This document shows positions 1 through 64,000 of a stretch of 64,000 bases of DNA, in pieces; the first letter of the stretch is position 1, and every line of letters begins with the position of its first letter. Source of the DNA: Micromonospora sp. WMMD1128 (GTDB lineage Bacteria > Actinomycetota > Actinomycetes > Mycobacteriales > Micromonosporaceae); NCBI RefSeq assembly GCF_027497235.1, contig NZ_CP114902.1, positions 6,226,001 to 6,290,000 of the forward strand, in the 5' to 3' direction. The notes beneath the pieces were generated by a model that was not told where the DNA came from, did no database searches, and saw nothing but the letters and a program-made list of their open reading frames with translations. Position numbers and translations under genes: made by a program.

Positions 1-638
1 CAGCCACGCTCCAGCCGGCCGAGCACGAGCGGGCGTACGCCGTGCGGGTCACGCGCCGCGTAGAGCGTCGACTCGTCCATGAAGACGAAGCTGAACGCGC
101 CACGCAGCTGCGGCAGCACCTCGAGCGCCGCCGCCTCGACCGACAGGTCGGGCCGGCTGGCCAACAGCATGGTGACGAGCGACGTGTCGTTGCTCGACCC
201 GTCGGAGTCCAGCCCGCGGGCGGACACCTCGCGTTGCAGGTCGGCGGTGTTGACCAGGTTGCCGTTGTGGGCCAGCGCGATCGTGGTGCCGGCACTCGTG
301 GCGCGGATCGTCGGCTGGGCGTTCTCCCAGGTCGAACCGCCAGTGGTCGAGTAGCGCGCGTGCCCGATCGCGACGTGCCCGCGCAGGCTGGCCAGGGTCG
401 GCTCGTCGAACACCTGGGCGACCAGGCCGAGATCCTTGTAGACCACGACGCCGGAGCCGTCGCTGACCGCGATGCCGGCGGCCTCCTGGCCGCGGTGCTG
501 GAGGGCGTAGAGCCCGAAGTAGGTCAGATTGGCGACTTCCTCCCCCGGGGCCCAGACGCCGAAGACGCCACACGCGTCCTGGGGGCCGGGTCGTTGGGGG
601 TCAAGGTCGTGGCTCAGCCGGCCATCGCCTCGGGGCAC
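1..638 (-). CDS. purF: Amidophosphoribosyltransferase, N-terminal part (runs off the left edge)
   Basis: First committed step of purine synthesis: PRPP plus glutamine gives phosphoribosylamine. The visible reading is the class II glutamine amidotransferase domain. It contains QDACGVFG with the catalytic Cys (codon 572-570), LQHRGQEAAGIA, GHARYSTTG and AHNGNLVN. The GTG at 638 is chosen because a GAGGGAG ribosome site lies about 7 nt upstream; an in-frame ATG at 653 is the alternative. A short leader precedes the Cys, so the active-site Cys is exposed by propeptide removal, as is usual for this family. The phosphoribosyltransferase half lies outside the window, so its integrity cannot be judged. 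Identification is firm. Confidence 0.95.
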   Translation of the reverse strand, partial: MPRGDGRLSHDLDPQRPGPQDACGVFGVWAPGEEVANLTYFGLYALQHRGQEAAGIAVSDGSGVVVYKDLGLVAQVFDEPTLASLRGHVAIGHARYSTTGGSTWENAQPTIRATSAGTTIALAHNGNLVNTADLQREVSARGLDSDGSSNDTSLVTMLLASRPDLSVEAAALEVLPQLRGAFSFVFMDESTLYAARDPHGVRPLVLGRLERG

Positions 639-806
639 CTGCCGCTCCCTCATGGTGGGGGTCTGGACTGGCCTGGCGGAGTCGGGGGGCAGCTCCGCAC
701 CGTGGGCCGGGACCGTCATCGGGCACCAGTGTACGCGAACAGATGTCGACACCGACAGTCACGAAACATCCGCCGAACGTCACCAGGTCCGACCGGGTCG
801 GCCCGG

Positions 807-1160
807 CTAAATCGGGAGGTACGCGGAAAGGTCGGCCCGGATCCCGGAGACCCGTACGCGACCCTCGGTGACCGCATCCGCCCAGCCGAGACGTCCGGTG
901 GCGAGCGCCAGCCAGGTCGCCGGATCCATCTCCACCACGTTCGGTGGGGTGCCACGGGTGTGTCGCGGCCCGGGCACGCACTGCACCGCGCCGTAAGGTG
1001 GAACGCGCACCTCCACCGATCGGCCGGGAGCGCGCTCCGTGAGGGCGGCCAAGAGCGTCCGGACCGCCGCCCGGAACACCGGCCGTTCGGGCGTACGCCC
1101 CTCATCAAGCGCCGTCACTGCGGCGAGCACCGACTCGGAATAAGCGTGCGGAGAGGACAC
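807..1160 (-). CDS. Sterol-carrier-family (SCP2-like) small protein
   Basis: A 117-residue cytoplasmic protein of the actinobacterial sterol carrier family often found next to purF. It contains [16 protein letters not shown], then [19 protein letters not shown], then a strand-rich end, [17 protein letters not shown]. This is the SCP2-like fold seen at the C-terminus of maleylpyruvate isomerase-type proteins. The GTG at 1160 ([10 protein letters not shown]) is preferred over an in-frame ATG at 1235, whose extra residues are Arg/Pro-rich and look non-coding. It is probably followed by purF at a gap of about 170 nt. The ligand is unknown. Confidence 0.75.
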
Positions 1161-1320
1161 GACGGGACGATACGACCCGGCAGAAGGCCGCCTGACGCCG
1201 GCCCTGGGTAGAGATGATCCGGTCAGACAAGGCATAGTTGCCGACGGCGTAATTCGTACCGTGAGTGATCAACCCGGCCGGACCGGCCAGCGGGGAGATC
1301 AGACCCGGAAGGCGGTGGAC

Positions 1321-3702
1321 GTGTCCACACACCGACGTGCCTGGCAGCATCGGGCCGGTGTGGTCGTAGCGTTGGTCTTCGGCGCCCTGCTCACCGTCCC
1401 CGCCACACCCGCCCTCGCGGCAGATCCAGGCGTGCAGATCACCGGCTTGTCGACGGACTCGTTGACGAGTGGCCAGTCCACGAAGATGGCCTTCTCGGTC
1501 ACGAACAACAACGACGCTCCGGGGGTCTTCAGCATCACCGTCGACACCTTCGACGGGCTGAAGTGTCAAGGCCAGTGCCGCGTGCCGGCACAGACCATCC
1601 CGGGGAAGGAAAGCGCCACATTCGAGGTCACCCTCGTCGCCGACAACCTCGCGGAAGGCGCCAAGAAGTCCGGACAGGTCCGGGTGTCCGCCCGTGTCGG
1701 CGGCGAGCAGGGTGGGGACTCACGCGGCATCACCGTGAACGGTCCGGCTGCCCCGCAGCAGCCGGAGACCGTCAAGACGATCTCCGGCAAGGTGGTCACC
1801 TCCGAGGGCGAGCCGATCTCCGGCGCGCTCGTCATGCTGCGTGACAGCGCCAACAAGCAGCGCTCGACGGAGACGAACGGCAGCGGCAACTTCAGCTTCA
1901 GCGGCTCCGCGTCCCAACCGATCGCGCCGGGGCGGATCGACCTCGGCGCCTCCAAGGGGCAGGCCGAGCCCGGCACCAAGTCGATCAACGCCGCTGCCGG
2001 CCAGTCCGTCACCGGCCTGCGCATCAGCGTGGCGGTCAAGGCGTCGGCGAGCCCGAGCGCGACCCCGTCGGAGAGCGAGTCGGCCCAGCCGTCCGAGGAG
2101 GTCACCGAGGAGGACGCGGCGACCGACGCCCCCGCCTCCGACACGGCCGCCGCCCAGGAGCCGACCTCGAACGAGGACTCCGGCGGTTTCGGCTCCTGGC
2201 TGCTGATCCTGCTCGGCGGCCTCTTCGTCGCCGTCGGCGTGGGCACCATCGTGCTGCTCTACATGCGCCGCAAGAACGAGGACGGCGACGGCGACGGGCC
2301 GGGCGGGCCGATCGGTCCGGATGGCCCGGGCGGGGCCGCCGCGGCCGGCGCGATCCCCGCGGCCCGTGGCGCCTACCGGGGTGCGGACGACCAGACCCGG
2401 GTGGTCAACGGAATGGGCGCCGGTCCGACCCCGACCATGGTCGGCGGCGCCGCGATGAGCGAGGCGCCGACCATGCTCCAGCGGCCGGTCGTGGACGACG
2501 TCCCGCCGGACCCGTACGGCGCGCCGCCCGGCCCCACCTACGGCGTCGGCGCTGGGCAGGCCGGCTACGGCTACGGCGACGAGCCTTCCTCGGGCAGCGG
2601 CTACGGCACCGCCCCGGCCTCCGGCGCCGGCTACGGCAACGCTCCGTCCTCCGGCAGCGGCTACGGCACCGGCCCGTCCTCCGGCGCCGGCTACGGCAGC
2701 CCGGAGTACGCGGCCGGGGCGGGCGGCTACGCACCGGCGCAGGGCGGCGGATACGGCAACGAGCGCTTCGACGAGCCGACCGGCCGCTACGCCGGTGACA
2801 GCACCCGGTACGCGCCGGCCGCCGATCCCTACCCGACCAGCACGTACCAGCCGGAGCAGGACCGGGGTTACGGCCAGCCCACCCCTGGCCAGTACGGTCG
2901 GGGCCCGGAGCAGGGCGACGGCTACGGCGCGGCCGGTGGCTACGGCGCCGCGTCGGGCGGTTACGACGACAATCCCGGCGGCGGCTACGACGGCGGCCGG
3001 CAGCAGGCGGGCTACGGCGACGCGCCGACGGGCGGTTACGACGCCAACCCGAGCGGTGGCTACGGCACTCCTCCGGCCGGCGGCTACGACCCCAACCCGA
3101 CCGGCGGCTACGGCACCCCTCCGGGCGGCGGCTACGACCCCAACCCGACCGGCGGCTACGGCACCCCTCCGGCCGGCGGCTACGACCCCAAGCCAGGCGG
3201 CGGCTACGACCCCAACCCGACCGGCGGCTACGGCGCCGCCCCGGCGGCGGGCGGCTACGGCGACGGCCCGCGCTACGGCGACAGCCGAGCGGATGGCGGC
3301 TACGACAACGCGCCGGCGGGTGGCTACGACAACGCCGGTGGCGGTTACGCCGGCGGCCGGCAGCAAGGTGGCTACGGTGACGCGCCGGCCGGCGGTTACG
3401 ACGCCAACCCGGCGGGCGGCTACGACGGTCGCCAGCAGGGCGGTTACGACAGCGGTCAGGCCGGCGGCTACGGCGGTTACGACGGCGGTCAGCAGTCCGG
3501 CGGTTACGACCAGCGTGGCGGTTACGGCGACGGCTACGGCCAGTCGCCGCAGGGCGGATACGGCCAGGAGCCGCCGCAGCAGCGCGGTGGTGGCTACGAC
3601 AACCAGGCCGGCTATTCCAACGACCCGGCCCAGGCCGGTCGTGCCCGCCCGGACGGCCAGTCCGACCGGGGCGGACGGCGTCTCGACTGGCTGGACGACT
3701 GA
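1321..3702 (+). CDS. Single-span membrane protein with extracellular beta domains and a long Gly/Tyr-rich tail
   Basis: A 793-residue protein of unknown function. It has a signal peptide (about residues 1-33, ending ALA). A CARDB/Ig-like region follows to about 140, and then a carboxypeptidase-regulatory (CnaB-like) domain at about 150-225 (ISGKVVTSEGEPISGALVML). A Ser/Glu/Thr-rich stalk leads to one membrane helix at about 292-315, followed by RRKNEDGDGDG. The remaining 478 residues, predicted cytoplasmic, are dominated by GGYG, GGYD and GGYDPNPTGGYGTPP-type repeats and end RRLDWLDD. The start GTG follows GGAAGG at good spacing; an in-frame GTG at 1261 would only add a charged leader. A strong hairpin lies just downstream. 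The tail resembles low-complexity, phase-separating sequence, which is inference. Confidence 0.8.
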   Translation: MSTHRRAWQHRAGVVVALVFGALLTVPATPALAADPGVQITGLSTDSLTSGQSTKMAFSVTNNNDAPGVFSITVDTFDGLKCQGQCRVPAQTIPGKESATFEVTLVADNLAEGAKKSGQVRVSARVGGEQGGDSRGITVNGPAAPQQPETVKTISGKVVTSEGEPISGALVMLRDSANKQRSTETNGSGNFSFSGSASQPIAPGRIDLGASKGQAEPGTKSINAAAGQSVTGLRISVAVKASASPSATPSESESAQPSEEVTEEDAATDAPASDTAAAQEPTSNEDSGGFGSWLLILLGGLFVAVGVGTIVLLYMRRKNEDGDGDGPGGPIGPDGPGGAAAAGAIPAARGAYRGADDQTRVVNGMGAGPTPTMVGGAAMSEAPTMLQRPVVDDVPPDPYGAPPGPTYGVGAGQAGYGYGDEPSSGSGYGTAPASGAGYGNAPSSGSGYGTGPSSGAGYGSPEYAAGAGGYAPAQGGGYGNERFDEPTGRYAGDSTRYAPAADPYPTSTYQPEQDRGYGQPTPGQYGRGPEQGDGYGAAGGYGAASGGYDDNPGGGYDGGRQQAGYGDAPTGGYDANPSGGYGTPPAGGYDPNPTGGYGTPPGGGYDPNPTGGYGTPPAGGYDPKPGGGYDPNPTGGYGAAPAAGGYGDGPRYGDSRADGGYDNAPAGGYDNAGGGYAGGRQQGGYGDAPAGGYDANPAGGYDGRQQGGYDSGQAGGYGGYDGGQQSGGYDQRGGYGDGYGQSPQGGYGQEPPQQRGGGYDNQAGYSNDPAQAGRARPDGQSDRGGRRLDWLDD

Positions 3703-3713
3703 CCCTCACCTGC

Positions 3714-3755
3714 ACGACGATGGCCGCCCCGCAATCACGGGGCGGCCATCGTCGT
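3714..3755. terminator. Bidirectional hairpin terminator
   Basis: A perfect 18-bp stem, 3714-3731 pairing with 3738-3755, with a 6-nt loop. It lies between the convergent Gly/Tyr-rich gene and the GNAT gene, touching the GNAT stop codon. Confidence 0.85.
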
Positions 3756-4309
3756 CAGGCACCCGGTTCGGCGTAAGCGGGCTGCCTGATCAGGACCATG
3801 AATCTTGGCGCGTCATCCCAGGCCGGAGTCAGATGAGTGACGTGCCGCCACCCCCAGGAGTCGTAGACGCGTCGAGCGACGCTGTTCTCCGGATCCACCA
3901 GAAGGGTGGCGCGGTCCTCCGCGCGGCGGCTTAGAAGTTGGTCGTGCAGCGCTCGCGCCACGCCTTGCCGCCGCCACTGCGGTTGCACGAGCAGTTCGCT
4001 GATGGCGAAGGTACGTCGTCCCGTCTCCGTGACGAACCCGGACGGAATGGGTTGTTCGATTCCCGCCCACCACCCGGTCTCGGCGGGCAGGGGAAAGCCG
4101 TAGATGTACCCGGCCAGTCTCCCGCCGGCCATGGCGGTGACCAGGCTCCATCCGTCGCGTGACATGTGGGCGGCGAGCTGGCGTCGGTAACGGTCCTCGC
4201 TGTGGAACTCGCCGCCGCCCACGTACACCTGAAGGTATAGGGCGACGAGGTCGTCGACGAGCGGGGCCGCCTCGACCGCGGTGTGGTGACGCAGGTCCAG
4301 TCCCCCCAC
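3755..4309 (-). CDS. GNAT-family N-acetyltransferase
   Basis: A 184-residue acetyl-CoA-dependent acyltransferase; the substrate is not predictable. Acetyltransferase motif A is visible as ISELLVQPQWRRQGVARALH, including the Q/RxxGxA pyrophosphate-binding turn. It is followed by LLVDPENSVARRVYDSWGW, the usual C-terminal strand and helix. The GTG start at 4309 overlaps the TAG stop of the upstream regulator by one base (TAGTG), which implies translational coupling. Longer in-frame readings into the regulator gene are unlikely. It may act on a target related to the regulator's signal, but nothing in the sequence identifies it. Confidence 0.8.
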   Translation of the reverse strand: MGGLDLRHHTAVEAAPLVDDLVALYLQVYVGGGEFHSEDRYRRQLAAHMSRDGWSLVTAMAGGRLAGYIYGFPLPAETGWWAGIEQPIPSGFVTETGRRTFAISELLVQPQWRRQGVARALHDQLLSRRAEDRATLLVDPENSVARRVYDSWGWRHVTHLTPAWDDAPRFMVLIRQPAYAEPGA

Positions 4310-5826
4310 TACCGGCTCACCACCTGGTCGTAGGCGTCGATGAACCCGCGGCTCGTGGCGGTCGGTCGCTGGGCCTGCCCCAGGCTCGACCTGACCTGGG
4401 CGAGGTGGCGCCAAACCCGCCCGGAACCCACCTGGTCCAGCTCGGGCAGGACGTCCATTGCCGTACGCGCGGCCTCGTTGACGTCGCCGAGCCGGCACTG
4501 CGCGTCGGCGAGCTGAACCGTGTAGTAGATCCGGTTCCGGCGCAACGCCGGTGGGATGTTCTCAGTGATCGCGCGGAACGCGTCCGCGGCACGATCAGCC
4601 CGGCCCATCGCGAGGTACGACAGCCCTTCGATGCCCTGGACCTCCTGTGCGGTGACGAAGTGGAGAAATGGCATGTCGTCCTCGCTGGCGCCGCGCTCGA
4701 ACTCGCGGCGAGCCTTGGTCATCGCCCGGCTGAAGCCGCCCGCATCCCCCAGTGCCGCGTACGTGCTCGCGGTGCGCAGGTGGAGCAAGGTCGCCAACCT
4801 CGGCGTGCCCCACCCGGCCGAGGCACGCACCGCCGCTTCCGCGCTGTGCAACGACTCGCCGGGGTGGTCGTCCCGAACGAGCAACGCGAGCTGAGCGAAG
4901 GCGCGGACCTCCATGCGCGGATCGTCAGCGATGCGGGCCCGGGTGATCGCCTCGTTGAGGTACGGCCGCGCCAGCGGCCGACGATCGGAGTCGATGGCCA
5001 GCCAGGCGGTCTCTATCGCCAGGTCGGCCAGCGCGGTCTGCAGGGCGTCGCCGACCTCCCGGCTGTAGGTGGCCGTTGTCGCCCACGAAGACAGGCGTGA
5101 ATGGATCCGGACGGCGATGTCGTAGAGCTGATCGGCGCCCGCGACCGCGTCGGCCTGGCGGAGTTGCTCCACCAACGAGCCGGCGTAGCGTACCTGTTCC
5201 ATGCCGACGCTCCGAGGTGCGTCGACCGGGCCGGAAAGCAGGTCGTGGAAGCCCGTCGCGGCGATGCCGGCAAGTGCGGCCAGGGCGTGAAACTGTCGGC
5301 GGTCCGTGGTGCCACCTCCTCGCTCCGATGCCGGTGTCGCGGCATCCGCCGGGATCGGCGGGTTCGCCGTCCCGGCTGTCTCCAGGGTTGCGACCGGCTC
5401 GTGGTCCGGTCGCTCGGCATCCGTGCTCTGCATGGCGGATGGCTGGTCGGGCAGGCTGAACCACAGGTACGGCGACGGAATCCGGAGCAGCCGCGCCCAG
5501 TGGATGAGGCGATCCAGGTGAACGATCGGCGGCCCGTTCTCCACCCGGCTCAACTGCGCCTGCGTGATCCCCAGCCACCCCGCCACCGCGCTCTGCGGCA
5601 GTGGGCTCCTCCCCTGGTAGGGGTGATTCCGATACGCGCGAATCGCCCGACCGAGATGCCGTCCGGCCAGCGCCGCCCGTACCGGCTCGTGCTCCCAGAA
5701 GGACGCCGGCACCACCGGCGGGGCGCTCAACCGGTCCCGTTCGGCGGCCTGGCAGGGCGCGCAGCGTCCACTGTCGTTGTCGCGAGCCAGGCGTCCGCCG
5801 CAGCGGGGGCAGTTGGCGTGTGTCAC
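4309..5826 (-). CDS. XRE-family regulator with N-terminal zinc ribbon and TPR-like C-terminal region
   Basis: A 505-residue regulator. Residues 5-28 contain two Cys pairs (CPRCGG...CAPCQ) that look like a zinc ribbon. A helix-turn-helix of the Cro/CI type follows at about 75-105 (QSAVAGWLGITQAQLSRVENG). The remaining region is alpha-helical and Ala/Leu-rich, typical of the tetratricopeptide sensor regions in actinobacterial XRE regulators. Start is GTG at 5826. It is coupled to the acetyltransferase downstream. The upstream 238 nt contain an imperfect palindromic repeat and possibly the promoter. The ligand and targets are unknown. Confidence 0.8.
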   Translation of the reverse strand: MTHANCPRCGGRLARDNDSGRCAPCQAAERDRLSAPPVVPASFWEHEPVRAALAGRHLGRAIRAYRNHPYQGRSPLPQSAVAGWLGITQAQLSRVENGPPIVHLDRLIHWARLLRIPSPYLWFSLPDQPSAMQSTDAERPDHEPVATLETAGTANPPIPADAATPASERGGGTTDRRQFHALAALAGIAATGFHDLLSGPVDAPRSVGMEQVRYAGSLVEQLRQADAVAGADQLYDIAVRIHSRLSSWATTATYSREVGDALQTALADLAIETAWLAIDSDRRPLARPYLNEAITRARIADDPRMEVRAFAQLALLVRDDHPGESLHSAEAAVRASAGWGTPRLATLLHLRTASTYAALGDAGGFSRAMTKARREFERGASEDDMPFLHFVTAQEVQGIEGLSYLAMGRADRAADAFRAITENIPPALRRNRIYYTVQLADAQCRLGDVNEAARTAMDVLPELDQVGSGRVWRHLAQVRSSLGQAQRPTATSRGFIDAYDQVVSR

Positions 5827-5947
5827 CGGCGACCTCGCTCCGGGCGAGTGGCTAAGTCAGAAATCGAGCCTAACCATTCAAGCCGCTCAACGGCGTCACG
5901 GTATGCGTTCCGCGCATACCCGCATTTTCGTTGTCGCCCGTCCACGC

Positions 5948-6019
5948 CGATCTTGGGGTTGTGGCACCTCCGATACCGGCCCGAGCCCGACATTTTCTGG
6001 CACCACAAGTCCAAGATCG
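5948..6019. repeat. Imperfect palindromic repeat, family C (single copy here)
   Basis: Arms of 21 nt, 5948-5968 and 5999-6019, match with about four mismatches when folded (CGATCTTGG then TTGTGG in both arms), around a 30-nt centre. It fills much of the intergenic space between the XRE gene start and the ComB-like gene end. Only one copy was found in the window. It could be a REP-like element or an RNA hairpin. Confidence 0.7.
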
Positions 6020-6064
6020 ACGATGCTGCCCGCAGAACGGACGGACCTGGGGTGCGGGCGGCGC

Positions 6065-6844
6065 TCAGGCGGCGGTGAAGTAGCCCTGACGGAGCACCGG
6101 CACCACGGCGGAGACACCGACCTCGACGGCGACCTCGACGTCGGAGGCGAAACCACCCTCGGCCAGTTCCCGGCCGGAGACGCAACCCCGGACCGCCGCC
6201 GGGACGTCGGGTGTGCTGGCCAACGCGGCAAGCGCCACGGCCGCCTCCACCGAGAGCCCACCGGGCACCCCGGCCAGCGCGTCCAGCACGAGGGCCGCCC
6301 CGAGTTGATCCTCCACACAGGGACGCAGCGACCCGTCGGGCCAGCGCTCCCCGGCGGCCACCACGCCCACCGGGGCGTCGCTCGCGCCGTACCCCTGATG
6401 GCGCAGCCATCGCCCGACGGCGCGTGCGTTGCGCAGGCACGCCGCGACCACGGGCGTGCCGGTGGCGCTCGCCGCGGCGCTGATCGCCGAGCCGTTCGGC
6501 GACGGCAGCACCAGATCGGCGGCGACCGGCGCGGCTCGCAGCGCCGCCGGGGAGAGCGACCACGGATGCTCCGGCGTCGTCTTCCGACGCCCCACCGCGG
6601 CGACGGCCCCGACCCGGCGGGCGTATTCCGCGGCCTGATCGCCCCAGGGGAACGGATGCACCCGGGAGCCACGGCTCACCGCCACCTCCACGGCGGTGGT
6701 GAACGAGAGCACGTCCACCACCACCAGGGCGGCGCAGACCCGGCCGAGTTCCGCCGCCCCGGTCAACCCCCAGTCGAACCGGGCGCCGGCCCCGGGTTGG
6801 GCGAAGACGGCCAAGGCCAGGGCCTCAGCGCTGGTCCGGCTCAC
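6065..6844 (-). CDS. 2-phosphosulfolactate phosphatase family protein (ComB-like)
   Basis: A 259-residue protein of the ComB family. Visible features are [19 protein letters not shown] near the N-terminus, then [26 protein letters not shown], and a helical C-terminal half. Archaeal ComB hydrolyses 2-phosphosulfolactate in coenzyme M synthesis. Actinobacteria lack that pathway, so the substrate here is unknown. The GTG at 6844 overlaps the 3' end of purL by 20 nt in another frame, so the gene is probably the last of the purS-purQ-purL operon. A longer in-frame extension upstream lies wholly within purL and is rejected. Confidence 0.8.
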
Positions 6845-9542
6845 CGGAAGCGGGGCGGTCGGCGTCCGGGGCGGACTCCGCCTCGGGCGTACCCGCGTCC
6901 CCGGCCGGAGCGTCGCCGGCCGACGCCGCTCCGGTCGCCGCCGGAACGGATCCATCGGTCGCCGCCTCGGCCCCGGCCTGAGCCGGCCCGTCCGTGGCCT
7001 CAGCCGGGGTCGGTTCACCAGGCGCTTCGGCCTCCGGACCGGTCTTGGCGATCGGCTCCGCGTCGACCTGGGCCGGGTCCACCCCGACCGGCTGCTCGGC
7101 GTTCGCCGGCAGCACGGTGGTGGTGCCGGTACGGGTCGCCGCCACCTCCACCCGCGCCGCCTCGGCGTCGCCGAAGAGACGCGGCAGCGTCGCGCCGTGC
7201 ACCTCGCGCAGCTCGTTCAGGTCGATCCGGAACTGGCCGCGCACCTCAAGTGCCCCGCCGGTCGGGTCGGTGACGCCGATGACCTCCCACGGCACTCCCC
7301 GCTCGGCGCAGAGGGCGGTGAACGCCTTCTCGTGCCCGCGCGGCACCGACACCAGCACCCGGCCGGCCGACTCACTGAACAGGAAGACGAACGGCATCGA
7401 GCCCTCGGCGAAGTGCTCCGGCAGCGCGATCTGCGCGCCGACGCCACGGCGCAGGGTGGACTCGACCAGGCTCTGCGCCAGCCCACCGTCGGAGAGGTCG
7501 TGCGCCGAGCTGAGGTGCCCGACCCGGGCCGCCTCGGCCAGCAGCTCGGCGAGCTGCCGCTCCCGGGCCAGGTCCACCTGCGGCGGGATGCCGCCCAGGT
7601 GCTCGTGGGTCACCCAGGCCCACTCGGAGCCGGAAAGCTCGACGTGCGTCTCCCCCAGCAGGAAGAGCTGGTCGTGGTCGCCGGCCGGGCGGGGCACGAA
7701 GCCCATCGGCACCCGCTCGGCGACGTCGTCGAGCACGCCCAGCACGCCGACCACCGGGGTCGGGTGGATGGCCGCCGCGCCAGTCTGGTTGTAGAAGCTG
7801 ACGTTGCCGCCGGTGACCGGGATGCCCAGCTCCAGGCAGCCGTCCGCCAGGCCGCGCACGGCCTCGGCGAACTGCCACATCACGCCCGGGTCCTCCGGCG
7901 AGCCGAAGTTGAGGCAGTTGGTCACCGCGATCGGCTTCGCGCCGGTCACCGCCACGTTCCGGTACGCCTCGGCCAGCGCCAGCTTCGTCCCCTGGTAGGG
8001 GTCGAGGCGGGCGTACCGCCCGTTGCCGTCGACGGAGAGGGCCACACCCAGTCCGGTCCGCTCGTCGATCCGGATCACGCCCGAATCCTCCGGCTGGGCG
8101 AGCACGGTGTTGCCGAGCACGTAGCGGTCGTACTGCTCGGTGACCCAGGTCTTGTCGGCCAGGTTCGGCGAGGCGATCATGCGCAGCAGGGTCTCCCGGA
8201 GCGCGTCCGGGGTGCCCGGCCGGGGCAGCGTTTCGGCCCGGTCGGCCTGGAGCAGGATCAGGTCGGCCGGCTCACGCATCGGGCGGGCGTAGACCGGGCC
8301 GTCGTCGACGAGCGAACCCGGCGGTACGTCGACCACGAGCTGGTCGCGCCAGGTGATGACCAGCCGACCCGGCCGGCCGTCCGGCGACGGCGCGGTGACC
8401 TCGCCGATGGCGGTGGCCCAGACGCCCCACTTCTCGGCGGTCTTGAGCACCGCCTCCAGCTTCTCCGGCGTGACCACCAGCAGCATCCGCTCCTGGGACT
8501 CGCTCGCCAGGATCTCGTGCGGCTCCATCGACGGCTCGCGCAGCGGCACCCGCTCCAACCAGACCCGCATGCCGGTGCCGGCGGAGGCGGCGGTCTCGGT
8601 GAGGGCGCAGGTCAGGCCGGCGCCGCCGAGGTCCTGGATGCCGACCACCAGCTCGGCGTCGTACAGCTCCAGGCACGCCTCGATGAGCAGCTTCTCCATG
8701 AACGGGTCGCCCACCTGCACGGACGGGCGGCGCTGCTCGCTGCCCTCGTCGAAGGTGGCGCTGGCCAGCACGGACACGCCGCCGATGCCGTCCCGGCCGG
8801 TCTTGGCGCCGAGCAGCACCACGACGTTGCCGGGGCCGGTGGCGTCCTTCTTCTGGAGCCGGTCGACCGGCAGTACGCCCAGGCAGAGCGCGTTGAGCAG
8901 CGGGTTGCCCTGGTAGCAGGGGTCGAAGACCAGCTCGCCGCCGATGTTGGGCAGGCCGAGGCAGTTGCCGTAGCCGCCGACGCCGGCCACCACGCCGGGC
9001 AGCACGCGCGCGGTGTCCGGGTGGTCGGCCGCGCCGAAGCGCAGCGGGTCCATCACGGCCACCGGGCGAGCGCCCATGGCGAGGATGTCGCGGACGATGC
9101 CGCCGACGCCGGTCGCCGCGCCCTGGTACGGCTCGACGAAGCTCGGGTGGTTGTGCGACTCGACCTTGAAGGTGACCGCCAGCTCGTCGGAGACCCGGAC
9201 CACGCCGGCGTTCTCCCCGATGCCGGCGAGCAGCCGATCGCTCGGCGGCGCCTTCTCGCCGAACTGGCGCAGGTGCACCTTGCTCGACTTGTAGGAGCAG
9301 TGCTCGCTCCACATGATCGAATACATGGCCAGCTCGGCCTGGGTGGGCCGGCGGCCGAGGATGTGCCGGATCCGGTCGTACTCGTCGTCGCGGAGGCCAA
9401 GCTCGGCGTACGGCTGAAGCTCTTCCGGCGTGCCGCCGGCCCGCTGCACGGTGTCCACGCCCGGCGCCCAGTCGTCGGTCGGGCCGGCCTGCGGCACCAC
9501 GCCCTGCGCCTGGGGCAGGGTCGGATCCGGATGGGTGGTCAT
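6825..9542 (-). CDS. purL: Phosphoribosylformylglycinamidine synthase, synthetase subunit
   Basis: ATP-dependent conversion of FGAR to FGAM in purine synthesis, working with PurQ and PurS. The 905-residue protein has the small PurL architecture: [12 protein letters not shown] near the N-terminus, [10 protein letters not shown], a first AIRS-like half ([24 protein letters not shown]), and a second half with [25 protein letters not shown] and [14 protein letters not shown]. The ATG at 9542 starts [14 protein letters not shown]. After the conserved core (near residue 791) there is an unusual tail of about 114 residues rich in Ala, Glu, Pro and Asp. purQ lies 64 nt upstream. Confidence 0.97.
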
Positions 9543-9606
9543 GACGTCTCCTTGCTGCGCTCGCCGCCGCGACGGCGGGTGAGCCGACCGATGGTGCCGG
9601 CCATCA

Positions 9607-10290
9607 TCACGCGGGGGCTCCCACCAGGTGCTTGAGCACCGAGGTGAAGAAGCCGAGGCCGTCCAGGGAGGGGCCGGTGAGCGCCTCCACCGCGTGCTCG
9701 GGGTGCGGCATGATGCCGACGACGTTGCCGGCCTCATTGGTGATCGCGGCGATGTCGCGCTGCGATCCGTTCGGGTTGCCGCCGAGGTATCGGGCGACGA
9801 CGCGGCCCTCGGCCTCCAGCCGGTCCAGCGTCGCGGCGTCGGCGACGTAGCAGCCCTCACCGTTCTTGACCGGGACGAGCACCTCCTGGCCCGGCTGGAA
9901 CGCGTTGGTCCACGCGGTGCCGGTGGCCTCGATCCGGAGGACCTGGTCCCGGTTGCGGAAGTGCAGGTGCTGGTTGCGGGTGAGCGCCCCGGGCAACAGG
10001 TGTGCCTCGCAGAGGATCTGGAAGCCGTTGCAGATGCCGAGCACGGGCAGACCACCGCGGGCGGCGTCGACGACCGTCTCCATCACCGGCGCGAACCGGG
10101 CGATGGCTCCGCAGCGCAGGTAGTCGCCGTAGGAGAAGCCGCCGGGCAGGACGACGGCGTCCACTCCGTGCAGGTCCGGGTCGCCGTGCCACAGCCGGAC
10201 CGGCTCGGCGCCGGCGAGCCGGGCGGCCCGGGCCGCGTCCCCGTCGTCGAGCGAGCCGGGAAAGGTCACCACACCGACCCGGGCGGTCAC
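9607..10290 (-). CDS. purQ: Phosphoribosylformylglycinamidine synthase, glutaminase subunit
   Basis: A 227-residue class I glutamine amidotransferase that supplies ammonia to PurL. The triad motifs are visible: [10 protein letters not shown] with the nucleophilic Cys, and MPHPEHAVE with the catalytic His and Glu. The N-terminal [18 protein letters not shown] is typical of PurQ. The GTG at 10290 overlaps the purS stop by 4 nt (GTGA), so the two are translationally coupled. The length is normal for the family. Confidence 0.97.
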
Positions 10291-10550
10291 GAGTGCGCGC
10301 CCGCGGTCTCGTCGGAGGCGACCACGTGGACGGTGAAGTCCTCGATGACCGGGTTGGCGAGCAGCTTGTCGGCGATCTCGCGGGCCCGGTCCAGGTCCGG
10401 TTCGCCGGTGAACTCGATCTCGATCCGCCTGCCGATCCGAACCGAGGCGACGTCGTTGACGCCGAGCCGGGGCAGCGCGTTCGCGACGGCCTGGCCCTGC
10501 GGATCGAGGATCTCGGGCTTGAGCATGACGTCGACTACGACGCGAGGCAC
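10287..10550 (-). CDS. purS: Phosphoribosylformylglycinamidine synthase, PurS subunit
   Basis: An 87-residue subunit that bridges PurL and PurQ. It begins [20 protein letters not shown], with the conserved PGQA-like turn, and contains [14 protein letters not shown]. The GTG start at 10550 follows AGGAG at good spacing. It is the first gene of the purS-purQ-purL-comB-like run. A short C-terminal extension ([10 protein letters not shown]) is not conserved in the family. No purine riboswitch could be recognised upstream. Confidence 0.95.
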
Positions 10551-11017
10551 GGGGCACTCCTGACTGTGTACGCAGTTGGGTGCCGGCCCACAAACGGCCG
10601 AGCCCAGCCAGCCTACCTGGCAGATACCGCCCGGCCCGCACCGGCCGTCGCCAGTACGGGCGGTGGCGGGTGGGACTCTCGGTGCGGACCGGAGACCGTT
10701 GCGCGTTCGTTGCGGCGTCGATACGTATTCGTTGCGCGGGAGGCCGCGCCTCGGCCGCACACAGCGCCTCCCACCAGGCATTCTGCCCTGCTTCGGCGCG
10801 CGACGGGACCGGTTTCCGACAGACCTCCGTCTCGCTCCGCGGCGCACCTCACACCATCGATATCTACCAATTGGTATGTGGCGAGACGGACCGGCACGCC
10901 CATAGCATGCATCGCCAGATGTCGATGTCATCGATCGACGCCCCGCCGGTCCACCCCGCCCGGCGGGCCCCGATCGCGCCCGGCGACCCCGGGCGTCCAT
11001 GCAGAAGGAGCCACCAC
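10551..11017. other. Intergenic region between divergent purS and protease genes, with a small palindrome
   Basis: 467 nt without a convincing gene; open frames here are short, Arg/Pro-rich and have no ribosome site. It must hold promoters for both directions. A perfect 12-bp palindrome, TACCAATTGGTA, lies at 10865-10876 in a relatively AT-rich patch about 145 nt before the protease start. It could be an operator. No other structure was recognised. Confidence 0.5.
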
Positions 11018-11701
11018 ATGCGCCTCCGTTCCCTGCTCGCCGTGTTGACCACCGCCCTTGCCGGCGTACTGGCCACGGCGTCCGGCGCCGGCGCCGCCCC
11101 GGCCGGACCGCAGCCGATCATCGGCGGCGGCACCGTCTCGTCCGCGCCATGGGCCGCGGCCGTCTTCAGCAACGGCTCGTTCACCTGCTCCGGCAGCGTG
11201 ATCGCGTCCCAGTGGGTGCTCACCGCCCGGCACTGCGTCAGCGGCAGCATGTCGGTCCGGGTCGGCAGCGTCTACTACGCCTCGGGCGGCGTCACCCGCA
11301 CCGTGAGCGCCTCCTACACCCGCAACGACCTGGCCCTGCTCCGCCTCTCCAGCACGGTCAGCACCTCCACCGTCTCGCTCGCCAGCAGCAACCCGCCGGT
11401 CGGCTCCACCAACTCGATCTACGGCTGGGGCATGACCTGCTACAGCGGGTGCGGCGCGTCGCCCCAGCTCAAGACCGCCAACGTCCGGGTGACGAGCACG
11501 AGCGTCACCGACGCGTACGGCGGCCAGGCGATCCGGAGCACCCGGGTCAACGGCAACGCGTGGCGCGGTGACTCGGGCGGCCCCGAGTTCTACAACGGCC
11601 AGCAGGTCGGGGTGGCGTCCACCGCCGACGGCTCCAGCATCCAGAACTACGGCAGTGTCGCGTACAACAGGTCCTGGATCACCTCGGTGGCCGGTGTCTG
11701 A
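11018..11701 (+). CDS. Secreted trypsin-like serine protease (S1 family)
   Basis: A 227-residue exported protease. Residues 1-27 form a signal peptide (MRLRSLLAVLTTALAG... ending AGA). The mature part has PIIGGGTV near its N-terminus, as in trypsin-type zymogens. The triad is visible: His in LTARHC (about residue 72), Asp in RNDLALLRL (about 104), Ser in RGDSGGPEF (about 186). The residue in the specificity pocket region (NGNAWRGDSGG) is not the trypsin Asp, so the specificity may differ. The ATG follows AAGGAG at 7 nt. The gene appears monocistronic. Confidence 0.9.
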   Translation: MRLRSLLAVLTTALAGVLATASGAGAAPAGPQPIIGGGTVSSAPWAAAVFSNGSFTCSGSVIASQWVLTARHCVSGSMSVRVGSVYYASGGVTRTVSASYTRNDLALLRLSSTVSTSTVSLASSNPPVGSTNSIYGWGMTCYSGCGASPQLKTANVRVTSTSVTDAYGGQAIRSTRVNGNAWRGDSGGPEFYNGQQVGVASTADGSSIQNYGSVAYNRSWITSVAGV

Positions 11702-11830
11702 CGGTTTCCACCGTCGCGGCGCGGATGGCCGGGAGGCACCCGACCGTCCGCGCCGCCCCGTTTCGCAGCATCCGATCAGGTGCACACGGCACGCGAACCA
11801 CCCCCGCCGACGACTGACAGCATCGGTACC

Positions 11831-12313
11831 GTGCTGGTCGTGACGACGGATCAACTGCCCGGCTACGAGATCCGCCAGATCCTCGGCGAGGTGGTCTCCT
11901 CGATGGCGCGGACCCGCAACCCGTACCGCGAGGGGGTCAAGAATCTGCGTGGTGGCGCCTACGACCCGATGGCCCCGGACAACCTCACCCGCTGGCGCAC
12001 CGACTCGGTGGCCCGGCTCGGCGAGGAGGCGCAGCGCCTCGGCGCGAACGCGGTGATCGGCATGCGCTTCGACAGCCGCGACTGCGGCGAGATGTGGATG
12101 GAGATCTGCGCGTACGGCACAGCGGTGATCGTGGTGCCGAGGACGCCCGACATCATGCCGCCGGACCAGCCGATGATCGCCGCCGAGACCGCCCACGAGC
12201 CGGAGATCGCCACCGCCCCCGGCGGCATCGCCGAACCGGCGAGCGCCCCCAACCTGAGTTCGGCGGCCGAAACCCCCACCGGCCCCTGGCCCCCGCCCCT
12301 TTCTCACCGTTGA
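11831..12313 (+). CDS. YbjQ / UPF0145 family protein
   Basis: A 160-residue cytoplasmic protein of the YbjQ family (also called heavy-metal-binding domain), thought to form pentamers; its role is unknown. The family signature is clear: VVTTDQLPGYEIRQILGEV, then MARTRNPYREGVKNLRGG, and LGANAVIGMRFDS. About 45 residues after the core are Pro/Ala-rich. Start is GTG at 11831 or GTG at 11840; neither has a strong ribosome site. The stop codon TGA is part of the palindromic repeat that begins at 12308, so the natural end may have been altered by that element. Confidence 0.8.
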   Translation: MLVVTTDQLPGYEIRQILGEVVSSMARTRNPYREGVKNLRGGAYDPMAPDNLTRWRTDSVARLGEEAQRLGANAVIGMRFDSRDCGEMWMEICAYGTAVIVVPRTPDIMPPDQPMIAAETAHEPEIATAPGGIAEPASAPNLSSAAETPTGPWPPPLSHR

Positions 12314-12370
12314 TCATGAAGTTAGCGGCAGCGACGGAGATCCACATCGCCGCCAACTTCATGATCAACG
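12308..12370. repeat. Family A imperfect palindromic repeat, copy 1
   Basis: Arms CGTTGATCATGAAGTTAGCG and its near-perfect inverse at the other end, around a centre of about 20 nt. It lies between convergent ybjQ-like and purB genes and supplies the stop codon of the former. The other copies are at 20328, 35505, 36595 and 60930. Confidence 0.9.
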
Positions 12371-12385
12371 GGGAAGGCCGTGCGG

Positions 12386-13810
12386 TCAGAGGATGGGGGA
12401 TGGGGAGTAGGTGGCGGCCTCGGGGTGGGAACGGACGATCTCGGTGATCCGTGCGGTCACCCGGGTCACCTGATCGTCGGCGGCGCCGGTGAAGGTGCTG
12501 CGATCGGCGACCAGGGCGTCGATCTCGGAGCGGGTCAGGTTCAGGCGGCCGTCGGCGGCCAGGCGGTCGAACAGGTCGTTCTCGGGCGCACCCTGCTCCC
12601 GCATGGCCAACGCCACGGCCACCGCGTGCTCCTTGATCACCTCGTGTGCGACCTCGCGGCCGACGCCCCGGCGGACGGCGGCGACCAGGATCTTCGTGGT
12701 GGCCAGGAACGGCAGGAAGCGCTCCAGCTCCCGGTTGATCACCGCTGGGTACGGGCCGAACTCGTCGAGCACGGTGAGGAACGTCTGGAACAGGCCGTCG
12801 GCGGCGAAGAACGCGTCCGGCAGCGCCACCCGACGCACCACCGAGCAGGACACGTCGCCCTCGTTCCACTGGTCCCCAGCCAGCTCGCCGACCATCGACA
12901 GGTAACCCCGGATGATCACCGCGAAGCCGTTCACCCGCTCCGAGGAACGGGTGTTCATCTTGTGCGGCATCGCGCTGGACCCGACCTGCCCCGGCTTGAA
13001 GCCCTCGGTGACCAGCTCCTGGCCCACCATCAGCCGGATCGTGGTGGCAAGCGACGACGGCGCGGCGGCCACCTGCGCCAGCGCGGCCAGCACGTCGAAG
13101 TCGAGCGAGCGCGGATAGACCTGGCCGACGCTGTCCAGCACCCGGCCGAACCCGAGGTGCCCGGCCACCCGGCGCTCCAGCTCGGCCACCTTGCCGGCGT
13201 CGCCGTCGAAGAGGTCGAGCTGGTCGGCGGCGGTGCCCACCGGCCCCTTGATCCCGCGCAGCGGGTAGCGGCCGATCAGGTCCGCCAACCGCTCGTACGC
13301 GATAAGCAGTTCCTCGGCGGCGGACGCGAAGCGCTTGCCCAGCGTGGTGGCCTGCGCCGCGACGTTGTGCGACCGGCCGGTCAGCACCAGCGGGGAGTAT
13401 TCGCCCGCGTGCCAGGCGAGCCGGGCCAGGGTGGCGACCACCCGGTCCCGGATCAGCTCCAGCGACGCCCGGATCTGGAGCTGCTCGACGTTCTCGGTGA
13501 GGTCGCGGGAGGTCATCCCCTTGTGCACGTGCTCGTGCCCGGCGAGCGCGCTGAACTCCTCGATCCGGGCCTTCACGTCGTGCCGGGTGACCCGCTCGCG
13601 CGCCGCGATCGAGGCCAGGTCGACGTCGTCGACCACCCGCTCGTACGCCTCGACCACCCCGTCCGGCACCGGCACGCCGAGGTCCCGCTGGGCCCGGAGC
13701 ACCGCCAGCCAGAGCCGGCGCTCCATCCGGACCTTTTCCTCCGGCGACCAGAGGGCCACCAGCTCCGGTGAGGCGTAGCGGTTGGCGAGCACGTTCGGGA
13801 TCGTCGTCAC
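12386..13810 (-). CDS. purB: Adenylosuccinate lyase
   Basis: Cleaves fumarate from SAICAR and from adenylosuccinate. The 474-residue protein carries the fumarase/aspartase superfamily pattern: HEHVHKGMTSRDLTEN (substrate and catalytic His region), LTGRSHNVAAQATTLG, and the signature loop GSSAMPHKMNTRSSERV. Start is GTG at 13810 (MTTIPNVLANRYAS), the form usual in relatives; an ATG at 13819 would add three residues. It probably follows the small gene at 13842-14090 by 31 nt, so co-transcription with the TNT module is possible though not expected functionally. Confidence 0.96.
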   Translation of the reverse strand: MTTIPNVLANRYASPELVALWSPEEKVRMERRLWLAVLRAQRDLGVPVPDGVVEAYERVVDDVDLASIAARERVTRHDVKARIEEFSALAGHEHVHKGMTSRDLTENVEQLQIRASLELIRDRVVATLARLAWHAGEYSPLVLTGRSHNVAAQATTLGKRFASAAEELLIAYERLADLIGRYPLRGIKGPVGTAADQLDLFDGDAGKVAELERRVAGHLGFGRVLDSVGQVYPRSLDFDVLAALAQVAAAPSSLATTIRLMVGQELVTEGFKPGQVGSSAMPHKMNTRSSERVNGFAVIIRGYLSMVGELAGDQWNEGDVSCSVVRRVALPDAFFAADGLFQTFLTVLDEFGPYPAVINRELERFLPFLATTKILVAAVRRGVGREVAHEVIKEHAVAVALAMREQGAPENDLFDRLAADGRLNLTRSEIDALVADRSTFTGAADDQVTRVTARITEIVRSHPEAATYSPSPIL

Positions 13811-13841
13811 GGCCCACATTCTTTCGTACGCGGCGACGGGC

Positions 13842-14090
13842 TCACGGCAAGGGGCGGCCGGTGAGCGCCCGCCACAGCCCCGCGCCCGCCTCCTCCTCGC
13901 TGTCGAAGCGCTGCCGGACGTCGTACGTCCCGCGCTCGTAGAGGCCGATCTCCCAGCCGCCGGCATCGGAGCGGCGGAGGAACCAGAAGTCGGGCGGGAC
14001 CGGCACGTGCTCGTGCACGCCCTCCAACTCGAAGGCGTCCGGGGACAACCCGGCGGCCAGCAGCGCGGCGCGTACCCGGTGCCGGTCCAC
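13842..14090 (-). CDS. Small protein beside TNT toxin-like gene (possible immunity protein)
   Basis: An 82-residue soluble protein. Visible features are a Leu/Ala helix (RVRAALLAAGLSPDAFEL), then PPDFWFLRRSDAGGWEIGLY, ERGTYDVRQRFDSEEEAG and a final helix. The pattern of a WEI strand, then ERG, then FDSEEEA is one I associate with small partner proteins encoded after secreted actinobacterial toxins; this is recollection, not a search. It starts 33 nt after the TNT-domain gene on the same strand. If it is an antidote it should bind the TNT domain. The alternative is an unrelated conserved hypothetical. Confidence 0.6.
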   Translation of the reverse strand: MDRHRVRAALLAAGLSPDAFELEGVHEHVPVPPDFWFLRRSDAGGWEIGLYERGTYDVRQRFDSEEEAGAGLWRALTGRPLP

Positions 14091-14123
14091 GCCCGACCTC
14101 CCATCTGCGTTGGCGGCCCGCGC

Positions 14124-14894
14124 TCACCGCCCGGCGGTCAGATCCTCTTCGACCAGGAATCCGTTGTCGAGCAGCCACTGCACGGTCAGCACGGCTCCGG
14201 CCTGCGGCAGGTACGCCGGGTTGAGCTGGAACTGGGTGCCCATGCCGGGCTGGGCGAACCAGGACGCGATCGGGCCGGAGTCGACGGTGAACGGCTTGAC
14301 CACGCAGTAGACGTGGTAGTTGGCGAGCGGCGCGTTCGCCGGTGTGTTCAGGCTCTGCGGGGTGAGCGCGCGCGAGCTGAACGGTGTGCCCAGCGGGGCG
14401 AGGAACGCGCCGCCGGAGAAGCCGAAACGGTCGAGCCGGTAGCCGGCCAGCAGCGTCTGCGCCTGCTTGAGTGGGCGGCCGTCGGGGGCGATGACGAACC
14501 CGTAGGCCGGCGGGTAGACGTAGACCGCGGGGTTCCCGGTGGTGTACTGCGCCAGGAACTCGCTCTCGGTCAGCGCGCCGAACCGCTGGTAGCCGGCGAG
14601 CAACGGCCCGACCGGCGAGGCGGTGGGCAGCTCGGCCGGGCCGAGCATCGGGTTGCCGTCGTAGAACTCTGTGGTCGGCGGCGCGGTGGGCGGGGTGCCC
14701 GGCCGGCAGAGGCTCTGCGTGGGCACGGGCGGTTGCGGCCGACCGGACGCGTCGCCGCCCTGGTCGGCGGGGAGGGCGACCGCCCGGGCGGCCAGGGCCG
14801 TGGCGGCGGCGGCCCCGACCGGCTGCGCCGCACCGGGTACGAGGACGAAGGCCGCCCCGGAGACGAGGGCGAGCAACCAGCGGCGTGTTTTCAC
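14124..14894 (-). CDS. Secreted TNT-domain protein (NAD+ glycohydrolase toxin-like)
   Basis: A 256-residue exported protein with a signal peptide (MKTRRWLLALVSGAAF... to about residue 28). A Pro-rich linker and a region of about 90 residues with YDGNPMLGP follow. The last 105 residues resemble the tuberculosis necrotizing toxin fold: YRLDRFGFSGGAFLAPLGTP, SSRALTPQSLN, YHVYCVVKPF, IASWFAQPGMGTQFQL. In CpnT of M. tuberculosis this domain hydrolyses NAD+. Here it is carried on a small Sec-exported protein rather than a large channel-forming one. Start is ATG at 14894, with AGGAGG upstream. A small gene follows at 33 nt. Confidence 0.8.
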   Translation of the reverse strand: MKTRRWLLALVSGAAFVLVPGAAQPVGAAAATALAARAVALPADQGGDASGRPQPPVPTQSLCRPGTPPTAPPTTEFYDGNPMLGPAELPTASPVGPLLAGYQRFGALTESEFLAQYTTGNPAVYVYPPAYGFVIAPDGRPLKQAQTLLAGYRLDRFGFSGGAFLAPLGTPFSSRALTPQSLNTPANAPLANYHVYCVVKPFTVDSGPIASWFAQPGMGTQFQLNPAYLPQAGAVLTVQWLLDNGFLVEEDLTAGR

Positions 14895-15081
14895 CGGAAC
14901 CTCCTGTTATGGGGATGAAGCAACAGCGTCATCCTGAGAGGTTTTCGGCGTTAACATGAGGTTTTGTCCGGTTGGCTACCTGAACGGGCTAATGCCCGCC
15001 CGGGACCGCACGGGCGGGGTAGGCCAGGAATGATCTCCACCAGCCCGATCCGGGCGTCCCACTCCTCCATCGAGGATCCCG

Positions 15082-17397
15082 ATGCGAAGAACCTTCCTGG
15101 CCGGGCTCACCGCGACCGCGTTGACCGGCGTCTCCCTCGTTCCCACCGGCACCGCACAGGCCGCCGACGACAACCCGCTCTACGTCCGGCGCACGGTGCC
15201 GACCTGCTCGGACACCGGCCCTGGCAGCTTCGACCAGCCGTTCTGCTCGATCAACGCCGCGGCGTCGGCGGTCTCGCCGGGCCAGACCGTAGAGATAAGT
15301 GGAGGCGTCTACCCGGAGCACGTCACCATCACCCGATCCGGCACGCCCGACGCGCCCATCGTCTTCCGCACCTCCACGAGCGCCCAGCTCACCGGTCCGA
15401 CCGCCGGGATCACCATCGACGGCCGGCACGACATCAGGATCCAGCGGATCGACGTCCCCGGCGCGGTCGAGAACCCGGCGCTCGACGTCCGCGACTCCAG
15501 CCGCATCGTGGTCGAGGACGCCGGTTTCACCGTGACCGGTAGCTCGACCGGGCCGGCGGTGCGCTTCTCCGGCGTCACCGACTCGATCATCAGCCGCTCC
15601 TTCGTCTCCGGCGGCCTACCGTCCATGAGCGTGCTGCTGGACGGTGCCACATCCGGCGTACGCCTGTCGTCGGTCGGCGTCATCGGGACCCCGAACGACC
15701 CCCTCGCCCAGAGCGTGGGAATCCGGGTCGAGGGCTCCGACAACACGATCGTCAACGGTTCCATCGACCGCTTCACCGGCGCTGCGGTCAGCATCGGCCC
15801 CGGGGCGCGCGGGACGACCGTGGCGAACAACCAGATCGGCGTGGGAACCGGTTACGGCGTCCACAACGCCGGCGCCACTGGCACCGCGATCACGAACAAC
15901 ACGATCACGGACCGCTGCCTCGGCGGCGTCCGCGTCGACGGCGACTCGAGCGGTGTCTCGGTGCAGAACAACTACCTCGTCCAGAGCCGCGACTTCAGCT
16001 GTGCCGGCGGCCCGAACGCACGAATCGCCGTCGCGGACGGCGCCACCGCCGACACGGTGGTCGACTACAACCTCGCGGACCTCTACCGCTCCGGATCCGC
16101 GTCAATCTACGAGTGGAACGGCACCCTGATGAGTCTGTCCACGTTCCGGGGCGCGACCGGGCAGGGCGCACACGACCTGGACACCCCCGGCCCGACGGGT
16201 GGCCACGACTCGGCCAACTCGGCCGCACCGGGCTACCCGGCGACCGACCGGAACGGCACCGCGCGGGTGGACGACCCGGCGGTGCCGAACACCGGCGCCG
16301 GCCCGGTGCCCTGGGCCGACCGGGGCGCGATCGAGACGGTCCGCGGCCCGGACGCCCGGTTCACCCTCGCGCCGGATCTCGACACCGGCTCGGTCACCGT
16401 CGACGCCTCGACAAGCGTGCCGGGCGTCGTGCCGATCGCGAGCTACCGGTTCGACTTCGGCGACGGCACGTCCGTCACCCAGGACACACCGGTGGCCACG
16501 CACCGGTACGCCGCCCGGAACACGTACTCCGTCTCGGTGCGGGCGACCGGCACGGACGGCCGGAAGGACGACGCCACCGAGCAGGTGAGCGTGCTGGCCC
16601 GCAGCGGCACCGTCGGCCTGCTCGCGTTCTCCTCGCTGAGCTACGTCTCCCCGGGCAACAGCCCGCCGTCGTGGCCGACACTCGCCGCGAACCGGCCCGA
16701 CCTCGGCGCGACCGCGCAGTTCGACCTGGCCGACGCCGGCAACGGCACGGTCGCCCTGTTCGTCCGCGCGGCTGGCCGTTACCTGACCGCCGACACGGCG
16801 GGCGTGGCCGCGCTCACCTACCAGACGGTGCTGGTCGGCGACACCGAGAGGTTCACGCTGATCCGCAACGCGGACGGCAGCGTCAGCCTGCGGTCGGTGT
16901 CCAGCGGCCGGTACGTGACGGCGACCGCCAACCCGACCGTCGCGCTCATCGCCGACGGCAGGGCCATCGGCACGGACCAGAAGTTCTACCGGGTGGACGT
17001 CGCCAACGCGGGCCGGACCCTCAAGGCGGGTGCCAACGGCCGCTTCGTCACCGCCGACAGCGCCGGCGTCAAGCCGCTGATCGCCAGCGCCACCAGCGCG
17101 GGCACCGCGCAGCGGTTCGACGTGCTCGACCTCGGCAGCGGCAAGGTGGCGCTGCTGGCGTGGGCCAACCGGCTGGTCGTCAGCGCGGACAGCGCGGGCA
17201 ACAAGCCGCTGATCGCCAATCGCACCAGCGCCGGCGCCTGGGAGGGCTTCACCCTCACCCGCAACGCCGACGGCACCACAAGCCTCAAGGCGACTGTCAA
17301 CAGCCGCTACGTCACCGCCGACAGCGGCGGCAACAAGCCACTGATCGCCGACCGCACCACGATCGGCGCGTGGGAGAAGTTCACCCTCGGCGGCTAG
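15082..17397 (+). CDS. Secreted right-handed beta-helix / PKD protein with C-terminal fascin-like repeats
   Basis: A 771-residue exported protein of unknown substrate. The signal peptide covers about residues 1-28 (ending AQA). Residues about 50-330 form a parallel beta-helix: repeated short strands with Asn ladders such as GTTVANNQIGVG and GTAITNNTITDR, as in carbohydrate-active or surface-binding proteins. A PKD domain (SYRFDFGDGTS) is at about 430-510. The last 240 residues hold about five copies of an RYVTAD-(S/T)-xG-xxPLIA unit, typical of fascin-like beta-trefoils that bind sugars or actin-like surfaces. Start is ATG after GAGGA at 6 nt. It is divergent from the TNT gene and ends at a strong terminator. 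Confidence 0.8.
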   Translation: MRRTFLAGLTATALTGVSLVPTGTAQAADDNPLYVRRTVPTCSDTGPGSFDQPFCSINAAASAVSPGQTVEISGGVYPEHVTITRSGTPDAPIVFRTSTSAQLTGPTAGITIDGRHDIRIQRIDVPGAVENPALDVRDSSRIVVEDAGFTVTGSSTGPAVRFSGVTDSIISRSFVSGGLPSMSVLLDGATSGVRLSSVGVIGTPNDPLAQSVGIRVEGSDNTIVNGSIDRFTGAAVSIGPGARGTTVANNQIGVGTGYGVHNAGATGTAITNNTITDRCLGGVRVDGDSSGVSVQNNYLVQSRDFSCAGGPNARIAVADGATADTVVDYNLADLYRSGSASIYEWNGTLMSLSTFRGATGQGAHDLDTPGPTGGHDSANSAAPGYPATDRNGTARVDDPAVPNTGAGPVPWADRGAIETVRGPDARFTLAPDLDTGSVTVDASTSVPGVVPIASYRFDFGDGTSVTQDTPVATHRYAARNTYSVSVRATGTDGRKDDATEQVSVLARSGTVGLLAFSSLSYVSPGNSPPSWPTLAANRPDLGATAQFDLADAGNGTVALFVRAAGRYLTADTAGVAALTYQTVLVGDTERFTLIRNADGSVSLRSVSSGRYVTATANPTVALIADGRAIGTDQKFYRVDVANAGRTLKAGANGRFVTADSAGVKPLIASATSAGTAQRFDVLDLGSGKVALLAWANRLVVSADSAGNKPLIANRTSAGAWEGFTLTRNADGTTSLKATVNSRYVTADSGGNKPLIADRTTIGAWEKFTLGG

Positions 17398-17402
17398 AGC
17401 GG

Positions 17403-17435
17403 GACGCCCGCCCGGCACCACGCCGGGCGGGCGTC
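17403..17435. terminator. Bidirectional hairpin terminator
   Basis: A 14-bp GC stem, 17403-17416 pairing with 17422-17435, with a 5-nt loop. It lies between the convergent beta-helix gene and the thiolase gene. Confidence 0.85.
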
Positions 17436-17442
17436 GCCCGTC

Positions 17443-18735
17443 TCAGCGTTCCAGGATCGCGGTCACGCCCTGCCCGCCGGCTGCGCAGATGGAGATCAGC
17501 CCGCGCCCGCTCCCCTTGCGGTCGAGCAGCTTGGCGAGCGTGGCGACGATCCGCCCGCCGGTGGCGGCGAACGGGTGCCCGGCGGCGAGCGACGAGCCGT
17601 TGACGTTGAGCTTGTCCCGGTCGATGGACCCGAGCGGCGCGTCCAGGCCCAGCCGCTCCGCGCAGAACTCCGGCGACTCCCAGGCGGCGAGGGTGGCCAG
17701 CACCTGCGAGGCGAACGCCTCGTGGATCTCGTAGTAGTCGAAGTCCGGGAGCTTGAGCCCGGCCCGGGCCAGCATCCGGGGCACCGCGTACGCGGGGGCC
17801 ATCAGCAGCCCCTCGTCGCCGTGCACGAAGTCGACGGCGGCCGTCTCGGACCAGGAGAACCAGGCGAGCACCGGCAGGTTGTGCGCCCGCGCCCACTCCT
17901 CCGAGGCGAGCAGCACGGTGGACGCGCCGTCGGTGAGCGGTGAGGAGTTGCCCGCGGTCATGGTGGCCCGCTCGGCGTCCGGGCCCGTGGTGCCGAAGAC
18001 CGGCTTGAGCGAGCCGAGCTTCTCCAGCGTGGTGTCCGGCCGGAGGTTCTGGTCGCGGGTCAGCCCCAGGTAGGGGGTCATCAGGTCGTCGAAGAACCCC
18101 TGCTCGTACGCGGCGGCGAGCCGCTGGTGCGAGCGGAGCGCCAGCTCGTCCTGGGCGGCCCGGTCGACGTTCCAGCGCAGCGCGGTGACCGCGGCGTGGT
18201 CACCCATCGACAGCCCGGTACGCGGCTCGGCGTTGCGCGGGATCTCCGGCTTGAACGGCTGGTGCGGGCGCAGTTTCGCGGCCAGCCGGAGCCGCTCGCC
18301 GAGCGTGCGGGCGGAGTTGAGCTGGATCAACGTGCGGCGCATGTCCTCGTTGACGGCGAGCGGCGCGTCGGAGGTGGTGTCGACGCCACCGGCGACGCCG
18401 GCGTCGATCTGCCCGAGGGCGATCTTGTTGGCGACCAGGATGGCGGCTTCCAGGCCGGTGCCGCACGCCTGCTGGACGTCGTACGCCGGGGTGTGCGGGT
18501 CGAGCCGGGAGCCGAGCACCACCTCGCGGGTGAGGTTGAAGTCCCGGGAGTGCTTGAGCACCGCGCCGGCCACCACCTCGCCGAGCCGCTCGCCGGCGAG
18601 CCCGAACCGGGCGACCAGCCCGTCGAGCGCCGCGCCGAGCATGTCGGCGTTCGACGCGTGCGCGTAACGCGAGTTGGACCGGGCAAAGGGGATGCGGTTG
18701 CCGCCGATCACCGCGACCCGCCGGACACTCTGCAC
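17443..18735 (-). CDS. fadA2: Acetyl-CoA acyltransferase (thiolase), FadA2-type
   Basis: A 430-residue thiolase for beta-ketoacyl-CoA cleavage or formation. Motifs seen are VQQACGTGLEAA with the nucleophilic Cys, YEIHEAFASQV with the first His, SLAAGHPFAATGGR, and SICAAGGQG with the second Cys. Start is GTG at 18735 with GAGGAGG 7 nt upstream. It is divergent from fabG4-htdX, the same order as Rv0243/Rv0242c/Rv0241c in M. tuberculosis. The promoter-proximal element at 18766 is shared with the TetR-SCP2 region. Confidence 0.88.
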   Translation of the reverse strand: MQSVRRVAVIGGNRIPFARSNSRYAHASNADMLGAALDGLVARFGLAGERLGEVVAGAVLKHSRDFNLTREVVLGSRLDPHTPAYDVQQACGTGLEAAILVANKIALGQIDAGVAGGVDTTSDAPLAVNEDMRRTLIQLNSARTLGERLRLAAKLRPHQPFKPEIPRNAEPRTGLSMGDHAAVTALRWNVDRAAQDELALRSHQRLAAAYEQGFFDDLMTPYLGLTRDQNLRPDTTLEKLGSLKPVFGTTGPDAERATMTAGNSSPLTDGASTVLLASEEWARAHNLPVLAWFSWSETAAVDFVHGDEGLLMAPAYAVPRMLARAGLKLPDFDYYEIHEAFASQVLATLAAWESPEFCAERLGLDAPLGSIDRDKLNVNGSSLAAGHPFAATGGRIVATLAKLLDRKGSGRGLISICAAGGQGVTAILER

Positions 18736-18765
18736 GATCGGCCTCCTCGAAGCTGTTGCCCCAAC

Positions 18766-18781
18766 CCTACTCGCCAGTAGG
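18766..18781. promoter_or_regulatory. Inverted repeat in the fadA2/fabG4 divergent promoter, candidate TetR operator
   Basis: CCTACT-N4-AGTAGG is a perfect 6-bp inverted repeat. On the fabG4 strand a TAGGCT hexamer (18779-18784) lies 5 nt before the ATG, fitting a -10 element of a leaderless transcript. On the opposite strand a TAGGGT hexamer is formed in the mirror position. The same element occurs at 28999-29014. Confidence 0.6.
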
Positions 18782-18789
18782 CTACGCCT

Positions 18790-20145
18790 ATGACCGACAG
18801 GTACGCGAGCTTCGTCCAGACGGGGGCCGGTCGTGCGCTGGTCAAGCGCCTCGGCCTGCCCGACCCGCCCCGACTGCGCCGGCACACGCCTGGCGACCCG
18901 CTCGTCCCCGGGCCGGTCCTGCTCGGCGCCGCCACCGGCGGCCGGCTCGCCGGGCCGGCCGGCAAGATCCTGACCGCCGCCGGGGTCGAGCTGGCCGACC
19001 CGGCCGCCACCACCGCCGACAGCCGGTTCGCCGCCCTGGTGTACGACGCCAGCGGCGTCACCGACTCCACCGGGCTGCGCCAGCTGTACGACTTCTTCCA
19101 CCCGCACGCCCGGTCGTTGCTGCCCAGCGGGCGGGTGATCGTGCTCGGTACGCCGCCGGCCGAGTGCGGCTCGCCCCGGGAGGCCACCGCCCAGCGCGCG
19201 TGCGAGGGGTTGACCCGCAGCATCGGCAAGGAGTTCGGTCGCGGCGTCACCGCCCAGCTGGTGTACGTCACCCGCGACGGGGACGCCGGCACGCCGGTGA
19301 GCCTGGAGTCCACCCTGCGGTTCCTGCTCTCCGGCCGCTCCGCGTACGTCTCGGGCCAGGTCGTCCGGGTCGGCGCCGGCACCGCCGTCGCGCCGGCCGA
19401 CTGGGACCGGCCGCTCGACGGTCAGGTCGTGCTCGTCACCGGCGCGGCCCGGGGGATCGGCGCGGCGCTGGCCACGGTGCTCGCCCGCGACGGCGCGCAG
19501 GTGGTGGCGCTCGACGTCCCGGCGGCCGGGGACGAGCTGGCCACGGTCGTCAACGACATCGGCGGCAGCGCAGTGCAGCTCGACCTGACCGCGCCGGACG
19601 CGCCGACCCGGCTGGCCGAGCACCTGGCGTCCCGGCACGGCCGGGTCGACGTGGTGGTGCACAACGCCGGCATCACCCGGGACAGGACGCTGGGCCGGAT
19701 GGACGCCGACCGGTGGGACTCGGTGATCGACGTGAACCTGTCCAGCCAGGAGCGGATCAACGACGTGCTGCTGGAGCGCGACCTGATCCCGGCCGGTGGC
19801 CGGATCGTCTCGGTCTCCTCGATCGCCGGGATCGCCGGCAACCGGGGGCAGACCAACTACGCGACGAGCAAGGCCGGCGTGATCGGCCTGGTCGACTCGC
19901 TCAGCCCGGTGCTGCGCGAGCGCGGGATCAGCCTGAACGCGGTCGCGCCCGGGTTCATCGAGACCCGGCTGACCGCGCGCATCCCGTTGACCATCCGGGA
20001 GGCGGGCCGGCGGATGAACAGCATGGCCCAGGGCGGCCTGCCGGTGGACGTGGCCGAGACGATCGGCTGGCTCTCCTGGCCGGCGACCGGCGCGGTCAGC
20101 GGCAACGTGGTCCGCGTCTGCGGCCAGAGCCTGCTGGGGGCGTAA
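18790..20145 (+). CDS. fabG4: 3-oxoacyl-ACP/CoA reductase, FabG4-type (high molecular weight SDR)
   Basis: A 451-residue reductase. The N-terminal 200 residues are a degenerate Rossmann-like domain. The C-terminal 240 residues are a full SDR: VTGAARGIGAALA (NADH-binding glycine motif), HNAGIT, SVSSIAGIAGNRGQTNYATSKAG with Ser-Tyr-Lys, and VAPGFIETRLT. This two-domain form is typical of FabG4 (Rv0242c). There is no ribosome site and the ATG lies a few bases from a -10-like TAGGCT, so the mRNA is probably leaderless. The stop overlaps the next start by one base (TAATG). Confidence 0.88.
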   Translation: MTDRYASFVQTGAGRALVKRLGLPDPPRLRRHTPGDPLVPGPVLLGAATGGRLAGPAGKILTAAGVELADPAATTADSRFAALVYDASGVTDSTGLRQLYDFFHPHARSLLPSGRVIVLGTPPAECGSPREATAQRACEGLTRSIGKEFGRGVTAQLVYVTRDGDAGTPVSLESTLRFLLSGRSAYVSGQVVRVGAGTAVAPADWDRPLDGQVVLVTGAARGIGAALATVLARDGAQVVALDVPAAGDELATVVNDIGGSAVQLDLTAPDAPTRLAEHLASRHGRVDVVVHNAGITRDRTLGRMDADRWDSVIDVNLSSQERINDVLLERDLIPAGGRIVSVSSIAGIAGNRGQTNYATSKAGVIGLVDSLSPVLRERGISLNAVAPGFIETRLTARIPLTIREAGRRMNSMAQGGLPVDVAETIGWLSWPATGAVSGNVVRVCGQSLLGA

Positions 20146-21263
20146 TGGCCACCCGCGACCACGATCCCGACGATCTCACCCTGCACGACCTGATCGAGGG
20201 CCCCACCCAGGACCTCACCTCGGCCCGGGCGGCCCTGGCCGCGCGCGGCACCCCGCCACCCCCGGTCGAGGAGACCCAGGACCTGTCGACTGCCCAAACC
20301 GCCGCACTGACCCCACCCCGCTCCGACGATCATGAAGTTGACGGCACTTCCGGAGATCCACAGGACCGCCAACTTCATGATCAACCGAGTGGGGAGCCGG
20401 GTGGGCGGAAGCGGGTGGAGCTGGAGCGGTTGCCTGCGGCGGGGGCGCTCTACCGGCGGGCCATGCTGGGGGTGCTGCCCGGGACGGGGCGGCGGCGGGG
20501 GCGGGAGCTGCCGGCCGTCGAGCTGGGCGTCGCGGGGGTGACGGTGGACCCGGGGCATCTGGCCGACTACGACCGGGTGTGCGGGTTCCGGCTGGCCGAC
20601 CGGCTGCCGGCGACCTACCTGCACGTGCTCGGGTTTCCGCTGTCGCTGCGGCTGATGACCGCCGCCGACTTCCCGATCCCGCTCACCGGCGTGGTGCACG
20701 TGGCCAACCGGATCACCGTGCGCCGGCCGGTGCGGGCCGACGAGGTCGTCGACTTCCGGACGTACGCGGAGAACCTGCGCCCGCACGAACGGGGCCGGCA
20801 GCTCGACGTGGTGCTCGTCGGCTCGGTCGGCGGCGAGGAGGTGTGGCGGGGCGTGTCGACGTACCTCGGGAAGGAGCGCGCGGCCGGCGGCGGTCCGCGG
20901 CGCGACCGGGGTGACCGCCCCGCGCCGCCGGCCCCCTCGGCGCAATGGCGGGTGACGCCCCGGGTGGGTTCGGACTACGCCCGGGTCTCCGGCGACCACA
21001 ACCCGATCCACACCTCGAAGCTCGGCGCGCGGCTGTTCGGCTTCCCGCGCCCGATCGCGCACGGCATGTGGAGCAAGGCCCGCTGCCTGGCCGCGCTCGA
21101 TGCCCGGCTGCCCGACGTCTACACCGTGGACGTGGCGTTCAAGCTGCCGGTGCCGCTGCCGTCCACGGTGGCCTTCAGCGCGTCACGCTCCGGCGAGGGC
21201 TGGGACTTCGGGCTGCACGGCGCCCGGGACGGACGACCCCACCTGGTCGGCACCGTCCGCTGA
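20145..21263 (+). CDS. htdX: MaoC-family (R)-3-hydroxyacyl dehydratase, HtdX-type, with a repeat inserted in frame
   Basis: A 372-residue double-hotdog dehydratase acting on 3-hydroxyacyl-ACP/CoA, the partner of FabG4. The C-terminal hotdog carries the hydratase motif YARVSGDHNPIHTSKLG ... FPRPIAHGMW with catalytic Asp and His. The N-terminal hotdog begins near residue 85 (RVELERLPAAGALYRRAML). Residues 1-84 are unusual: a hydrophilic leader and, at residues 62-80, a complete family A palindromic repeat read in frame. The true family start may therefore lie later, or the leader is a lineage-specific addition. It is followed by a strong terminator. Confidence 0.85.
   Translation: MATRDHDPDDLTLHDLIEGPTQDLTSARAALAARGTPPPPVEETQDLSTAQTAALTPPRSDDHEVDGTSGDPQDRQLHDQPSGEPGGRKRVELERLPAAGALYRRAMLGVLPGTGRRRGRELPAVELGVAGVTVDPGHLADYDRVCGFRLADRLPATYLHVLGFPLSLRLMTAADFPIPLTGVVHVANRITVRRPVRADEVVDFRTYAENLRPHERGRQLDVVLVGSVGGEEVWRGVSTYLGKERAAGGGPRRDRGDRPAPPAPSAQWRVTPRVGSDYARVSGDHNPIHTSKLGARLFGFPRPIAHGMWSKARCLAALDARLPDVYTVDVAFKLPVPLPSTVAFSASRSGEGWDFGLHGARDGRPHLVGTVR
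20328..20382. repeat. Family A imperfect palindromic repeat, copy 2, inside htdX
   Basis: GATCATGAAGTTGACGG at one end and its inverse with one mismatch at the other. It is the only copy lying wholly inside a coding frame; here the reading passes through without a stop codon. Confidence 0.9.
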
Positions 21264-21264
21264 G

Positions 21265-21294
21265 GAGAGAGGGGACCTTGCGGTCCCCTCTCTC
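21265..21294. terminator. Hairpin terminator after htdX
   Basis: A 13-bp perfect stem (21265-21277 with 21282-21294), 4-nt loop, immediately after the htdX stop. Confidence 0.8.
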
Positions 21295-21307
21295 GTGCGT
21301 TAAGTTG

Positions 21308-21338
21308 TTCTCAGATTGAGTTGTTCTCAAGATGAGAA
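21308..21338 (+). promoter_or_regulatory. Tandem operator-like inverted repeats before the Nudix gene
   Basis: Two copies spaced 16 nt: TTCTCA-GAT-TGAGTT (21308-21322) and TTCTCA-AGA-TGAGAA (21324-21338), the second perfectly palindromic. They end 10 nt before the start codon, overlapping the likely ribosome site, as expected for autorepression by a Nudix regulator. The function is inferred. Confidence 0.55.
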
Positions 21339-21348
21339 GGTAATCGTC

Positions 21349-22077
21349 GTGAACGAGCAGGACTTCCTCGCCGGATACGACCCCCGGGACTACCCGGCGG
21401 TCGCGGTCACCGTCGACGTGGTCGCCCTGACCATCCGCGAGGGCGCGCTGCACCTGCTGCTGATCCGCCGGGGCGCACCTCCCTACGCGGGGCACTGGGC
21501 CCTGCCCGGCGGCTTCGTCCGACCGGACGAGGACCTGTCCGACGGCGCCCGGCGCGAGCTGGCCGAGGAGACCGGGCTCGGCGGCGAGCGGCTGCGCCGG
21601 GTGCACCTGGAACAGCTCGGCAGCTACGGCACGCCGGACCGCGACCCGCGCATGCGGGTGGTCTCGATCGCCCACCTGGCGTTCGCCCCCGACCTGCCCG
21701 ACCCGGTCGCCGACACCGACGCCGCCGACGCGGCCTGGCTACCGGTCACCGCGCTGGGCAGCCGGCAGCTCGCCTTCGACCACGGATGGATCATCGACGA
21801 CGGGCTGGAACGGGCCCGGTCCAAACTGGAATACACCCCGCTCGCCACCCGCTTCCTCGCGCCCGAGTTCACCATCACCGAGCTGCGGGCGGTCTACGAG
21901 ACGGTCTGGGGTCAGCCGCTGCACGCCGGCAACTTCCACCGCAAGGTGCTCTCCGTGCCCGGCTTCGTGGAGGCCACCGGCGCCAGCACCGAACGCGGCG
22001 GCGCCCGGGGCGGCCCCCGCGCCAAGCTCTACCGCGCTGCCGCCGCCCACCTCCTCCACCCCGCCCTCCTCCGATGA
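21349..22077 (+). CDS. Nudix-domain protein with C-terminal winged helix (NrtR-like)
   Basis: A 242-residue protein. The Nudix box is intact: GGFVRPDEDLSDGARRELAEETGL (at about residues 54-77). The C-terminal part (LEYTPLATRFLAPEFTITEL ... VYETVWGQPLHAGNFHRKVL) is the winged-helix region of NrtR-type regulators. NrtR proteins sense ADP-ribose or related nucleotides and repress NAD genes, but the intact Nudix box also permits hydrolase activity. Start is GTG at 21349 after GAGAAGG. The operator-like repeats upstream suggest autoregulation. The stop overlaps the next gene's ATG by 4 nt. Confidence 0.85.
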   Translation: MNEQDFLAGYDPRDYPAVAVTVDVVALTIREGALHLLLIRRGAPPYAGHWALPGGFVRPDEDLSDGARRELAEETGLGGERLRRVHLEQLGSYGTPDRDPRMRVVSIAHLAFAPDLPDPVADTDAADAAWLPVTALGSRQLAFDHGWIIDDGLERARSKLEYTPLATRFLAPEFTITELRAVYETVWGQPLHAGNFHRKVLSVPGFVEATGASTERGGARGGPRAKLYRAAAAHLLHPALLR

Positions 22078-22829
22078 GGTGCAAGGCGGGGGCCCCGCTT
22101 AACGCCTCCGGTATAGGCGGGGGCCCCGCTTATCACCGGCAGCTCAAGGCACCACGGCACCCGAGCGACAACGATCTGATGCGCCGGGAGGCGCGTGCCC
22201 TGCGACGGATCGCCGAGCGCGGGGACCCGCGGCACCTCGCGTACGTGCCCCGACTGGTCGACTCCTATCCGGTGCGCGACCCGGCGACCGGTGCGGAACT
22301 GATCGTCAACGTGCTGGAGACGGTGCCGGGGCTGCACAGCCTGGAGGACGTGCGCCGGGCGTACCCCGATGGGGTGGACCCGCGCGACGCGGCCTGGATG
22401 TGGCGGCGGCTGCTCGTCGCGCTCGGCCTCGCCCACCGGGCCGGGGTGGTGCACGGCGCGGTGCTACCCCGGAACGTGCTGATCGAGCCGGACGCGCACG
22501 GCCTGGTGCTCGTCGACTGGTGCTTCGCCACCGAGCCGGGCGGGCTGGTGCCGGCGCTCGTGACCGACATGGCCGACTGGTATCCGCCGGAGGTCACCGG
22601 AAAGCGGCCCTGCGGCCCGGGCACCGACATCGCGCTTGCCGCCCGCTGCCTGACCTGGCTGATGGCCGACCGCGCGCCGCGTGAGCTGCGCGCCTTCGCC
22701 GCCGGCTGCCGGCAACCCGCGCTGTCCGCCCGGCCGGACGACGCCTGGCGGCTGCTCCGCGAACTCGACGAGGTGCTGGACCGGCTCTACGGGCCACGCA
22801 CCTTCCGACCCTTCACCCTCAACCCCTAG
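22074..22829 (+). CDS. Kinase-fold protein, probably a 5'-truncated pseudokinase
   Basis: A 251-residue open frame. From about residue 23 it reads as a protein-kinase fold lacking the N-lobe glycine loop: LKAPRHPSDNDLMRREARAL, then GVVHGAVLPRNVLIE and LVLVDWCFA. In active kinases these last two would be HRDLKPxN and DFG; here the catalytic Asp and Lys are replaced (HGA, L), so catalysis is unlikely. The first 20 codons are a family B repeat, so the natural N-terminus (I recall J-domain-containing relatives) seems to have been lost. ATG at 22074 overlaps the Nudix stop; ATG at 22179 is an alternative. The VWA gene follows at 10 nt. Confidence 0.65.
   Translation: MRCKAGAPLNASGIGGGPAYHRQLKAPRHPSDNDLMRREARALRRIAERGDPRHLAYVPRLVDSYPVRDPATGAELIVNVLETVPGLHSLEDVRRAYPDGVDPRDAAWMWRRLLVALGLAHRAGVVHGAVLPRNVLIEPDAHGLVLVDWCFATEPGGLVPALVTDMADWYPPEVTGKRPCGPGTDIALAARCLTWLMADRAPRELRAFAAGCRQPALSARPDDAWRLLRELDEVLDRLYGPRTFRPFTLNP
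22084..22133 (+). repeat. Family B GC-rich repeat, copy 1
   Basis: Pattern: GGGGGCCCCG, then TTAACGCCTCCGGTATAGG, then GGGGGCCCCG. The centre is shared with the copies at 25008, 28296 (inverted) and 43405. Here it forms the N-terminal codons of the kinase-fold gene and directly follows the Nudix stop. Confidence 0.85.
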
Positions 22830-22839
22830 GGAGGCTGCC

Positions 22840-23799
22840 ATGGGCAGCGGAATCTGGTCCACCGACGTGTACGACGCGGCCGACAGCTACCGGCGCAAGA
22901 CCGGCCGGAGCGCCTTCTCCTACAGTGACAGCGGGGCGCGGACCGTGCACCCCGCGCTCGACCCGCGCGGCGCGACGCGGGAGAGCCGCGACTCCGCCGA
23001 ACACCCGCAGTCGACGCCGATCGCGGTGCTCTTCGACGTCACCGGCTCGATGGGCCACGTGCCCCGGGTGCTCCAGGGCAAGCTGCCGCAACTGCTCGGC
23101 CTGCTGCTCCGCCAGGGGTACGCCCGCGACCCGCAGGTCATGTTCGGCGCGATCGGCGACGCCACCTGCGACCGGGTGCCGTTGCAGATCGGGCAGTTCG
23201 AGTCCGACAACCGGATGGACGACGACCTCGGCCGGATCGTGCTGGAAGGCGGCGGGGGCGGCCAGATGATGGAGTCGTACGAGCTGGCGCTGTACTTCAT
23301 AGCCCGGCACACGGTCACCGACAGCTGGGCGAAGCGGGGCCGGCGCGGCTACCTGTTCGTCATCGGCGACGAGCTGGCCTACCCCCGGGTGAAGGGGCGG
23401 GAGGTGGCCAAGCTGATCGGCGACCGCCGGGTCGAGGACCTGCCGATCCGGCAGGTCGTCGACGAGGTGACCGCCCGCTGGGACACCTACCACCTGCTCC
23501 CCGCCGGCGCCGCCCACGCCGGCAACCGTAAGGTGCTCGACTTCTGGCGCGGGCTGCTCGGGCAGAACGCGGTCGAGTTGGACGACCTGGACGCGGTCTG
23601 CGAGACCATCGCGCTCATCGTCGGCCTCGGCGAACAGGCCATCGACCTGGACACCGGCCTGGACGACCTGAACCGGACCGGCTCGACCGCCACCCGTACC
23701 GTCTCCCAGGCGCTCGCCCGGCTCGGCGGCGACCGGCGCGCGGTGGCGGCGCTGCCGTTCACCCCGACCGACGGCGAGGGCGGGGTCACCCGGCTGTGA
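22840..23799 (+). CDS. VWA-domain protein
   Basis: A 319-residue protein with a von Willebrand A-type core. The metal-site motif is seen as VLFDVTGSMGHVP (DxTGS, about residues 62-74), then a region with FGAIGDAT and GGGGGQMMESYELAL, and LFVIGDELAYP. No signal peptide or membrane helix is visible, so it is cytoplasmic. Start is ATG after AGGGAGG. It sits between a kinase-fold gene and a PurA paralogue; its stop overlaps the latter's GTG by 4 nt. VWA proteins in such operons usually act as scaffolds or sensors. The specific role is unknown. Confidence 0.8.
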   Translation: MGSGIWSTDVYDAADSYRRKTGRSAFSYSDSGARTVHPALDPRGATRESRDSAEHPQSTPIAVLFDVTGSMGHVPRVLQGKLPQLLGLLLRQGYARDPQVMFGAIGDATCDRVPLQIGQFESDNRMDDDLGRIVLEGGGGGQMMESYELALYFIARHTVTDSWAKRGRRGYLFVIGDELAYPRVKGREVAKLIGDRRVEDLPIRQVVDEVTARWDTYHLLPAGAAHAGNRKVLDFWRGLLGQNAVELDDLDAVCETIALIVGLGEQAIDLDTGLDDLNRTGSTATRTVSQALARLGGDRRAVAALPFTPTDGEGGVTRL

Positions 23800-25058
23800 A
23801 CCACGTGATGGTGGTCGACCTCGGCTACGGCGACGCCGGCAAGGGCACGGTCGTCGACCTGCTCTGCGCCACCCGGCCGGTGCACACGGTGGTGCGCTTC
23901 AACGGGGGCGCGCAGGCGGCGCACAACGTCGTGCTGCGCGACGGGCGGGCGCACACGTTCGCGCAGTTCGGGGCCGGGACGTTCCGCCCCGGCGTACGGA
24001 CGCACCTGGCCCGGCACGTGGTGGTGGACCCGCTGGCGCTGGCCGCCGAGGCCGACCACCTCGCGGCGGTCGGGGTGCCCGACGCGCTCGACCGGTTGAC
24101 CGTGGACGGGGAGGCGCTGCTGGCCACCCCGTACCACCGGGCGGCCAACCGGGCCCGGGAGATCGCCCGGGGAGCCGACCGGCACGGCTCCTGCGGGCTG
24201 GGGGTGGGCGAGGCCGTCGCGTACGGCCTCGCCCACCCCGACGAGGCGCCCCGGGTGGCCGACTGCCGCGAGCCGGCGGTGCTGCGCCGCCGGCTCGCCG
24301 CGCTGCGCGACCGGCTCACCGCCGAACTCGGGCCGCTCGACGCGCCGCCGGTCGCCGACTGCCTGCCCGCGTACGCCGCCTTCGCCGACCGGGTGGCGAT
24401 CGTCGACCGGACCTGGCTGGCCGGGGCGCTGCGTGCCGGCACCTGTGTCTTCGAGGGGGCGCAGGGGGTGCTGCTCGACGAGTGGCACGGCTTCCACCCG
24501 TACACGACGTGGAGCACCACGACGTTCGCCAACGCCGAGGCGCTGCTCGCCGAGGCCGGGATGGCCGGGGCCGCCCAGCGGCTCGGGGTGCTGCGGGTGA
24601 CCACCACCCGGCACGGCCCCGGGCCGCTCGTCACCGAGGACCCGGCGCTGCCGTTCACCGACCCGCGCAACCCGACGAACGCCTGGCAGGGCCGGTTCCG
24701 GTTCGGGCACTTCGACGCCGTCGCCCACAGGTACGCGCTTGCGGTGGCCGACGGCGTGGACGGGCTGGCCCTGACCCACCTCGACCTGGCCGGCCCGGCC
24801 CTGCGGATCTGCCGCCGCTACGCCGACGGCCCCGACCGGCTCGTCCCCGGCCGCCCCGGTGACCTGGACCGGCAGGCGGCGCTCACCGCGCGGCTGATGC
24901 GGGCGCGCCCGGTGCTCGACGAGGCGCCGGCCGACTGGCCGGCGGTAGTCGAGGAGGCGCTCGGCGCCCCCGTGCTGCTGACGTCGCACGGCCCCACCGC
25001 TGAAGCGAAGGCGGGGGCCCTTGTTAACGCTTTTTGTATAGGAAGGGCCCCCGCCTAA
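23796..25058 (+). CDS. Adenylosuccinate synthetase paralogue of unknown substrate
   Basis: A 420-residue protein of the PurA fold, separate from the housekeeping purA in this window. The N-terminal GTP-loop and catalytic region is kept (VDLGYGDAGKGTVVDLL, with Asp and Lys; NGGAQAAHNVV, with His), as is the Arg-rich amino-acid loop (GRFRFGHFDAVA). The IMP-binding segment, [10 protein letters not shown] in PurA, is replaced by HGSCGLGVGEAVAYG. A different nucleotide or acceptor is therefore likely. It overlaps the VWA gene by 4 nt. The last 17 or so codons and the stop come from a family B repeat and use rare codons (TTT, TGT, ATA). Confidence 0.8.
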   Translation: MNHVMVVDLGYGDAGKGTVVDLLCATRPVHTVVRFNGGAQAAHNVVLRDGRAHTFAQFGAGTFRPGVRTHLARHVVVDPLALAAEADHLAAVGVPDALDRLTVDGEALLATPYHRAANRAREIARGADRHGSCGLGVGEAVAYGLAHPDEAPRVADCREPAVLRRRLAALRDRLTAELGPLDAPPVADCLPAYAAFADRVAIVDRTWLAGALRAGTCVFEGAQGVLLDEWHGFHPYTTWSTTTFANAEALLAEAGMAGAAQRLGVLRVTTTRHGPGPLVTEDPALPFTDPRNPTNAWQGRFRFGHFDAVAHRYALAVADGVDGLALTHLDLAGPALRICRRYADGPDRLVPGRPGDLDRQAALTARLMRARPVLDEAPADWPAVVEEALGAPVLLTSHGPTAEAKAGALVNAFCIGRAPA

Positions 25059-25060
25059 CA
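25008..25060 (+). repeat. Family B GC-rich repeat, copy 2
   Basis: Same orientation as copy 1: GGCGGGGGCCCTTGTTAACG, then GTATAGGAAGGGCCCCCGCC. It encodes the C-terminal tail and stop codon of the PurA paralogue, and with copy 1 brackets the three-gene cassette. Confidence 0.85.
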
Positions 25061-25083
25061 CCCCACCGTCGAGCATGGGAGGC

Positions 25084-25701
25084 ATGGGGGACGTGCTCGA
25101 CCTGCTGCACCACACGGTGACCTCACCGTGGGTGTACCTGGTGATCGTCGCGGCCACGGCGGTCGACGCGTTCTTCCCGGCGGTGCCGGGTGAGACCGTG
25201 GTGATCACCGCGGGCGTCTTCGCGGCCGGCGGCGAGCCGAACCTGGTGGCGGTGATCGTGACCGCCGCGCTCGGCGCGCTGATCGGCGACCACGTCTCGT
25301 ACGCCATCGGTCGCGGCGGCGGTGCGCACCGGCTGGCCCGCCTACCGGCGGACAGCCGGCGGCGGGCGAGTTCCGACTGGGCCCGCCGGGCGGTCGACCG
25401 GCGCGGCGGGATGATCCTGACCACCGCCCGGTACGTCCCCGGCGGCCGGACCGCGGTCACGCTCACCATGGGCGCGGTGCGCTACCCGCCGCGCTCGTTC
25501 CTGGCCTACGACGCGCTGGCCTGCGGCACCTGGGGAACCTACTGCGGTCTGCTCGGCTACTTCGGCGGCTTGGCCTTCGAGCACAACCCGCTCACCGGGC
25601 TGCTCGCCGGCGTCGGCATCTCGCTGGCGCTCACCGGGCTGTTCGAGGCCGCCCGCTGGGCCCGCCGCCGGGTCCGCCGCCGGGCCGCGACCCGTCGCTG
25701 A
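25084..25701 (+). CDS. DedA-family membrane protein (first of two close paralogues)
   Basis: A 205-residue polytopic membrane protein of the DedA/SNARE-associated family, thought to move polyprenyl-phosphate or other lipids using the proton gradient. The family motifs are seen: FFPAVPGETVVITAG, GALIGDHVSYAIGR, and TTARYVPGGRTAVTLTMG with the essential Arg and Gly. Start is ATG at 25084, chosen by alignment with the paralogue at 27692. The basic tail (RRRVRRRAATRR) overlaps the 3' end of the convergent response regulator gene by 71 nt, and its last codons lie in a 42-nt tandem duplication. Confidence 0.88.
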   Translation: MGDVLDLLHHTVTSPWVYLVIVAATAVDAFFPAVPGETVVITAGVFAAGGEPNLVAVIVTAALGALIGDHVSYAIGRGGGAHRLARLPADSRRRASSDWARRAVDRRGGMILTTARYVPGGRTAVTLTMGAVRYPPRSFLAYDALACGTWGTYCGLLGYFGGLAFEHNPLTGLLAGVGISLALTGLFEAARWARRRVRRRAATRR

Positions 25702-26392
25702 CCTGCCCGCCGGGCCCGCCGCCGGGCCGCCACCCGTCGCTGACCGGATCCTCCAGCAGGTCGGCGTCGTGGACCAGGATGGCGAGCTGCACCCGGTTGG
25801 CCACGCCGAGCTTGGCCAACGCGCGGCTCACATGCGTCTTCACGGTCGCCTCGCTGGCACCGACCCGGCGGGCCACCTCGGCGTTCCCGTCCCCCCGGGC
25901 CACCTCCCGGACGATCACCGCCTCCCGTTCGGTGAGCTGGGCCAGCCGCTGCCGGGCGGCCTCCCGCCGCGCCGGACCCCGCTCGGCGAAGGAGCTGATC
26001 AACCGCCTGGTGACCGTCGGCGCGAGCATGGCGTTGCCGGCGGCGACCGTCCGGACGGCGTCCGCGAGTTCCCGGGGCGGGGTGTCCTTGAGCAGGAAGC
26101 CGACCGCCCCGGCGCGGAGTGCCTCGTGCACGTACTCGTCCAGGTCGAAGGTGGTCAACATGACCACCTTCGGCCCGACGGCCACGATCGCCGGGGCCGC
26201 GGCCAGCCCACCGACGCCGGGCATGCGGACGTCCAGCAGCACCACGTTGGGCCGCAGCCGCTCGGCGACCGTCACCCCCTCGGCCCCGTCGGCGGCCTCG
26301 CCGACCACGGCGATGTCCGGCGCGGCCTCCAGGATCAGTCGCAGCCCGGCCCGGATGAGCTGCTCGTCGTCCACGATCACCACCCGGATCAC
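25631..26392 (-). CDS. NarL/LuxR-family response regulator
   Basis: A 253-residue regulator. Receiver domain at residues 1-120: IVDDEQLIRAGL acidic pocket, VVLLDVRMPGVGG with the phospho-acceptor Asp, VMLTTFDLD, and FLLKDTPP with the conserved Lys. LuxR-type HTH near 150-210 (LTEREAVIVREVARG ... VKTHVSRALAKLGV). The last 35 residues are a Gly/Arg-rich tail containing a 14-residue tandem repeat that runs into dedA. The GTG start at 26392 overlaps the histidine kinase stop by 4 nt (GTGA), so the two form an operon. Confidence 0.88.
   Translation of the reverse strand: MIRVVIVDDEQLIRAGLRLILEAAPDIAVVGEAADGAEGVTVAERLRPNVVLLDVRMPGVGGLAAAPAIVAVGPKVVMLTTFDLDEYVHEALRAGAVGFLLKDTPPRELADAVRTVAAGNAMLAPTVTRRLISSFAERGPARREAARQRLAQLTEREAVIVREVARGDGNAEVARRVGASEATVKTHVSRALAKLGVANRVQLAILVHDADLLEDPVSDGWRPGGGPGGQVSDGSRPGGGPGGGPSGRPRTAR
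25662..25745. repeat. 42-nt tandem duplication at overlapping gene ends
   Basis: 25662-25703 and 25704-25745 are the same 42-nt unit with about five differences; both end GGGCCGC-n-ACCCGTCGCTGACC. The first copy encodes the DedA C-terminus and stop. Together they encode the repeated Gly-rich tail of the response regulator on the other strand. Confidence 0.85.
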
Positions 26393-27531
26393 GTCGGCTC
26401 CCCGACCGGCACCAGCGCGCACAGCAGGAACCCCCCGGCCGGGGTCGGCCCGGCCGTCAGCCGCCCACCGGTCAACTCGACCCGTTCCCGCAGGCCGACC
26501 AGGCCCAGCCCGGCACCGGGCAGGACCGGGCCGGGACGGTCGGACGGATCGTTGCGGACGGCGACCTCGATCCGGTCGGCCAGGTGCCGCAGGCGCACGT
26601 CGACCGCCGCGTCCGGGGCATGTTTCCGCACGTTGGTCAGCCCTTCCTGGACCACCCGGTGCACGGTCCGGGCCACCGCGCCCGGCACCGGCCCGGGCGT
26701 ACCCTCGTCCGCCCGGCTCACCCGCAGTCCGGTGGCGCGCGACTCGCGGACCAGGTCGTCGACCGCGTCCCAGCCGGGAGACGGCAGCGGGGGCCCCTGG
26801 CGCAGCACGCTGAGCACCTCGCGCAGGTCGGTCAGGGCGGCCCGGCCGGTGGACCGGATCAACGCCGCCGCCTCGACGGTCGCCGGATCGGCGGTGGTCA
26901 CCTCCAGCGCGCCCGCGTGCACCACCATGAGCGAGACCCGGTGCGCCACGACGTCGTGCATCTCCCGCGCGATCCGCGCCCGTTCCTCGACGCGTACCCG
27001 CTCGGCCTGCGCCTCCTGCTCGCGCTCCAGCCGGTCGGCCCGGTCCCGCAGGGCGGCCAGGGCGTCCCGGCGGGCCCCGATCCAGAGCCCGGCCACCGCC
27101 GGGGCGATCACCAACCAGGCGTAGAACAGCACCGCGTTGCCCGGGGTGGCGACGACCAGGCGGCGTTCGCCGCCCATCGCGCCGCCGACCGCCACGGACG
27201 CGAGCATGACGGGAACCGTCCCGAGCAGGTACGCGGCGAGCGGCCGACCCCGCAGGCCGACGCCGGCACGCCAGGAGGCGACCACGACGGGCGCCCAGGC
27301 GGCCAGGAGCAGCCAGCTCGCGGCGGCCACGGCGGGTAGCACCCAGGGACGTGACGCGAGCACCGCGGCGCCCGTGGCCAGCGCGACCAGGAGGACCACC
27401 ACCCCCGGCAGCGGCGCGCGGACGCCGAGCCCGCCGGTCGCCGAGGCCCAGGTCACGGCGGCCACCGTCAGGGCCAGCAGCACCGGAAGGTGCGGCTCGA
27501 CGCGCCGTACGGCACCCCTCCAGGTGGTCAC
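26389..27531 (-). CDS. Sensor histidine kinase, NarL-partner type
   Basis: A 380-residue membrane kinase. The N-terminal 140 residues hold about four to five membrane helices with very short loops, so the signal is likely sensed in or at the membrane. The HisKA_3 dimerization region contains REMHDVVAHRVSLMVVHAG with the phospho-His. The HATPase domain has LTNVRKHAPDAAV (N box) and GAGLGLVGLRERVEL (G box). Start is GTG at 27531. It is coupled to the response regulator, and both sit between two DedA genes, which hints at a cell-envelope signal; that is inference. Confidence 0.88.
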   Translation of the reverse strand: MTTWRGAVRRVEPHLPVLLALTVAAVTWASATGGLGVRAPLPGVVVLLVALATGAAVLASRPWVLPAVAAASWLLLAAWAPVVVASWRAGVGLRGRPLAAYLLGTVPVMLASVAVGGAMGGERRLVVATPGNAVLFYAWLVIAPAVAGLWIGARRDALAALRDRADRLEREQEAQAERVRVEERARIAREMHDVVAHRVSLMVVHAGALEVTTADPATVEAAALIRSTGRAALTDLREVLSVLRQGPPLPSPGWDAVDDLVRESRATGLRVSRADEGTPGPVPGAVARTVHRVVQEGLTNVRKHAPDAAVDVRLRHLADRIEVAVRNDPSDRPGPVLPGAGLGLVGLRERVELTGGRLTAGPTPAGGFLLCALVPVGEPT

Positions 27532-27691
27532 CCCGCGAGCCTAGGCCGGACCGGTCCGCGACGGGACCGGGCTCGGGGAGGGTTGGGTGCCGACCCCGAG
27601 ACCACTTCGGGGTACGGCGCGACGAAAGTGGACCCTCGCGGCCGACCGACGACAGATTCCGCCGAGCGCCGGCGGCACCAGCATCGACGTC

Positions 27692-28372
27692 ATGGATGCC
27701 GTCCTCGACCTGTTCCACGACACGATCTCCTCGCCCTGGGTCTATCTGGCGCTGTTCACCATCGCCGTGGTGGACGGGTTCTTCCCCGTCGTACCGAGCG
27801 AGACCGCCGTCATCACCGCCGGCGTGTTCGCCGCCACCGGCCAGCCCGACCTGCCGCTGGTGATCGGCGTGGCCGCGCTCGGCGCGCTTGTCGGCGACCA
27901 CGTCTCGTACGCGATCGGCCGGCACGGCGGCGCGCGGCTGCTGGATCGCCTGCCCCGGGACAGCCGGCGGTGGATCGCGGTGGACCGGGCCCGGCGGGGC
28001 ATCGCGGTACGCGGTGGCCTCATCCTCACCGTGGCCCGGTACGTGCCGGGCGGCCGGACCGCCGTGACCCTCACCATGGGCGCGACCCGGTTCCCCCGCC
28101 GGCGGTTCCTCGCCTTCGACGCGCTGGCCGCCGCCACCTGGGGCACCTACTCGGCGTCGGTCGGCTATCTCGGCGGGCTCGCCTTCGAGCAGGATCCGAT
28201 CCGCGGCCTGCTGTTCGGGCTGGGGCTGGCCCTCACCGTGACCCTGGTGGTGGAGGTGGTGCGCTGGTCACGGAGCCGCCGCCGGTCGGCGCGGTTGTTA
28301 AAAGGGGCCCCCGCCTCTACCGAAAGCGTTAAGAAGGGGCCCCTCCTTACCCCCCAGCGGGGTGATAGGTGA
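27692..28372 (+). CDS. DedA-family membrane protein (second paralogue), repeat-extended C-terminus
   Basis: A 226-residue DedA protein, clearly paralogous to the one at 25084: MDAVLDLFHDTISSPWVYL, FFPVVPSETAVITAG, GALVGDHVSYAIGR, and TVARYVPGGRTAVTLTMG. The natural end probably lay near residue 200. The last 24 or so residues (LKGAPASTESVKKGPLL...) are read from a family B repeat, which also adds a TTA leucine codon at 28298-28300, a codon that needs the developmentally controlled bldA tRNA in actinomycetes. The stop overlaps the 3' end of the convergent TetR gene by 26 nt. Confidence 0.87.
   Translation: MDAVLDLFHDTISSPWVYLALFTIAVVDGFFPVVPSETAVITAGVFAATGQPDLPLVIGVAALGALVGDHVSYAIGRHGGARLLDRLPRDSRRWIAVDRARRGIAVRGGLILTVARYVPGGRTAVTLTMGATRFPRRRFLAFDALAAATWGTYSASVGYLGGLAFEQDPIRGLLFGLGLALTVTLVVEVVRWSRSRRRSARLLKGAPASTESVKKGPLLTPQRGDR
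28296..28350 (-). repeat. Family B GC-rich repeat, copy 3 (inverted)
   Basis: Opposite orientation to copies 1, 2 and 4: GGGGCCCCCGCCTCTACCG, then AAAGCGTTAAGAAGGGGCCC. It forms the 3' end of the second dedA gene and touches the TetR stop. Confidence 0.85.
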
Positions 28373-28997
28373 CGCCGCGCAGGAGCTGGTCGGCGCCGAG
28401 CCAGGCGACGTTCATCATCCGGGTGGCGGTCTTCTCCGCGTCGGCTTCCGGGTGGTCGGCCAGCCAGTCGGCGAGCGACTCGCTGGCGCCGACGAGCGCG
28501 TACGCGACCACTTCCAGGTCGGTCGCGCCGACCTCGCGGCCGGAGGTGCGCAGCGCGTGGTCGAGCATCCCGGCGACCACCTCGACCAGCCGGCCGCGCA
28601 TGGTGGCGAGTTCGCCGGCGAACGGCTGGGAGCCGCGGGCCTGCCGGTAGAGCACCGCCCAGCCGTCCCGGTGCTCGCCGACGAAACCGAAGAACGCGCG
28701 CAGCCCGCGCCAGAGCCGCTCGTCGGCGGGCAGGTCGGGGGCGGCGGCCCCGGCGATGGCCTCCATCATCCGGGTGCCCTCGCGGTGCAGGCAGGCGATG
28801 AAGAGCTCTTCCTTGGTGCCGAGGTAGGCGTAGACCATCGGCTTGGAGATGCCGGCGTCGTCGGCGATCTCGTCCATGCTGGCGGCGTGGAAGCCCCGAC
28901 GGGAGAAGACCTTGACCGCCGCGTCGAGCATCTGCTGCTCGCGTACGGCGCGGGGCAGGCGCTTGAACGCCGGTGTGCTGGACACCCTTGCAAGCAT
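28347..28997 (-). CDS. TetR-family regulator
   Basis: A 216-residue repressor. N-terminal HTH at about 22-65: AREQQMLDAAVKVF-type helix 1, MDEIADDAGISKPMVYAYLGTKEELF. The helical ligand domain has FFGFVGEHRDGWAVLYRQ and a Leu/Ala-rich end. It is divergent from the SCP2-acyl-CoA dehydrogenase-acyl-CoA synthetase genes with only 55 nt between, and that gap holds two inverted repeats. A matching element in the fadA2/fabG4 promoter suggests it controls both lipid clusters, probably with an acyl-CoA as ligand (inference). Confidence 0.85.
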   Translation of the reverse strand: MLARVSSTPAFKRLPRAVREQQMLDAAVKVFSRRGFHAASMDEIADDAGISKPMVYAYLGTKEELFIACLHREGTRMMEAIAGAAAPDLPADERLWRGLRAFFGFVGEHRDGWAVLYRQARGSQPFAGELATMRGRLVEVVAGMLDHALRTSGREVGATDLEVVAYALVGASESLADWLADHPEADAEKTATRMMNVAWLGADQLLRGVTYHPAGG

Positions 28998-28998
28998 A

Positions 28999-29031
28999 CC
29001 TACTCGTGCGTAGGGTTACGCCAGAGTAACC
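28999..29031 (+). promoter_or_regulatory. Two inverted repeats in the TetR/SCP2 intergenic region, candidate operators
   Basis: CCTAC-N6-GTAGG (28999-29014), followed by GGTTAC-N6-GTAACC (29014-29031). A TAGGGT hexamer at 29011-29016 fits a -10 box for the SCP2 operon. The first element, extended as CCTACT-N4-CGTAGGGTT, closely matches the fadA2/fabG4 site. Confidence 0.65.
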
Positions 29032-29052
29032 AAGTCGAGAGGTGCCTTCCCC

Positions 29053-29505
29053 ATGACTGACTTCGACCCGGCCACCTTCGCGAACGTCGGCCCGAAGGAG
29101 TTCGCGCAGCTGGTCAAGTCCACCCCGGACGACAAGATCGCCGAGATCATGTCCGGTGAGATGCGCGGCAAGATCCTCAGCGAGGTCTTCAGCCGGATGC
29201 CCACGCTGTTCCGCGCCGACCGCGCCGGCGCCACGAACGCGGTCATCCACTGGAACATCACCGGCCGGCCGGACGGCGGCACCGACACCTACGAGATCAT
29301 CATCGAGAACGGCACCTGCACCGTTCTGGAGACCCCGACCCGCGACCCGAAGCTCAGCCTCACCATGGGTCCGGTCGAATTCCTGAAGATCGTCACCGGC
29401 GGCGCCAACCCGGTGATGATGTTCATGACCGGCAAGCTGAAGGCCAAGGGCGACCTGGGCCTGGCCGCCAACATCGCCAACCTGTTCGACATGCCCAAGG
29501 CCTGA
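29053..29505 (+). CDS. SCP2 sterol-binding domain protein
   Basis: A 150-residue stand-alone SCP2 protein, a small soluble carrier of fatty acyl-CoA or sterols. Features: an N-terminal helix (PKEFAQLVKSTPDDKIAEIM), WNITGRPDGGTDTYEIIIEN strands, PKLSLTMGPVEFLKIVTGG, and GKLKAKGDLGLAANIANLF, a typical SCP2 end. Start is ATG at 29053 after GAGAGGTG. It is first in a run with the acyl-CoA dehydrogenase starting 2 nt after its stop. It may deliver acyl substrates to that enzyme. Confidence 0.87.
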   Translation: MTDFDPATFANVGPKEFAQLVKSTPDDKIAEIMSGEMRGKILSEVFSRMPTLFRADRAGATNAVIHWNITGRPDGGTDTYEIIIENGTCTVLETPTRDPKLSLTMGPVEFLKIVTGGANPVMMFMTGKLKAKGDLGLAANIANLFDMPKA

Positions 29506-29507
29506 CC

Positions 29508-30722
29508 GTGGCCGAGTTCTCGCTTGACCTGAACGAGGAACAGCGGGACCTTCGCGACTGGGTGCACGGCTTCGCCGCCGAGGTCGTGCGCCCGGCCGCC
29601 GCCGAGTGGGACGCCCGGGAGGAGACTCCCTGGCCGGTCATCCAGGAGGCGGCGAAGGTCGGCCTGTACGGGTTCGAGTTCCTCGCCACCTGCTGGGCCG
29701 ACCCCACCGGCCTCTCCCTGCCGATCGCCAGCGAGGAACTCTTCTGGGGCGACGCCGGCATCGGCCTGAGCATCTTCGGCACCGCCCTCGCGGTGGCCGG
29801 GATCTACGGCGCCGGCACCCCGGACCAACTCGTCGAGTGGGTGCCGCAGTGCTTCGGCGACGCCGACTCCCCGGCCGTCGCCGCGTTCTGCACCACCGAG
29901 CCGGAGGCCGGCTCCGACGTCGGGTCGATGCGGACCCGCGCCGTCTACGACCAGGCCGCCGACGAGTGGGTGCTCAACGGGCAGAAGGCGTACGCCACCA
30001 ACGGCGGCATCGCCGGGGTGCACGTGGTCACCGCCTCGGTCGAACCCGAGCTGGGTTCGCGCGGGCAGGCCGCGTTCGTCGTACCGCCGGGCACCCCCGG
30101 CCTCGCCGCCACCCGCAAGCTGCGCAAGCTGGGGCTGCGCGCCTCGCACACCGCCGACGTCTTCCTCGACGACGTCCGGGTGCCGGGCCGCTGCCTGCTC
30201 GGGGGCAAGGACGCCCTCGACGAGCGGCTGGCCCGGGCCCGCACCGGTCAACGCGCCTCCGGCCAGGCGGCGATGCGCACGTTCGAGCTGTCCCGCCCGA
30301 CGGTCGGCGCGCAGGCGCTCGGGGTGGCCCGCGCCGCCTACGAGTACGCGCTCGACTACGCCAAGGAGCGGGTGCAGTTCGGGCGGCCGATCATCGAGAA
30401 CCAGGCGGTCGCGTTCGCGCTCGCCGACATGAAGATGGAGATCGACGCCGCCCGGCTGCTGGTGTGGCGGGCCTCCTGGATGGGCCGCAACAACCGGCCG
30501 TTCACCGCCGGCGAGGGTTCGATGTCCAAGCTGAAGGCCGGCGAGGTGGCGGTCTCGGTGACCGACCGGGCGGTCCAGCTCCTCGGCGGGGCGGGCTTCC
30601 TGCGCGACCACCCGGTCGAGCGGTGGTACCGGGACGCCAAGATCTACACCATCTTCGAGGGCACCTCCGAGATCCAGCGGCTGGTCATCTCCCGGGCGAT
30701 CTCCGGGATGCAGATCCGCTGA
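29508..30722 (+). CDS. Acyl-CoA dehydrogenase
   Basis: A 404-residue FAD-dependent alpha,beta-dehydrogenase of acyl-CoA. Motifs: FCTTEPEAGSDVGSMRTRA, VLNGQKAYATNGG (FAD/substrate region), LGLRASHTADVFLDDVRVP, YALDYAKERVQFGRPI, LLGGAGFLRDHPVERWYRD, and YTIFEGTSEIQRLVISR with the catalytic Glu. Start is GTG at 29508, 2 nt after the SCP2 stop. The specific chain length is not predictable. A hairpin separates it from the acyl-CoA synthetase. Confidence 0.92.
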   Translation: MAEFSLDLNEEQRDLRDWVHGFAAEVVRPAAAEWDAREETPWPVIQEAAKVGLYGFEFLATCWADPTGLSLPIASEELFWGDAGIGLSIFGTALAVAGIYGAGTPDQLVEWVPQCFGDADSPAVAAFCTTEPEAGSDVGSMRTRAVYDQAADEWVLNGQKAYATNGGIAGVHVVTASVEPELGSRGQAAFVVPPGTPGLAATRKLRKLGLRASHTADVFLDDVRVPGRCLLGGKDALDERLARARTGQRASGQAAMRTFELSRPTVGAQALGVARAAYEYALDYAKERVQFGRPIIENQAVAFALADMKMEIDAARLLVWRASWMGRNNRPFTAGEGSMSKLKAGEVAVSVTDRAVQLLGGAGFLRDHPVERWYRDAKIYTIFEGTSEIQRLVISRAISGMQIR

Positions 30723-30735
30723 TCACCGCCGGAGA

Positions 30736-30779
30736 CCGGCCCGCGACGGCACGCCGTGCCGGGCACCGTCGCGGGCCGG
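30736..30779 (+). terminator. Hairpin between acyl-CoA dehydrogenase and acyl-CoA synthetase genes
   Basis: A 14-bp stem (30736-30749 with 30766-30779) enclosing a smaller hairpin (GGCAC-GCC-GTGCC). It may terminate or attenuate transcription within the lipid gene run. Confidence 0.6.
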
Positions 30780-30827
30780 GCCGGCCGCTTCACCACCGGG
30801 AGCCACGTACGCGAAGGAGGCTGCGCC

Positions 30828-32393
30828 GTGGACCTGCCGTTCATCGTCACCACGCTGACCCGACGCGGTCTGCTCACCCCGGGCCACCCGATCCGGGTGG
30901 CCTCGCAACTGAACGCGCTGCGCCGTTGGGGCTGGAGCCTCGCCGGGGAGCTGCGCCAGGCCGCCGCCCGTGACCCCGGCCGGGTCGCCGTGGTGGACGA
31001 GCACGGCGCCGCGCTGACGTACCAGGAACTCCTCGACCGGTCGGAGCGGCTGGCCCGTTCCCTGCGGGCCGCCCTCGGCGTACGGGCCGGGGACCGGGTG
31101 GGTCTGCTCTGCCGCAACCACCACGGGCTGGTCGAGGCGATCGTCGCGACGATGCTGCTCGGCGCGGACGCCGTCCTGGTCAACACCGGCCTCTCCGCGG
31201 CGCAGTTGGTCACCGTCGCCCAGGAGCAGGACCTGCGGGCGCTGGTGCACGACACCGAGTTCGCCGACCGTGTCCTCGGTCTCCCGGCCGGGCTGGCCCG
31301 GGTCGACGAACGGCGGCACGAGGAGCTGATCGCCGGCGCGGCGCCCGGCGATCAGCTCCAGCCGCCGGAGCGGGACGGCCGGACCATCGTGCTGACCTCC
31401 GGCACCACCGGCACGCCCAAGGGCGCCCGCCGCCCGACCCCGCACGGCTTCGGCCCGCTGGTGTCCATCATCGACCGGATCCCGCTCCACGCGCGCGACG
31501 TCGTGATGATCGCCGCGCCCATCTTCCACACCTGGGGGTACGCCGCCCTCCAGGTCTCGTTCGCGTTGCGCGCCACGGTTGTCCTGCACCGCCGCTTCGA
31601 CCCGGCCACCACGCTCGCCGCGCTGGCCGGGCAGCCGTGCGACGCGCTCTTCGCCGTACCGGTGATGCTGCAACGGCTGATGGAGGTCGCGCCGCCGCAG
31701 TCCCGGCCACCGCTCAAGGTGGTCGCGGTCAGCGGCTCGGCCCTACCGGGCAACCTGGCGACGGCGTTCATGGACCGCTACGGCGACGTGCTCTACAACC
31801 TGTACGGCTCGACCGAGGTCTCCTGGGCGTCCATCGCCGGGCCGGTCGAGCTGCGCGCCGCGCCCACCACGGCCGGCCGGCCACCGCACGGCACCCGACT
31901 GGCGATCGTGGACGAGATGGGTCAGCCGGTCCGGGACGGCCGGGTGGGGCGGATCTTCGTGGGCAACGAGATGCTCTTCGAGGGCTACACGTCAGGCGCC
32001 GGCCGGGAGAGCCGGGACGGCCTGCTGGACACCGGTGACCTCGGCCGGCTGAACCCCGACGGCCTGCTCTTCGTGGACGGGCGGGCGGACGACATGATCG
32101 TCTCCGGCGGGGAGAACGTCTTCCCGTCCGAGGTGGAGGATCTGATCGCCCGGCTGCCGCAGGTCCGCGAGGTGGCCGTGATCGGCGTGCCCGACCCGGA
32201 CTACGGGCAGCGGCTGGCCGCGTTCCTGGCGCTGCGCCCGGACGAGACGCTCGACCCGGAGGCGGTCCGCGAGTACGTCCGGCGCTACCTGGCCCGGTTC
32301 TCGGTGCCGCGCGATGTGATCTTCGTCAAGTACCTGCCGCGCAACGCCACCGGCAAGGTGCTGAGTCGTGAATTGCGCCGATACTTCGGCTGA
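30828..32393 (+). CDS. Acyl-CoA synthetase (AMP-forming ligase)
   Basis: A 521-residue ANL-superfamily enzyme that activates a fatty or other carboxylic acid to its CoA ester. The core motifs are present: VLTSGTTGTPKGARR (P-loop-like, A3), APIFHTWGY, NLYGSTEVSW (A5), LLDTGDLGRL (A7), DDMIVSGGENVFPSEVEDLI (A8), and LPRNATGKVLSREL with the catalytic Lys (A10). The GTG at 30828 has AAGGAGG 8 nt upstream; a longer reading from 30756 covers the hairpin and is rejected. It probably feeds the dehydrogenase upstream. Confidence 0.9.
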   Translation: MDLPFIVTTLTRRGLLTPGHPIRVASQLNALRRWGWSLAGELRQAAARDPGRVAVVDEHGAALTYQELLDRSERLARSLRAALGVRAGDRVGLLCRNHHGLVEAIVATMLLGADAVLVNTGLSAAQLVTVAQEQDLRALVHDTEFADRVLGLPAGLARVDERRHEELIAGAAPGDQLQPPERDGRTIVLTSGTTGTPKGARRPTPHGFGPLVSIIDRIPLHARDVVMIAAPIFHTWGYAALQVSFALRATVVLHRRFDPATTLAALAGQPCDALFAVPVMLQRLMEVAPPQSRPPLKVVAVSGSALPGNLATAFMDRYGDVLYNLYGSTEVSWASIAGPVELRAAPTTAGRPPHGTRLAIVDEMGQPVRDGRVGRIFVGNEMLFEGYTSGAGRESRDGLLDTGDLGRLNPDGLLFVDGRADDMIVSGGENVFPSEVEDLIARLPQVREVAVIGVPDPDYGQRLAAFLALRPDETLDPEAVREYVRRYLARFSVPRDVIFVKYLPRNATGKVLSRELRRYFG

Positions 32394-32465
32394 TCGGCGG
32401 ACCACAGAGGACGGACGTCGCTGTTACTTTCCCCCTGGTTTTTCGGGAAACGGGGGAACTACACG

Positions 32466-33968
32466 GTGATCCGACTCCGCCGACGCACCGCGCTCGGCCT
32501 CCTCCTCGGCGGCGCGTCCGTCGCCGCGGTCAGCCCGATCGACCCGGTGCTCGGCGAGCACCGGGAGATCCGGCCGACCCGGCGGCACGTCCCGCCCGTC
32601 GAGGTGGAGAACCGCGCGGCCGGCCAGCCCTGGTGGCCCTCGCAGGGCGGCCGGGCCGCCGACGACCGGCGGCGGCAGATCCAGGGGTACGCCTCGACGA
32701 CGAGCGTCGCCCCCGGCGAGTCGATCGACTTCCACGTCGCGGTCAACCCGGCCGGACGGTTCCACGTCAGCGTGCACCGCATCGGCTGGTACGCCGGCGC
32801 GGGCGCCCGCACGCTGCTCTCCAGTCCCGAACTGGACGGCGTGCCGCAGCCGGTGCCGCCGGCCGACCCGGCGAACGGCGCGCTCGACTGCCGGTGGCCG
32901 GTGTCCTGGCGCCTGCGCGTGCCCGAGAGCTGGGTCTCCGGCCTTTACGTGGCGGTCTTCACCTCGGCCGCCGGCTGGCGGGCGTGCACCCCCTTCGTGG
33001 TGCGGGACGACCTGCGGGCCGCCGCGCTCTGCGTGGTGCTGCCGGTGACCACCTGGCAGGCGTACAACCAGTGGCCCCGCGACCGGCGCTCGGGTACGAG
33101 CCTCTACAACGGCTACACCCCCGACGGGCGGCGCGACCCGGCGCTGCGGGCACGCACGGTCTCCTTCGACCGTCCGTACGCCGACGCCGGCCTGCCCATC
33201 CACTTCGACCGCGACCAGGACGCGATCCAGTGGCTGGAGCGCAACCACTACGACGTCAGCTACGCCACCAGCTTCGACCTGCACTCCGGCCGGCTCGACC
33301 CGGCCCGGCACCGTGGCCTGGTCTTCTGCGGGCACGACGAATACTGGTCGGCGGAGATGCGCCGGGCGACGGAGACCGCCCGGGCCGACGGCACCAGCCT
33401 CGCGTACCTCGGCGCCAACAGCGTCTACTGGCACGCCCGCATGCCGCACACCCCGGACGGCCGACCCGAACGCCTCGTCGCCTGCGCCAAGGACTGGTCC
33501 GATCCGGCCGAGGTCACCACCGGCCCGACGGTGCGGTGGCGTGATCTCGACCGGCCCGAACAGGCGCTGATCGGCGTGCAGTTCAACGGCATCGTGCTGA
33601 CCCCGCAGCCGCTCGTGGTGCGCTCGGCCAACCACTGGGTGTGGGCCGGCACCGGTGTGGCCGACGGAGACCGGATCCCCCGGGTGGTGGCCGGCGAGGC
33701 GGACGGCCTCAACCGGCGGCTCGAACCCCCGGCCCACGTGGAGGACGTCCTGCTCAGCGCCTCGCCGTATCCGATACGGCAGAGCGGCCGGCGGGTCCAG
33801 GGCACCCACCTGTACGAGACGCCCGGCGGCGCGGTCGTCTTCGCGACCGGCACGCTCGGCTGGACCATGGCGCTGAACCGGCGCGGGCACCGCGACCCGC
33901 GGATCGAGCGGGCCACCGCGAACGTGCTCGACCGGATGATCGGCCGGGACCGGGCCGCCCCGGCGTAA
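32466..33968 (+). CDS. Exported protein of the N,N-dimethylformamidase large-subunit-like family
   Basis: A 500-residue protein with a twin-arginine-like signal (RLRRRTALGLLLGGASVAAV). The body resembles the beta/large subunit domain of N,N-dimethylformamidase: TTWQAYNQWP, DRDQDAIQWLERNHYDVSYA, RHRGLVFCGHDEYWSAEMRR, SLAYLGANSVYWHARM, and VVFATGTLGWTMALNRRG. These domains also occur in secreted proteins with no known amidase activity. Start is GTG at 32466. The gene is not clearly part of the lipid operon (72-nt gap). The substrate is unknown. Confidence 0.75.
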   Translation: MIRLRRRTALGLLLGGASVAAVSPIDPVLGEHREIRPTRRHVPPVEVENRAAGQPWWPSQGGRAADDRRRQIQGYASTTSVAPGESIDFHVAVNPAGRFHVSVHRIGWYAGAGARTLLSSPELDGVPQPVPPADPANGALDCRWPVSWRLRVPESWVSGLYVAVFTSAAGWRACTPFVVRDDLRAAALCVVLPVTTWQAYNQWPRDRRSGTSLYNGYTPDGRRDPALRARTVSFDRPYADAGLPIHFDRDQDAIQWLERNHYDVSYATSFDLHSGRLDPARHRGLVFCGHDEYWSAEMRRATETARADGTSLAYLGANSVYWHARMPHTPDGRPERLVACAKDWSDPAEVTTGPTVRWRDLDRPEQALIGVQFNGIVLTPQPLVVRSANHWVWAGTGVADGDRIPRVVAGEADGLNRRLEPPAHVEDVLLSASPYPIRQSGRRVQGTHLYETPGGAVVFATGTLGWTMALNRRGHRDPRIERATANVLDRMIGRDRAAPA

Positions 33969-33975
33969 CCCCGCG

Positions 33976-34215
33976 CCCCTCCCGACCGCCGGCCGTCCGG
34001 TCCGCTCAGGCCACCCCGAGCCGCCCAGCCCCAGCCGCCCAGCTCGGGCCGCCGCCGGCCACGGACCGTCCGGTCCGCCCGTGCCGCCGCCGGCCGTCCA
34101 GCTCGGGCCGCCGCCAGCCACCGGCCGTCCGGTCCGCCGCCGGCCGTCCGGTCCGCCACCGGCAGTCCGGTCCGCCGCCGGCCGTCCAGCCCGGGCCACC
34201 GCCGGCCGCCCGCCG
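33976..34215. repeat. Low-complexity intergenic repeat, GCCGGCCGTCC-rich
   Basis: About 240 nt built from reiterated GCCGCCGGCCGTCCGGTCC-type and CCCAGCTCGGGCC-type units of irregular spacing, between the convergent DMFA-like gene and purD. No gene is credible here; open frames encode only Pro/Arg/Ser/Gly tracts. Confidence 0.75.
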
Positions 34216-34221
34216 TTCGGG

Positions 34222-35469
34222 TCAGCCGGGGATCGTGATCCGGCCGTCCACCGCCGCCGCCGCGATGTCGGTGCGGTGGTGGGCGCCGTCCAGCTCGACG
34301 CCGCGTACCAACTCGTAGGCGGCGTCGCGCGCGGCGGCCAGGTCCGGGCCGGTCGCCGTACCGCAGAGGACCCGGCCGCCCGCGGACCGCAACGTGCCGT
34401 CGGCGTCCCGGCGGGTGCCGGCGTGGATGATCCCGGCGCGGTCCGCGCCGGTGATCACATCACCGGTACGCGGGCGCTCCGGATAGCCCTCGGCCGCGAC
34501 CACGACGGTGACCGCCGCGCCGTCGCGCCAGCGCAGCGGCGGGTGCGCGCCGAGCGTGCCCGTGGCGGCGGCGTGCAGCAGCCCGGCCAGCGGCGTCTCC
34601 AGCAGGGCCAGCACGACCTGGGTCTCCGGGTCGCCGAAGCGGGCGTTGAACTCGATCACACGCGGGCCGGACGGGGTGATCGCCAGGCCCACGTAGAGCA
34701 GGCCGACGAACGGCGTGCCCCGACGGCGCAGCTCGGCAAGCGTCGGGTGCACCACGTCCCGCATCACGTCGTCGACCAGGCCCGGCGGGGCCCAGGGCAG
34801 CGGCGCGTACGCGCCCATGCCACCGGTGTTGGGCCCGGCGTCGCCGTCACCGACCCGCTTGAAGTCCTGCGCCGGCAGCAGCGGCAGCGCCGCCTCGCCG
34901 TCGGTCACCACGAAGAGCGACACCTCGGGGCCGGACAGGTACTCCTCGATCACCACCCGGCCGCACTCGGCCGCGTGCCGCTCGGCGGTCGCCCGGTCGT
35001 CGGTGACGACCACGCCCTTGCCGGCGGCGAGCCCGTCGTCCTTGACCACGTACGGCACGCCGAACTCGTCGAGCGCCCGCGCCACGGCCGCCGCGTCGGT
35101 GCAGGTGTACGCGCGGGCGGTCGGCACACCGGCCGCCGTCATCACGTCCTTGGCGAACGTCTTCGAGCCCTCCAGCCGGGCCGCTTCCGCGCCGGGGCCG
35201 AACACGGCGATGCCCTTGGCGCGTACGGCGTCGGCGACGCCGGCCACCAGTGGCGCCTCGGGACCGATGATCACCAGATCCGCCGCCGTCTCCACCGCGA
35301 GCGCCGCGACTGCCGCCGGATCGGTCGGGTTGACCTCCCGTAGCGAGGCAACCGCCGCGATCCCCGGATTCCCCGGAGCCGCGACCACCCCCGACACGGC
35401 CGGATCGGCAACCACCCCGAGCGCGAGCGCATGCTCCCGCCCTCCACCACCCACAAGAAGAACCCGCAC
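34222..35469 (-). CDS. purD: Phosphoribosylamine-glycine ligase
   Basis: Second step of purine synthesis, joining phosphoribosylamine and glycine with ATP. The 415-residue protein has the ATP-grasp layout: MRVLLVGGGGREHALA, GPEAPLVAGVAD, VVKDDGLAAGKGVVV (ATP-binding Lys), GPNTGGMGAYAP, VIEFNARFGDPETQ (metal ligands), and a C-terminal AIRC-like beta domain. Start is GTG at 35469. A family A repeat lies immediately upstream, in the space that would hold its promoter. Confidence 0.96.
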   Translation of the reverse strand: MRVLLVGGGGREHALALGVVADPAVSGVVAAPGNPGIAAVASLREVNPTDPAAVAALAVETAADLVIIGPEAPLVAGVADAVRAKGIAVFGPGAEAARLEGSKTFAKDVMTAAGVPTARAYTCTDAAAVARALDEFGVPYVVKDDGLAAGKGVVVTDDRATAERHAAECGRVVIEEYLSGPEVSLFVVTDGEAALPLLPAQDFKRVGDGDAGPNTGGMGAYAPLPWAPPGLVDDVMRDVVHPTLAELRRRGTPFVGLLYVGLAITPSGPRVIEFNARFGDPETQVVLALLETPLAGLLHAAATGTLGAHPPLRWRDGAAVTVVVAAEGYPERPRTGDVITGADRAGIIHAGTRRDADGTLRSAGGRVLCGTATGPDLAAARDAAYELVRGVELDGAHHRTDIAAAAVDGRITIPG

Positions 35470-35504
35470 GCCCGCATCCTACTGACCCCCACCCCCCACC
35501 CCGT

Positions 35505-35561
35505 CGATCATGAAGTTGACGGCAACATGTGAGATCGACTTCGCCGCCAACCTCATGATCG
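35505..35561. repeat. Family A imperfect palindromic repeat, copy 3
   Basis: CGATCATGAAGTTGACGGC with an inverse at the far end. It contributes the last sense codons and the TGA stop of the AbiEi/DUF559 gene on the minus strand, and lies 36 nt upstream of purD. Confidence 0.88.
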
Positions 35562-36491
35562 AAGCCGGGTGCGGGTGCGAAGTGCTTCGCGGACGACCTG
35601 GGGGATGTAGTCGGGGCGGAGGGTGTCGGGCCATGTGAACCGAAGCACGGTCCACCCGGCGTTGGCGAGGCGATTCTGCCGCTGCCGATCCTCGAAGAGT
35701 GCCGCCGGAGCGGTGTGCGGATCCCGGCCGTCCGCCTCGGCGATCACCCGGGCACTTCGCCAGCCCATGTCGCCCACACCGAGGAGGTGCCCGTCGGCGT
35801 CACGTACCTCCACCTGGAGGATGTCCGGCGGCACTCCACCATCGACACAACGGAGCCGGGTCCGGGTCTCGAGCGGCGACTGCGCCGCGCCATTCGCCTC
35901 CACCAGGTGACTGCGAGCCGCCACCGCGCCCCGCCGGCGCGCGAACAGTGCAGGCATGGCCCGCAGGTCGTCCTCGCTGACCTTCCCACGGTTCAGCGCC
36001 GAGTCGAGCAGCGCGACGGCCGGATATCGGCGCTCCCGGAGAACAAGATCCGCGAGGGTACGCACCGGAGCCGTCACCGGAATGCCGTCGACCGTCGTCA
36101 GCTCGCCGTCAAGGTGGTCGAACTGATGCGGGACCACGGCGGGATCCCCGACCCGGGCCGGTCGGGCCGAGCGGCCCGGCAACGCGACATGGATCGCCGC
36201 CATCCTCGGAAGGCCGGCGATTCCGTGCAGCTCGGCGGCGGTCCCCAGAACGGCGTGCGCCTCCGGCCCGAGCGAAAGCAGCGCAGCTCGAATCCGGCGA
36301 CGTCGTTCGGCCAGGTCGGACCCGGACGACGGCTCGACGACGTACGTCGCCCGAGCCAGCCGCCGCCATCGACCGGTCCTGAGCAGGTTGTCGATCTCAA
36401 ACCGACTGAAGCCGGCCCGCAGCGCCTGGTCACGGGTGACAACCCCACCCTGTTCCCTGGCGATCTGCTTGACCACCCAAACGCGCTCCAC
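35553..36491 (-). CDS. AbiEi-like winged-helix protein with C-terminal DUF559/Vsr-like nuclease domain
   Basis: A 312-residue protein of a type abundant in actinomycetes. N-terminus: an AbiEi antitoxin-like winged helix (ARE-QGGVVTRDQALRAG ... LLRTGRWRRLARATYV). Middle: an all-alpha segment (PVRTLADLVLRERRYPAVALLDSAL). C-terminus: a restriction-endonuclease-like fold with DMGW, VIAEADGRDPH and RQNRLANAGWTVLRFTW, as in DUF559/Vsr proteins. No AbiEii-like toxin gene is adjacent. The GTG at 36491 follows GGGAGG at 9 nt; GTG at 36476 is possible. The stop codon is contributed by a family A repeat. Confidence 0.75.
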   Translation of the reverse strand: MERVWVVKQIAREQGGVVTRDQALRAGFSRFEIDNLLRTGRWRRLARATYVVEPSSGSDLAERRRRIRAALLSLGPEAHAVLGTAAELHGIAGLPRMAAIHVALPGRSARPARVGDPAVVPHQFDHLDGELTTVDGIPVTAPVRTLADLVLRERRYPAVALLDSALNRGKVSEDDLRAMPALFARRRGAVAARSHLVEANGAAQSPLETRTRLRCVDGGVPPDILQVEVRDADGHLLGVGDMGWRSARVIAEADGRDPHTAPAALFEDRQRQNRLANAGWTVLRFTWPDTLRPDYIPQVVREALRTRTRLRS

Positions 36492-36594
36492 CCACCGAGC
36501 CTCCCGGCAGGCCCAGCCCGAACCAACCCCCTGTGGATAACCGGCCCCACCCTGTGGACAACCCACCCCACCCACCCACCCCACCCAGCCCGGC

Positions 36595-36651
36595 TGATCA
36601 TGAAGTTAGCGGCGATGTCGATCTACGCAACTGCCGCTAACTTCATGATCA
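36595..36651. repeat. Family A imperfect palindromic repeat, copy 4
   Basis: TGATCATGAAGTTAGCGGC and its exact inverse at 36633-36651, around a 19-nt centre; the most symmetric copy. It lies between purA (stop at 36692) and the AbiEi-like gene and could serve as a transcription terminator. Confidence 0.9.
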
Positions 36652-36691
36652 ACGAGGTGAGGCGGGGTGTGGCCGGGTGAGGCGGCGGGTG

Positions 36692-39102
<2,411 letters not shown>

Positions 39103-39176
39103 CCGCTATCGATCCGCACCCGGATCGCCCGGCTGGCCGGACCGCCTATTCTCGGCGGGAGGGATGGGGAGGAATC

Positions 39177-41450
39177 GTGGCGCACGAGAACGACGACCGG
39201 GCCCACGTGCCGGGCGGGCCGCAGGTGCCGGAGCGGGACGTCGAGCCGCTCTGGCCGCCCGAGGAGATCGACGGGGTGGTCACCGCCCCGCCGTGGGCGG
39301 CACCGGCCCAACCGGCTGTGCCACCGTGGCCCCTTCCACCGGCCGACGCCCCCGCACCGTCGCCGCAGGTCACCCCCGTGCCGCCGTCGCAGGTCGCTTC
39401 CGCGCCCGAGGGGGGCCGCACGAGCAACGGTGGGTCACCGCAGCAGGCGGTCGAGGTCAACCTGCCGTTCATGCTCGACCAGCCGACTCCCGCCCCGCCG
39501 GCGGCGGCCGATCGCCTTCCGGCCGCCACGGCACCCGGCCACCCGACCGACGCGCCCCCGCCACGCGCGACCGATCAGCTTCCGGCCGCCACGGCACCCG
39601 GCCCGGTCCCGGGGGCCACGCCGGCCGCGGGTCGTTCGGGCGGCCCGACGGCCGACCCCGACGGGACCGCGGCCCGGGCGGTTGGCGTCGGTGGCGAGGT
39701 TCCGGCGAACGGGCGGGCCGCGTCGCCGTGGGCACAGCCGCCGCAGCGCCCCACAGCCGAGGCCACGGGTGCGGCAGAGCCGACCGACGGGGTCGGGGCA
39801 CCGGCCCGTCCCGGCGTCCCGAGCCAGCCGACCGGCGGCGCCGTCCCGGCCGCATACCCGCCGCTCCACGACGCCACATGGGCCGGGCCGACCGCGCCGG
39901 CCCCGGCCACCGGCGGCTCCACCGGGCACGGATCGGCCGCGCTCGGAATGACGGAAACCGGCTCCCCCGCCGGCAGCCAGACCGCGAACGGCCCATCCAC
40001 CACCCGCCCGGTGAGCGTGGGACCGGTCAGCGCGGGACCGATCAGCGCGGGACCGGTCGTCGGCTCCGCGTCGGTCACGGCCGTGCCGTTGGACGGGCCA
40101 CATTCGGCGGGGCCGGGCGCGCCGTCCACGGAGAACCCGCACCGACTCGGCCCGTTCCCGCCGTCACCCGGCGTGCCGATGCAACAGCCGGCGTACAGCG
40201 GTGACGCGGCCTACCCCCCGCCCGCCTACCCGCCGCAGCCCGGGGTGCCACAGGCCGGCATGCCCCCACAGCCCGGGGTGCCCCCACAGCCCGGAACGCC
40301 ACCACAGCCCGGCGTGCCCCCACAAGCCGGGATGCCCCCACAGCCCGGCGTGCCCCCGCATGCCGGGATGCCGCCACAAGCCGGACCGGCGCCACAAGCC
40401 GGGATGCCGCAGCAGGCCGGGATCGCGCCGCAAGCCGGACCGGCCCCGCAGGCCGGACCGCCGCAACAGCCCGCCCTGCCACCCGGGGTGTACCCGGAGC
40501 CCGGCTGGACCCCGCAGCAGGCGGTGCCCCCGACGGCTGAGGACTTCGCCCGGCGACGTCAGGTCCGGCCGGTCGACCCGGTGGCCACCATGGGCGTCCG
40601 CGCGGTGGTCAACCGGATGGGGCTGGTCCGGCTCGCGCCCGGCCGGCACGAGCAGGAGATGAAGCGCGACATCGAGATGGTCCGCCGCAACTTCGGTGGG
40701 CTGCGCCAGGTGACGGTGGTCAACCCCAAGGGCGGCGCCGGCAAGACGGTGGCCATCCTGCTGCTCGCCATGACGTTCGGCCAGAAACGCGGCGGGTACG
40801 TGCTGGCCTGGGACAACAACGAGACCCAGGGCACCCTCGGGATGCGGGCGCAGCAGGACTTCCACGCCCGCACCGTGCGGGACATGCTGCGCGACCTGGC
40901 CCAGTTCCAGGGTCCGCACGGCCGGGTCGGCGACCTGTCGCAGTATGTCCGCTCGCAGGGCGAGGGGATGTTCGACGTGCTCGCCTCGGACGAGTCGGCG
41001 ACCGGCGGCGAGATGCTCACCGCCGCCGCGTTCGCCGAGATCCGCGAGGTGGTCAGTCGCTTCTACAAGCTGATCTTCGTGGACACCGGGAACAACGTCC
41101 GGGCGCAGAACTGGCAGGCCGCCATGGACGCCACCGACCAGTTGGTGGTGACCATGTCGGCGCGGAACGACTCGGCCGAGACCGCCGCCCGGATGCTCGA
41201 CCATCTGGAGCAGAGCGGCCGGCAGCGGCTGGTCCGGCAGGCGGTGACGGTGGTCTCGATGCCGCCGTCCCGCAAGGAGATCGACCTGCCGGCCATCCAG
41301 GCGCACTTCGCCGCCCGCACCCGGGCGGTGCTGCTGGCGCCGTACGAGCGGCTCATCGACACCGGCGAGCCGCTGCGGTACGGGCAGCTTTCCGCCGCCA
41401 CCCGGGACGCCTGGCTGAAGATCGCCGCGTCGGTGGCGGAAGGTCTGTAG
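39177..41450 (+). CDS. Proline-rich ParA/MinD-type ATPase, EspI-like
   Basis: A 757-residue protein with two parts. Residues 1-490 are disordered, rich in Pro, Ala, Gly, and contain reiterated PPQPGVPPQAGM-type units at about 340-440. Residues about 510-757 are a MinD/ParA ATPase: VVNPKGGAGKTVAILLLAM (deviant Walker A), LAWDNNETQGTLG, FVDTGNNVRAQNWQAAMDATD, and a C-terminal helix. This matches EspI and related ESX-associated regulators, which restrain type VII secretion when ATP is low. No ESX gene is in the window. Start is GTG with GGGAGGA. The terminator follows directly. Confidence 0.8.
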   Translation: MAHENDDRAHVPGGPQVPERDVEPLWPPEEIDGVVTAPPWAAPAQPAVPPWPLPPADAPAPSPQVTPVPPSQVASAPEGGRTSNGGSPQQAVEVNLPFMLDQPTPAPPAAADRLPAATAPGHPTDAPPPRATDQLPAATAPGPVPGATPAAGRSGGPTADPDGTAARAVGVGGEVPANGRAASPWAQPPQRPTAEATGAAEPTDGVGAPARPGVPSQPTGGAVPAAYPPLHDATWAGPTAPAPATGGSTGHGSAALGMTETGSPAGSQTANGPSTTRPVSVGPVSAGPISAGPVVGSASVTAVPLDGPHSAGPGAPSTENPHRLGPFPPSPGVPMQQPAYSGDAAYPPPAYPPQPGVPQAGMPPQPGVPPQPGTPPQPGVPPQAGMPPQPGVPPHAGMPPQAGPAPQAGMPQQAGIAPQAGPAPQAGPPQQPALPPGVYPEPGWTPQQAVPPTAEDFARRRQVRPVDPVATMGVRAVVNRMGLVRLAPGRHEQEMKRDIEMVRRNFGGLRQVTVVNPKGGAGKTVAILLLAMTFGQKRGGYVLAWDNNETQGTLGMRAQQDFHARTVRDMLRDLAQFQGPHGRVGDLSQYVRSQGEGMFDVLASDESATGGEMLTAAAFAEIREVVSRFYKLIFVDTGNNVRAQNWQAAMDATDQLVVTMSARNDSAETAARMLDHLEQSGRQRLVRQAVTVVSMPPSRKEIDLPAIQAHFAARTRAVLLAPYERLIDTGEPLRYGQLSAATRDAWLKIAASVAEGL

Positions 41451-41456
41451 GACGGC

Positions 41457-41490
41457 GCGACGGCCGGCCCGCGGCGGGGCCGGCCGTCGC
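41457..41490. terminator. Bidirectional hairpin terminator
   Basis: A 14-bp GC stem, 41457-41470 with 41477-41490, loop of 6 nt, between the convergent EspI-like and DUF3151 genes. Confidence 0.85.
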
Positions 41491-41498
41491 CTGTGGGA

Positions 41499-41927
41499 TC
41501 AGTCGCTCGCCAGCGCGTCCCCGGCGGCCGGGTCACAGTCGCGGAGGAACTGGGCGCAGCGGGCCGCCTCGTCCGCCTCGCCGATCTCGCCCGCGGCCCG
41601 GGAGAGCACGTACAGGCAGCGGAGGAAGCCCTGGTTGGGCACGTGTGACCAGGGCACCGGGCCGTGTCCCTTCCAGCCGCTGCGGCGCAGCTGGTCCAGG
41701 CCCCGGTGGTATCCGGTGCGGGCGTAGGCGTACGCCGGAACGACCTGGCCCGCGGAGAGCGCGCGGCCGGCCAGCGCCGCCCAGGCCGCGCTGTAGGTCG
41801 GGAAGCGGGCCGCGACCTCGGCGTACGCCTCGTCGGTGCCCTGCTCGACCGCGGCGGCGAGCGCGGCGTCGGCCTCTTCGGAGACGGGGAGCAGGGTGGC
41901 CGGTGGCTCAGGCAACAGGTTCTGCAT
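41499..41927 (-). CDS. DUF3151 family protein
   Basis: A 142-residue helical cytoplasmic protein conserved in actinobacteria near fba (Rv0360c in M. tuberculosis). It begins MQNLLPEPPATLLPV and contains FPTYSAAWAALAGRAL, AYARTGYHRGLDQLRRSGWKGHGPVPW, and LRCLYVLSRAAGEIGE, a TPR-like pattern. ATG at 41927 is preferred over ATG at 41939 from the family start. The function is unknown. The 260 nt upstream contain no recognised gene. Confidence 0.82.
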   Translation of the reverse strand: MQNLLPEPPATLLPVSEEADAALAAAVEQGTDEAYAEVAARFPTYSAAWAALAGRALSAGQVVPAYAYARTGYHRGLDQLRRSGWKGHGPVPWSHVPNQGFLRCLYVLSRAAGEIGEADEAARCAQFLRDCDPAAGDALASD

Positions 41928-42188
41928 CGCCCCATTCAACCCGCTTCGCCCTCGGGTGCGCGAGGGGGGCTGGCCAGCCGGTCGGCTGAACGGCTGAGGG
42001 TTTCGTCACGCCTGCGGCGGCACCACACGTACCCGCGGCCCATGCCGCGCGCGTGCATATTGCACTACAACTACAGATCCGGAGCCTCCCCAGGAACCGG
42101 TTACGCAGGAGCCCGGCGGCGTGCCCGCCGGGCTCCTGTCCGTACCGCCCGGGTTTGCGGGGTTGCCGGGGCGGGGCAGGATGGCCTG

Positions 42189-43400
42189 GTGCCGACCCCA
42201 CCGCCCGCGGACGTCATCGAGCCGCACGCCCCCCACCTCAACGAAGTACAGACCCGGGTCGAGTTCGACCGGCGGCTGGCCGGGGGGACACTCGCCGGCC
42301 TGACCGTGCAGGGGCTGCGCCTCGACCTGGACCCGGTCCCCGACCTGCGCGACGTCGACGTCGCCGGCGCCCTCTTCGTGGGTTGCCGGTTCGCCGACCG
42401 TGAGGTGGGCGCGGATCTGGTCCGCCGGGGCGCCGACGTCGTCCCGCCCTTCTCCGAGCTGCCCTACCCGACCCAGCCGTCCCACCTCTACACCGCCGAC
42501 GACCTGGCCGTCGGCTTCGACGAGGGCGGGTTCGCCGAGATGTACGACACCCGGGTGTACGCGCACTTCCGGGCGCACGGCGGCGCGCTGCCCGACGTAC
42601 GCGAGGCGCTCGGCCAGCGGCTGCACGACCACGGCGTGGACAACGCGCTGGCCGACGCCACCCGGGCGTGGCTGGCCGTGCACGGACCGCAGTCCGTGGT
42701 CGGTGTGATGGGCGGGCACGCGGTGCCGCGCGGCAGCGCCGCGTACCGGATGGCCGCGGTGCTGGGCTGGGAGCTGGCGCGGGCCGACCGCCTGGTGGTC
42801 ACCGGCGGCGGTCCGGGCGTGATGGAGGCGGCCAACCTCGGCGCGTTCCTCGCGGCCTGGCCGGCCGACGAACTGTCGGCGGCGATCGACGTGCTGGCCG
42901 CCGCGCCGGACTTCACCGACCACGACCGCTACACGGCGGCGGCCCTGGCGGTGCGCAAGCGGTACGCGGACGGCCCGTCGCTGCCCACGCCCCGGCCGGC
43001 AGCGCTCGACACCGGGTGGGCCCGGTCCGGCGGGCTGGCCGTCCCCACCTGGCTGTACGGCCACGAGCCGGCGAACCTGTTCGCCGGCCGGATCGCGAAG
43101 TATTTCTCCAACGCCATCCGGGAGGACACGATCCTGCGGATGGCCCGGGGCGGGATCGTGTTCGCGCCCGGCCGGGCCGGCACGGTGCAGGAGGTGTTCC
43201 AGGCGGCGACGAAGACGTTCTACGGCACCGACGGAGCGAGCGGCGCGTACGTCTTCCTGGACCGGGCGTTCTGGACCACCGAGCTGCCGGTGGAGGCGCT
43301 GCTGCGGCCACTCTTCGCCGGGTCCCCGTTCGGCGACCTGTCCCGCACGATTCACCTCACCGACGACGTCCGCGAGGCCGTCGCCCTCCTGGTGCGGTGA
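42189..43400 (+). CDS. LOG-family nucleotide-binding protein (PpnN/YgdH-like)
   Basis: A 403-residue Rossmann-fold protein of the lysine-decarboxylase-like (LOG) superfamily. Motifs: VVGVMGGHAVPRGSAAYR, LVVTGGGPGVMEAANLGAF, and RGGIVFAPGRAGTVQEVFQ. The last corresponds to PGGxGTxxE of cytokinin-activating LOG enzymes and the nucleosidase PpnN, but with Arg for the second Gly. The long N-terminal region and insert fit the PpnN type that cleaves nucleoside monophosphates. Start is GTG at 42189 with a GGCAGG site. Family B repeats separate it from the convergent fba. Confidence 0.8.
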   Translation: MPTPPPADVIEPHAPHLNEVQTRVEFDRRLAGGTLAGLTVQGLRLDLDPVPDLRDVDVAGALFVGCRFADREVGADLVRRGADVVPPFSELPYPTQPSHLYTADDLAVGFDEGGFAEMYDTRVYAHFRAHGGALPDVREALGQRLHDHGVDNALADATRAWLAVHGPQSVVGVMGGHAVPRGSAAYRMAAVLGWELARADRLVVTGGGPGVMEAANLGAFLAAWPADELSAAIDVLAAAPDFTDHDRYTAAALAVRKRYADGPSLPTPRPAALDTGWARSGGLAVPTWLYGHEPANLFAGRIAKYFSNAIREDTILRMARGGIVFAPGRAGTVQEVFQAATKTFYGTDGASGAYVFLDRAFWTTELPVEALLRPLFAGSPFGDLSRTIHLTDDVREAVALLVR

Positions 43401-43404
43401 AGTG

Positions 43405-43489
43405 AAAGGCGGGGGCCCTTCTTAACGCTTCCGGTATAGGAAGGGCCCCTTCTTAACAACGAGTTGTTAAGAAGGGGCCCTTCCTTACA
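43405..43489 (+). repeat. Family B GC-rich repeat, copy 4, with an extra palindromic arm
   Basis: It starts like copies 1 and 2 (GGCGGGGGCCC, then TTAACGCTTCCGGTATAGG) and continues into a perfect 22-bp inverted repeat, 43439-43460 with 43463-43484, loop 2 nt. It lies between convergent LOG and fba genes and would form a strong bidirectional terminator. Confidence 0.88.
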
Positions 43490-43498
43490 TCCGGGATG

Positions 43499-44521
<1,023 letters not shown>

Positions 44522-44653
44522 GTCGAACGCTCCTTACTTACCGCTCTCGGCCGTGCAGGCCGCCGTCTTTCCTCGGGTGCGCCGGACCGCGCTGTCCACC
44601 GCGGGAAGTATCCCGTAGGAGCGAACGCCTGGTACAACCGACCCGGGCACCGC

Positions 44654-45037
44654 TCACCGTTCCTCCAGCCGGTCCGGCACGACGACGCTGATCAGCCAGC
44701 TCACCACCGACACCACGATGGCGCCCCAGAAGGCGGCCCAGAAGCCGTCGACGTGGAACGGCAGGCGCAACTGGCGGGCGATCCAGTCGGTCAGCAGGAA
44801 CAGCAGGGCGTTCACCACGAGCGCGAACAGGCCGAGCGTGAGCAGGTAGAACACGCAGCCGAACACCTTGATGAGCGGCTTCAGCACGGCGTTGACCACG
44901 CCGAAGACGAGCGCTACCACGATCAGGGTGAACACGGTGTTGCCGCCGTTGCGGCCGGTCACGTTCACCCCGGGCACGATCAGCGTCGCGATCCACAACG
45001 CCACCGCGGTGATCGCCAACCGGATGAGGAAGCCCAC
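44654..45037 (-). CDS. Small four-helix membrane protein of the phage-holin-like (DUF360-type) family
   Basis: A 127-residue membrane protein with four helices: FLIRLAITAVALWIATLIV, VFTLIVVALVFGVVNAVL, a helix at YLLTLGLFALVVNALLFLLT, and FWAAFWGAIVVSVVSWLISVVV. The NAVLKPLIK motif between helices 2 and 3 is the family mark. Despite the name there is no lysis context. Start is GTG at 45037 (VGFLIRLAIT). It lies upstream of fba on the same strand at 132 nt. Confidence 0.8.
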   Translation of the reverse strand: MGFLIRLAITAVALWIATLIVPGVNVTGRNGGNTVFTLIVVALVFGVVNAVLKPLIKVFGCVFYLLTLGLFALVVNALLFLLTDWIARQLRLPFHVDGFWAAFWGAIVVSVVSWLISVVVPDRLEER

Positions 45038-45176
45038 GGCACCATCCTGGCACCAGCCGCGCGCCCGGGAGGGGCAATCGCCGACTCGCCTCGTTCCGCC
45101 CGGCGCCGAGCGGTGGCCCGGACCAGCCCGTACGGTGGTGGTGACACGATCCGCACCCCAGACGCAGGGAGGGACG

Positions 45177-45389
45177 ATGGGACAGCCCGACGAGGACTTC
45201 GCCCCGAGCGACCACCTCGCTCCGGAGGAGCGGGACCCCGAGGCGGAGCCAGCCGACGCGGTCGAGCAGGCCGCCACGGTCGCGCCGGACGACGCCGACG
45301 GCGAGCCGCACCGGGGCCTGGAGGTCGGCGACTGGGATGCCATGGAGCAGGCCCGGGTGGTCACCGCCGACGAGGACGACTACCGCTGA
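45177..45389 (+). CDS. Small acidic hypothetical protein
   Basis: A 70-residue, strongly acidic, probably disordered protein: MGQPDEDFAPSDHLAPEERD, with many Asp/Glu and the end ARVVTADEDDYR. ATG at 45177 has a GGGAGGG site. Codon-position bias looks coding. I do not recognise a family. It precedes the DedA gene by about 30 nt and may share its transcript. Confidence 0.6.
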   Translation: MGQPDEDFAPSDHLAPEERDPEAEPADAVEQAATVAPDDADGEPHRGLEVGDWDAMEQARVVTADEDDYR

Positions 45390-45419
45390 GGCATTGCTCC
45401 TACCGGGGGTGGGCTGGGG

Positions 45420-46256
45420 GTGCAGGGCGGGCGGGTACCCTTTGTGGCCGTGGACACAGCTGAGAAGACCCGGATGATCTCCGAGAACGTGGCGTTGAAT
45501 CCGCTCGACCCGAAGGACCTCATCCACACCTTCGGGATGATCGGCGTCTGGGCCATCCTGTTCGCCGAGACGGGCCTGCTGATCGGCTTCTTCTTCCCGG
45601 GTGACTCGCTGCTCTTCCTGGCCGGGGTGGCCGCCTCCCCGGTGGCGGACGCCATCTTCGGCGACGGCACCCGGCTCTCGCTGGCCGGGCTGATGATCGG
45701 CGGTCCGATCTGCGCCATCGCCGGCGCCCAGCTCGGGCACTGGCTCGGCGCGCGTTACGGCCGGCGCATGTTCGACAAGCCCAACTCCCGGCTGTTCAAG
45801 CGGGAGTACGTGGAGAAGGCGGAATACTACTTCCAGAAGTTCGGTCCGGCGAAGGCCGTGGTGCTGGCCCGGTTCATCCCGATCGTGCGGACCTTCCTCA
45901 ACCCGGTGGCCGGGGTGCTGGGCATGCCGGCCCGGCAGTTCTTCGTGTGGAACGTGGTCGGCGCGGTCCTCTGGGTGGACGGCATCCTGCTGATCGGCTA
46001 TCTGCTGGCCCGCCAGATCTACGACGCCATCGGCGACAAGATCGACCGCTACATCCTGCCGGTGGTCGCGTTGATCATCCTGATCTCGGTGCTGCCGATC
46101 TTCTTCGAGTTCCTCCGCGACCGGAAGGCACGCAAGCGCGGCGAAGCGGTCGCGGTGATCGCCGCGGCGACCGCCGCCGGCGCCGTGGACGCCGCCCGGG
46201 ACGCCATCGACGGCGACGACCACCCGCACGGGCACGGCGGTCAGCCCCGCCGCTGA
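45420..46256 (+). CDS. DedA-family membrane protein (Rv0364-like)
   Basis: A DedA/VTT-domain protein of up to 278 residues. Motifs: AETGLLIGFFFPGDSLLFLAG, GAQLGHWLGARYG, VVLARFIPIVRTFLNPVAGV with the essential Arg residues, a membrane helix near YILPVVALIILISVLPIFF, and a His/Gly tail. It belongs to a different subgroup from the two DedA proteins at 25-28 kb. Position near fba matches M. tuberculosis Rv0364. The start is uncertain: GTG 45420, 45444 or 45450. Confidence 0.85.
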   Translation: MQGGRVPFVAVDTAEKTRMISENVALNPLDPKDLIHTFGMIGVWAILFAETGLLIGFFFPGDSLLFLAGVAASPVADAIFGDGTRLSLAGLMIGGPICAIAGAQLGHWLGARYGRRMFDKPNSRLFKREYVEKAEYYFQKFGPAKAVVLARFIPIVRTFLNPVAGVLGMPARQFFVWNVVGAVLWVDGILLIGYLLARQIYDAIGDKIDRYILPVVALIILISVLPIFFEFLRDRKARKRGEAVAVIAAATAAGAVDAARDAIDGDDHPHGHGGQPRR

Positions 46257-46267
46257 CCCGCACCGAG

Positions 46268-46381
46268 GCCGACAGCCAGCAGACGCCAGGCGCTGGCCGA
46301 CGCCGACAGCCAGCAGACGCCAAGAGCCGGCCGACGCCGACAGCCAGGACGCCGAAGGCCAGCCGACGCCGAAGGCCAGCC
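46268..46381. repeat. 34-nt tandem repeat in an intergenic region
   Basis: Units at 46268-46301, 46302-46335 (three differences), a 32-nt variant at 46336-46367 and a partial at 46368; each starts GCCGACAGCCAG or GCCGAAGGCCAG. The period is not a multiple of 3, so it is unlikely to be coding. The whole 324-nt interval to the ArsR gene holds no other recognised element. Confidence 0.8.
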
Positions 46382-46580
46382 CCCGGGTGGGGGCCGGCCT
46401 TCGCTCACGACCTGTCGGGCCGCGGGTGACACGGACGACGGCAGCCGTCATCGCGCGGTGGTGGCGCCACCCCTGACACGCCACCGGTCACCCACACCCG
46501 GTCGACACGAGCCGCCGGTCACGGCGCGCGTGTCAGCGCGCCGTCCCCGGCCAGCCCGTCCCCGGAGGACGGGCCCGAAC

Positions 46581-46949
46581 TCAGCGAGCCTTCTTGGTGG
46601 CCCGCTTCCGCGGCGGGGTGAGCAGATCCGCGATCGTGGCGATCGCGGTCGGCACCAGCCGGTAGTACGCCCAGACCCCGCGCTTCTCCCGCTCCAGCAA
46701 GCCGGCCTCGGTGAGGATTCGCAGGTGGTGGCTGACCGTCGGCTGCGAGAGGCCGAGCGGCGCGGTGAGGTCACACACGCACGCCTCCCCCTCGGGAGCC
46801 GACTGGATCAGGCTGAGCAGCCGCAGCCGGGCGGGGTCGGCGAGGGCCTTGAGGACCCCCGCAAGCCGCTCGGCATCGGCGCGTTCGATCGGCTCGCCGG
46901 CAAGCGGCGAGATCTGAGGCATGGTCATTTCAGCCAACGCAGTTCCCAC
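46581..46949 (-). CDS. ArsR/SmtB-family metalloregulator
   Basis: A 122-residue winged-helix repressor. LAGVLKALADPARLRLLSLI leads into the HTH (LTAPLGLSQPTVSHHLRILTEAGLL) and wing (REKRGVWAYYRL). EACVCDLT just before the recognition region matches the Cys-x-Cys metal/arsenite site of ArsR-type sensors, so it probably senses a thiophilic metal. The GTG at 46949 has GGAAGG at 9 nt; ATG at 46958 is possible. No metal-resistance gene is adjacent; pyrE lies upstream on the same strand. Confidence 0.82.
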   Translation of the reverse strand: MGTALAEMTMPQISPLAGEPIERADAERLAGVLKALADPARLRLLSLIQSAPEGEACVCDLTAPLGLSQPTVSHHLRILTEAGLLEREKRGVWAYYRLVPTAIATIADLLTPPRKRATKKAR

Positions 46950-47015
46950 GTATTCCATCCTTCCACCAGCAGCATCGATCCGCCTGCATATCAGCAGGAC
47001 CGAATCGACAAACTT

Positions 47016-47555
47016 TTACGCCACAAGGCCGAGGTCAGCCAACGTATAGGCCGCCCGATAGGGCAATCCGGCGGCTCGCACCGCGTCGCCGGCGCCTCGA
47101 TCAACAATAACCGCCACACCCACCACCTCGGCTCCGGCCTCACGCAATGCCTCGATGGCGGTCAACACACTTCCACCCGTCGTCGAGGTGTCCTCCACCG
47201 CCAGGACCCGACGTCCGGCCACGTCCGGACCTTCGATCCGCCGTTGGAGGCCGTGCGCCTTGCCCGCCTTACGGACCACGAACGCATCCAGCGGTCGGTC
47301 GCTGCCGCTTGAGGCGTGCAGCATCGCGACGGCCACCGGATCGGCGCCCAGGGTCAGTCCGCCGACCGCGTCGTACGCCCAGTCCGCGGTGAGGTCGCGC
47401 ATCACCCGGCCGATCAGGGGGGCGGCCTGGTGATGGAGCGTGACGCGACGCAAATCGACGTACCAGTCCGCCTCACGGCCGGACGAGAGCACCACCCGAC
47501 CGTGGACCACAGCCAGGTCAGTGATGAATTTACGCAGGTCGTCGTGGTCCCCCAT
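47016..47555 (-). CDS. pyrE: Orotate phosphoribosyltransferase
   Basis: Makes orotidine monophosphate from orotate and PRPP. The 179-residue enzyme has KAGKAHGLQRRIEG (catalytic Lys/His loop) and the PRPP motif VLAVEDTSTTGGSVLTAIEAL. ATG at 47555 (MGDHDDLRKFI) is the family start; a longer in-frame reading is Arg/Pro-rich and unlikely. The SDR gene lies upstream at about 160 nt on the same strand. Confidence 0.95.
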   Translation of the reverse strand: MGDHDDLRKFITDLAVVHGRVVLSSGREADWYVDLRRVTLHHQAAPLIGRVMRDLTADWAYDAVGGLTLGADPVAVAMLHASSGSDRPLDAFVVRKAGKAHGLQRRIEGPDVAGRRVLAVEDTSTTGGSVLTAIEALREAGAEVVGVAVIVDRGAGDAVRAAGLPYRAAYTLADLGLVA

Positions 47556-47712
47556 GGCGATGAGCGTACTTCGCAAGTCTGTGCGCCGTCTGTGGGGTCC
47601 ACCCGGATCAGCCCTGGGGGCGACCGATGTGTGGCAATGCTCGGCTACGCTGCGCGACCGTCCATCCCGGTCTGCCGGTGAGTCCGGGCCGGTCGGCGAC
47701 ACGGCCGCCGGG

Positions 47713-48513
47713 TCAGCCGCGGGCCCGGTCGACCTTGCCCCGGGTGTCCCGGGTGAAGCCGCGCAGCAGCCGCTTCGGCGCGTGCCGCAGCCCGGCCACG
47801 GCCAGCTTGTATTTCCAGTCCGGAACGCTCACGAGCTTGCCTTTTCGCAGGTCACGCAGCCCTTCGTCGACCACCTCGTCGGCCCGCAGCCAGGCCCACG
47901 CGGGCAGTCGCGACATGTCGATGCCGGCGCGCTCATGGTTGCCGGTGCGCGTGTAGCCGGGGCACAACGCCATCACGCGCACACCGAGCGGAGCCACCGA
48001 TTGGCCGATCGACTCACTGAAATTCGTCACCCACGCCTTGCTGGCCGAATAGGTGGATCCCGGCATGGGAACGCCAAAACCCGCAACCGAAGAGACATTT
48101 ATCACTGCCCCTTCGCCCCGTTCGATCATCGGGGCGAGGGCCGCGTGCGTCAACCGGAGCACCGCCAGCACGTTGAGCCGGATCAATCGGGCCTCGTCCG
48201 AGGTCGCCGACCTGACGAACGGGGTGTTCAGGCTGACCCCGGCATTGTTCACCAGCAGGTCCACCGGCGGGCCGGCGGTCAGCAGGCGTTCCACGGTCGC
48301 GCAGCCGTCGTCGGTGGACAGATCGGCCGGGACCGGCGTCACCTCCCCGCCGTGCCGGCCGGTCAGCTCGGCCGCCATCGCGTCGAGCCGGGCCGTGTCC
48401 CGGGCCACCAGGACCACATCCCAGCCGTCGGCGGCGAGCCGGTGGGCGAACGCCGCACCGATGCCCAGGCTGGCGCCGGTCACCAGGGCACGGCGTCGGG
48501 TGGGGCCGGTCAT
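47713..48513 (-). CDS. Short-chain dehydrogenase/reductase
   Basis: A 266-residue NAD(P)-dependent oxidoreductase of unknown substrate. Motifs: ALVTGASLGIGAAFA (cofactor glycines), NNAGVS, NVSSVAGFGVPMPGSTYSAS with Ser and Tyr, KAW with the Lys, and LCPGYTRTG. The C-terminal LRHAPKRLLRGFTRDTRGK is basic. The ATG overlaps the stop of the upstream membrane-protein gene by 4 nt (ATGA). Confidence 0.88.
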   Translation of the reverse strand: MTGPTRRRALVTGASLGIGAAFAHRLAADGWDVVLVARDTARLDAMAAELTGRHGGEVTPVPADLSTDDGCATVERLLTAGPPVDLLVNNAGVSLNTPFVRSATSDEARLIRLNVLAVLRLTHAALAPMIERGEGAVINVSSVAGFGVPMPGSTYSASKAWVTNFSESIGQSVAPLGVRVMALCPGYTRTGNHERAGIDMSRLPAWAWLRADEVVDEGLRDLRKGKLVSVPDWKYKLAVAGLRHAPKRLLRGFTRDTRGKVDRARG

Positions 48514-49226
48514 GGCATGCCCTCAGGTCGTGGCGGGGGCCCGGCCGGCGGCGGGGCCAGGCCCGCCGGCGGTCCCCACGGCGTCGGCCCGGAGACGGGA
48601 GCGCCGGACACCGAACCGCCGAAGCCGGTCACCGGGCCGGACGACGGACCCGGCACGGTCGTACGGCGGTGCAGGAAGCCGCCGGCGGACGGCAGCGTGA
48701 GCAGCGCGGCGACCACCAGGTAGCCGAGGACCTGCGCCACCGACAGCGCCGCGTTCACCGGGATCCACCAGGCCGGGTACGCGTCACCGACCAGGCCCAG
48801 CAGGTCGGCGGTGGCCCGGTCGTCGGCACCGAGCCGGAGCGGTGCGGCCCGCTGCCCCACGAGGGCCGCGAGCCCGCAGCAGCCGCAGAGCAACCCCAGC
48901 CCGGCGACCACCCAGGTGGCCATCCGCGCGCCCGGGCGACCGGCGAGCAGGCCGAGGGCGAGCCCGACCAGCAGCAGCGCGGCCAGCACGCCGAGTACGG
49001 CGGCAAGCACGGTCGAGCCGCGCAGCAGACCGGCCACCCGGTCGATGTCGCCGCCGCCCGCGCCGGTGCCCTGCGCGGCGGCCCGGAACCGGTCCACCGT
49101 GCCGCCGGCGACCACCAGGTTCGTCACCGCGTAGGCCACGGCGCCGACCGCCATCAGCAGCAGCACCGCCACCGCCGCGACGACCGTGGCCGGCCGGCGG
49201 GGCGCGGCCCGATCGGGGTACGACAC
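48510..49226 (-). CDS. Four-helix membrane protein with Pro-rich tail
   Basis: A 238-residue membrane protein of unknown function. Helices are predicted at about 16-38, 70-94, 103-122 and 150-178. The last 55 residues are Pro/Gly-rich (GPSSGPVTGFGGSVSGAPVS...), probably cytoplasmic. Start is GTG at 49226. It is coupled to the SDR gene. The layout and tail resemble the next gene upstream, suggesting paralogy. Confidence 0.65.
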   Translation of the reverse strand: MSYPDRAAPRRPATVVAAVAVLLLMAVGAVAYAVTNLVVAGGTVDRFRAAAQGTGAGGGDIDRVAGLLRGSTVLAAVLGVLAALLLVGLALGLLAGRPGARMATWVVAGLGLLCGCCGLAALVGQRAAPLRLGADDRATADLLGLVGDAYPAWWIPVNAALSVAQVLGYLVVAALLTLPSAGGFLHRRTTVPGPSSGPVTGFGGSVSGAPVSGPTPWGPPAGLAPPPAGPPPRPEGMP

Positions 49227-49298
49227 GACGAGTCCCTCCGGTAGGCGTCGGCTTGCAACCTACTCGGAGGGACCGTCGGCGTCGCTGTTATCCGGTCG

Positions 49299-50111
49299 TC
49301 AACTTCCGGCGGGCGGCTCCGGGTCGCGGCGCTCGCCCGGCTGACCGGTCGGCCCGGCCGGCGGCTGCCCACCCGGCGCGGGCGGCGGACCACCAGCCGG
49401 CGGACCACCAGCCGGCTGGCCGGGGGTCGACGGGTACGCCGGATCGCCCGACTGCCCCGGCGTCGACGGATACCCCGGGTCGCCCGACTGGCCCGGGGCC
49501 GGCGGGTACGCCGGGTACGCGCCGCCCGGGACCGGCGGCTCCCAGCCGGCCTTCGGCTTGCGGAAGAACTCGTTCGCCTTCGGCAGCGCCAGCAGGATCA
49601 GCGCGCCCAGCAGGGCGAGCAGCGCGATCAGGCCGAGCAGCGTGCTGACCGGCGTGTGCCAGGACGGCAGCGCGTCCTCCACCCGGCGCTGGACCTCCTG
49701 CGTGCTCGGCAGGTCGCCGCTGGTGTTGCCGCCGCTGCCCATCATGCCGCCGGAGGCGCCGCTGAGCAGTCCGCCGCCGGTGCAGCAGAGCAGGATGCCG
49801 CCCACCACCCAGGTGGTGATCCGGGAGGCGTTCTTCCCCCGGTTGTTGAGCATCGCGAGGACGACCAGCCCGATCGCGAGCAGCAGCGTCAGCACGGACG
49901 AGCCGATGGTGAAGGCGTACGCGATGTCGCCTGCCGACTCGGCCGAGGTGCCGGCGTAGGCGTCCGCCATCACGTCGCGGATCTTGCCGATGACGGCGAG
50001 CGTCACGATCAGGTTCAGCACCTGGATGACGGCGACGAGAATGAGCAGCCAACTGGAAAGCGTCACCACACTGGGACGCGCGCGGGGCGTGGTGCCCGGA
50101 GCATCGACCAT
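49299..50111 (-). CDS. Membrane protein with Pro/Gly-rich tail
   Basis: A 270-residue protein with helices at about 17-42, 70-90, 100-120 and 168-190. The C-terminal Pro/Gly-rich tail includes tandem PGQSGDPGYPSTPGQSGDPA units and ends ERRDPEPPAGS. It shares layout (paired N-terminal helices, a GGxxL stretch with Cys-Cys after a WVVGG helix, Pro tail) with the protein encoded downstream. ATG at 50111 has GGGAGGGAG. The role is unknown. Confidence 0.65.
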   Translation of the reverse strand: MVDAPGTTPRARPSVVTLSSWLLILVAVIQVLNLIVTLAVIGKIRDVMADAYAGTSAESAGDIAYAFTIGSSVLTLLLAIGLVVLAMLNNRGKNASRITTWVVGGILLCCTGGGLLSGASGGMMGSGGNTSGDLPSTQEVQRRVEDALPSWHTPVSTLLGLIALLALLGALILLALPKANEFFRKPKAGWEPPVPGGAYPAYPPAPGQSGDPGYPSTPGQSGDPAYPSTPGQPAGGPPAGGPPPAPGGQPPAGPTGQPGERRDPEPPAGS

Positions 50112-50232
50112 GATTCTCCCTCCCTGGATCAGATGACCACCGTAGCGATCTCTGGCCAGGTGGGCACGGTAGGAAGGGCTCAGTGGTCGGCGGCGCGGCG
50201 CAGCCGCCGGCGGCCGGCGCACGTTCCGAAAC

Positions 50233-51801
50233 CTAGTAGCCCCGCCACTCCTCGCGGGCGTACTCCAGCACCCTGGGTCGCAGCAGCGTGGAGGCGGGCA
50301 CGTCGATCCGGCCGCGGTCGGCGGGGAACGTGGCGGCGGCGGCGAGCACCTCCGGGGTGAGGAAGCGCAGCGGCGGCGCGTCGGCCGGCAGCCCCAGTTC
50401 GGGGGCGGTGCCGCCCGGTGCGGCGAGCACGAATCCCCAGTCACCGAAGCTCGGCACGTCGACGTGGTAGGGCACGGTGGCGAAGCCCGCCTCCCGCACC
50501 GACCGTTCGATGGACCAGTACGACCGGGGCGCGAAGTAGGGCGAGCCGGACTGCACGACAAGCCGCCCGCCGGGGGCGAGCACCGGGCGGATCAGCGTGT
50601 AGAACTCGACCGTGTAGAGCTTCGCGGTGGCCGTCTCGTCCGGGTCGGGCAGGTCGGCGATCACCACGTCGAAGCGTTGCGTGGCGGTCCGCAGCCAGCC
50701 GAACGCGTCCAGGTTGAGCACCCGCAGCCGGGGGTCGGCGAGGGACCGGTGGTTGAGGTCGCGCAGTTGCGGTTCGCTGCGGGCCAGCGCCACCACGGCC
50801 GGGTCGAGGTCGACGAGCGTCACCGAGCGCACGTCCGGATATTTGAGGATCTCCCGCGCGGCCAGCCCGTCGCCGGCGCCGAGCACCAGCACGTCGCCGT
50901 GCGGCCCGCGCATGGCCGGGTGCACGAGCGCCTCGTGGTAGCGGTATTCGTCGACGGAACTGAACTGGAGGTCACCGTTGAGGAACAGCCGCAGGTCGGT
51001 GTCGGTGTGGCCGACCTCCCGCACCGACCGGGTCAGCACGATCTCCTGGTAGCGGCTGCGTTCGGCGTGCACCACCGGGTCCCGGTAGAGCTGCTGGCGG
51101 GCGGTCACCTCGAAGTCGTGTGCGGTGACCCACGCGTACCCAAGAAGCAGACCGACCACGACGGAGCCGGCGCCCAGACCGACCCGCGCCCGGCGGCCGA
51201 GGTCGTCGCGGAACACGGTGAGGACGAGCGCCACGCCGGCGACCGCGTTCACCGCGCCGACCACGAGCGCGCCCTTGAGCTGGCCGAAGACCGGCATCAG
51301 CAGGAACGGGAAGGCCAGCCCGCCGAGCAGCGCGCCGACGTAGTCGGCGGCGAACAGGTCGGCCACCGCGCTGCCCGCGGACTGCTCCCGGATGCGTTGC
51401 AGCATCACCATGAGCAGCGGGATCTCCGCGCCGATCAGCAGGCCGAGCACGAACGCGGTGCCGACGAGCGCCGGGCCGTAGAGGTCGAGCCAGGCGAACG
51501 CGGCGTAGAGGCCGAGCACGGAGAGGCCGCCGAGCAGTGCCAGGGTCAGCTCGATCGCGGCGAACGCGGGCGCCGCGCGGGACTGCAACGGCTTCGCCAC
51601 GAGCGCGCCGACGCCCATCGCGAAGACCATCACGCCGAGCACGATCGACGCCTGGCCGACCGCGTCGCCGATCAGGTAGCTGCCGAGCGCGACCAGCGCC
51701 AGCTCGTACACCAGGCCGCAGGCCGCGCAGACGAAGACCGCGAGCAGGACCGCCGCGCGGGCCGCCCGCCACCGTGGCCGCGCGGGCGCGTCGGTGGTCA
51801 C
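50233..51801 (-). CDS. Membrane-anchored spermidine-synthase-like protein
   Basis: A 522-residue protein with about seven membrane helices (residues 15-215) and a C-terminal class I methyltransferase-fold domain of the polyamine aminopropyltransferase type: RYQEIVLTRS, LFLNGDLQFSSVDEYRYHEALVHPA, VLVLGAGDGLAAREILKY, VTLVDLDPAVVALAR, VVIADLPDPDE (catalytic Asp region). Such fusions may modify polyamines or related amines at the membrane. Start is GTG at 51801, overlapping the upstream gene by 4 nt. It is last in the DUF4178-DUF2617-DUF4247-DUF350 operon. Confidence 0.82.
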   Translation of the reverse strand: MTTDAPARPRWRAARAAVLLAVFVCAACGLVYELALVALGSYLIGDAVGQASIVLGVMVFAMGVGALVAKPLQSRAAPAFAAIELTLALLGGLSVLGLYAAFAWLDLYGPALVGTAFVLGLLIGAEIPLLMVMLQRIREQSAGSAVADLFAADYVGALLGGLAFPFLLMPVFGQLKGALVVGAVNAVAGVALVLTVFRDDLGRRARVGLGAGSVVVGLLLGYAWVTAHDFEVTARQQLYRDPVVHAERSRYQEIVLTRSVREVGHTDTDLRLFLNGDLQFSSVDEYRYHEALVHPAMRGPHGDVLVLGAGDGLAAREILKYPDVRSVTLVDLDPAVVALARSEPQLRDLNHRSLADPRLRVLNLDAFGWLRTATQRFDVVIADLPDPDETATAKLYTVEFYTLIRPVLAPGGRLVVQSGSPYFAPRSYWSIERSVREAGFATVPYHVDVPSFGDWGFVLAAPGGTAPELGLPADAPPLRFLTPEVLAAAATFPADRGRIDVPASTLLRPRVLEYAREEWRGY

Positions 51802-52574
51802 GCTTTCTCCCGGGTACGCCCGGCGGCGCCCGCCCCGGCGCGCTTCGCGGGTCCGCCGCCCCGGAGCTGCCGGTTTCTCTGTCGCACGCCCACCGCGATG
51901 AACAGCGCGGCGACCAGCAGGAGGACGGCGGCGGCGACCAGCCAGCCCCAACGGTCCCGCAGCAGGTCGTTGCCGGCGTCCGGCAGCGGGGCCGCGGTGC
52001 CGGTCGGCGTCGCGGTGCCGGTGGGGACGGGATCGGCCAGCCCGGCCTCGGCGGCGAGCAGCGGCAGCACGGTCGCCGCGCGGGTGATCGCCCAGCCGGG
52101 CTCGTCGACGAAGGCGTCCTCGTTCAGCCCGAAGCGGCTCAGCCCCGAGGCGATCGGATAGAGGTCGGCCGGCTCGATGTCGGTGGAGCCGTCGACGCCG
52201 ATGCTCGCCGAGTCCCGCGACTCGCTGCTGGAGGAGGTGTAGCGCACGACGGCGGAGACCTCGATCCAGCGGGGGCACCGTGGGTCGTCCCGCACCGGCA
52301 CCTGCTCACCCAGGTTGGAGCCGACACTGATCTCGGTGCTGTAGTCGTGCAGCACCCAGCCGTAGCAGATGCCCTGGCCGGCGGTCGCCGCCGCCAGGAG
52401 CGGCACGGTGGCGGTCCGCTGCTCGGTCGTCGGTGTGGGAACGTCGGTGCTCTCGCCGCCGTTGATGATCCCGATGACGCAGGGCACGCCGATGGCAAGC
52501 GAGACGATGACCCAGACCAGCACCGTCGTGCCCCGCTTGTTCTTCGCCTTCGCGGCGGCGCCCTTGGCGGTCAT
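51798..52574 (-). CDS. Two-helix membrane protein with extracellular domain
   Basis: A 258-residue protein. One helix near the N-terminus (VLVWVIVSLAIGVPCVIGII), an external domain of about 150 residues (ICYGWVLHDYSTEISVG, WIEVSAVVRYTSSSSES), a Pro/Thr linker and a second helix (WGWLVAAAVLLLVAALFIAV) before a basic end. Not a recognised family; present in operons of this kind (inference). The ATG overlaps the DUF350 stop by one base, and its stop overlaps the SpeE-like GTG by 4 nt. Confidence 0.7.
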   Translation of the reverse strand: MTAKGAAAKAKNKRGTTVLVWVIVSLAIGVPCVIGIINGGESTDVPTPTTEQRTATVPLLAAATAGQGICYGWVLHDYSTEISVGSNLGEQVPVRDDPRCPRWIEVSAVVRYTSSSSESRDSASIGVDGSTDIEPADLYPIASGLSRFGLNEDAFVDEPGWAITRAATVLPLLAAEAGLADPVPTGTATPTGTAAPLPDAGNDLLRDRWGWLVAAAVLLLVAALFIAVGVRQRNRQLRGGGPAKRAGAGAAGRTREKA

Positions 52575-52996
52575 CAGCTGATCGCGGCGGCGATGATCGC
52601 GCCGGTGGCGACGTGCACGGTGGCGGAGATCCAGACCGCCGGGTGCGGTTCCGGGTCGACCAGCAGCTCACCGAGCTTGCCGGGGGTGGCCACGTCGAGC
52701 AGCACGAAGGCCGCCGCCATGATCACCAGGCCGAGGAATCCGTACGCGGCGGAGCCGACCAGGCCGAGCACGAAGTCGTCGGCGCTGGACACGATCGCGG
52801 CGACCACGACGGTGCCGACGCCGAGCAGGTTGGAGGCGAGCAGCAGCGTCGCGTTGCGGTTGCGCTCGGCCCAGATCAGCTCGTGGAGCTTGCCGGGGGT
52901 GGCCAGGTCGACAAGCAGGTAGCCGACGGCCATCAGGACCACGCCGACCACGCCGTAGGCGAGGGTGACCAGCAGATCGGTGACGAGATGCTGCAC
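52574..52996 (-). CDS. DUF350 membrane protein
   Basis: A 140-residue membrane protein made of two similar halves, each with two helices and the mark LLVDLATPGKLHELI (first half) or VLLDVATPGKLGELL (second half). This is the DUF350 (YjfL-like) fold. Start is GTG at 52996 (VQHLVTDLLVT) after GGAG. DUF350 is known in E. coli from the yjf operon next to a glutathionylspermidine-synthase-like gene, so a recurring link with polyamine-type enzymes is suggestive. Confidence 0.85.
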   Translation of the reverse strand: MQHLVTDLLVTLAYGVVGVVLMAVGYLLVDLATPGKLHELIWAERNRNATLLLASNLLGVGTVVVAAIVSSADDFVLGLVGSAAYGFLGLVIMAAAFVLLDVATPGKLGELLVDPEPHPAVWISATVHVATGAIIAAAIS

Positions 52997-53027
52997 AGGA
53001 GACTCCAGGGTGAGGGGGTCGGACGGG

Positions 53028-53453
53028 CTACTTGCCGGCGCCGGGGCCGCCGCCCCGGACGGTGCTGCCTCGGCCCCAGCCCCAGCTGTTGCCGACAATG
53101 CCGTGATAGCGGGGGTACGCCGTGGTCATCCGCTCCAGCAGGATCACCGAGCCGACGGCGAGCGGGAGGATCACCACCGAGTCGTCGTCGTAGCGCAGGT
53201 AGACGCCGCTGCCGTCGACGTACTGGTCGGCCGGCTGCCAGGCGTCGGTGATCTGCTTCGACACCTGGCTGGGCGACTTGTTCGAGGTGTAGGCGACCGC
53301 CTGCGAGCCGATGTCCCGCCCGGACGCCCGGGAGTAGTGGTCCTTCACATAGCCGCGGGGCGAGAAGTTGCCGTAGAAGATCGAGAAGGCGGCGACGAGC
53401 ACGCCGACGACGGCGACCGCCACGCCCACCACGAACCACCGTCGGTACGTCAC
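53028..53453 (-). CDS. DUF4247 family protein
   Basis: A 141-residue protein with one N-terminal membrane helix (WFVVGVAVAVVGVLVAAFSIF) and an external domain: YVKDHYSRASGRDIGSQAVAYTS, SQVSKQITDAWQPAD, LRYDDDSVVILPL, and a Gly-rich WGWGRG tail. This matches DUF4247, of unknown function. The GTG at 53453 overlaps the DUF2617 stop by 4 nt. Confidence 0.8.
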   Translation of the reverse strand: MTYRRWFVVGVAVAVVGVLVAAFSIFYGNFSPRGYVKDHYSRASGRDIGSQAVAYTSNKSPSQVSKQITDAWQPADQYVDGSGVYLRYDDDSVVILPLAVGSVILLERMTTAYPRYHGIVGNSWGWGRGSTVRGGGPGAGK

Positions 53454-53944
53454 AGCTCTTCCACCACCGTCTCGGTCAGGACCAGCTCGTTTGTCTGCGG
53501 GTAGGCGTGCCAGGTGCGCCAGGCGACCGCGCCGTCGGGTGGGTCGGGCCGGACGGCGAGCGCGGTGACCGCGTCCTCGTCGCCGGGAAACACACCGACG
53601 AGCGCGTGCGGGTCGTCGGCCAGCTCGGCGCGGAGCGCCGCAACCCGGGCGCGCAGTCCGTCGCCGGTCGGCCGGAGCACCGTGGCGGTGAACCGGTAGC
53701 CGGTGGTCGCGTCGTGCAGCGCGTCCGGCAGGTGCGGCCGGCGGCCGGGCAGGCAGGCGACCGTCTCGGTGAGCGCGCCGGCGACGACCTGGTGGGAGGC
53801 GCCGAGCAGGCGCAACCGCAGTGGTCGACCGCCGGGCAGGTCGAGGTCGCGGACGGCGAGCGCCGGCAGCTCCGGGCCGCCGAGGGACAGGCTGAGGTCG
53901 GCGGCGCGGCTGTCGACGTACGGGGCCGCGAGGGCGATGAGCAC
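53450..53944 (-). CDS. DUF2617 family protein
   Basis: A 164-residue cytoplasmic protein. Features: SLGGPELPALAVRDLDLPG, RLRLLGASHQVV, GYRFTATVLRP, LVGVFPGDEDAVTAL, and WRTWHAYPQTNELVLTET, which is the DUF2617 signature. The function is unknown. ATG at 53944 follows DUF4178 by 2 nt, and its stop overlaps DUF4247. Confidence 0.82.
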   Translation of the reverse strand: MLIALAAPYVDSRAADLSLSLGGPELPALAVRDLDLPGGRPLRLRLLGASHQVVAGALTETVACLPGRRPHLPDALHDATTGYRFTATVLRPTGDGLRARVAALRAELADDPHALVGVFPGDEDAVTALAVRPDPPDGAVAWRTWHAYPQTNELVLTETVVEEL

Positions 53945-53946
53945 GC

Positions 53947-54579
53947 TCAGTTCACCTGGTCCGCGCCGCCCTGGGGGTAGATCATCACCTCGGCGCGGCG
54001 CAGTTCCTCGCCGAGGTTGACCTCCCAGCCGGCCTCGCCGTACGCCTCGAACGACAGTCGGGCCCCGCCGGGCGCCTGGTAGTCGTGGTAACGCATGGTG
54101 CCGTGCGGGTCGAGACCGGTGCCCTCGGTCGCGGTGTAACGGGCCTGGCCGGACTCGTCCCAGTTGTAGCGGCGACCGGCGATCTCCAGCGTCGGGGCGC
54201 CGGGCGTGACGGTGGCCCCCGGCTCGCTGGCCCAGAGCACCAGCTCCAGGTCCGGATCCGCCTCGACGGAGAGCCAGCGCTTCACCCCACCGGCGTCGTC
54301 GAGCAGGTGCTCCGCCCAGCTCCAGCCGCCCTCGACCAGGTGCACCGAGCCACGCACGGTGTACGGCACCTGGCGGATCTCGACGATGTCGCCGGGCTTG
54401 AGCGCGCGCGGGTCGCCGCGCAGCACGTCCGTGTCCCGGTCCCGGAACGGGTCACCGGGTGCCGCCTTCGGGCGCGGCGTCGAGCGGGACCTGCGCAGCG
54501 CGACCACGGCGATCACCACACCGGCCACCCCGAGCAGGCACCCCAGCGTGGCCACCACGTACGCCACCGAACCGTTCAT
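53947..54579 (-). CDS. DUF4178 family membrane protein
   Basis: A 210-residue protein: one N-terminal helix (VAYVVATLGCLLGVAGVVIAVVAL), then a DUF4178 beta-domain (LKPGDIVEIRQVPYTVRGSV, WAEHLLDD, WLSVEADPDLELVLW, GRRYNWDESGQARYTATEGT, YHDYQAPGGARLSFEAYG). ATG at 54579 has GGGGGAGG upstream. First gene of the six-gene operon ending at the spermidine-synthase-like gene. In Gram-negatives related domains occur with PspA and DUF350 proteins. Confidence 0.82.
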   Translation of the reverse strand: MNGSVAYVVATLGCLLGVAGVVIAVVALRRSRSTPRPKAAPGDPFRDRDTDVLRGDPRALKPGDIVEIRQVPYTVRGSVHLVEGGWSWAEHLLDDAGGVKRWLSVEADPDLELVLWASEPGATVTPGAPTLEIAGRRYNWDESGQARYTATEGTGLDPHGTMRYHDYQAPGGARLSFEAYGEAGWEVNLGEELRRAEVMIYPQGGADQVN

Positions 54580-54661
54580 GAGCGCCTCCCCCAACGTGCA
54601 TTGGCGGAGACGGTAACAACCCCGCGCACCTCACCTGAACTGCCGTTCGCTGAGTGTGGGA

Positions 54662-55036
54662 TCAGCTACCGTCAGCGCCGGACAGCCGTGCGGCGGCGTA
54701 CTCACGCAGCGTCGTCCGACCCATCACGCAACCGCTGAACGTGGTGAACTCGCCGTCGTCGCCGCGCAGCCGCTCCCAGGCGTCCCGCCCGGCGGTCGGA
54801 TCGACCGCTTCGAGCAGCGTCGCCGCGTACGCCCGGCCGGCCGGCGAGCCCTTCCGGAGCAACCGCTCCACCCGCTTCCGGGCCGTCTCCGGGTGCTCGC
54901 GCAGCTCCTGCTCCAACCGCCGGTACGCCTCGGTGGCGGGCAGGATCTGCCCCGCGAACCCGACCCCACCGAAGGCCAGGGTGTCCGCGTCGTCAAGCTC
55001 CCGCACGGCCTGGTCCAGTTCCCGCTTCCCGCTCAT
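54662..55036 (-). CDS. Hypothetical helical protein
   Basis: A 124-residue soluble protein: MSGKRELDQAVRELDDAD, YRRLEQELREHPETARKRVE, AGRAYAATLLEAVDPTAG, and CVMGRTTLREYAA. The pattern of short helical repeats suggests a HEAT-like or similar fold, but no family is recognised. The gene stands alone between the DUF4178 gene and clpB. Confidence 0.6.
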   Translation of the reverse strand: MSGKRELDQAVRELDDADTLAFGGVGFAGQILPATEAYRRLEQELREHPETARKRVERLLRKGSPAGRAYAATLLEAVDPTAGRDAWERLRGDDGEFTTFSGCVMGRTTLREYAAARLSGADGS

Positions 55037-55091
55037 GCCCCACTATGTGCCCACCCCACCCATCTCTCACCCGCCCTGCCCGCTCCCACCT

Positions 55092-55153
55092 CGGTGATCA
55101 AGGAGTTTGTGTCACCTGCCGCGTCCTCGCTGACGCGAAGTCCTTGATCACCG
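55092..55153. repeat. Imperfect palindromic repeat, family D (single copy here)
   Basis: Perfect 13-nt ends CGGTGATCAAGGA and inverse, then imperfectly matched inner arms (GTTTGTGTCA against CTTCGCGTCA), centre of about 16 nt. It resembles family A in size and position (between genes) but not in sequence apart from the TGATCA core. Confidence 0.75.
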
Positions 55154-55179
55154 GGGCCGAGGGCGGGACGGGGGCAGCG

Positions 55180-55209
55180 CGAAGGCCCGGCCGGAGGGCC
55201 GGGCCTTCG
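55180..55209 (-). terminator. Hairpin terminator after clpB
   Basis: A 13-bp stem, 55180-55192 with 55197-55209, loop 4 nt, 15 nt after the clpB stop. Confidence 0.85.
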
Positions 55210-55224
55210 TCGGGGTGCCGCGGG

Positions 55225-57816
<2,592 letters not shown>

Positions 57817-57859
57817 GGGCTCCCCCGGGATCGGCGTGTCCACTGGAAACGACACAACC

Positions 57860-57886
57860 AGAGTTGAGTCTATTCCGCTCAACTCT
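57860..57886 (-). promoter_or_regulatory. HAIR-like HspR operator of clpB
   Basis: A perfect inverted repeat AGAGTTGAG-N9-CTCAACTCT. Its core, GTTGAGT-N7-GCTCAAC, matches the HAIR consensus CTTGAGT-N7-ACTCAAG at most positions. An hspR gene is present at 61504. Confidence 0.85.
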
Positions 57887-57959
57887 ACCGGCGTGACCCG
57901 AGTCACACCCCCGTGGTGTCGGCATCATGGGTGATCAGAGCCGACCGGTGAGGAGAGAC

Positions 57960-58520
57960 GTGCAGGTGGATCTGGGCAGATGGCTGTCGCTGGTGACCCG
58001 TGACTCGGTGCGGTCGGCGGTGGCCAGGGTCGAGACGGTCGACCTGACCGTGTTGTCCGAACACCGCTTGCATGCTGACGACCTGCTGCACTGGTCGTAC
58101 GCCGTCAGGCAGGGCGACGACGACGTGCGACGCTCCTGCGACGGGCGGGAGTTGGTGCAGCCGACGGCCAACGGGAAACCGGTGCGATCCCAGGTGCCGA
58201 CCGAGCAGATCGGTGACGATCCCTGGTACTTCTACTCCTGGCCGGGGGTCGTGGACGCCTGGTTCGTGGAGATGCTGCGCCCGGTGGACCTCCTCGCCCG
58301 GATCGTGGTGTCGGCGGTGGCCGGGCCGGACGACGCCGGGCTGATCCGGATCACGGCCACGCCGATGGGCAACGAGCCCTCGCCGTACAACGGATTCGCC
58401 GTTCCCGACGGACGGTCGTTGCGGCTGGTCCTCGATGTCGAGCGGGGCTGTCTGCTCACCGTGACCGTGGACCGGGCCGGCGGACCGACGCTCACCCACC
58501 GCCTCACCGAGGTCACGTAA
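57960..58520 (+). CDS. Hypothetical protein
   Basis: A 186-residue soluble protein: MQVDLGRWLSLVTRDSVRSA, VDLTVLSEHRLHADDLLHWS, WYFYSWPGVVDAWFVEMLRP, and a strand-rich C-terminus. I do not recognise a family. GTG at 57960 has GAGGAGA upstream and is preferred over ATG at 57927. It is divergent from clpB and could be affected by the HAIR site. Confidence 0.6.
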   Translation: MQVDLGRWLSLVTRDSVRSAVARVETVDLTVLSEHRLHADDLLHWSYAVRQGDDDVRRSCDGRELVQPTANGKPVRSQVPTEQIGDDPWYFYSWPGVVDAWFVEMLRPVDLLARIVVSAVAGPDDAGLIRITATPMGNEPSPYNGFAVPDGRSLRLVLDVERGCLLTVTVDRAGGPTLTHRLTEVT

Positions 58521-58577
58521 GGCCATACTCCTACGCGAACCCGCCGGTCCGGAACCGCCCCGGGTAGCCTCACCGAG

Positions 58578-59078
58578 GTGCGAGTACGTGTCGAACAGAC
58601 CGCCTTACCGGGAATCGGCGTACGTCATGACCTCATGACGGAGTCCGGCCGCCGGCTCGGCGTGGTCTCCCACCGCAATGGCCGCCGCGACCTGGTCCTC
58701 TACGACCCGGACGATCCCGACTCCTGTCAGCACGACATACCGCTTACCGACGACGAGGCGGAGGCGCTCGCCGACATCCTCGGCGCGTCGCTGATGCTGG
58801 GTCAGCTCTCCGGGCTGCGCGAGCAGGCCGCCGGGCTGCTGACCGAGCAGATCGTGATCCCGGCCGGCTCGAAGTACGTCGGCCGGCGGCTCGGCGACAC
58901 CAAGGCCCGCACCCGGACCAGCGCCTCCATCGTGGCGGTGCTGCGTCAGGGCGAGGTGAACGTCTCGCCCGACCCCACCTTCCGGTTCGAATCCGGCGAT
59001 GTGGTCGTCGTGGTCGGCACCCGTCAGGGTCTCGACGGCGTCACCGCGATCCTCGCCGAGACCGATCCGGACGGCTGA
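58578..59078 (+). CDS. TrkA-C-domain regulatory subunit of a cation:proton antiporter (KhtT-like)
   Basis: A 166-residue regulatory protein. N-terminal region with RVRVEQTALPGIGVRHDL; C-terminal RCK_C domain with GRRLGDTKARTRTSASIVAVLR and FRFESGDVVVVVGTRQGL. In KhtT-KhtU pairs this subunit senses nucleotides or cations and gates the antiporter. Start is GTG at 58578. The antiporter gene follows at 5 nt. Confidence 0.85.
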   Translation: MRVRVEQTALPGIGVRHDLMTESGRRLGVVSHRNGRRDLVLYDPDDPDSCQHDIPLTDDEAEALADILGASLMLGQLSGLREQAAGLLTEQIVIPAGSKYVGRRLGDTKARTRTSASIVAVLRQGEVNVSPDPTFRFESGDVVVVVGTRQGLDGVTAILAETDPDG

Positions 59079-59083
59079 CGCGT

Positions 59084-60295
59084 ATGCACGAAACCACCGT
59101 CCTGCTCATCGAGGTCGGGGCACTGCTGCTCCTGCTGGGCCTGCTCGGCCGGCTGAGCCGCCGCGTCGGTGTCTCGCCCATCCCGCTCTACCTGCTCGCC
59201 GGCCTCGCCTTCGGGCACGGTGGCCTGCTGCCGCTCAACGCCAGCGAGGAGTTCTTCGCCGTCGGCGCCGAGATCGGCGTGATCCTGCTGCTGGTCATGC
59301 TCGGCCTGGAATACAGCGCCAACGAGCTGGTGGGCAACCTCCGCTCGGCAGCGCCCGCCGGCCTGATCGACGCGGTGTTCAACGCGCTGCCCGGTTTCGC
59401 CTTCGCGCTGCTGCTCGGCTGGGGCTGGGTGGCCGCCGTGGTGCTCGCCGGCGTGACCTGGGTGTCCTCCTCCGGCGTGATCGCCAAGGTGCTCGGCGAC
59501 CTGGGCCGGGTCGGTAACCGGGAGACCCCGGTGATCCTCTCCGTCCTGGTGATCGAGGACCTGGCGATGGCCCTCTACCTGCCGCTGGTCACCGCGCTGC
59601 TCGCCGGGGTCGGCCTGATGAAGGGCGGCATCGCGCTCGCCGTCGCGGTGCTCACCGTGGTCGTCGTGCTGGCCGTGGCGATCCGGTACGGGCACCTGAT
59701 CTCCACCGCGCTCTCCGCGAAGGATCCGGAGGCGCTCCTGCTCGGGGTGCTCGGCCTGACCCTGCTGGTCGCCGGCCTCGCGGCGAAACTCCAGGTCTCC
59801 GCCGCGGTCGGCGCGTTCCTGGTCGGCATCGCGCTGTCCGGGCCGGTCGCGCACCACGCCACCGAGCTGCTCTCGCCGCTGCGGGACCTCTTCGCCGCGG
59901 TCTTCTTCGTGTTCTTCGGGCTGGTCACCAACCCGCTGGACATGCCGCCGGTGCTGCTGCCCGCGCTGCTGCTGGCCGTGGTGACCATGGCGACGAAGGT
60001 GGCCACCGGCTACCTGGCCGCCCGCCGGGCCGGGATCGCCGAACCCGGTCGCTGGCGGGCCGGGCTGGCGCTCACCCCGCGCGGCGAGTTCTCCATCGTC
60101 ATCGCCGGGCTGGCCGTCTCCGCCGTCTACCCGGTGGAGCCGAAGCTGGCCGCGCTCGCCACCGCGTACGTGCTGATCACGGTGGTGACGGGTCCGCTGC
60201 TCGCCCGGTTGCCGGACACGCCGTGGTTCAAGCAGTGGCTACGCCAGCGCGCCGCCGCCACCCGGGCCGCCACCGCGGTACGGGCGAGCGACTGA
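59084..60295 (+). CDS. CPA2-family cation:proton antiporter (KhtU-like)
   Basis: A 403-residue membrane antiporter with about 12 helices. Features: PLYLLAGLAFGHGGLLPL, EIGVILLLVMLGLEYSANEL, and SSSGVIAKVLGDLG...VILSVLVIEDLAMALYLPLV, which contains the conserved Asp used for ion exchange. The end is short and Arg-rich. Together with the subunit at 58578 it forms a two-gene potassium/sodium-proton exchange system. Confidence 0.9.
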   Translation: MHETTVLLIEVGALLLLLGLLGRLSRRVGVSPIPLYLLAGLAFGHGGLLPLNASEEFFAVGAEIGVILLLVMLGLEYSANELVGNLRSAAPAGLIDAVFNALPGFAFALLLGWGWVAAVVLAGVTWVSSSGVIAKVLGDLGRVGNRETPVILSVLVIEDLAMALYLPLVTALLAGVGLMKGGIALAVAVLTVVVVLAVAIRYGHLISTALSAKDPEALLLGVLGLTLLVAGLAAKLQVSAAVGAFLVGIALSGPVAHHATELLSPLRDLFAAVFFVFFGLVTNPLDMPPVLLPALLLAVVTMATKVATGYLAARRAGIAEPGRWRAGLALTPRGEFSIVIAGLAVSAVYPVEPKLAALATAYVLITVVTGPLLARLPDTPWFKQWLRQRAAATRAATAVRASD

Positions 60296-60475
60296 CCCCG
60301 GCCGGCCGGATCGGCGACTCAGCCGGTCCGGCCCGGCGGTCCGGCCGAAGGTTGTCAAATTGATCCCGGGAAGGTCTACCACTGCTCCACCGAACCGCGT
60401 TAACGTGTCGCCCCAGCAGCCAGGATCTGCGGGTGGCCAGCGGCGCACCCGCCGGGGAATGCGGAAGGTCGGCCG

Positions 60476-60904
60476 GTGAGCGTGCGGGAAGAGACGTTTC
60501 ACGGCTTCGCCAACCCGGTCGACCCCTCGTCCGCCGAGCTGCGGGCCTGGGCCTACCAGCCCGACTCGGTGCCGCTGACCTCGATGCCGCCGGACTGGGA
60601 CCTGCTGGTCGCCGGTGACCACCTGGTGCAGACGCTGTTCGAGCTGGCCATGGATCAGAACTGTCCGGCCCGCCGGTTCGCGCTCCACTGCCTCTACATC
60701 TACGCCGCCGACGGCATCCGGACGAACTTCCGCGCCCACCCGAAGCGTCGCTTCCGGAAGCTGGTCGAGCAGTCCGAGCGGTCCGGTGACGACCTGATGC
60801 GCAACTGGGCGCACAACAGCCGGGTGCTGCTCGCCCGCCCGGATCTCTTCGTCTACCGGGACTGGTGCGAGGGCGGCCTGGTCCGCGAGAACCGCCGCCT
60901 CTGA
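60476..60904 (+). CDS. Hypothetical actinobacterial protein
   Basis: A 142-residue soluble, helix-rich protein: FHGFANPVDPSSAELRAWAY, LLVAGDHLVQTLFELAMDQN, RRFALHCLYIYAADGIRT, and DDLMRNWAHNSRVLLARPDL. Conserved aromatic and Asp residues suggest an enzyme-like or adaptor fold, but no family is recognised. Start is GTG at 60476. It is bounded downstream by a family A repeat and a terminator. Confidence 0.7.
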   Translation: MSVREETFHGFANPVDPSSAELRAWAYQPDSVPLTSMPPDWDLLVAGDHLVQTLFELAMDQNCPARRFALHCLYIYAADGIRTNFRAHPKRRFRKLVEQSERSGDDLMRNWAHNSRVLLARPDLFVYRDWCEGGLVRENRRL

Positions 60905-60929
60905 CCCACCCGCAGGGAAGGCAAGCGGA

Positions 60930-60986
60930 TGATCATGAAGTTAGCGGCATCAGCGGAGATCAACACCGCCGCCAACCTCATGATCA
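60930..60986. repeat. Family A imperfect palindromic repeat, copy 5
   Basis: TGATCATGAAGTTAGCGGC with an inverse at 60968-60986 (two mismatches). It lies 25 nt after the 60476 gene stop and well before the opposing small gene. Confidence 0.9.
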
Positions 60987-61036
60987 CGGCATCGAGGGCA
61001 GGGCGCGGGCACCCAGCGTTCCGGGCCGTCTGTGTG

Positions 61037-61081
61037 CGGCGTGCGGGCCGGGACCCCCCGTGGGTCCCGGCCCGCACGCCG
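61037..61081. terminator. Bidirectional hairpin terminator
   Basis: A perfect 20-bp GC-rich stem, 61037-61056 with 61062-61081, loop 5 nt, between the 60476 gene and the small gene at 61091. Confidence 0.9.
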
Positions 61082-61090
61082 ACGGATCAG

Positions 61091-61297
61091 TCAGGTCGAT
61101 CCGTCCTGCTTCCTGCGCCGTTCGTCGTCCCTGGCCCGGTCCACGCCGTGGTCGGTCTGGTCGGCGAAACGCCCTTCCTTGACCTTGTCGCTGAAGCGGC
61201 CCTCGGTGACCCGGTCGAACCGCTCCCGGACGTTCTCGGCCACCTTCTCCAGGCGTTCCTCCGCGCGCTCGGCCACCTTCTTCGCCGGTTCCGTCAT
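61091..61297 (-). CDS. Small charged protein, weakly MT0933-antitoxin-like
   Basis: A 68-residue, highly charged helical protein: VAERAEERLEKVAENVRER, GRFSDKVKEGRFADQTDHG, and a basic/acidic end. The FADQTDHGVDRARD segment resembles the D(Q)xDxGVDxAK repeats of the MT0933/Rv0909 antitoxin family, but the match is short. No partner toxin is adjacent. ATG follows GGGGGGAG. The alternative is a stress-related small protein. Confidence 0.55.
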   Translation of the reverse strand: MTEPAKKVAERAEERLEKVAENVRERFDRVTEGRFSDKVKEGRFADQTDHGVDRARDDERRRKQDGST

Positions 61298-61418
61298 GGC
61301 TCCCCCCGCCAGCCCGGATTCCGTTTCATGGCTTTTGTCCCTGAGTAGAAGCGTAGTGGAACTCAGCCGGCTTCACCCCACTTTCCGCAACCTCCGCGCT
61401 GGCCGGGACGGGTGGAAA

Positions 61419-61472
61419 CGGCAGAAGGCCGGCACCGCCCCGGGAACAGCGGGGCGTGCCGGCCTTCTGCCG
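61419..61472 (-). terminator. Hairpin terminator after hspR
   Basis: A stem of about 23 bp with one bulged base, 61419-61442 with 61450-61472, loop 7 nt. It ends the grpE-dnaJ-hspR transcript. Confidence 0.88.
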
Positions 61473-61503
61473 AGCAACGAGCGCGGGCGGCGAACGGCGC
61501 TCG

Positions 61504-61944
61504 TCAGCGGTCGGGAGTGCGGCGAGGACGCCACACGACGAGCGCGGTGGAGGTGCGGTTGGTGGGCACCAGGTCACCGCGGGCGAAGCCACCGAGCGAC
61601 TCCAGCTCGGCGATCCGCCGGTACGCGGCGTCCAGCTCCGCCTCCAGCCGGGCCACCCGCTGGTGCGCCTCCTCCAGCAGCCGCTCCAGCCCGATGATCC
61701 GCTTGACCCCGGCCAGGTTGATCCCGTCGTCCTGGCTGAGCCGCTGCACCTCGCGGAGCAGCACCACGTCCCGGACGCTGTACCGGCGACCACCACCGGT
61801 GGCCCGGCCCGCCTGCACCAGGCCCAGCCGGTCGTACTGGCGCAGTGTCTGAGGGTGCATGCCTGCCATTCGCGCGGCCACCGAGATCATCAAGATCTTG
61901 GCCTCATAGGCCGGGTCACCCGAACCGACGTACTCCTCCGACAT
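61504..61944 (-). CDS. hspR: MerR-family heat-shock repressor HspR
   Basis: A 146-residue repressor. MerR-type HTH: MISVAARMAGMHPQTLRQYD, then GLVQAGRATGGGRRYSVRDV and LLREVQRLSQDDGINLAGVK. A coiled coil (LERLLEEAHQRVARLEAEL) and a tail with LVVWRPRRTPDR follow. HspR represses the dnaK operon and clpB through HAIR sites, using DnaK as corepressor. It is 24 nt downstream of dnaJ. Confidence 0.95.
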   Translation of the reverse strand: MSEEYVGSGDPAYEAKILMISVAARMAGMHPQTLRQYDRLGLVQAGRATGGGRRYSVRDVVLLREVQRLSQDDGINLAGVKRIIGLERLLEEAHQRVARLEAELDAAYRRIAELESLGGFARGDLVPTNRTSTALVVWRPRRTPDR

Positions 61945-61968
61945 GCCCGCTCACCTCCGCTGCCGACG

Positions 61969-63156
61969 TCAACTGAATCGACGTACCCGCGCTTCGAGAT
62001 GTTCCCGCGCGGCGGGCGGGGTCTGCTCCGCGAAGGTCTCCAGCGCCGCCCGCGCCTCGTCCGAGACCTTCGCCGGGATCACCACGTCGAGCGTGACCAG
62101 CAGGTCACCGGCGCGGCCGTCCTTGCGTACGACGCCCTTGCCGCGGGCGCGCAGCACCCGCCCGGCCGGAGTACCCGGCGGCACCCGCAGGGTCACCGCG
62201 CCGTCAAGCGTCGGGACCCGCAGGTCCGTGCCGAGCACGGCCTCGGCGTACGTGATCGGGACGCTCAGGGTGAGATCGTCCCCGGTGCGCCCGAACAGGT
62301 CGTCCGGGCGGACCTTCACCTGCACGAACAGATCGCCAGCGGCACCGCCCCGCTCGCCGGGCTCGCCCCGGCCGGCCAGCCGGATCCGCTGCCCGTCGGC
62401 CACCCCGGCGGGGAAGCGGACGTTGAGCGTGCGGGTCTTGGTGACGCCGCCGGTGCCATGGCACTCCGGGCACTTCTCCTCGACGACCGTGCCGACGCCC
62501 TGACAGTTGCGGCACGGCTCGGAGAAGCTGAACGACCCCTGGTTGCGGGTGGTCACCCCGGCGCCGTGGCAGACCGGGCACGCCACCGGCTGGGTGCCCG
62601 GCTTCGCACCGTTGCCGTGGCAGGTGTCGCAGACGCCGGGAGCGCGCAGCGTCAGCGGCAGCGTGACGCCGCGGACCGCGTCGCCGAAGTCGAGCGCCAC
62701 CTCGGTCTCGACGTCCCGGCCGCGGGATGGGCCGCGGGCCCGGGTCCCGCCGCCGGCACCGCCGCCGGAGAAGATCGTGCTGAACAGGTCGGTGAAGCCG
62801 CCTCCGCCGAACCGGCTGTCGCCGGCGCCGGGGCCGCCACCTCCGAACAGGTCGGAGACGTCGAACGGCGCGCCGCCCGGTTGGCCGGCGCCCCGGGCGC
62901 CGCGCCGGAAGGCGCCCGAACCGAACAGCGACCGCATCTCGTCGTACTCGCGTCGCTTCTTCTCGTCGCCGAGCACGGCGTACGCCTCGGAGACGGTCTT
63001 GAACCGTTCCTCGGCCTTGACATCACCGGGGTTGTGGTCCGGATGCGACTCCCGGGCCGATTTTCGGTACGACTTCTTGATCTCGTCCGAGGAGGCGGAC
63101 TTGTCCACGCCCAACGCGGCGTAGTAGTCCTTCTCGATCCAGTCCTTGGAACTCAC
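61969..63156 (-). CDS. dnaJ: Chaperone DnaJ
   Basis: A 395-residue co-chaperone of DnaK. J domain at about 8-75 with ESHPDHNPG (HPD). A long Gly-rich linker (about 80-150) follows. Four zinc-binding repeats are seen: CDTCHGNG, CPVCHGAG, CRNCQGVG, CPECHGTG. The C-terminal substrate domains include RFPAGVADGQRIRLAGRGEPG. GTG at 63156 (VSSKDWIEKDYYA) is the family start. It lies 80 nt after grpE, and a hairpin fills that gap. Confidence 0.95.
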   Translation of the reverse strand: MSSKDWIEKDYYAALGVDKSASSDEIKKSYRKSARESHPDHNPGDVKAEERFKTVSEAYAVLGDEKKRREYDEMRSLFGSGAFRRGARGAGQPGGAPFDVSDLFGGGGPGAGDSRFGGGGFTDLFSTIFSGGGAGGGTRARGPSRGRDVETEVALDFGDAVRGVTLPLTLRAPGVCDTCHGNGAKPGTQPVACPVCHGAGVTTRNQGSFSFSEPCRNCQGVGTVVEEKCPECHGTGGVTKTRTLNVRFPAGVADGQRIRLAGRGEPGERGGAAGDLFVQVKVRPDDLFGRTGDDLTLSVPITYAEAVLGTDLRVPTLDGAVTLRVPPGTPAGRVLRARGKGVVRKDGRAGDLLVTLDVVIPAKVSDEARAALETFAEQTPPAAREHLEARVRRFS

Positions 63157-63189
63157 CGGTCCACCCCCTTCCACGGGTCGAATCCCGGT

Positions 63190-63222
63190 CGTCCCGCCCG
63201 CCCGGTGGGGGCGGGCGGGACG
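63190..63222 (-). promoter_or_regulatory. Strong hairpin between grpE and dnaJ
   Basis: A perfect 14-bp GC stem, 63190-63203 with 63209-63222, loop 5 nt, just after the grpE stop. It is terminator-like but lies inside an operon, so it may be a partial terminator or mRNA-stability element. Confidence 0.7.
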
Positions 63223-63235
63223 TCACGGGTCGGCA

Positions 63236-63991
63236 CTACTCCGGTTCCGCGACCGCGACCATGGCCGGCCGCAGCAGCCGCTCGCCGAGCTGGTAGCCCC
63301 GGCGCATGACCTGCACGCAGGTCGGCTCGGTCACGTCGGTGGACGTCTGGTGCGCCACCGCCTCGTGCCGGGTCGGGTCGAACGGGTCGCCCTGCTCGCC
63401 GAACGCGGTCAGGCCGAACTTGCCCAGCGCGGCGGTGAGCTGCTCGGCCACGCTGCCGAACGGGCCCACCAGGTCGCCGTGCTCGCGGGCCCGGTCCAGG
63501 TCGTCGAGGATCGGCAGCAGCGCGGTGAGCACCCCGCCGGTCGCCTGCTCCTGGACCAGGTTGCGGTCCCGGTCGACGCGCTTGCGGTAGTTGGCGTACT
63601 CCGCCGAGACCCGCTGGAGGTCGCGGGTGCGTTCCTCCAGGTCGGAGCGGAGCGACTCCAGTTCGGCGCCGAGCGGCTCCGCCTTGCCGCCGCCGGTCTC
63701 CTCGCTCGGCTCGGCCGGCGAGTCGACCACGGGTGGCCCGGGGACCTCGTCCTCGCCGCCGATCTCGTCGACCACGACCTCGGCATCTTCGACCAGGCCC
63801 TCGGCGGGCGCGTCGGCGGCGGCGTCGGCCGCCGAGGCGGCGTCGGCCGGCTCCTCGGTCACCTTGCCGAGCTTGCGCTTGTCGCGGATGACGACCCGCG
63901 GCTCGTCGCTGGCGTGCTTGCCGGCGCCCGCGGAGCCACCCGGCGCCGACCCGGTGGAGCCCGGGTCGGCCGCTCGTGGCTTGTCCGTCAT
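63236..63991 (-). CDS. grpE: Nucleotide exchange factor GrpE
   Basis: A 251-residue exchange factor for DnaK. The N-terminal 100 residues are disordered and acidic/Ala-rich. A coiled coil (LESLRSDLEERTRDLQRVSAE) leads into YANYRKRVDRDRNLVQEQ, LLPILDDLDRAREHGD and the beta-domain end (HEAVAHQTSTDV, VMRRGYQLGERLLRPAMVAV). ATG at 63991. dnaK is expected just outside the right edge. Confidence 0.95.
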   Translation of the reverse strand: MTDKPRAADPGSTGSAPGGSAGAGKHASDEPRVVIRDKRKLGKVTEEPADAASAADAAADAPAEGLVEDAEVVVDEIGGEDEVPGPPVVDSPAEPSEETGGGKAEPLGAELESLRSDLEERTRDLQRVSAEYANYRKRVDRDRNLVQEQATGGVLTALLPILDDLDRAREHGDLVGPFGSVAEQLTAALGKFGLTAFGEQGDPFDPTRHEAVAHQTSTDVTEPTCVQVMRRGYQLGERLLRPAMVAVAEPE

Positions 63992-64000
63992 GCGGTTACC

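Follow-up and report, generated by a model that had tools for sequence, protein, structure and literature searches.

We identify, in a 64,000-nucleotide stretch of the Micromonospora sp. WMMD1128 genome (hereafter the window), an operon of four genes that code, in this order, for an NrtR-type Nudix/winged-helix regulator, a pseudokinase, a VWA protein and a divergent adenylosuccinate synthetase (PurA)-like ligase, here termed PurA2. We give about even odds (probability roughly 0.5) to the reading that this is a ligand-gated operon, in which a PurA-type ligase would act on a substrate other than IMP with the VWA protein and a J-domain pseudokinase as partners, under a nucleotide-sensing repressor and as part of the phage-host nucleotide economy.

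Architecture of the operon

The relevant features of the window are:

21278..21306, + strand: predicted sigma70-like promoter, TTGCGG-N17-TAAGTT (sequence pattern)
21310..21336, + strand: putative tandem operator, CTCANNNTGAG-N5-CTCANNNTGAG, directly after the -10 element (conservation upstream of relatives)
21349..22077, + strand: NrtR-type regulator with Nudix and winged-helix domains (PF00293, 1.2e-20; PF21906 NrtR_WHD, 3.6e-12)
22074..22829, + strand: truncated pseudokinase (PF00069, 1.9e-5, below cut-off; comparison with relatives)
22083..22135, + strand: hairpin repeat copy 1, within the kinase ORF (fold z -4.14)
22840..23799, + strand: VWA protein with intact MIDAS (D66, T68, S70, D107, D177)
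23796..25058, + strand: PurA2, divergent adenylosuccinate synthetase-like ligase (PF00709, 1e-58; own tree branch; residue tables)
25008..25060, + strand: hairpin repeat copy 2, providing the last codons and stop of PurA2 (fold z -6.20)
36719..37969, - strand: canonical purA of the same genome, outside the unit, for comparison (PF00709, 601.1 bits)

The original prediction had placed the last three genes of the operon in one tightly coupled unit, and its coordinates stand: the kinase-like ORF is separated by a 10-nt gap from the VWA gene, which in turn overlaps the PurA paralog by GTGA. The unit is nevertheless larger than the three genes then proposed, for the regulator gene, whose 3' end overlaps the pseudokinase start by ATGA, and the operator upstream of it had been missed. 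Also missed were the J domain of the pseudokinase, the fact that it is lost here, and the copies of the unit in phages and plasmids. Beyond the four genes no further conserved neighbor was clear across genera in 32 loci, and Rfam had no match anywhere in the window.

Conservation across bacteria, phages and plasmids

The original prediction had staked itself on the co-occurrence of its three families in other genomes, and this is what we observe: VWA and PurA2 are almost always found together, usually with the kinase. VWA adjoins PurA2 in 78 of 80 actinobacterial loci, both misses being cut at contig ends, and is present in 27/27 loci of a class-level draw (the best 27 of 41) and 29/29 of a family-level draw (the best 29 of 106). 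A VWA search of a phylum-wide draw of 396 genomes gave 2 matches and the PurA2 class draw 41/394, two figures that come from different sets and are not comparable. Relatives of the VWA protein occur on 388 IMG/VR stretches; among the 80 of these that we examined, which had been selected by VWA, PurA2 is present in 79 and the kinase in 57, and most of the 80 show no conserved neighbor beyond the trio. The terminase profile PF03237, a weak check of viral origin that misses even phage Sebata, matched 11/42 records at E<=0.001, nine of them over its cut-off. VWA relatives are present in 207 phage records, 188 of them from Mycobacterium phages; locus L176 encodes VWA and kinase without PurA2 in the stretch covered.

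These counts show that the VWA-PurA2 pairing is near-obligate and usually joined by the J-domain pseudokinase, and that the same trio recurs in cluster C mycobacteriophages, in plasmids and in most of the viral loci examined. The cluster C1 genes for a Ser/Thr kinase, an 'HNH endonuclease' and a PurA-like protein (Pinkcreek 240, 241 and 243) are this same trio; in the part of PMC9476963 that treats them they are listed among the genes conserved in all C1 members and printed as separate gene names, not as a unit. The host of the window is a soil bacterium, in which linked genes common to many large phages and some plasmids lie behind a dedicated putative switch.

PurA2 is distinct from PurA and PurZ

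PurA2 had been rightly taken for a divergent adenylosuccinate synthetase (PF00709, 199.5 bits against a cut-off of 27, establishing the PurA fold), and the separate normal purA claimed for this genome is indeed present at 36719-37969 on the minus strand. Asp13, Lys16, His41 and Gln224, which we take to be the catalytic residues of PurA, are each retained in 47/47 aligned PurA2 rows, and T239 in 46/47. The positions N38, T129 and R143, presumably the IMP-phosphate residues of PurA, are changed: N38 is Q in 47/47, T129 is C in 40/47 and no residue is conserved in the R143 column, while the phiKT1024 PurA2 retains Asn at position 38. The aspartate loop TTGR (300-303) is rebuilt as W, F or Y (42/47), Q (46/47), G (42/47) and then a variable residue, its register being uncertain by one residue between two comparisons, in neither of which R303 is conserved. 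The presumed phosphate-binding and aspartate-binding residues of PurA are in this way replaced in PurA2. It could still be an isozyme of ordinary adenylosuccinate synthetase, kept in reserve or for stress, as the fold and catalytic residues would allow. Against this, the altered pocket and loop are matched by scores far below the PurA equivalog cut-offs (NF002223, 153 against 402; TIGR00184, 114.6 against 395.55), and the strict link to VWA and the carriage by phages would be left without selective logic. On the scores and changed residues we reject ordinary PurA, and regard an isozyme of this kind as very improbable.

PurZ/PurZ0 (2-aminoadenylosuccinate synthetase; phages phiVC8 and S-2L) is likewise a phage PurA paralog with an altered substrate, as PurA2 appears to be, although we know of no VWA or pseudokinase partner of PurZ. 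PurA2 might be PurZ-like and provide phage DNA with a modified deoxynucleotide (2-aminoadenine or the like), the bacterial copies being leftovers. PurZ does provide the precedent for a phage PurA paralog (PMC12884076), and the best PHROG match of PurA2, PHROG 1211, and several phage records read '2-aminooxy adenylosuccinate synthetase', as does the phiVC8 PurZ record. However, PurZ carries Ser in place of Asp13 (PMC12884076), a position that is Asp in every PurA2 row, and the PurZ model NF038379 scores PurA2 at 40.5 bits, its cut-off being 300. In a phylogenetic tree PurA2 branches apart from PurA and PurZ, the PurA2 and PurZ branches receiving 100% each (with four PurZ rows). Moreover, a YfbR-like protein of the DatZ family scored over cut-off in 1/41 VWA-bearing records, with one more below it, and the phiVC8 control was positive. 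The residue, the model score, the tree and the near-absence of the DatZ family lead us to reject the PurZ/Z-DNA reading, and a PurZ-like role of any sort seems quite unlikely.

The VWA protein and the J-domain pseudokinase

Pfam finds no VWA domain in the VWA protein, and its identity therefore rests on the MIDAS motif and predicted fold: DxS/TxS and the further Asp ligands are in place in a VWA fold, which upholds the original assignment in these respects and not by Pfam detection. A sequence search of solved structures returned one match, at chance level. That this protein is the scaffold of the unit, as first proposed, is plausible.

The kinase fold without its catalytic Asp was correctly perceived: HGA stands where HRD is expected, and none of 40 aligned kinases has the HRD Asp that marks an active Ser/Thr protein kinase, the residue being A in 35, S in 3, N in 1 and G in 1. 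HPD, on the other hand, is present in 38/40 aligned full-length kinases, 29/40 match DnaJ in Pfam at E<=0.1, and a structure model of one relative (L048) contains the J-domain helices. With HPD lying between helices II and III, the full-length relatives are, by motif and model, J-domain pseudokinases. This alignment leaves out 6 of 46 representative kinases, of which five have HPD; the sixth, from Variovorax (L144), lacks it and possibly has a zinc ribbon in its place (match E 0.02).

The kinase of the window has itself lost the J domain: its relatives have about 90 additional N-terminal residues, comprising the J domain and the front of the N-lobe, and about residues 4-20 of the truncated protein are encoded by hairpin repeat copy 1. 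By this comparison the J domain was lost at the point where a genome-wide hairpin repeat entered. The remainder is apparently under purifying selection, pairwise dN/dS among four truncated copies being 0.09-0.21 by simple Nei-Gojobori counts, which argues against a decayed kinase. The kinase is absent in L047 and L083, undetected in 23/80 viral loci and undetected also in the sequence covered for five isolate phages or gut contigs, and is for these reasons dispensable.

The J domain invites a structural reading, in which VWA and the J-pseudokinase fold or assemble a virion or complex and PurA2 is an NTP-driven, non-biosynthetic part. MoxR-vWA pairs have been proposed as virion chaperones (PMC7824862), and the Sebata trio is situated downstream of the lysis genes. 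Yet none of the PurA2 catalytic residues varies across the 47 rows, the bacterial operons have a nucleotide-type regulator and no further partner clearly conserved across genera, and the clade of the window has lost the J domain, the rest being apparently under purifying selection; we hold such a chaperone module to be possible, though doubtful.

Hairpin repeats

The cassette had further been described as bracketed by direct repeats. Two same-strand copies, identical at 41/53 positions, do exist, both within ORF ends to which they contribute codons, but as boundaries they fail: the repeat core has 64 copies in the genome (reversed control 0), and among 17 relatives checked with up to 3 substitutions allowed, both copies are found in 6, the 3' copy alone in 6 (L043, L044, L049, L051, L060, L065) and neither in 5, one of which (L040) shows a decayed 3' copy by eye. 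A composite mobile element bounded by the repeats is rejected on the same grounds, and the bracketing is, as far as such comparisons tell, without functional meaning.

A predicted local NrtR-type switch

The regulator combines Nudix and NrtR winged-helix domains, as in NrtR proteins by Pfam, and scores 135 bits with the NCBIfam NtrR equivalog, below the cut-off of 400. Its start is likely GTG; the open frame itself begins at TTG 21316, within the operator. The promoter-plus-operator pattern matches 46/50 Micromonospora upstream regions, the same sequences from which it was derived, and the operator is found at <=2 mismatches in 76/78 upstream regions against 0/2906 random windows. In its own genome the operator pattern occurs at one place only (<=2 mismatches of a 29-nt form), showing one predicted regulator with one operator place. 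The palindromic operator over the promoter is NrtR-like; unlike classical NrtR, no second site was found at NAD-metabolism genes of this genome in the <=2-mismatch search, so that the regulator is predicted to be single-site and local, and its Nudix box is mostly intact (66/77 bacterial loci; 11/77 not intact). The operator also differs from the known NrtR motif.

A Nudix gene lies upstream of the trio in Actinobacteria and phage L159, downstream in one Rhodococcus and one Tsukamurella plasmid, and divergent from it in Allorhizobium and Acetobacter plasmids. L159 has the order NrtR, VWA, Nudix-fused protein, NAMPT, PurA2, kinase; in L183, VWA and PurA2 are separated by NAMPT and a Prs-like gene; and in RHph_TM30 a gene with the annotation NMN adenylyltransferase/Nudix precedes VWA by about 2.7 kb. 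For phages this makes a thin link to NAD, because such genes are seldom near the unit in 40 large contigs: NAPRTase is present in only 5, adjoining the unit in 2, and Nudix genes in 20, within 6 kb of VWA in 4 (L159, L198, L200, L225; L198 and L200 are near-copies). TROVE/Ro occurs in 16/41 VWA-bearing records; a tight TROVE-VWA link is rejected, as 0/207 VWA phage records are from Streptomyces phages, yet 117 Streptomyces phage records have TROVE.

Carriage on plasmids and phages and a repressor-gated bacterial version would also suit a defence system in which PurA2 produces a signal or uses up a nucleotide upon infection, and proposed conflict systems do include Nudix regulators of the same type (PMC9503650). 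The ADP-ribosylglycohydrolase (ARG)-centered systems described there likewise join a Nudix regulator and a vWA chaperone in one operon but are built around ARG and phosphatases, and the text of that paper has no mention of PurA, adenylosuccin- or DnaJ. PADLOC (2023 library) has no match for VWA or PurA2 at E<=0.1, and Pfam recognizes no effector domain in the operon. Since cluster C phages, which carry the unit, are not known as temperate (PMC3029335), a phage-serving or neutral role is favored, and defence appears unlikely.

Proposed mechanism and implications

Under the favored reading of a ligand-gated operon, PurA2 would retain PurA-type chemistry, phosphorylating the 6-oxo or amide oxygen of a purine at the expense of GTP or a different NTP, whereupon an amine displaces the phosphate; its substrate would be other than IMP plus aspartate and its product an altered purine nucleotide. 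The VWA protein may dock onto PurA2, the contact being made by its MIDAS metal and an acidic residue, and the pseudokinase may bind nucleotide without catalysis and recruit Hsp70 where the J domain is retained; both would control assembly or activity. The Nudix regulator of the bacterial operons would repress them until a rise of an ADP-ribose-like nucleotide, or of the PurA2 substrate or product, relieves repression; most phage loci seen have no regulator of this kind beside the unit, which is presumably expressed throughout infection. All this would probably play out in the NAD/ADP-ribose or purine-nucleotide economy of phage-host conflict. The early suggestion that the unit makes or senses a nucleotide-like compound fits the kept catalytic residues with changed pockets, the NrtR-type regulator and the NAD-salvage genes that a few phages have within the unit or close to it.

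A more specific proposal, to which we give little weight, is that PurA2, active only when partnered by VWA, re-aminates or aminoacylates an unusual purine nucleotide, for example ITP or deaminated NAD/ADP-ribose (a hypoxanthine dinucleotide), and so repairs or signals nucleotide damage in the course of phage-host conflict, the host Nudix repressor sensing the same class. At those same long odds, the unit would be a new system for modifying nucleotides, widespread among large phages, plasmids and actinobacteria. Its genes have so far been labelled separately as 'kinase', 'hypothetical' and '2-aminooxy adenylosuccinate synthetase'. Should the product prove to be a new purine nucleotide, the PurA family would gain in PurA2 a third branch next to PurA and PurZ, and the bacterial regulator, having one operator only, could be used to report on the ligand.

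A conserved unit around a divergent PurA

The components of the unit, and the standard purA of the same genome, map to the window as follows:

21310..21336, putative operator
21349..22077, plus strand, NrtR-type Nudix/winged-helix regulator
22074..22829, plus strand, predicted pseudokinase
22840..23799, plus strand, VWA protein
23796..25058, plus strand, divergent PurA paralogue (PurA2)
36719..37969, minus strand, normal purA

The original prediction of three coupled genes with this spacing, comprising a kinase lacking its catalytic Asp, a VWA protein and a divergent PurA in a genome with a normal purA, is borne out by the window in all these respects. The unit is larger than three genes, as a gene combining Nudix and NrtR-type winged-helix domains lies upstream, its stop overlapping the kinase start (ATGA). 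A search of named genomes with PurA2 recovered 241 relatives, and we used the best 80 of these (L033-L112; mostly from Micromonospora, the rest from Asanoa, Virgisporangium, Dactylosporangium, Actinomadura, Streptosporangium and others) for the gene-neighborhood check that had been proposed. In this set VWA lies directly upstream of PurA2 in 78 of 80 loci, the kinase is present in 76 (it is missing from L047 and L083) and the Nudix gene in 77; two loci, L088 and L100, end at a contig end. At E<=1e-60 PurA2 occurs in 106 of 200 genomes of the family, representing 20 of 44 genera, and in 41 of 394 genomes of the class. VWA accompanies it in all of the best 29 of the 106 family matches and all of the best 27 of the 41 class matches, and by a simple rule is upstream on the same strand in 28 and 24 of these, respectively.

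Some loci show further features. A Streptosporangiaceae MAG (L103) has a second Nudix relative on the minus strand just 5' of the operon (4303-4950), and a draft genome (L042) gives two matching pieces each for VWA and the next VTT gene, which may be a sequencing error. In the window, two DedA/VTT-domain paralogues that are 70-74% identical in DNA (25075-25701 and 27587-28372), a duplication, lie on either side of an apparent two-component pair encoded on the opposite strand.

The regulator and its putative operator

A putative operator of the form CTCANNNTGAG-N5-CTCANNNTGAG lies 5' of the regulator gene. Using a pattern derived from the same loci, it was recovered exactly in 20 of 78 loci, in 57 at <=1 mismatch, in 76 at <=2 and in 77 at <=3 (L085 being the sole exception), and in 0 of ~2,900 random windows of these loci at every mismatch level. 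Immediately 5' of it, a promoter-like TTG...TA[AG]GTT is seen in 46 of 50 Micromonospora regions. A 29-nt form of it occurs at one place in the genome of the window at <=2 mismatches, from which we infer that the regulator may act as a local autoregulator. Of 77 regulators, 66 retain an intact Nudix box; related Nudix regulators sense ADP-ribose, according to PMC9503650.

A J-domain pseudokinase, truncated at a genome repeat

Full-length relatives of the kinase begin with a J domain: HPD is present in 38 of 40, and the Pfam DnaJ model matches 29 of 40 at E<=0.1 (best 2.1e-25). The J-domain helices are visible in a structural model of the bacterial relative L048 (pLDDT 94.3, pTM 0.78), for which Foldseek returned a DnaJ-PKA chimera as the top match (rmsd 19.6), followed by kinases. 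The HRD Asp is missing from all 40 aligned kinases, with the DFG-position Asp (29), beta3 Lys (38) and alphaC Glu (40) mostly kept, making the protein a pseudokinase that may still be capable of binding nucleotides.

The original prediction further held that two direct repeats bracket the cassette. Both copies are present (22083-22135 and 25008-25060, 41/53 identical, with strong predicted hairpins of z -4.14 and -6.20, respectively), but they are ordinary genome repeats that have landed within ORF ends. The repeat core TTAACGCNTNNNGTATAGG has 64 copies genome-wide (reversed control, 0). Of 21 genomes searched, the 7 that contain it all belong to the same genus; among 17 relatives of the unit, 6 have both copies, 6 the 3' copy alone and 5 neither. 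The kinases of the window, L033, L037 and L042 have lost the J domain together with the front part of the N-lobe, and their start is followed by repeat-derived codons. In L034, L035 and L036 the repeat lies in frame within the N-lobe, with part of the J domain also deleted in L036, and it is absent from the N-lobe of L040. HPD is missing from 4 of the 75 kinases of the bacterial set (L033, L036, L037 and L042). Since dN/dS is 0.09-0.21 for six pairs of truncated kinases (0.39 for L034-L040), the remaining part looks to be under selection.

Within the pseudokinase ORF, ARAGORN calls a tRNA-Arg at 22172-22262, probably a false positive. A second palindromic repeat family, with TGATCATGAAGTTAGCGGC arms, has 5 copies in the window:

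12307..12399
20323..20415
35501..35593
36591..36683
60926..61018

Active-site substitutions in PurA2

Numbered as in E. coli PurA, D13, K16, H41 and Q224 are invariant across the 47 aligned PurA2 proteins and T239 is kept in 46. N38 is replaced by Q (47/47), T129 by C (40/47), V273 by H (47/47) and K331 by H (28/47) or C (16/47), and the R143 column shows no conservation. The aspartate loop is replaced by [WFY] (42/47), Q (46/47), G (42/47), a variable residue and then Arg (47/47). The PurA2 of phiKT1024, outside these 47 rows, retains Asn38. 

R303 is not conserved in PurA2 under either of two loop registers one residue apart; its role in the aspartate loop of PurA is covered in PMC8342488. 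In a midpoint-rooted tree of 61 rows, with unsettled bootstraps and with long branches and uneven composition flagged, one branch (100/100) separates 55 PurA2 proteins from 2 PurA and 4 PurZ (phage 2-aminoadenylosuccinate synthetase) sequences, and an 11-row set (97/97) unites chromosomal PurA2 copies with those of phages and plasmids. Through PHROG 1211, PurA2 receives the family name '2-aminooxy adenylosuccinate synthetase'. The product of phiVC8 PurZ is called the same, and the name seems incorrect for PurA2.

Phage and plasmid copies

The best phage matches of PurA2, at 45% identity, are in cluster C mycobacteriophages, where a small ORF lies beside it along with VWA and the kinase; PMC9476963, on Pinkcreek, lists the kinase gene, gene 241 and the PurA gene as conserved in every C1 member. 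VWA relatives are found in 207 of 50,697 phage records, Mycobacterium accounting for 188 of the 207, and in 21 of 72,556 plasmid records, and the order kinase-VWA-PurA2 is seen in all five plasmids examined (Rhodococcus, Tsukamurella, Variovorax, Allorhizobium and Acetobacter). Scanning IMG/VR with VWA gave 447 stretches and 388 relatives on contigs whose viral status is IMG/VR's own assignment, our check for terminase genes having been a weak one; the best 80 of the 388 include PurA2 in 79 loci (73 distinct proteins), within 200 nt of VWA in 50 of the 79, and the kinase in 57. The VWA-PurA2 pair also occurs in one gut contig and in two phages each of Rhizobium and Vibrio, in the examined stretches of which the kinase was undetected.

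The mobile copies have additional features. In phage LolaVinca the VWA protein (L236 2501-4282) contains an insert of ~250 residues immediately before the invariant GDE (IFIGDE), and from its motifs we take this insert to be intein-like; VWA matches fall in two pieces in several further cluster C phages. On the Allorhizobium plasmid pAtS4e (L235 9321-14843), genes annotated as AAA ATPase, DUF5682 and DUF4132 come next after the module. A conserved ORF 3' of PurA2 (276 aa in L193) in eight IMG/VR loci (L193, L203, L213, L215, L217, L218, L221 and L223) may encode an ATP-grasp protein. A TROVE/Ro gene is present in 16 of 41 VWA-bearing viral records; a search with the Sebata Ro protein matched 342 of 50,697 phage records, the methods of the two counts differing, with a large-phage bias and no rate claimed.

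A suggestive link to NAD metabolism

The contexts of the unit in several elements are suggestive, though only that, of a link to NAD metabolism. One IMG/VR locus (L159) has the order NrtR, VWA, Nudix-fused protein, NAMPT, PurA2, kinase, and in another (L183) VWA and PurA2 are separated by NAMPT and a Prs-like gene. RHph_TM30 has an annotated NMN adenylyltransferase/Nudix gene ~2.7 kb from VWA, phiKT1024 an annotated NADAR gene near VWA-PurA2, and Nudix genes flank plasmid copies of the trio in two arrangements other than upstream. Among 40 large contigs, NAPRTase is present in just 5, adjoining the unit in 2, and Nudix genes in 20, by coordinates <=6 kb from VWA in 4.

Our searches of the open-access literature, to which their scope was confined, found no description of the pseudokinase-VWA-PurA2 unit. 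PMC12884076 reports 481 phage PurA homologues, with 147 phage sequences placed in the PurZ group, and its available part does not mention VWA or pseudokinase-type partners. vWA chaperones and Nudix regulators are discussed in PMC7824862 and PMC9503650, in their available parts without the trio. The module is real and conserved, and undescribed within these searches, its function being what we infer from the above; every part is of known fold, and the novelty lies in their combination.
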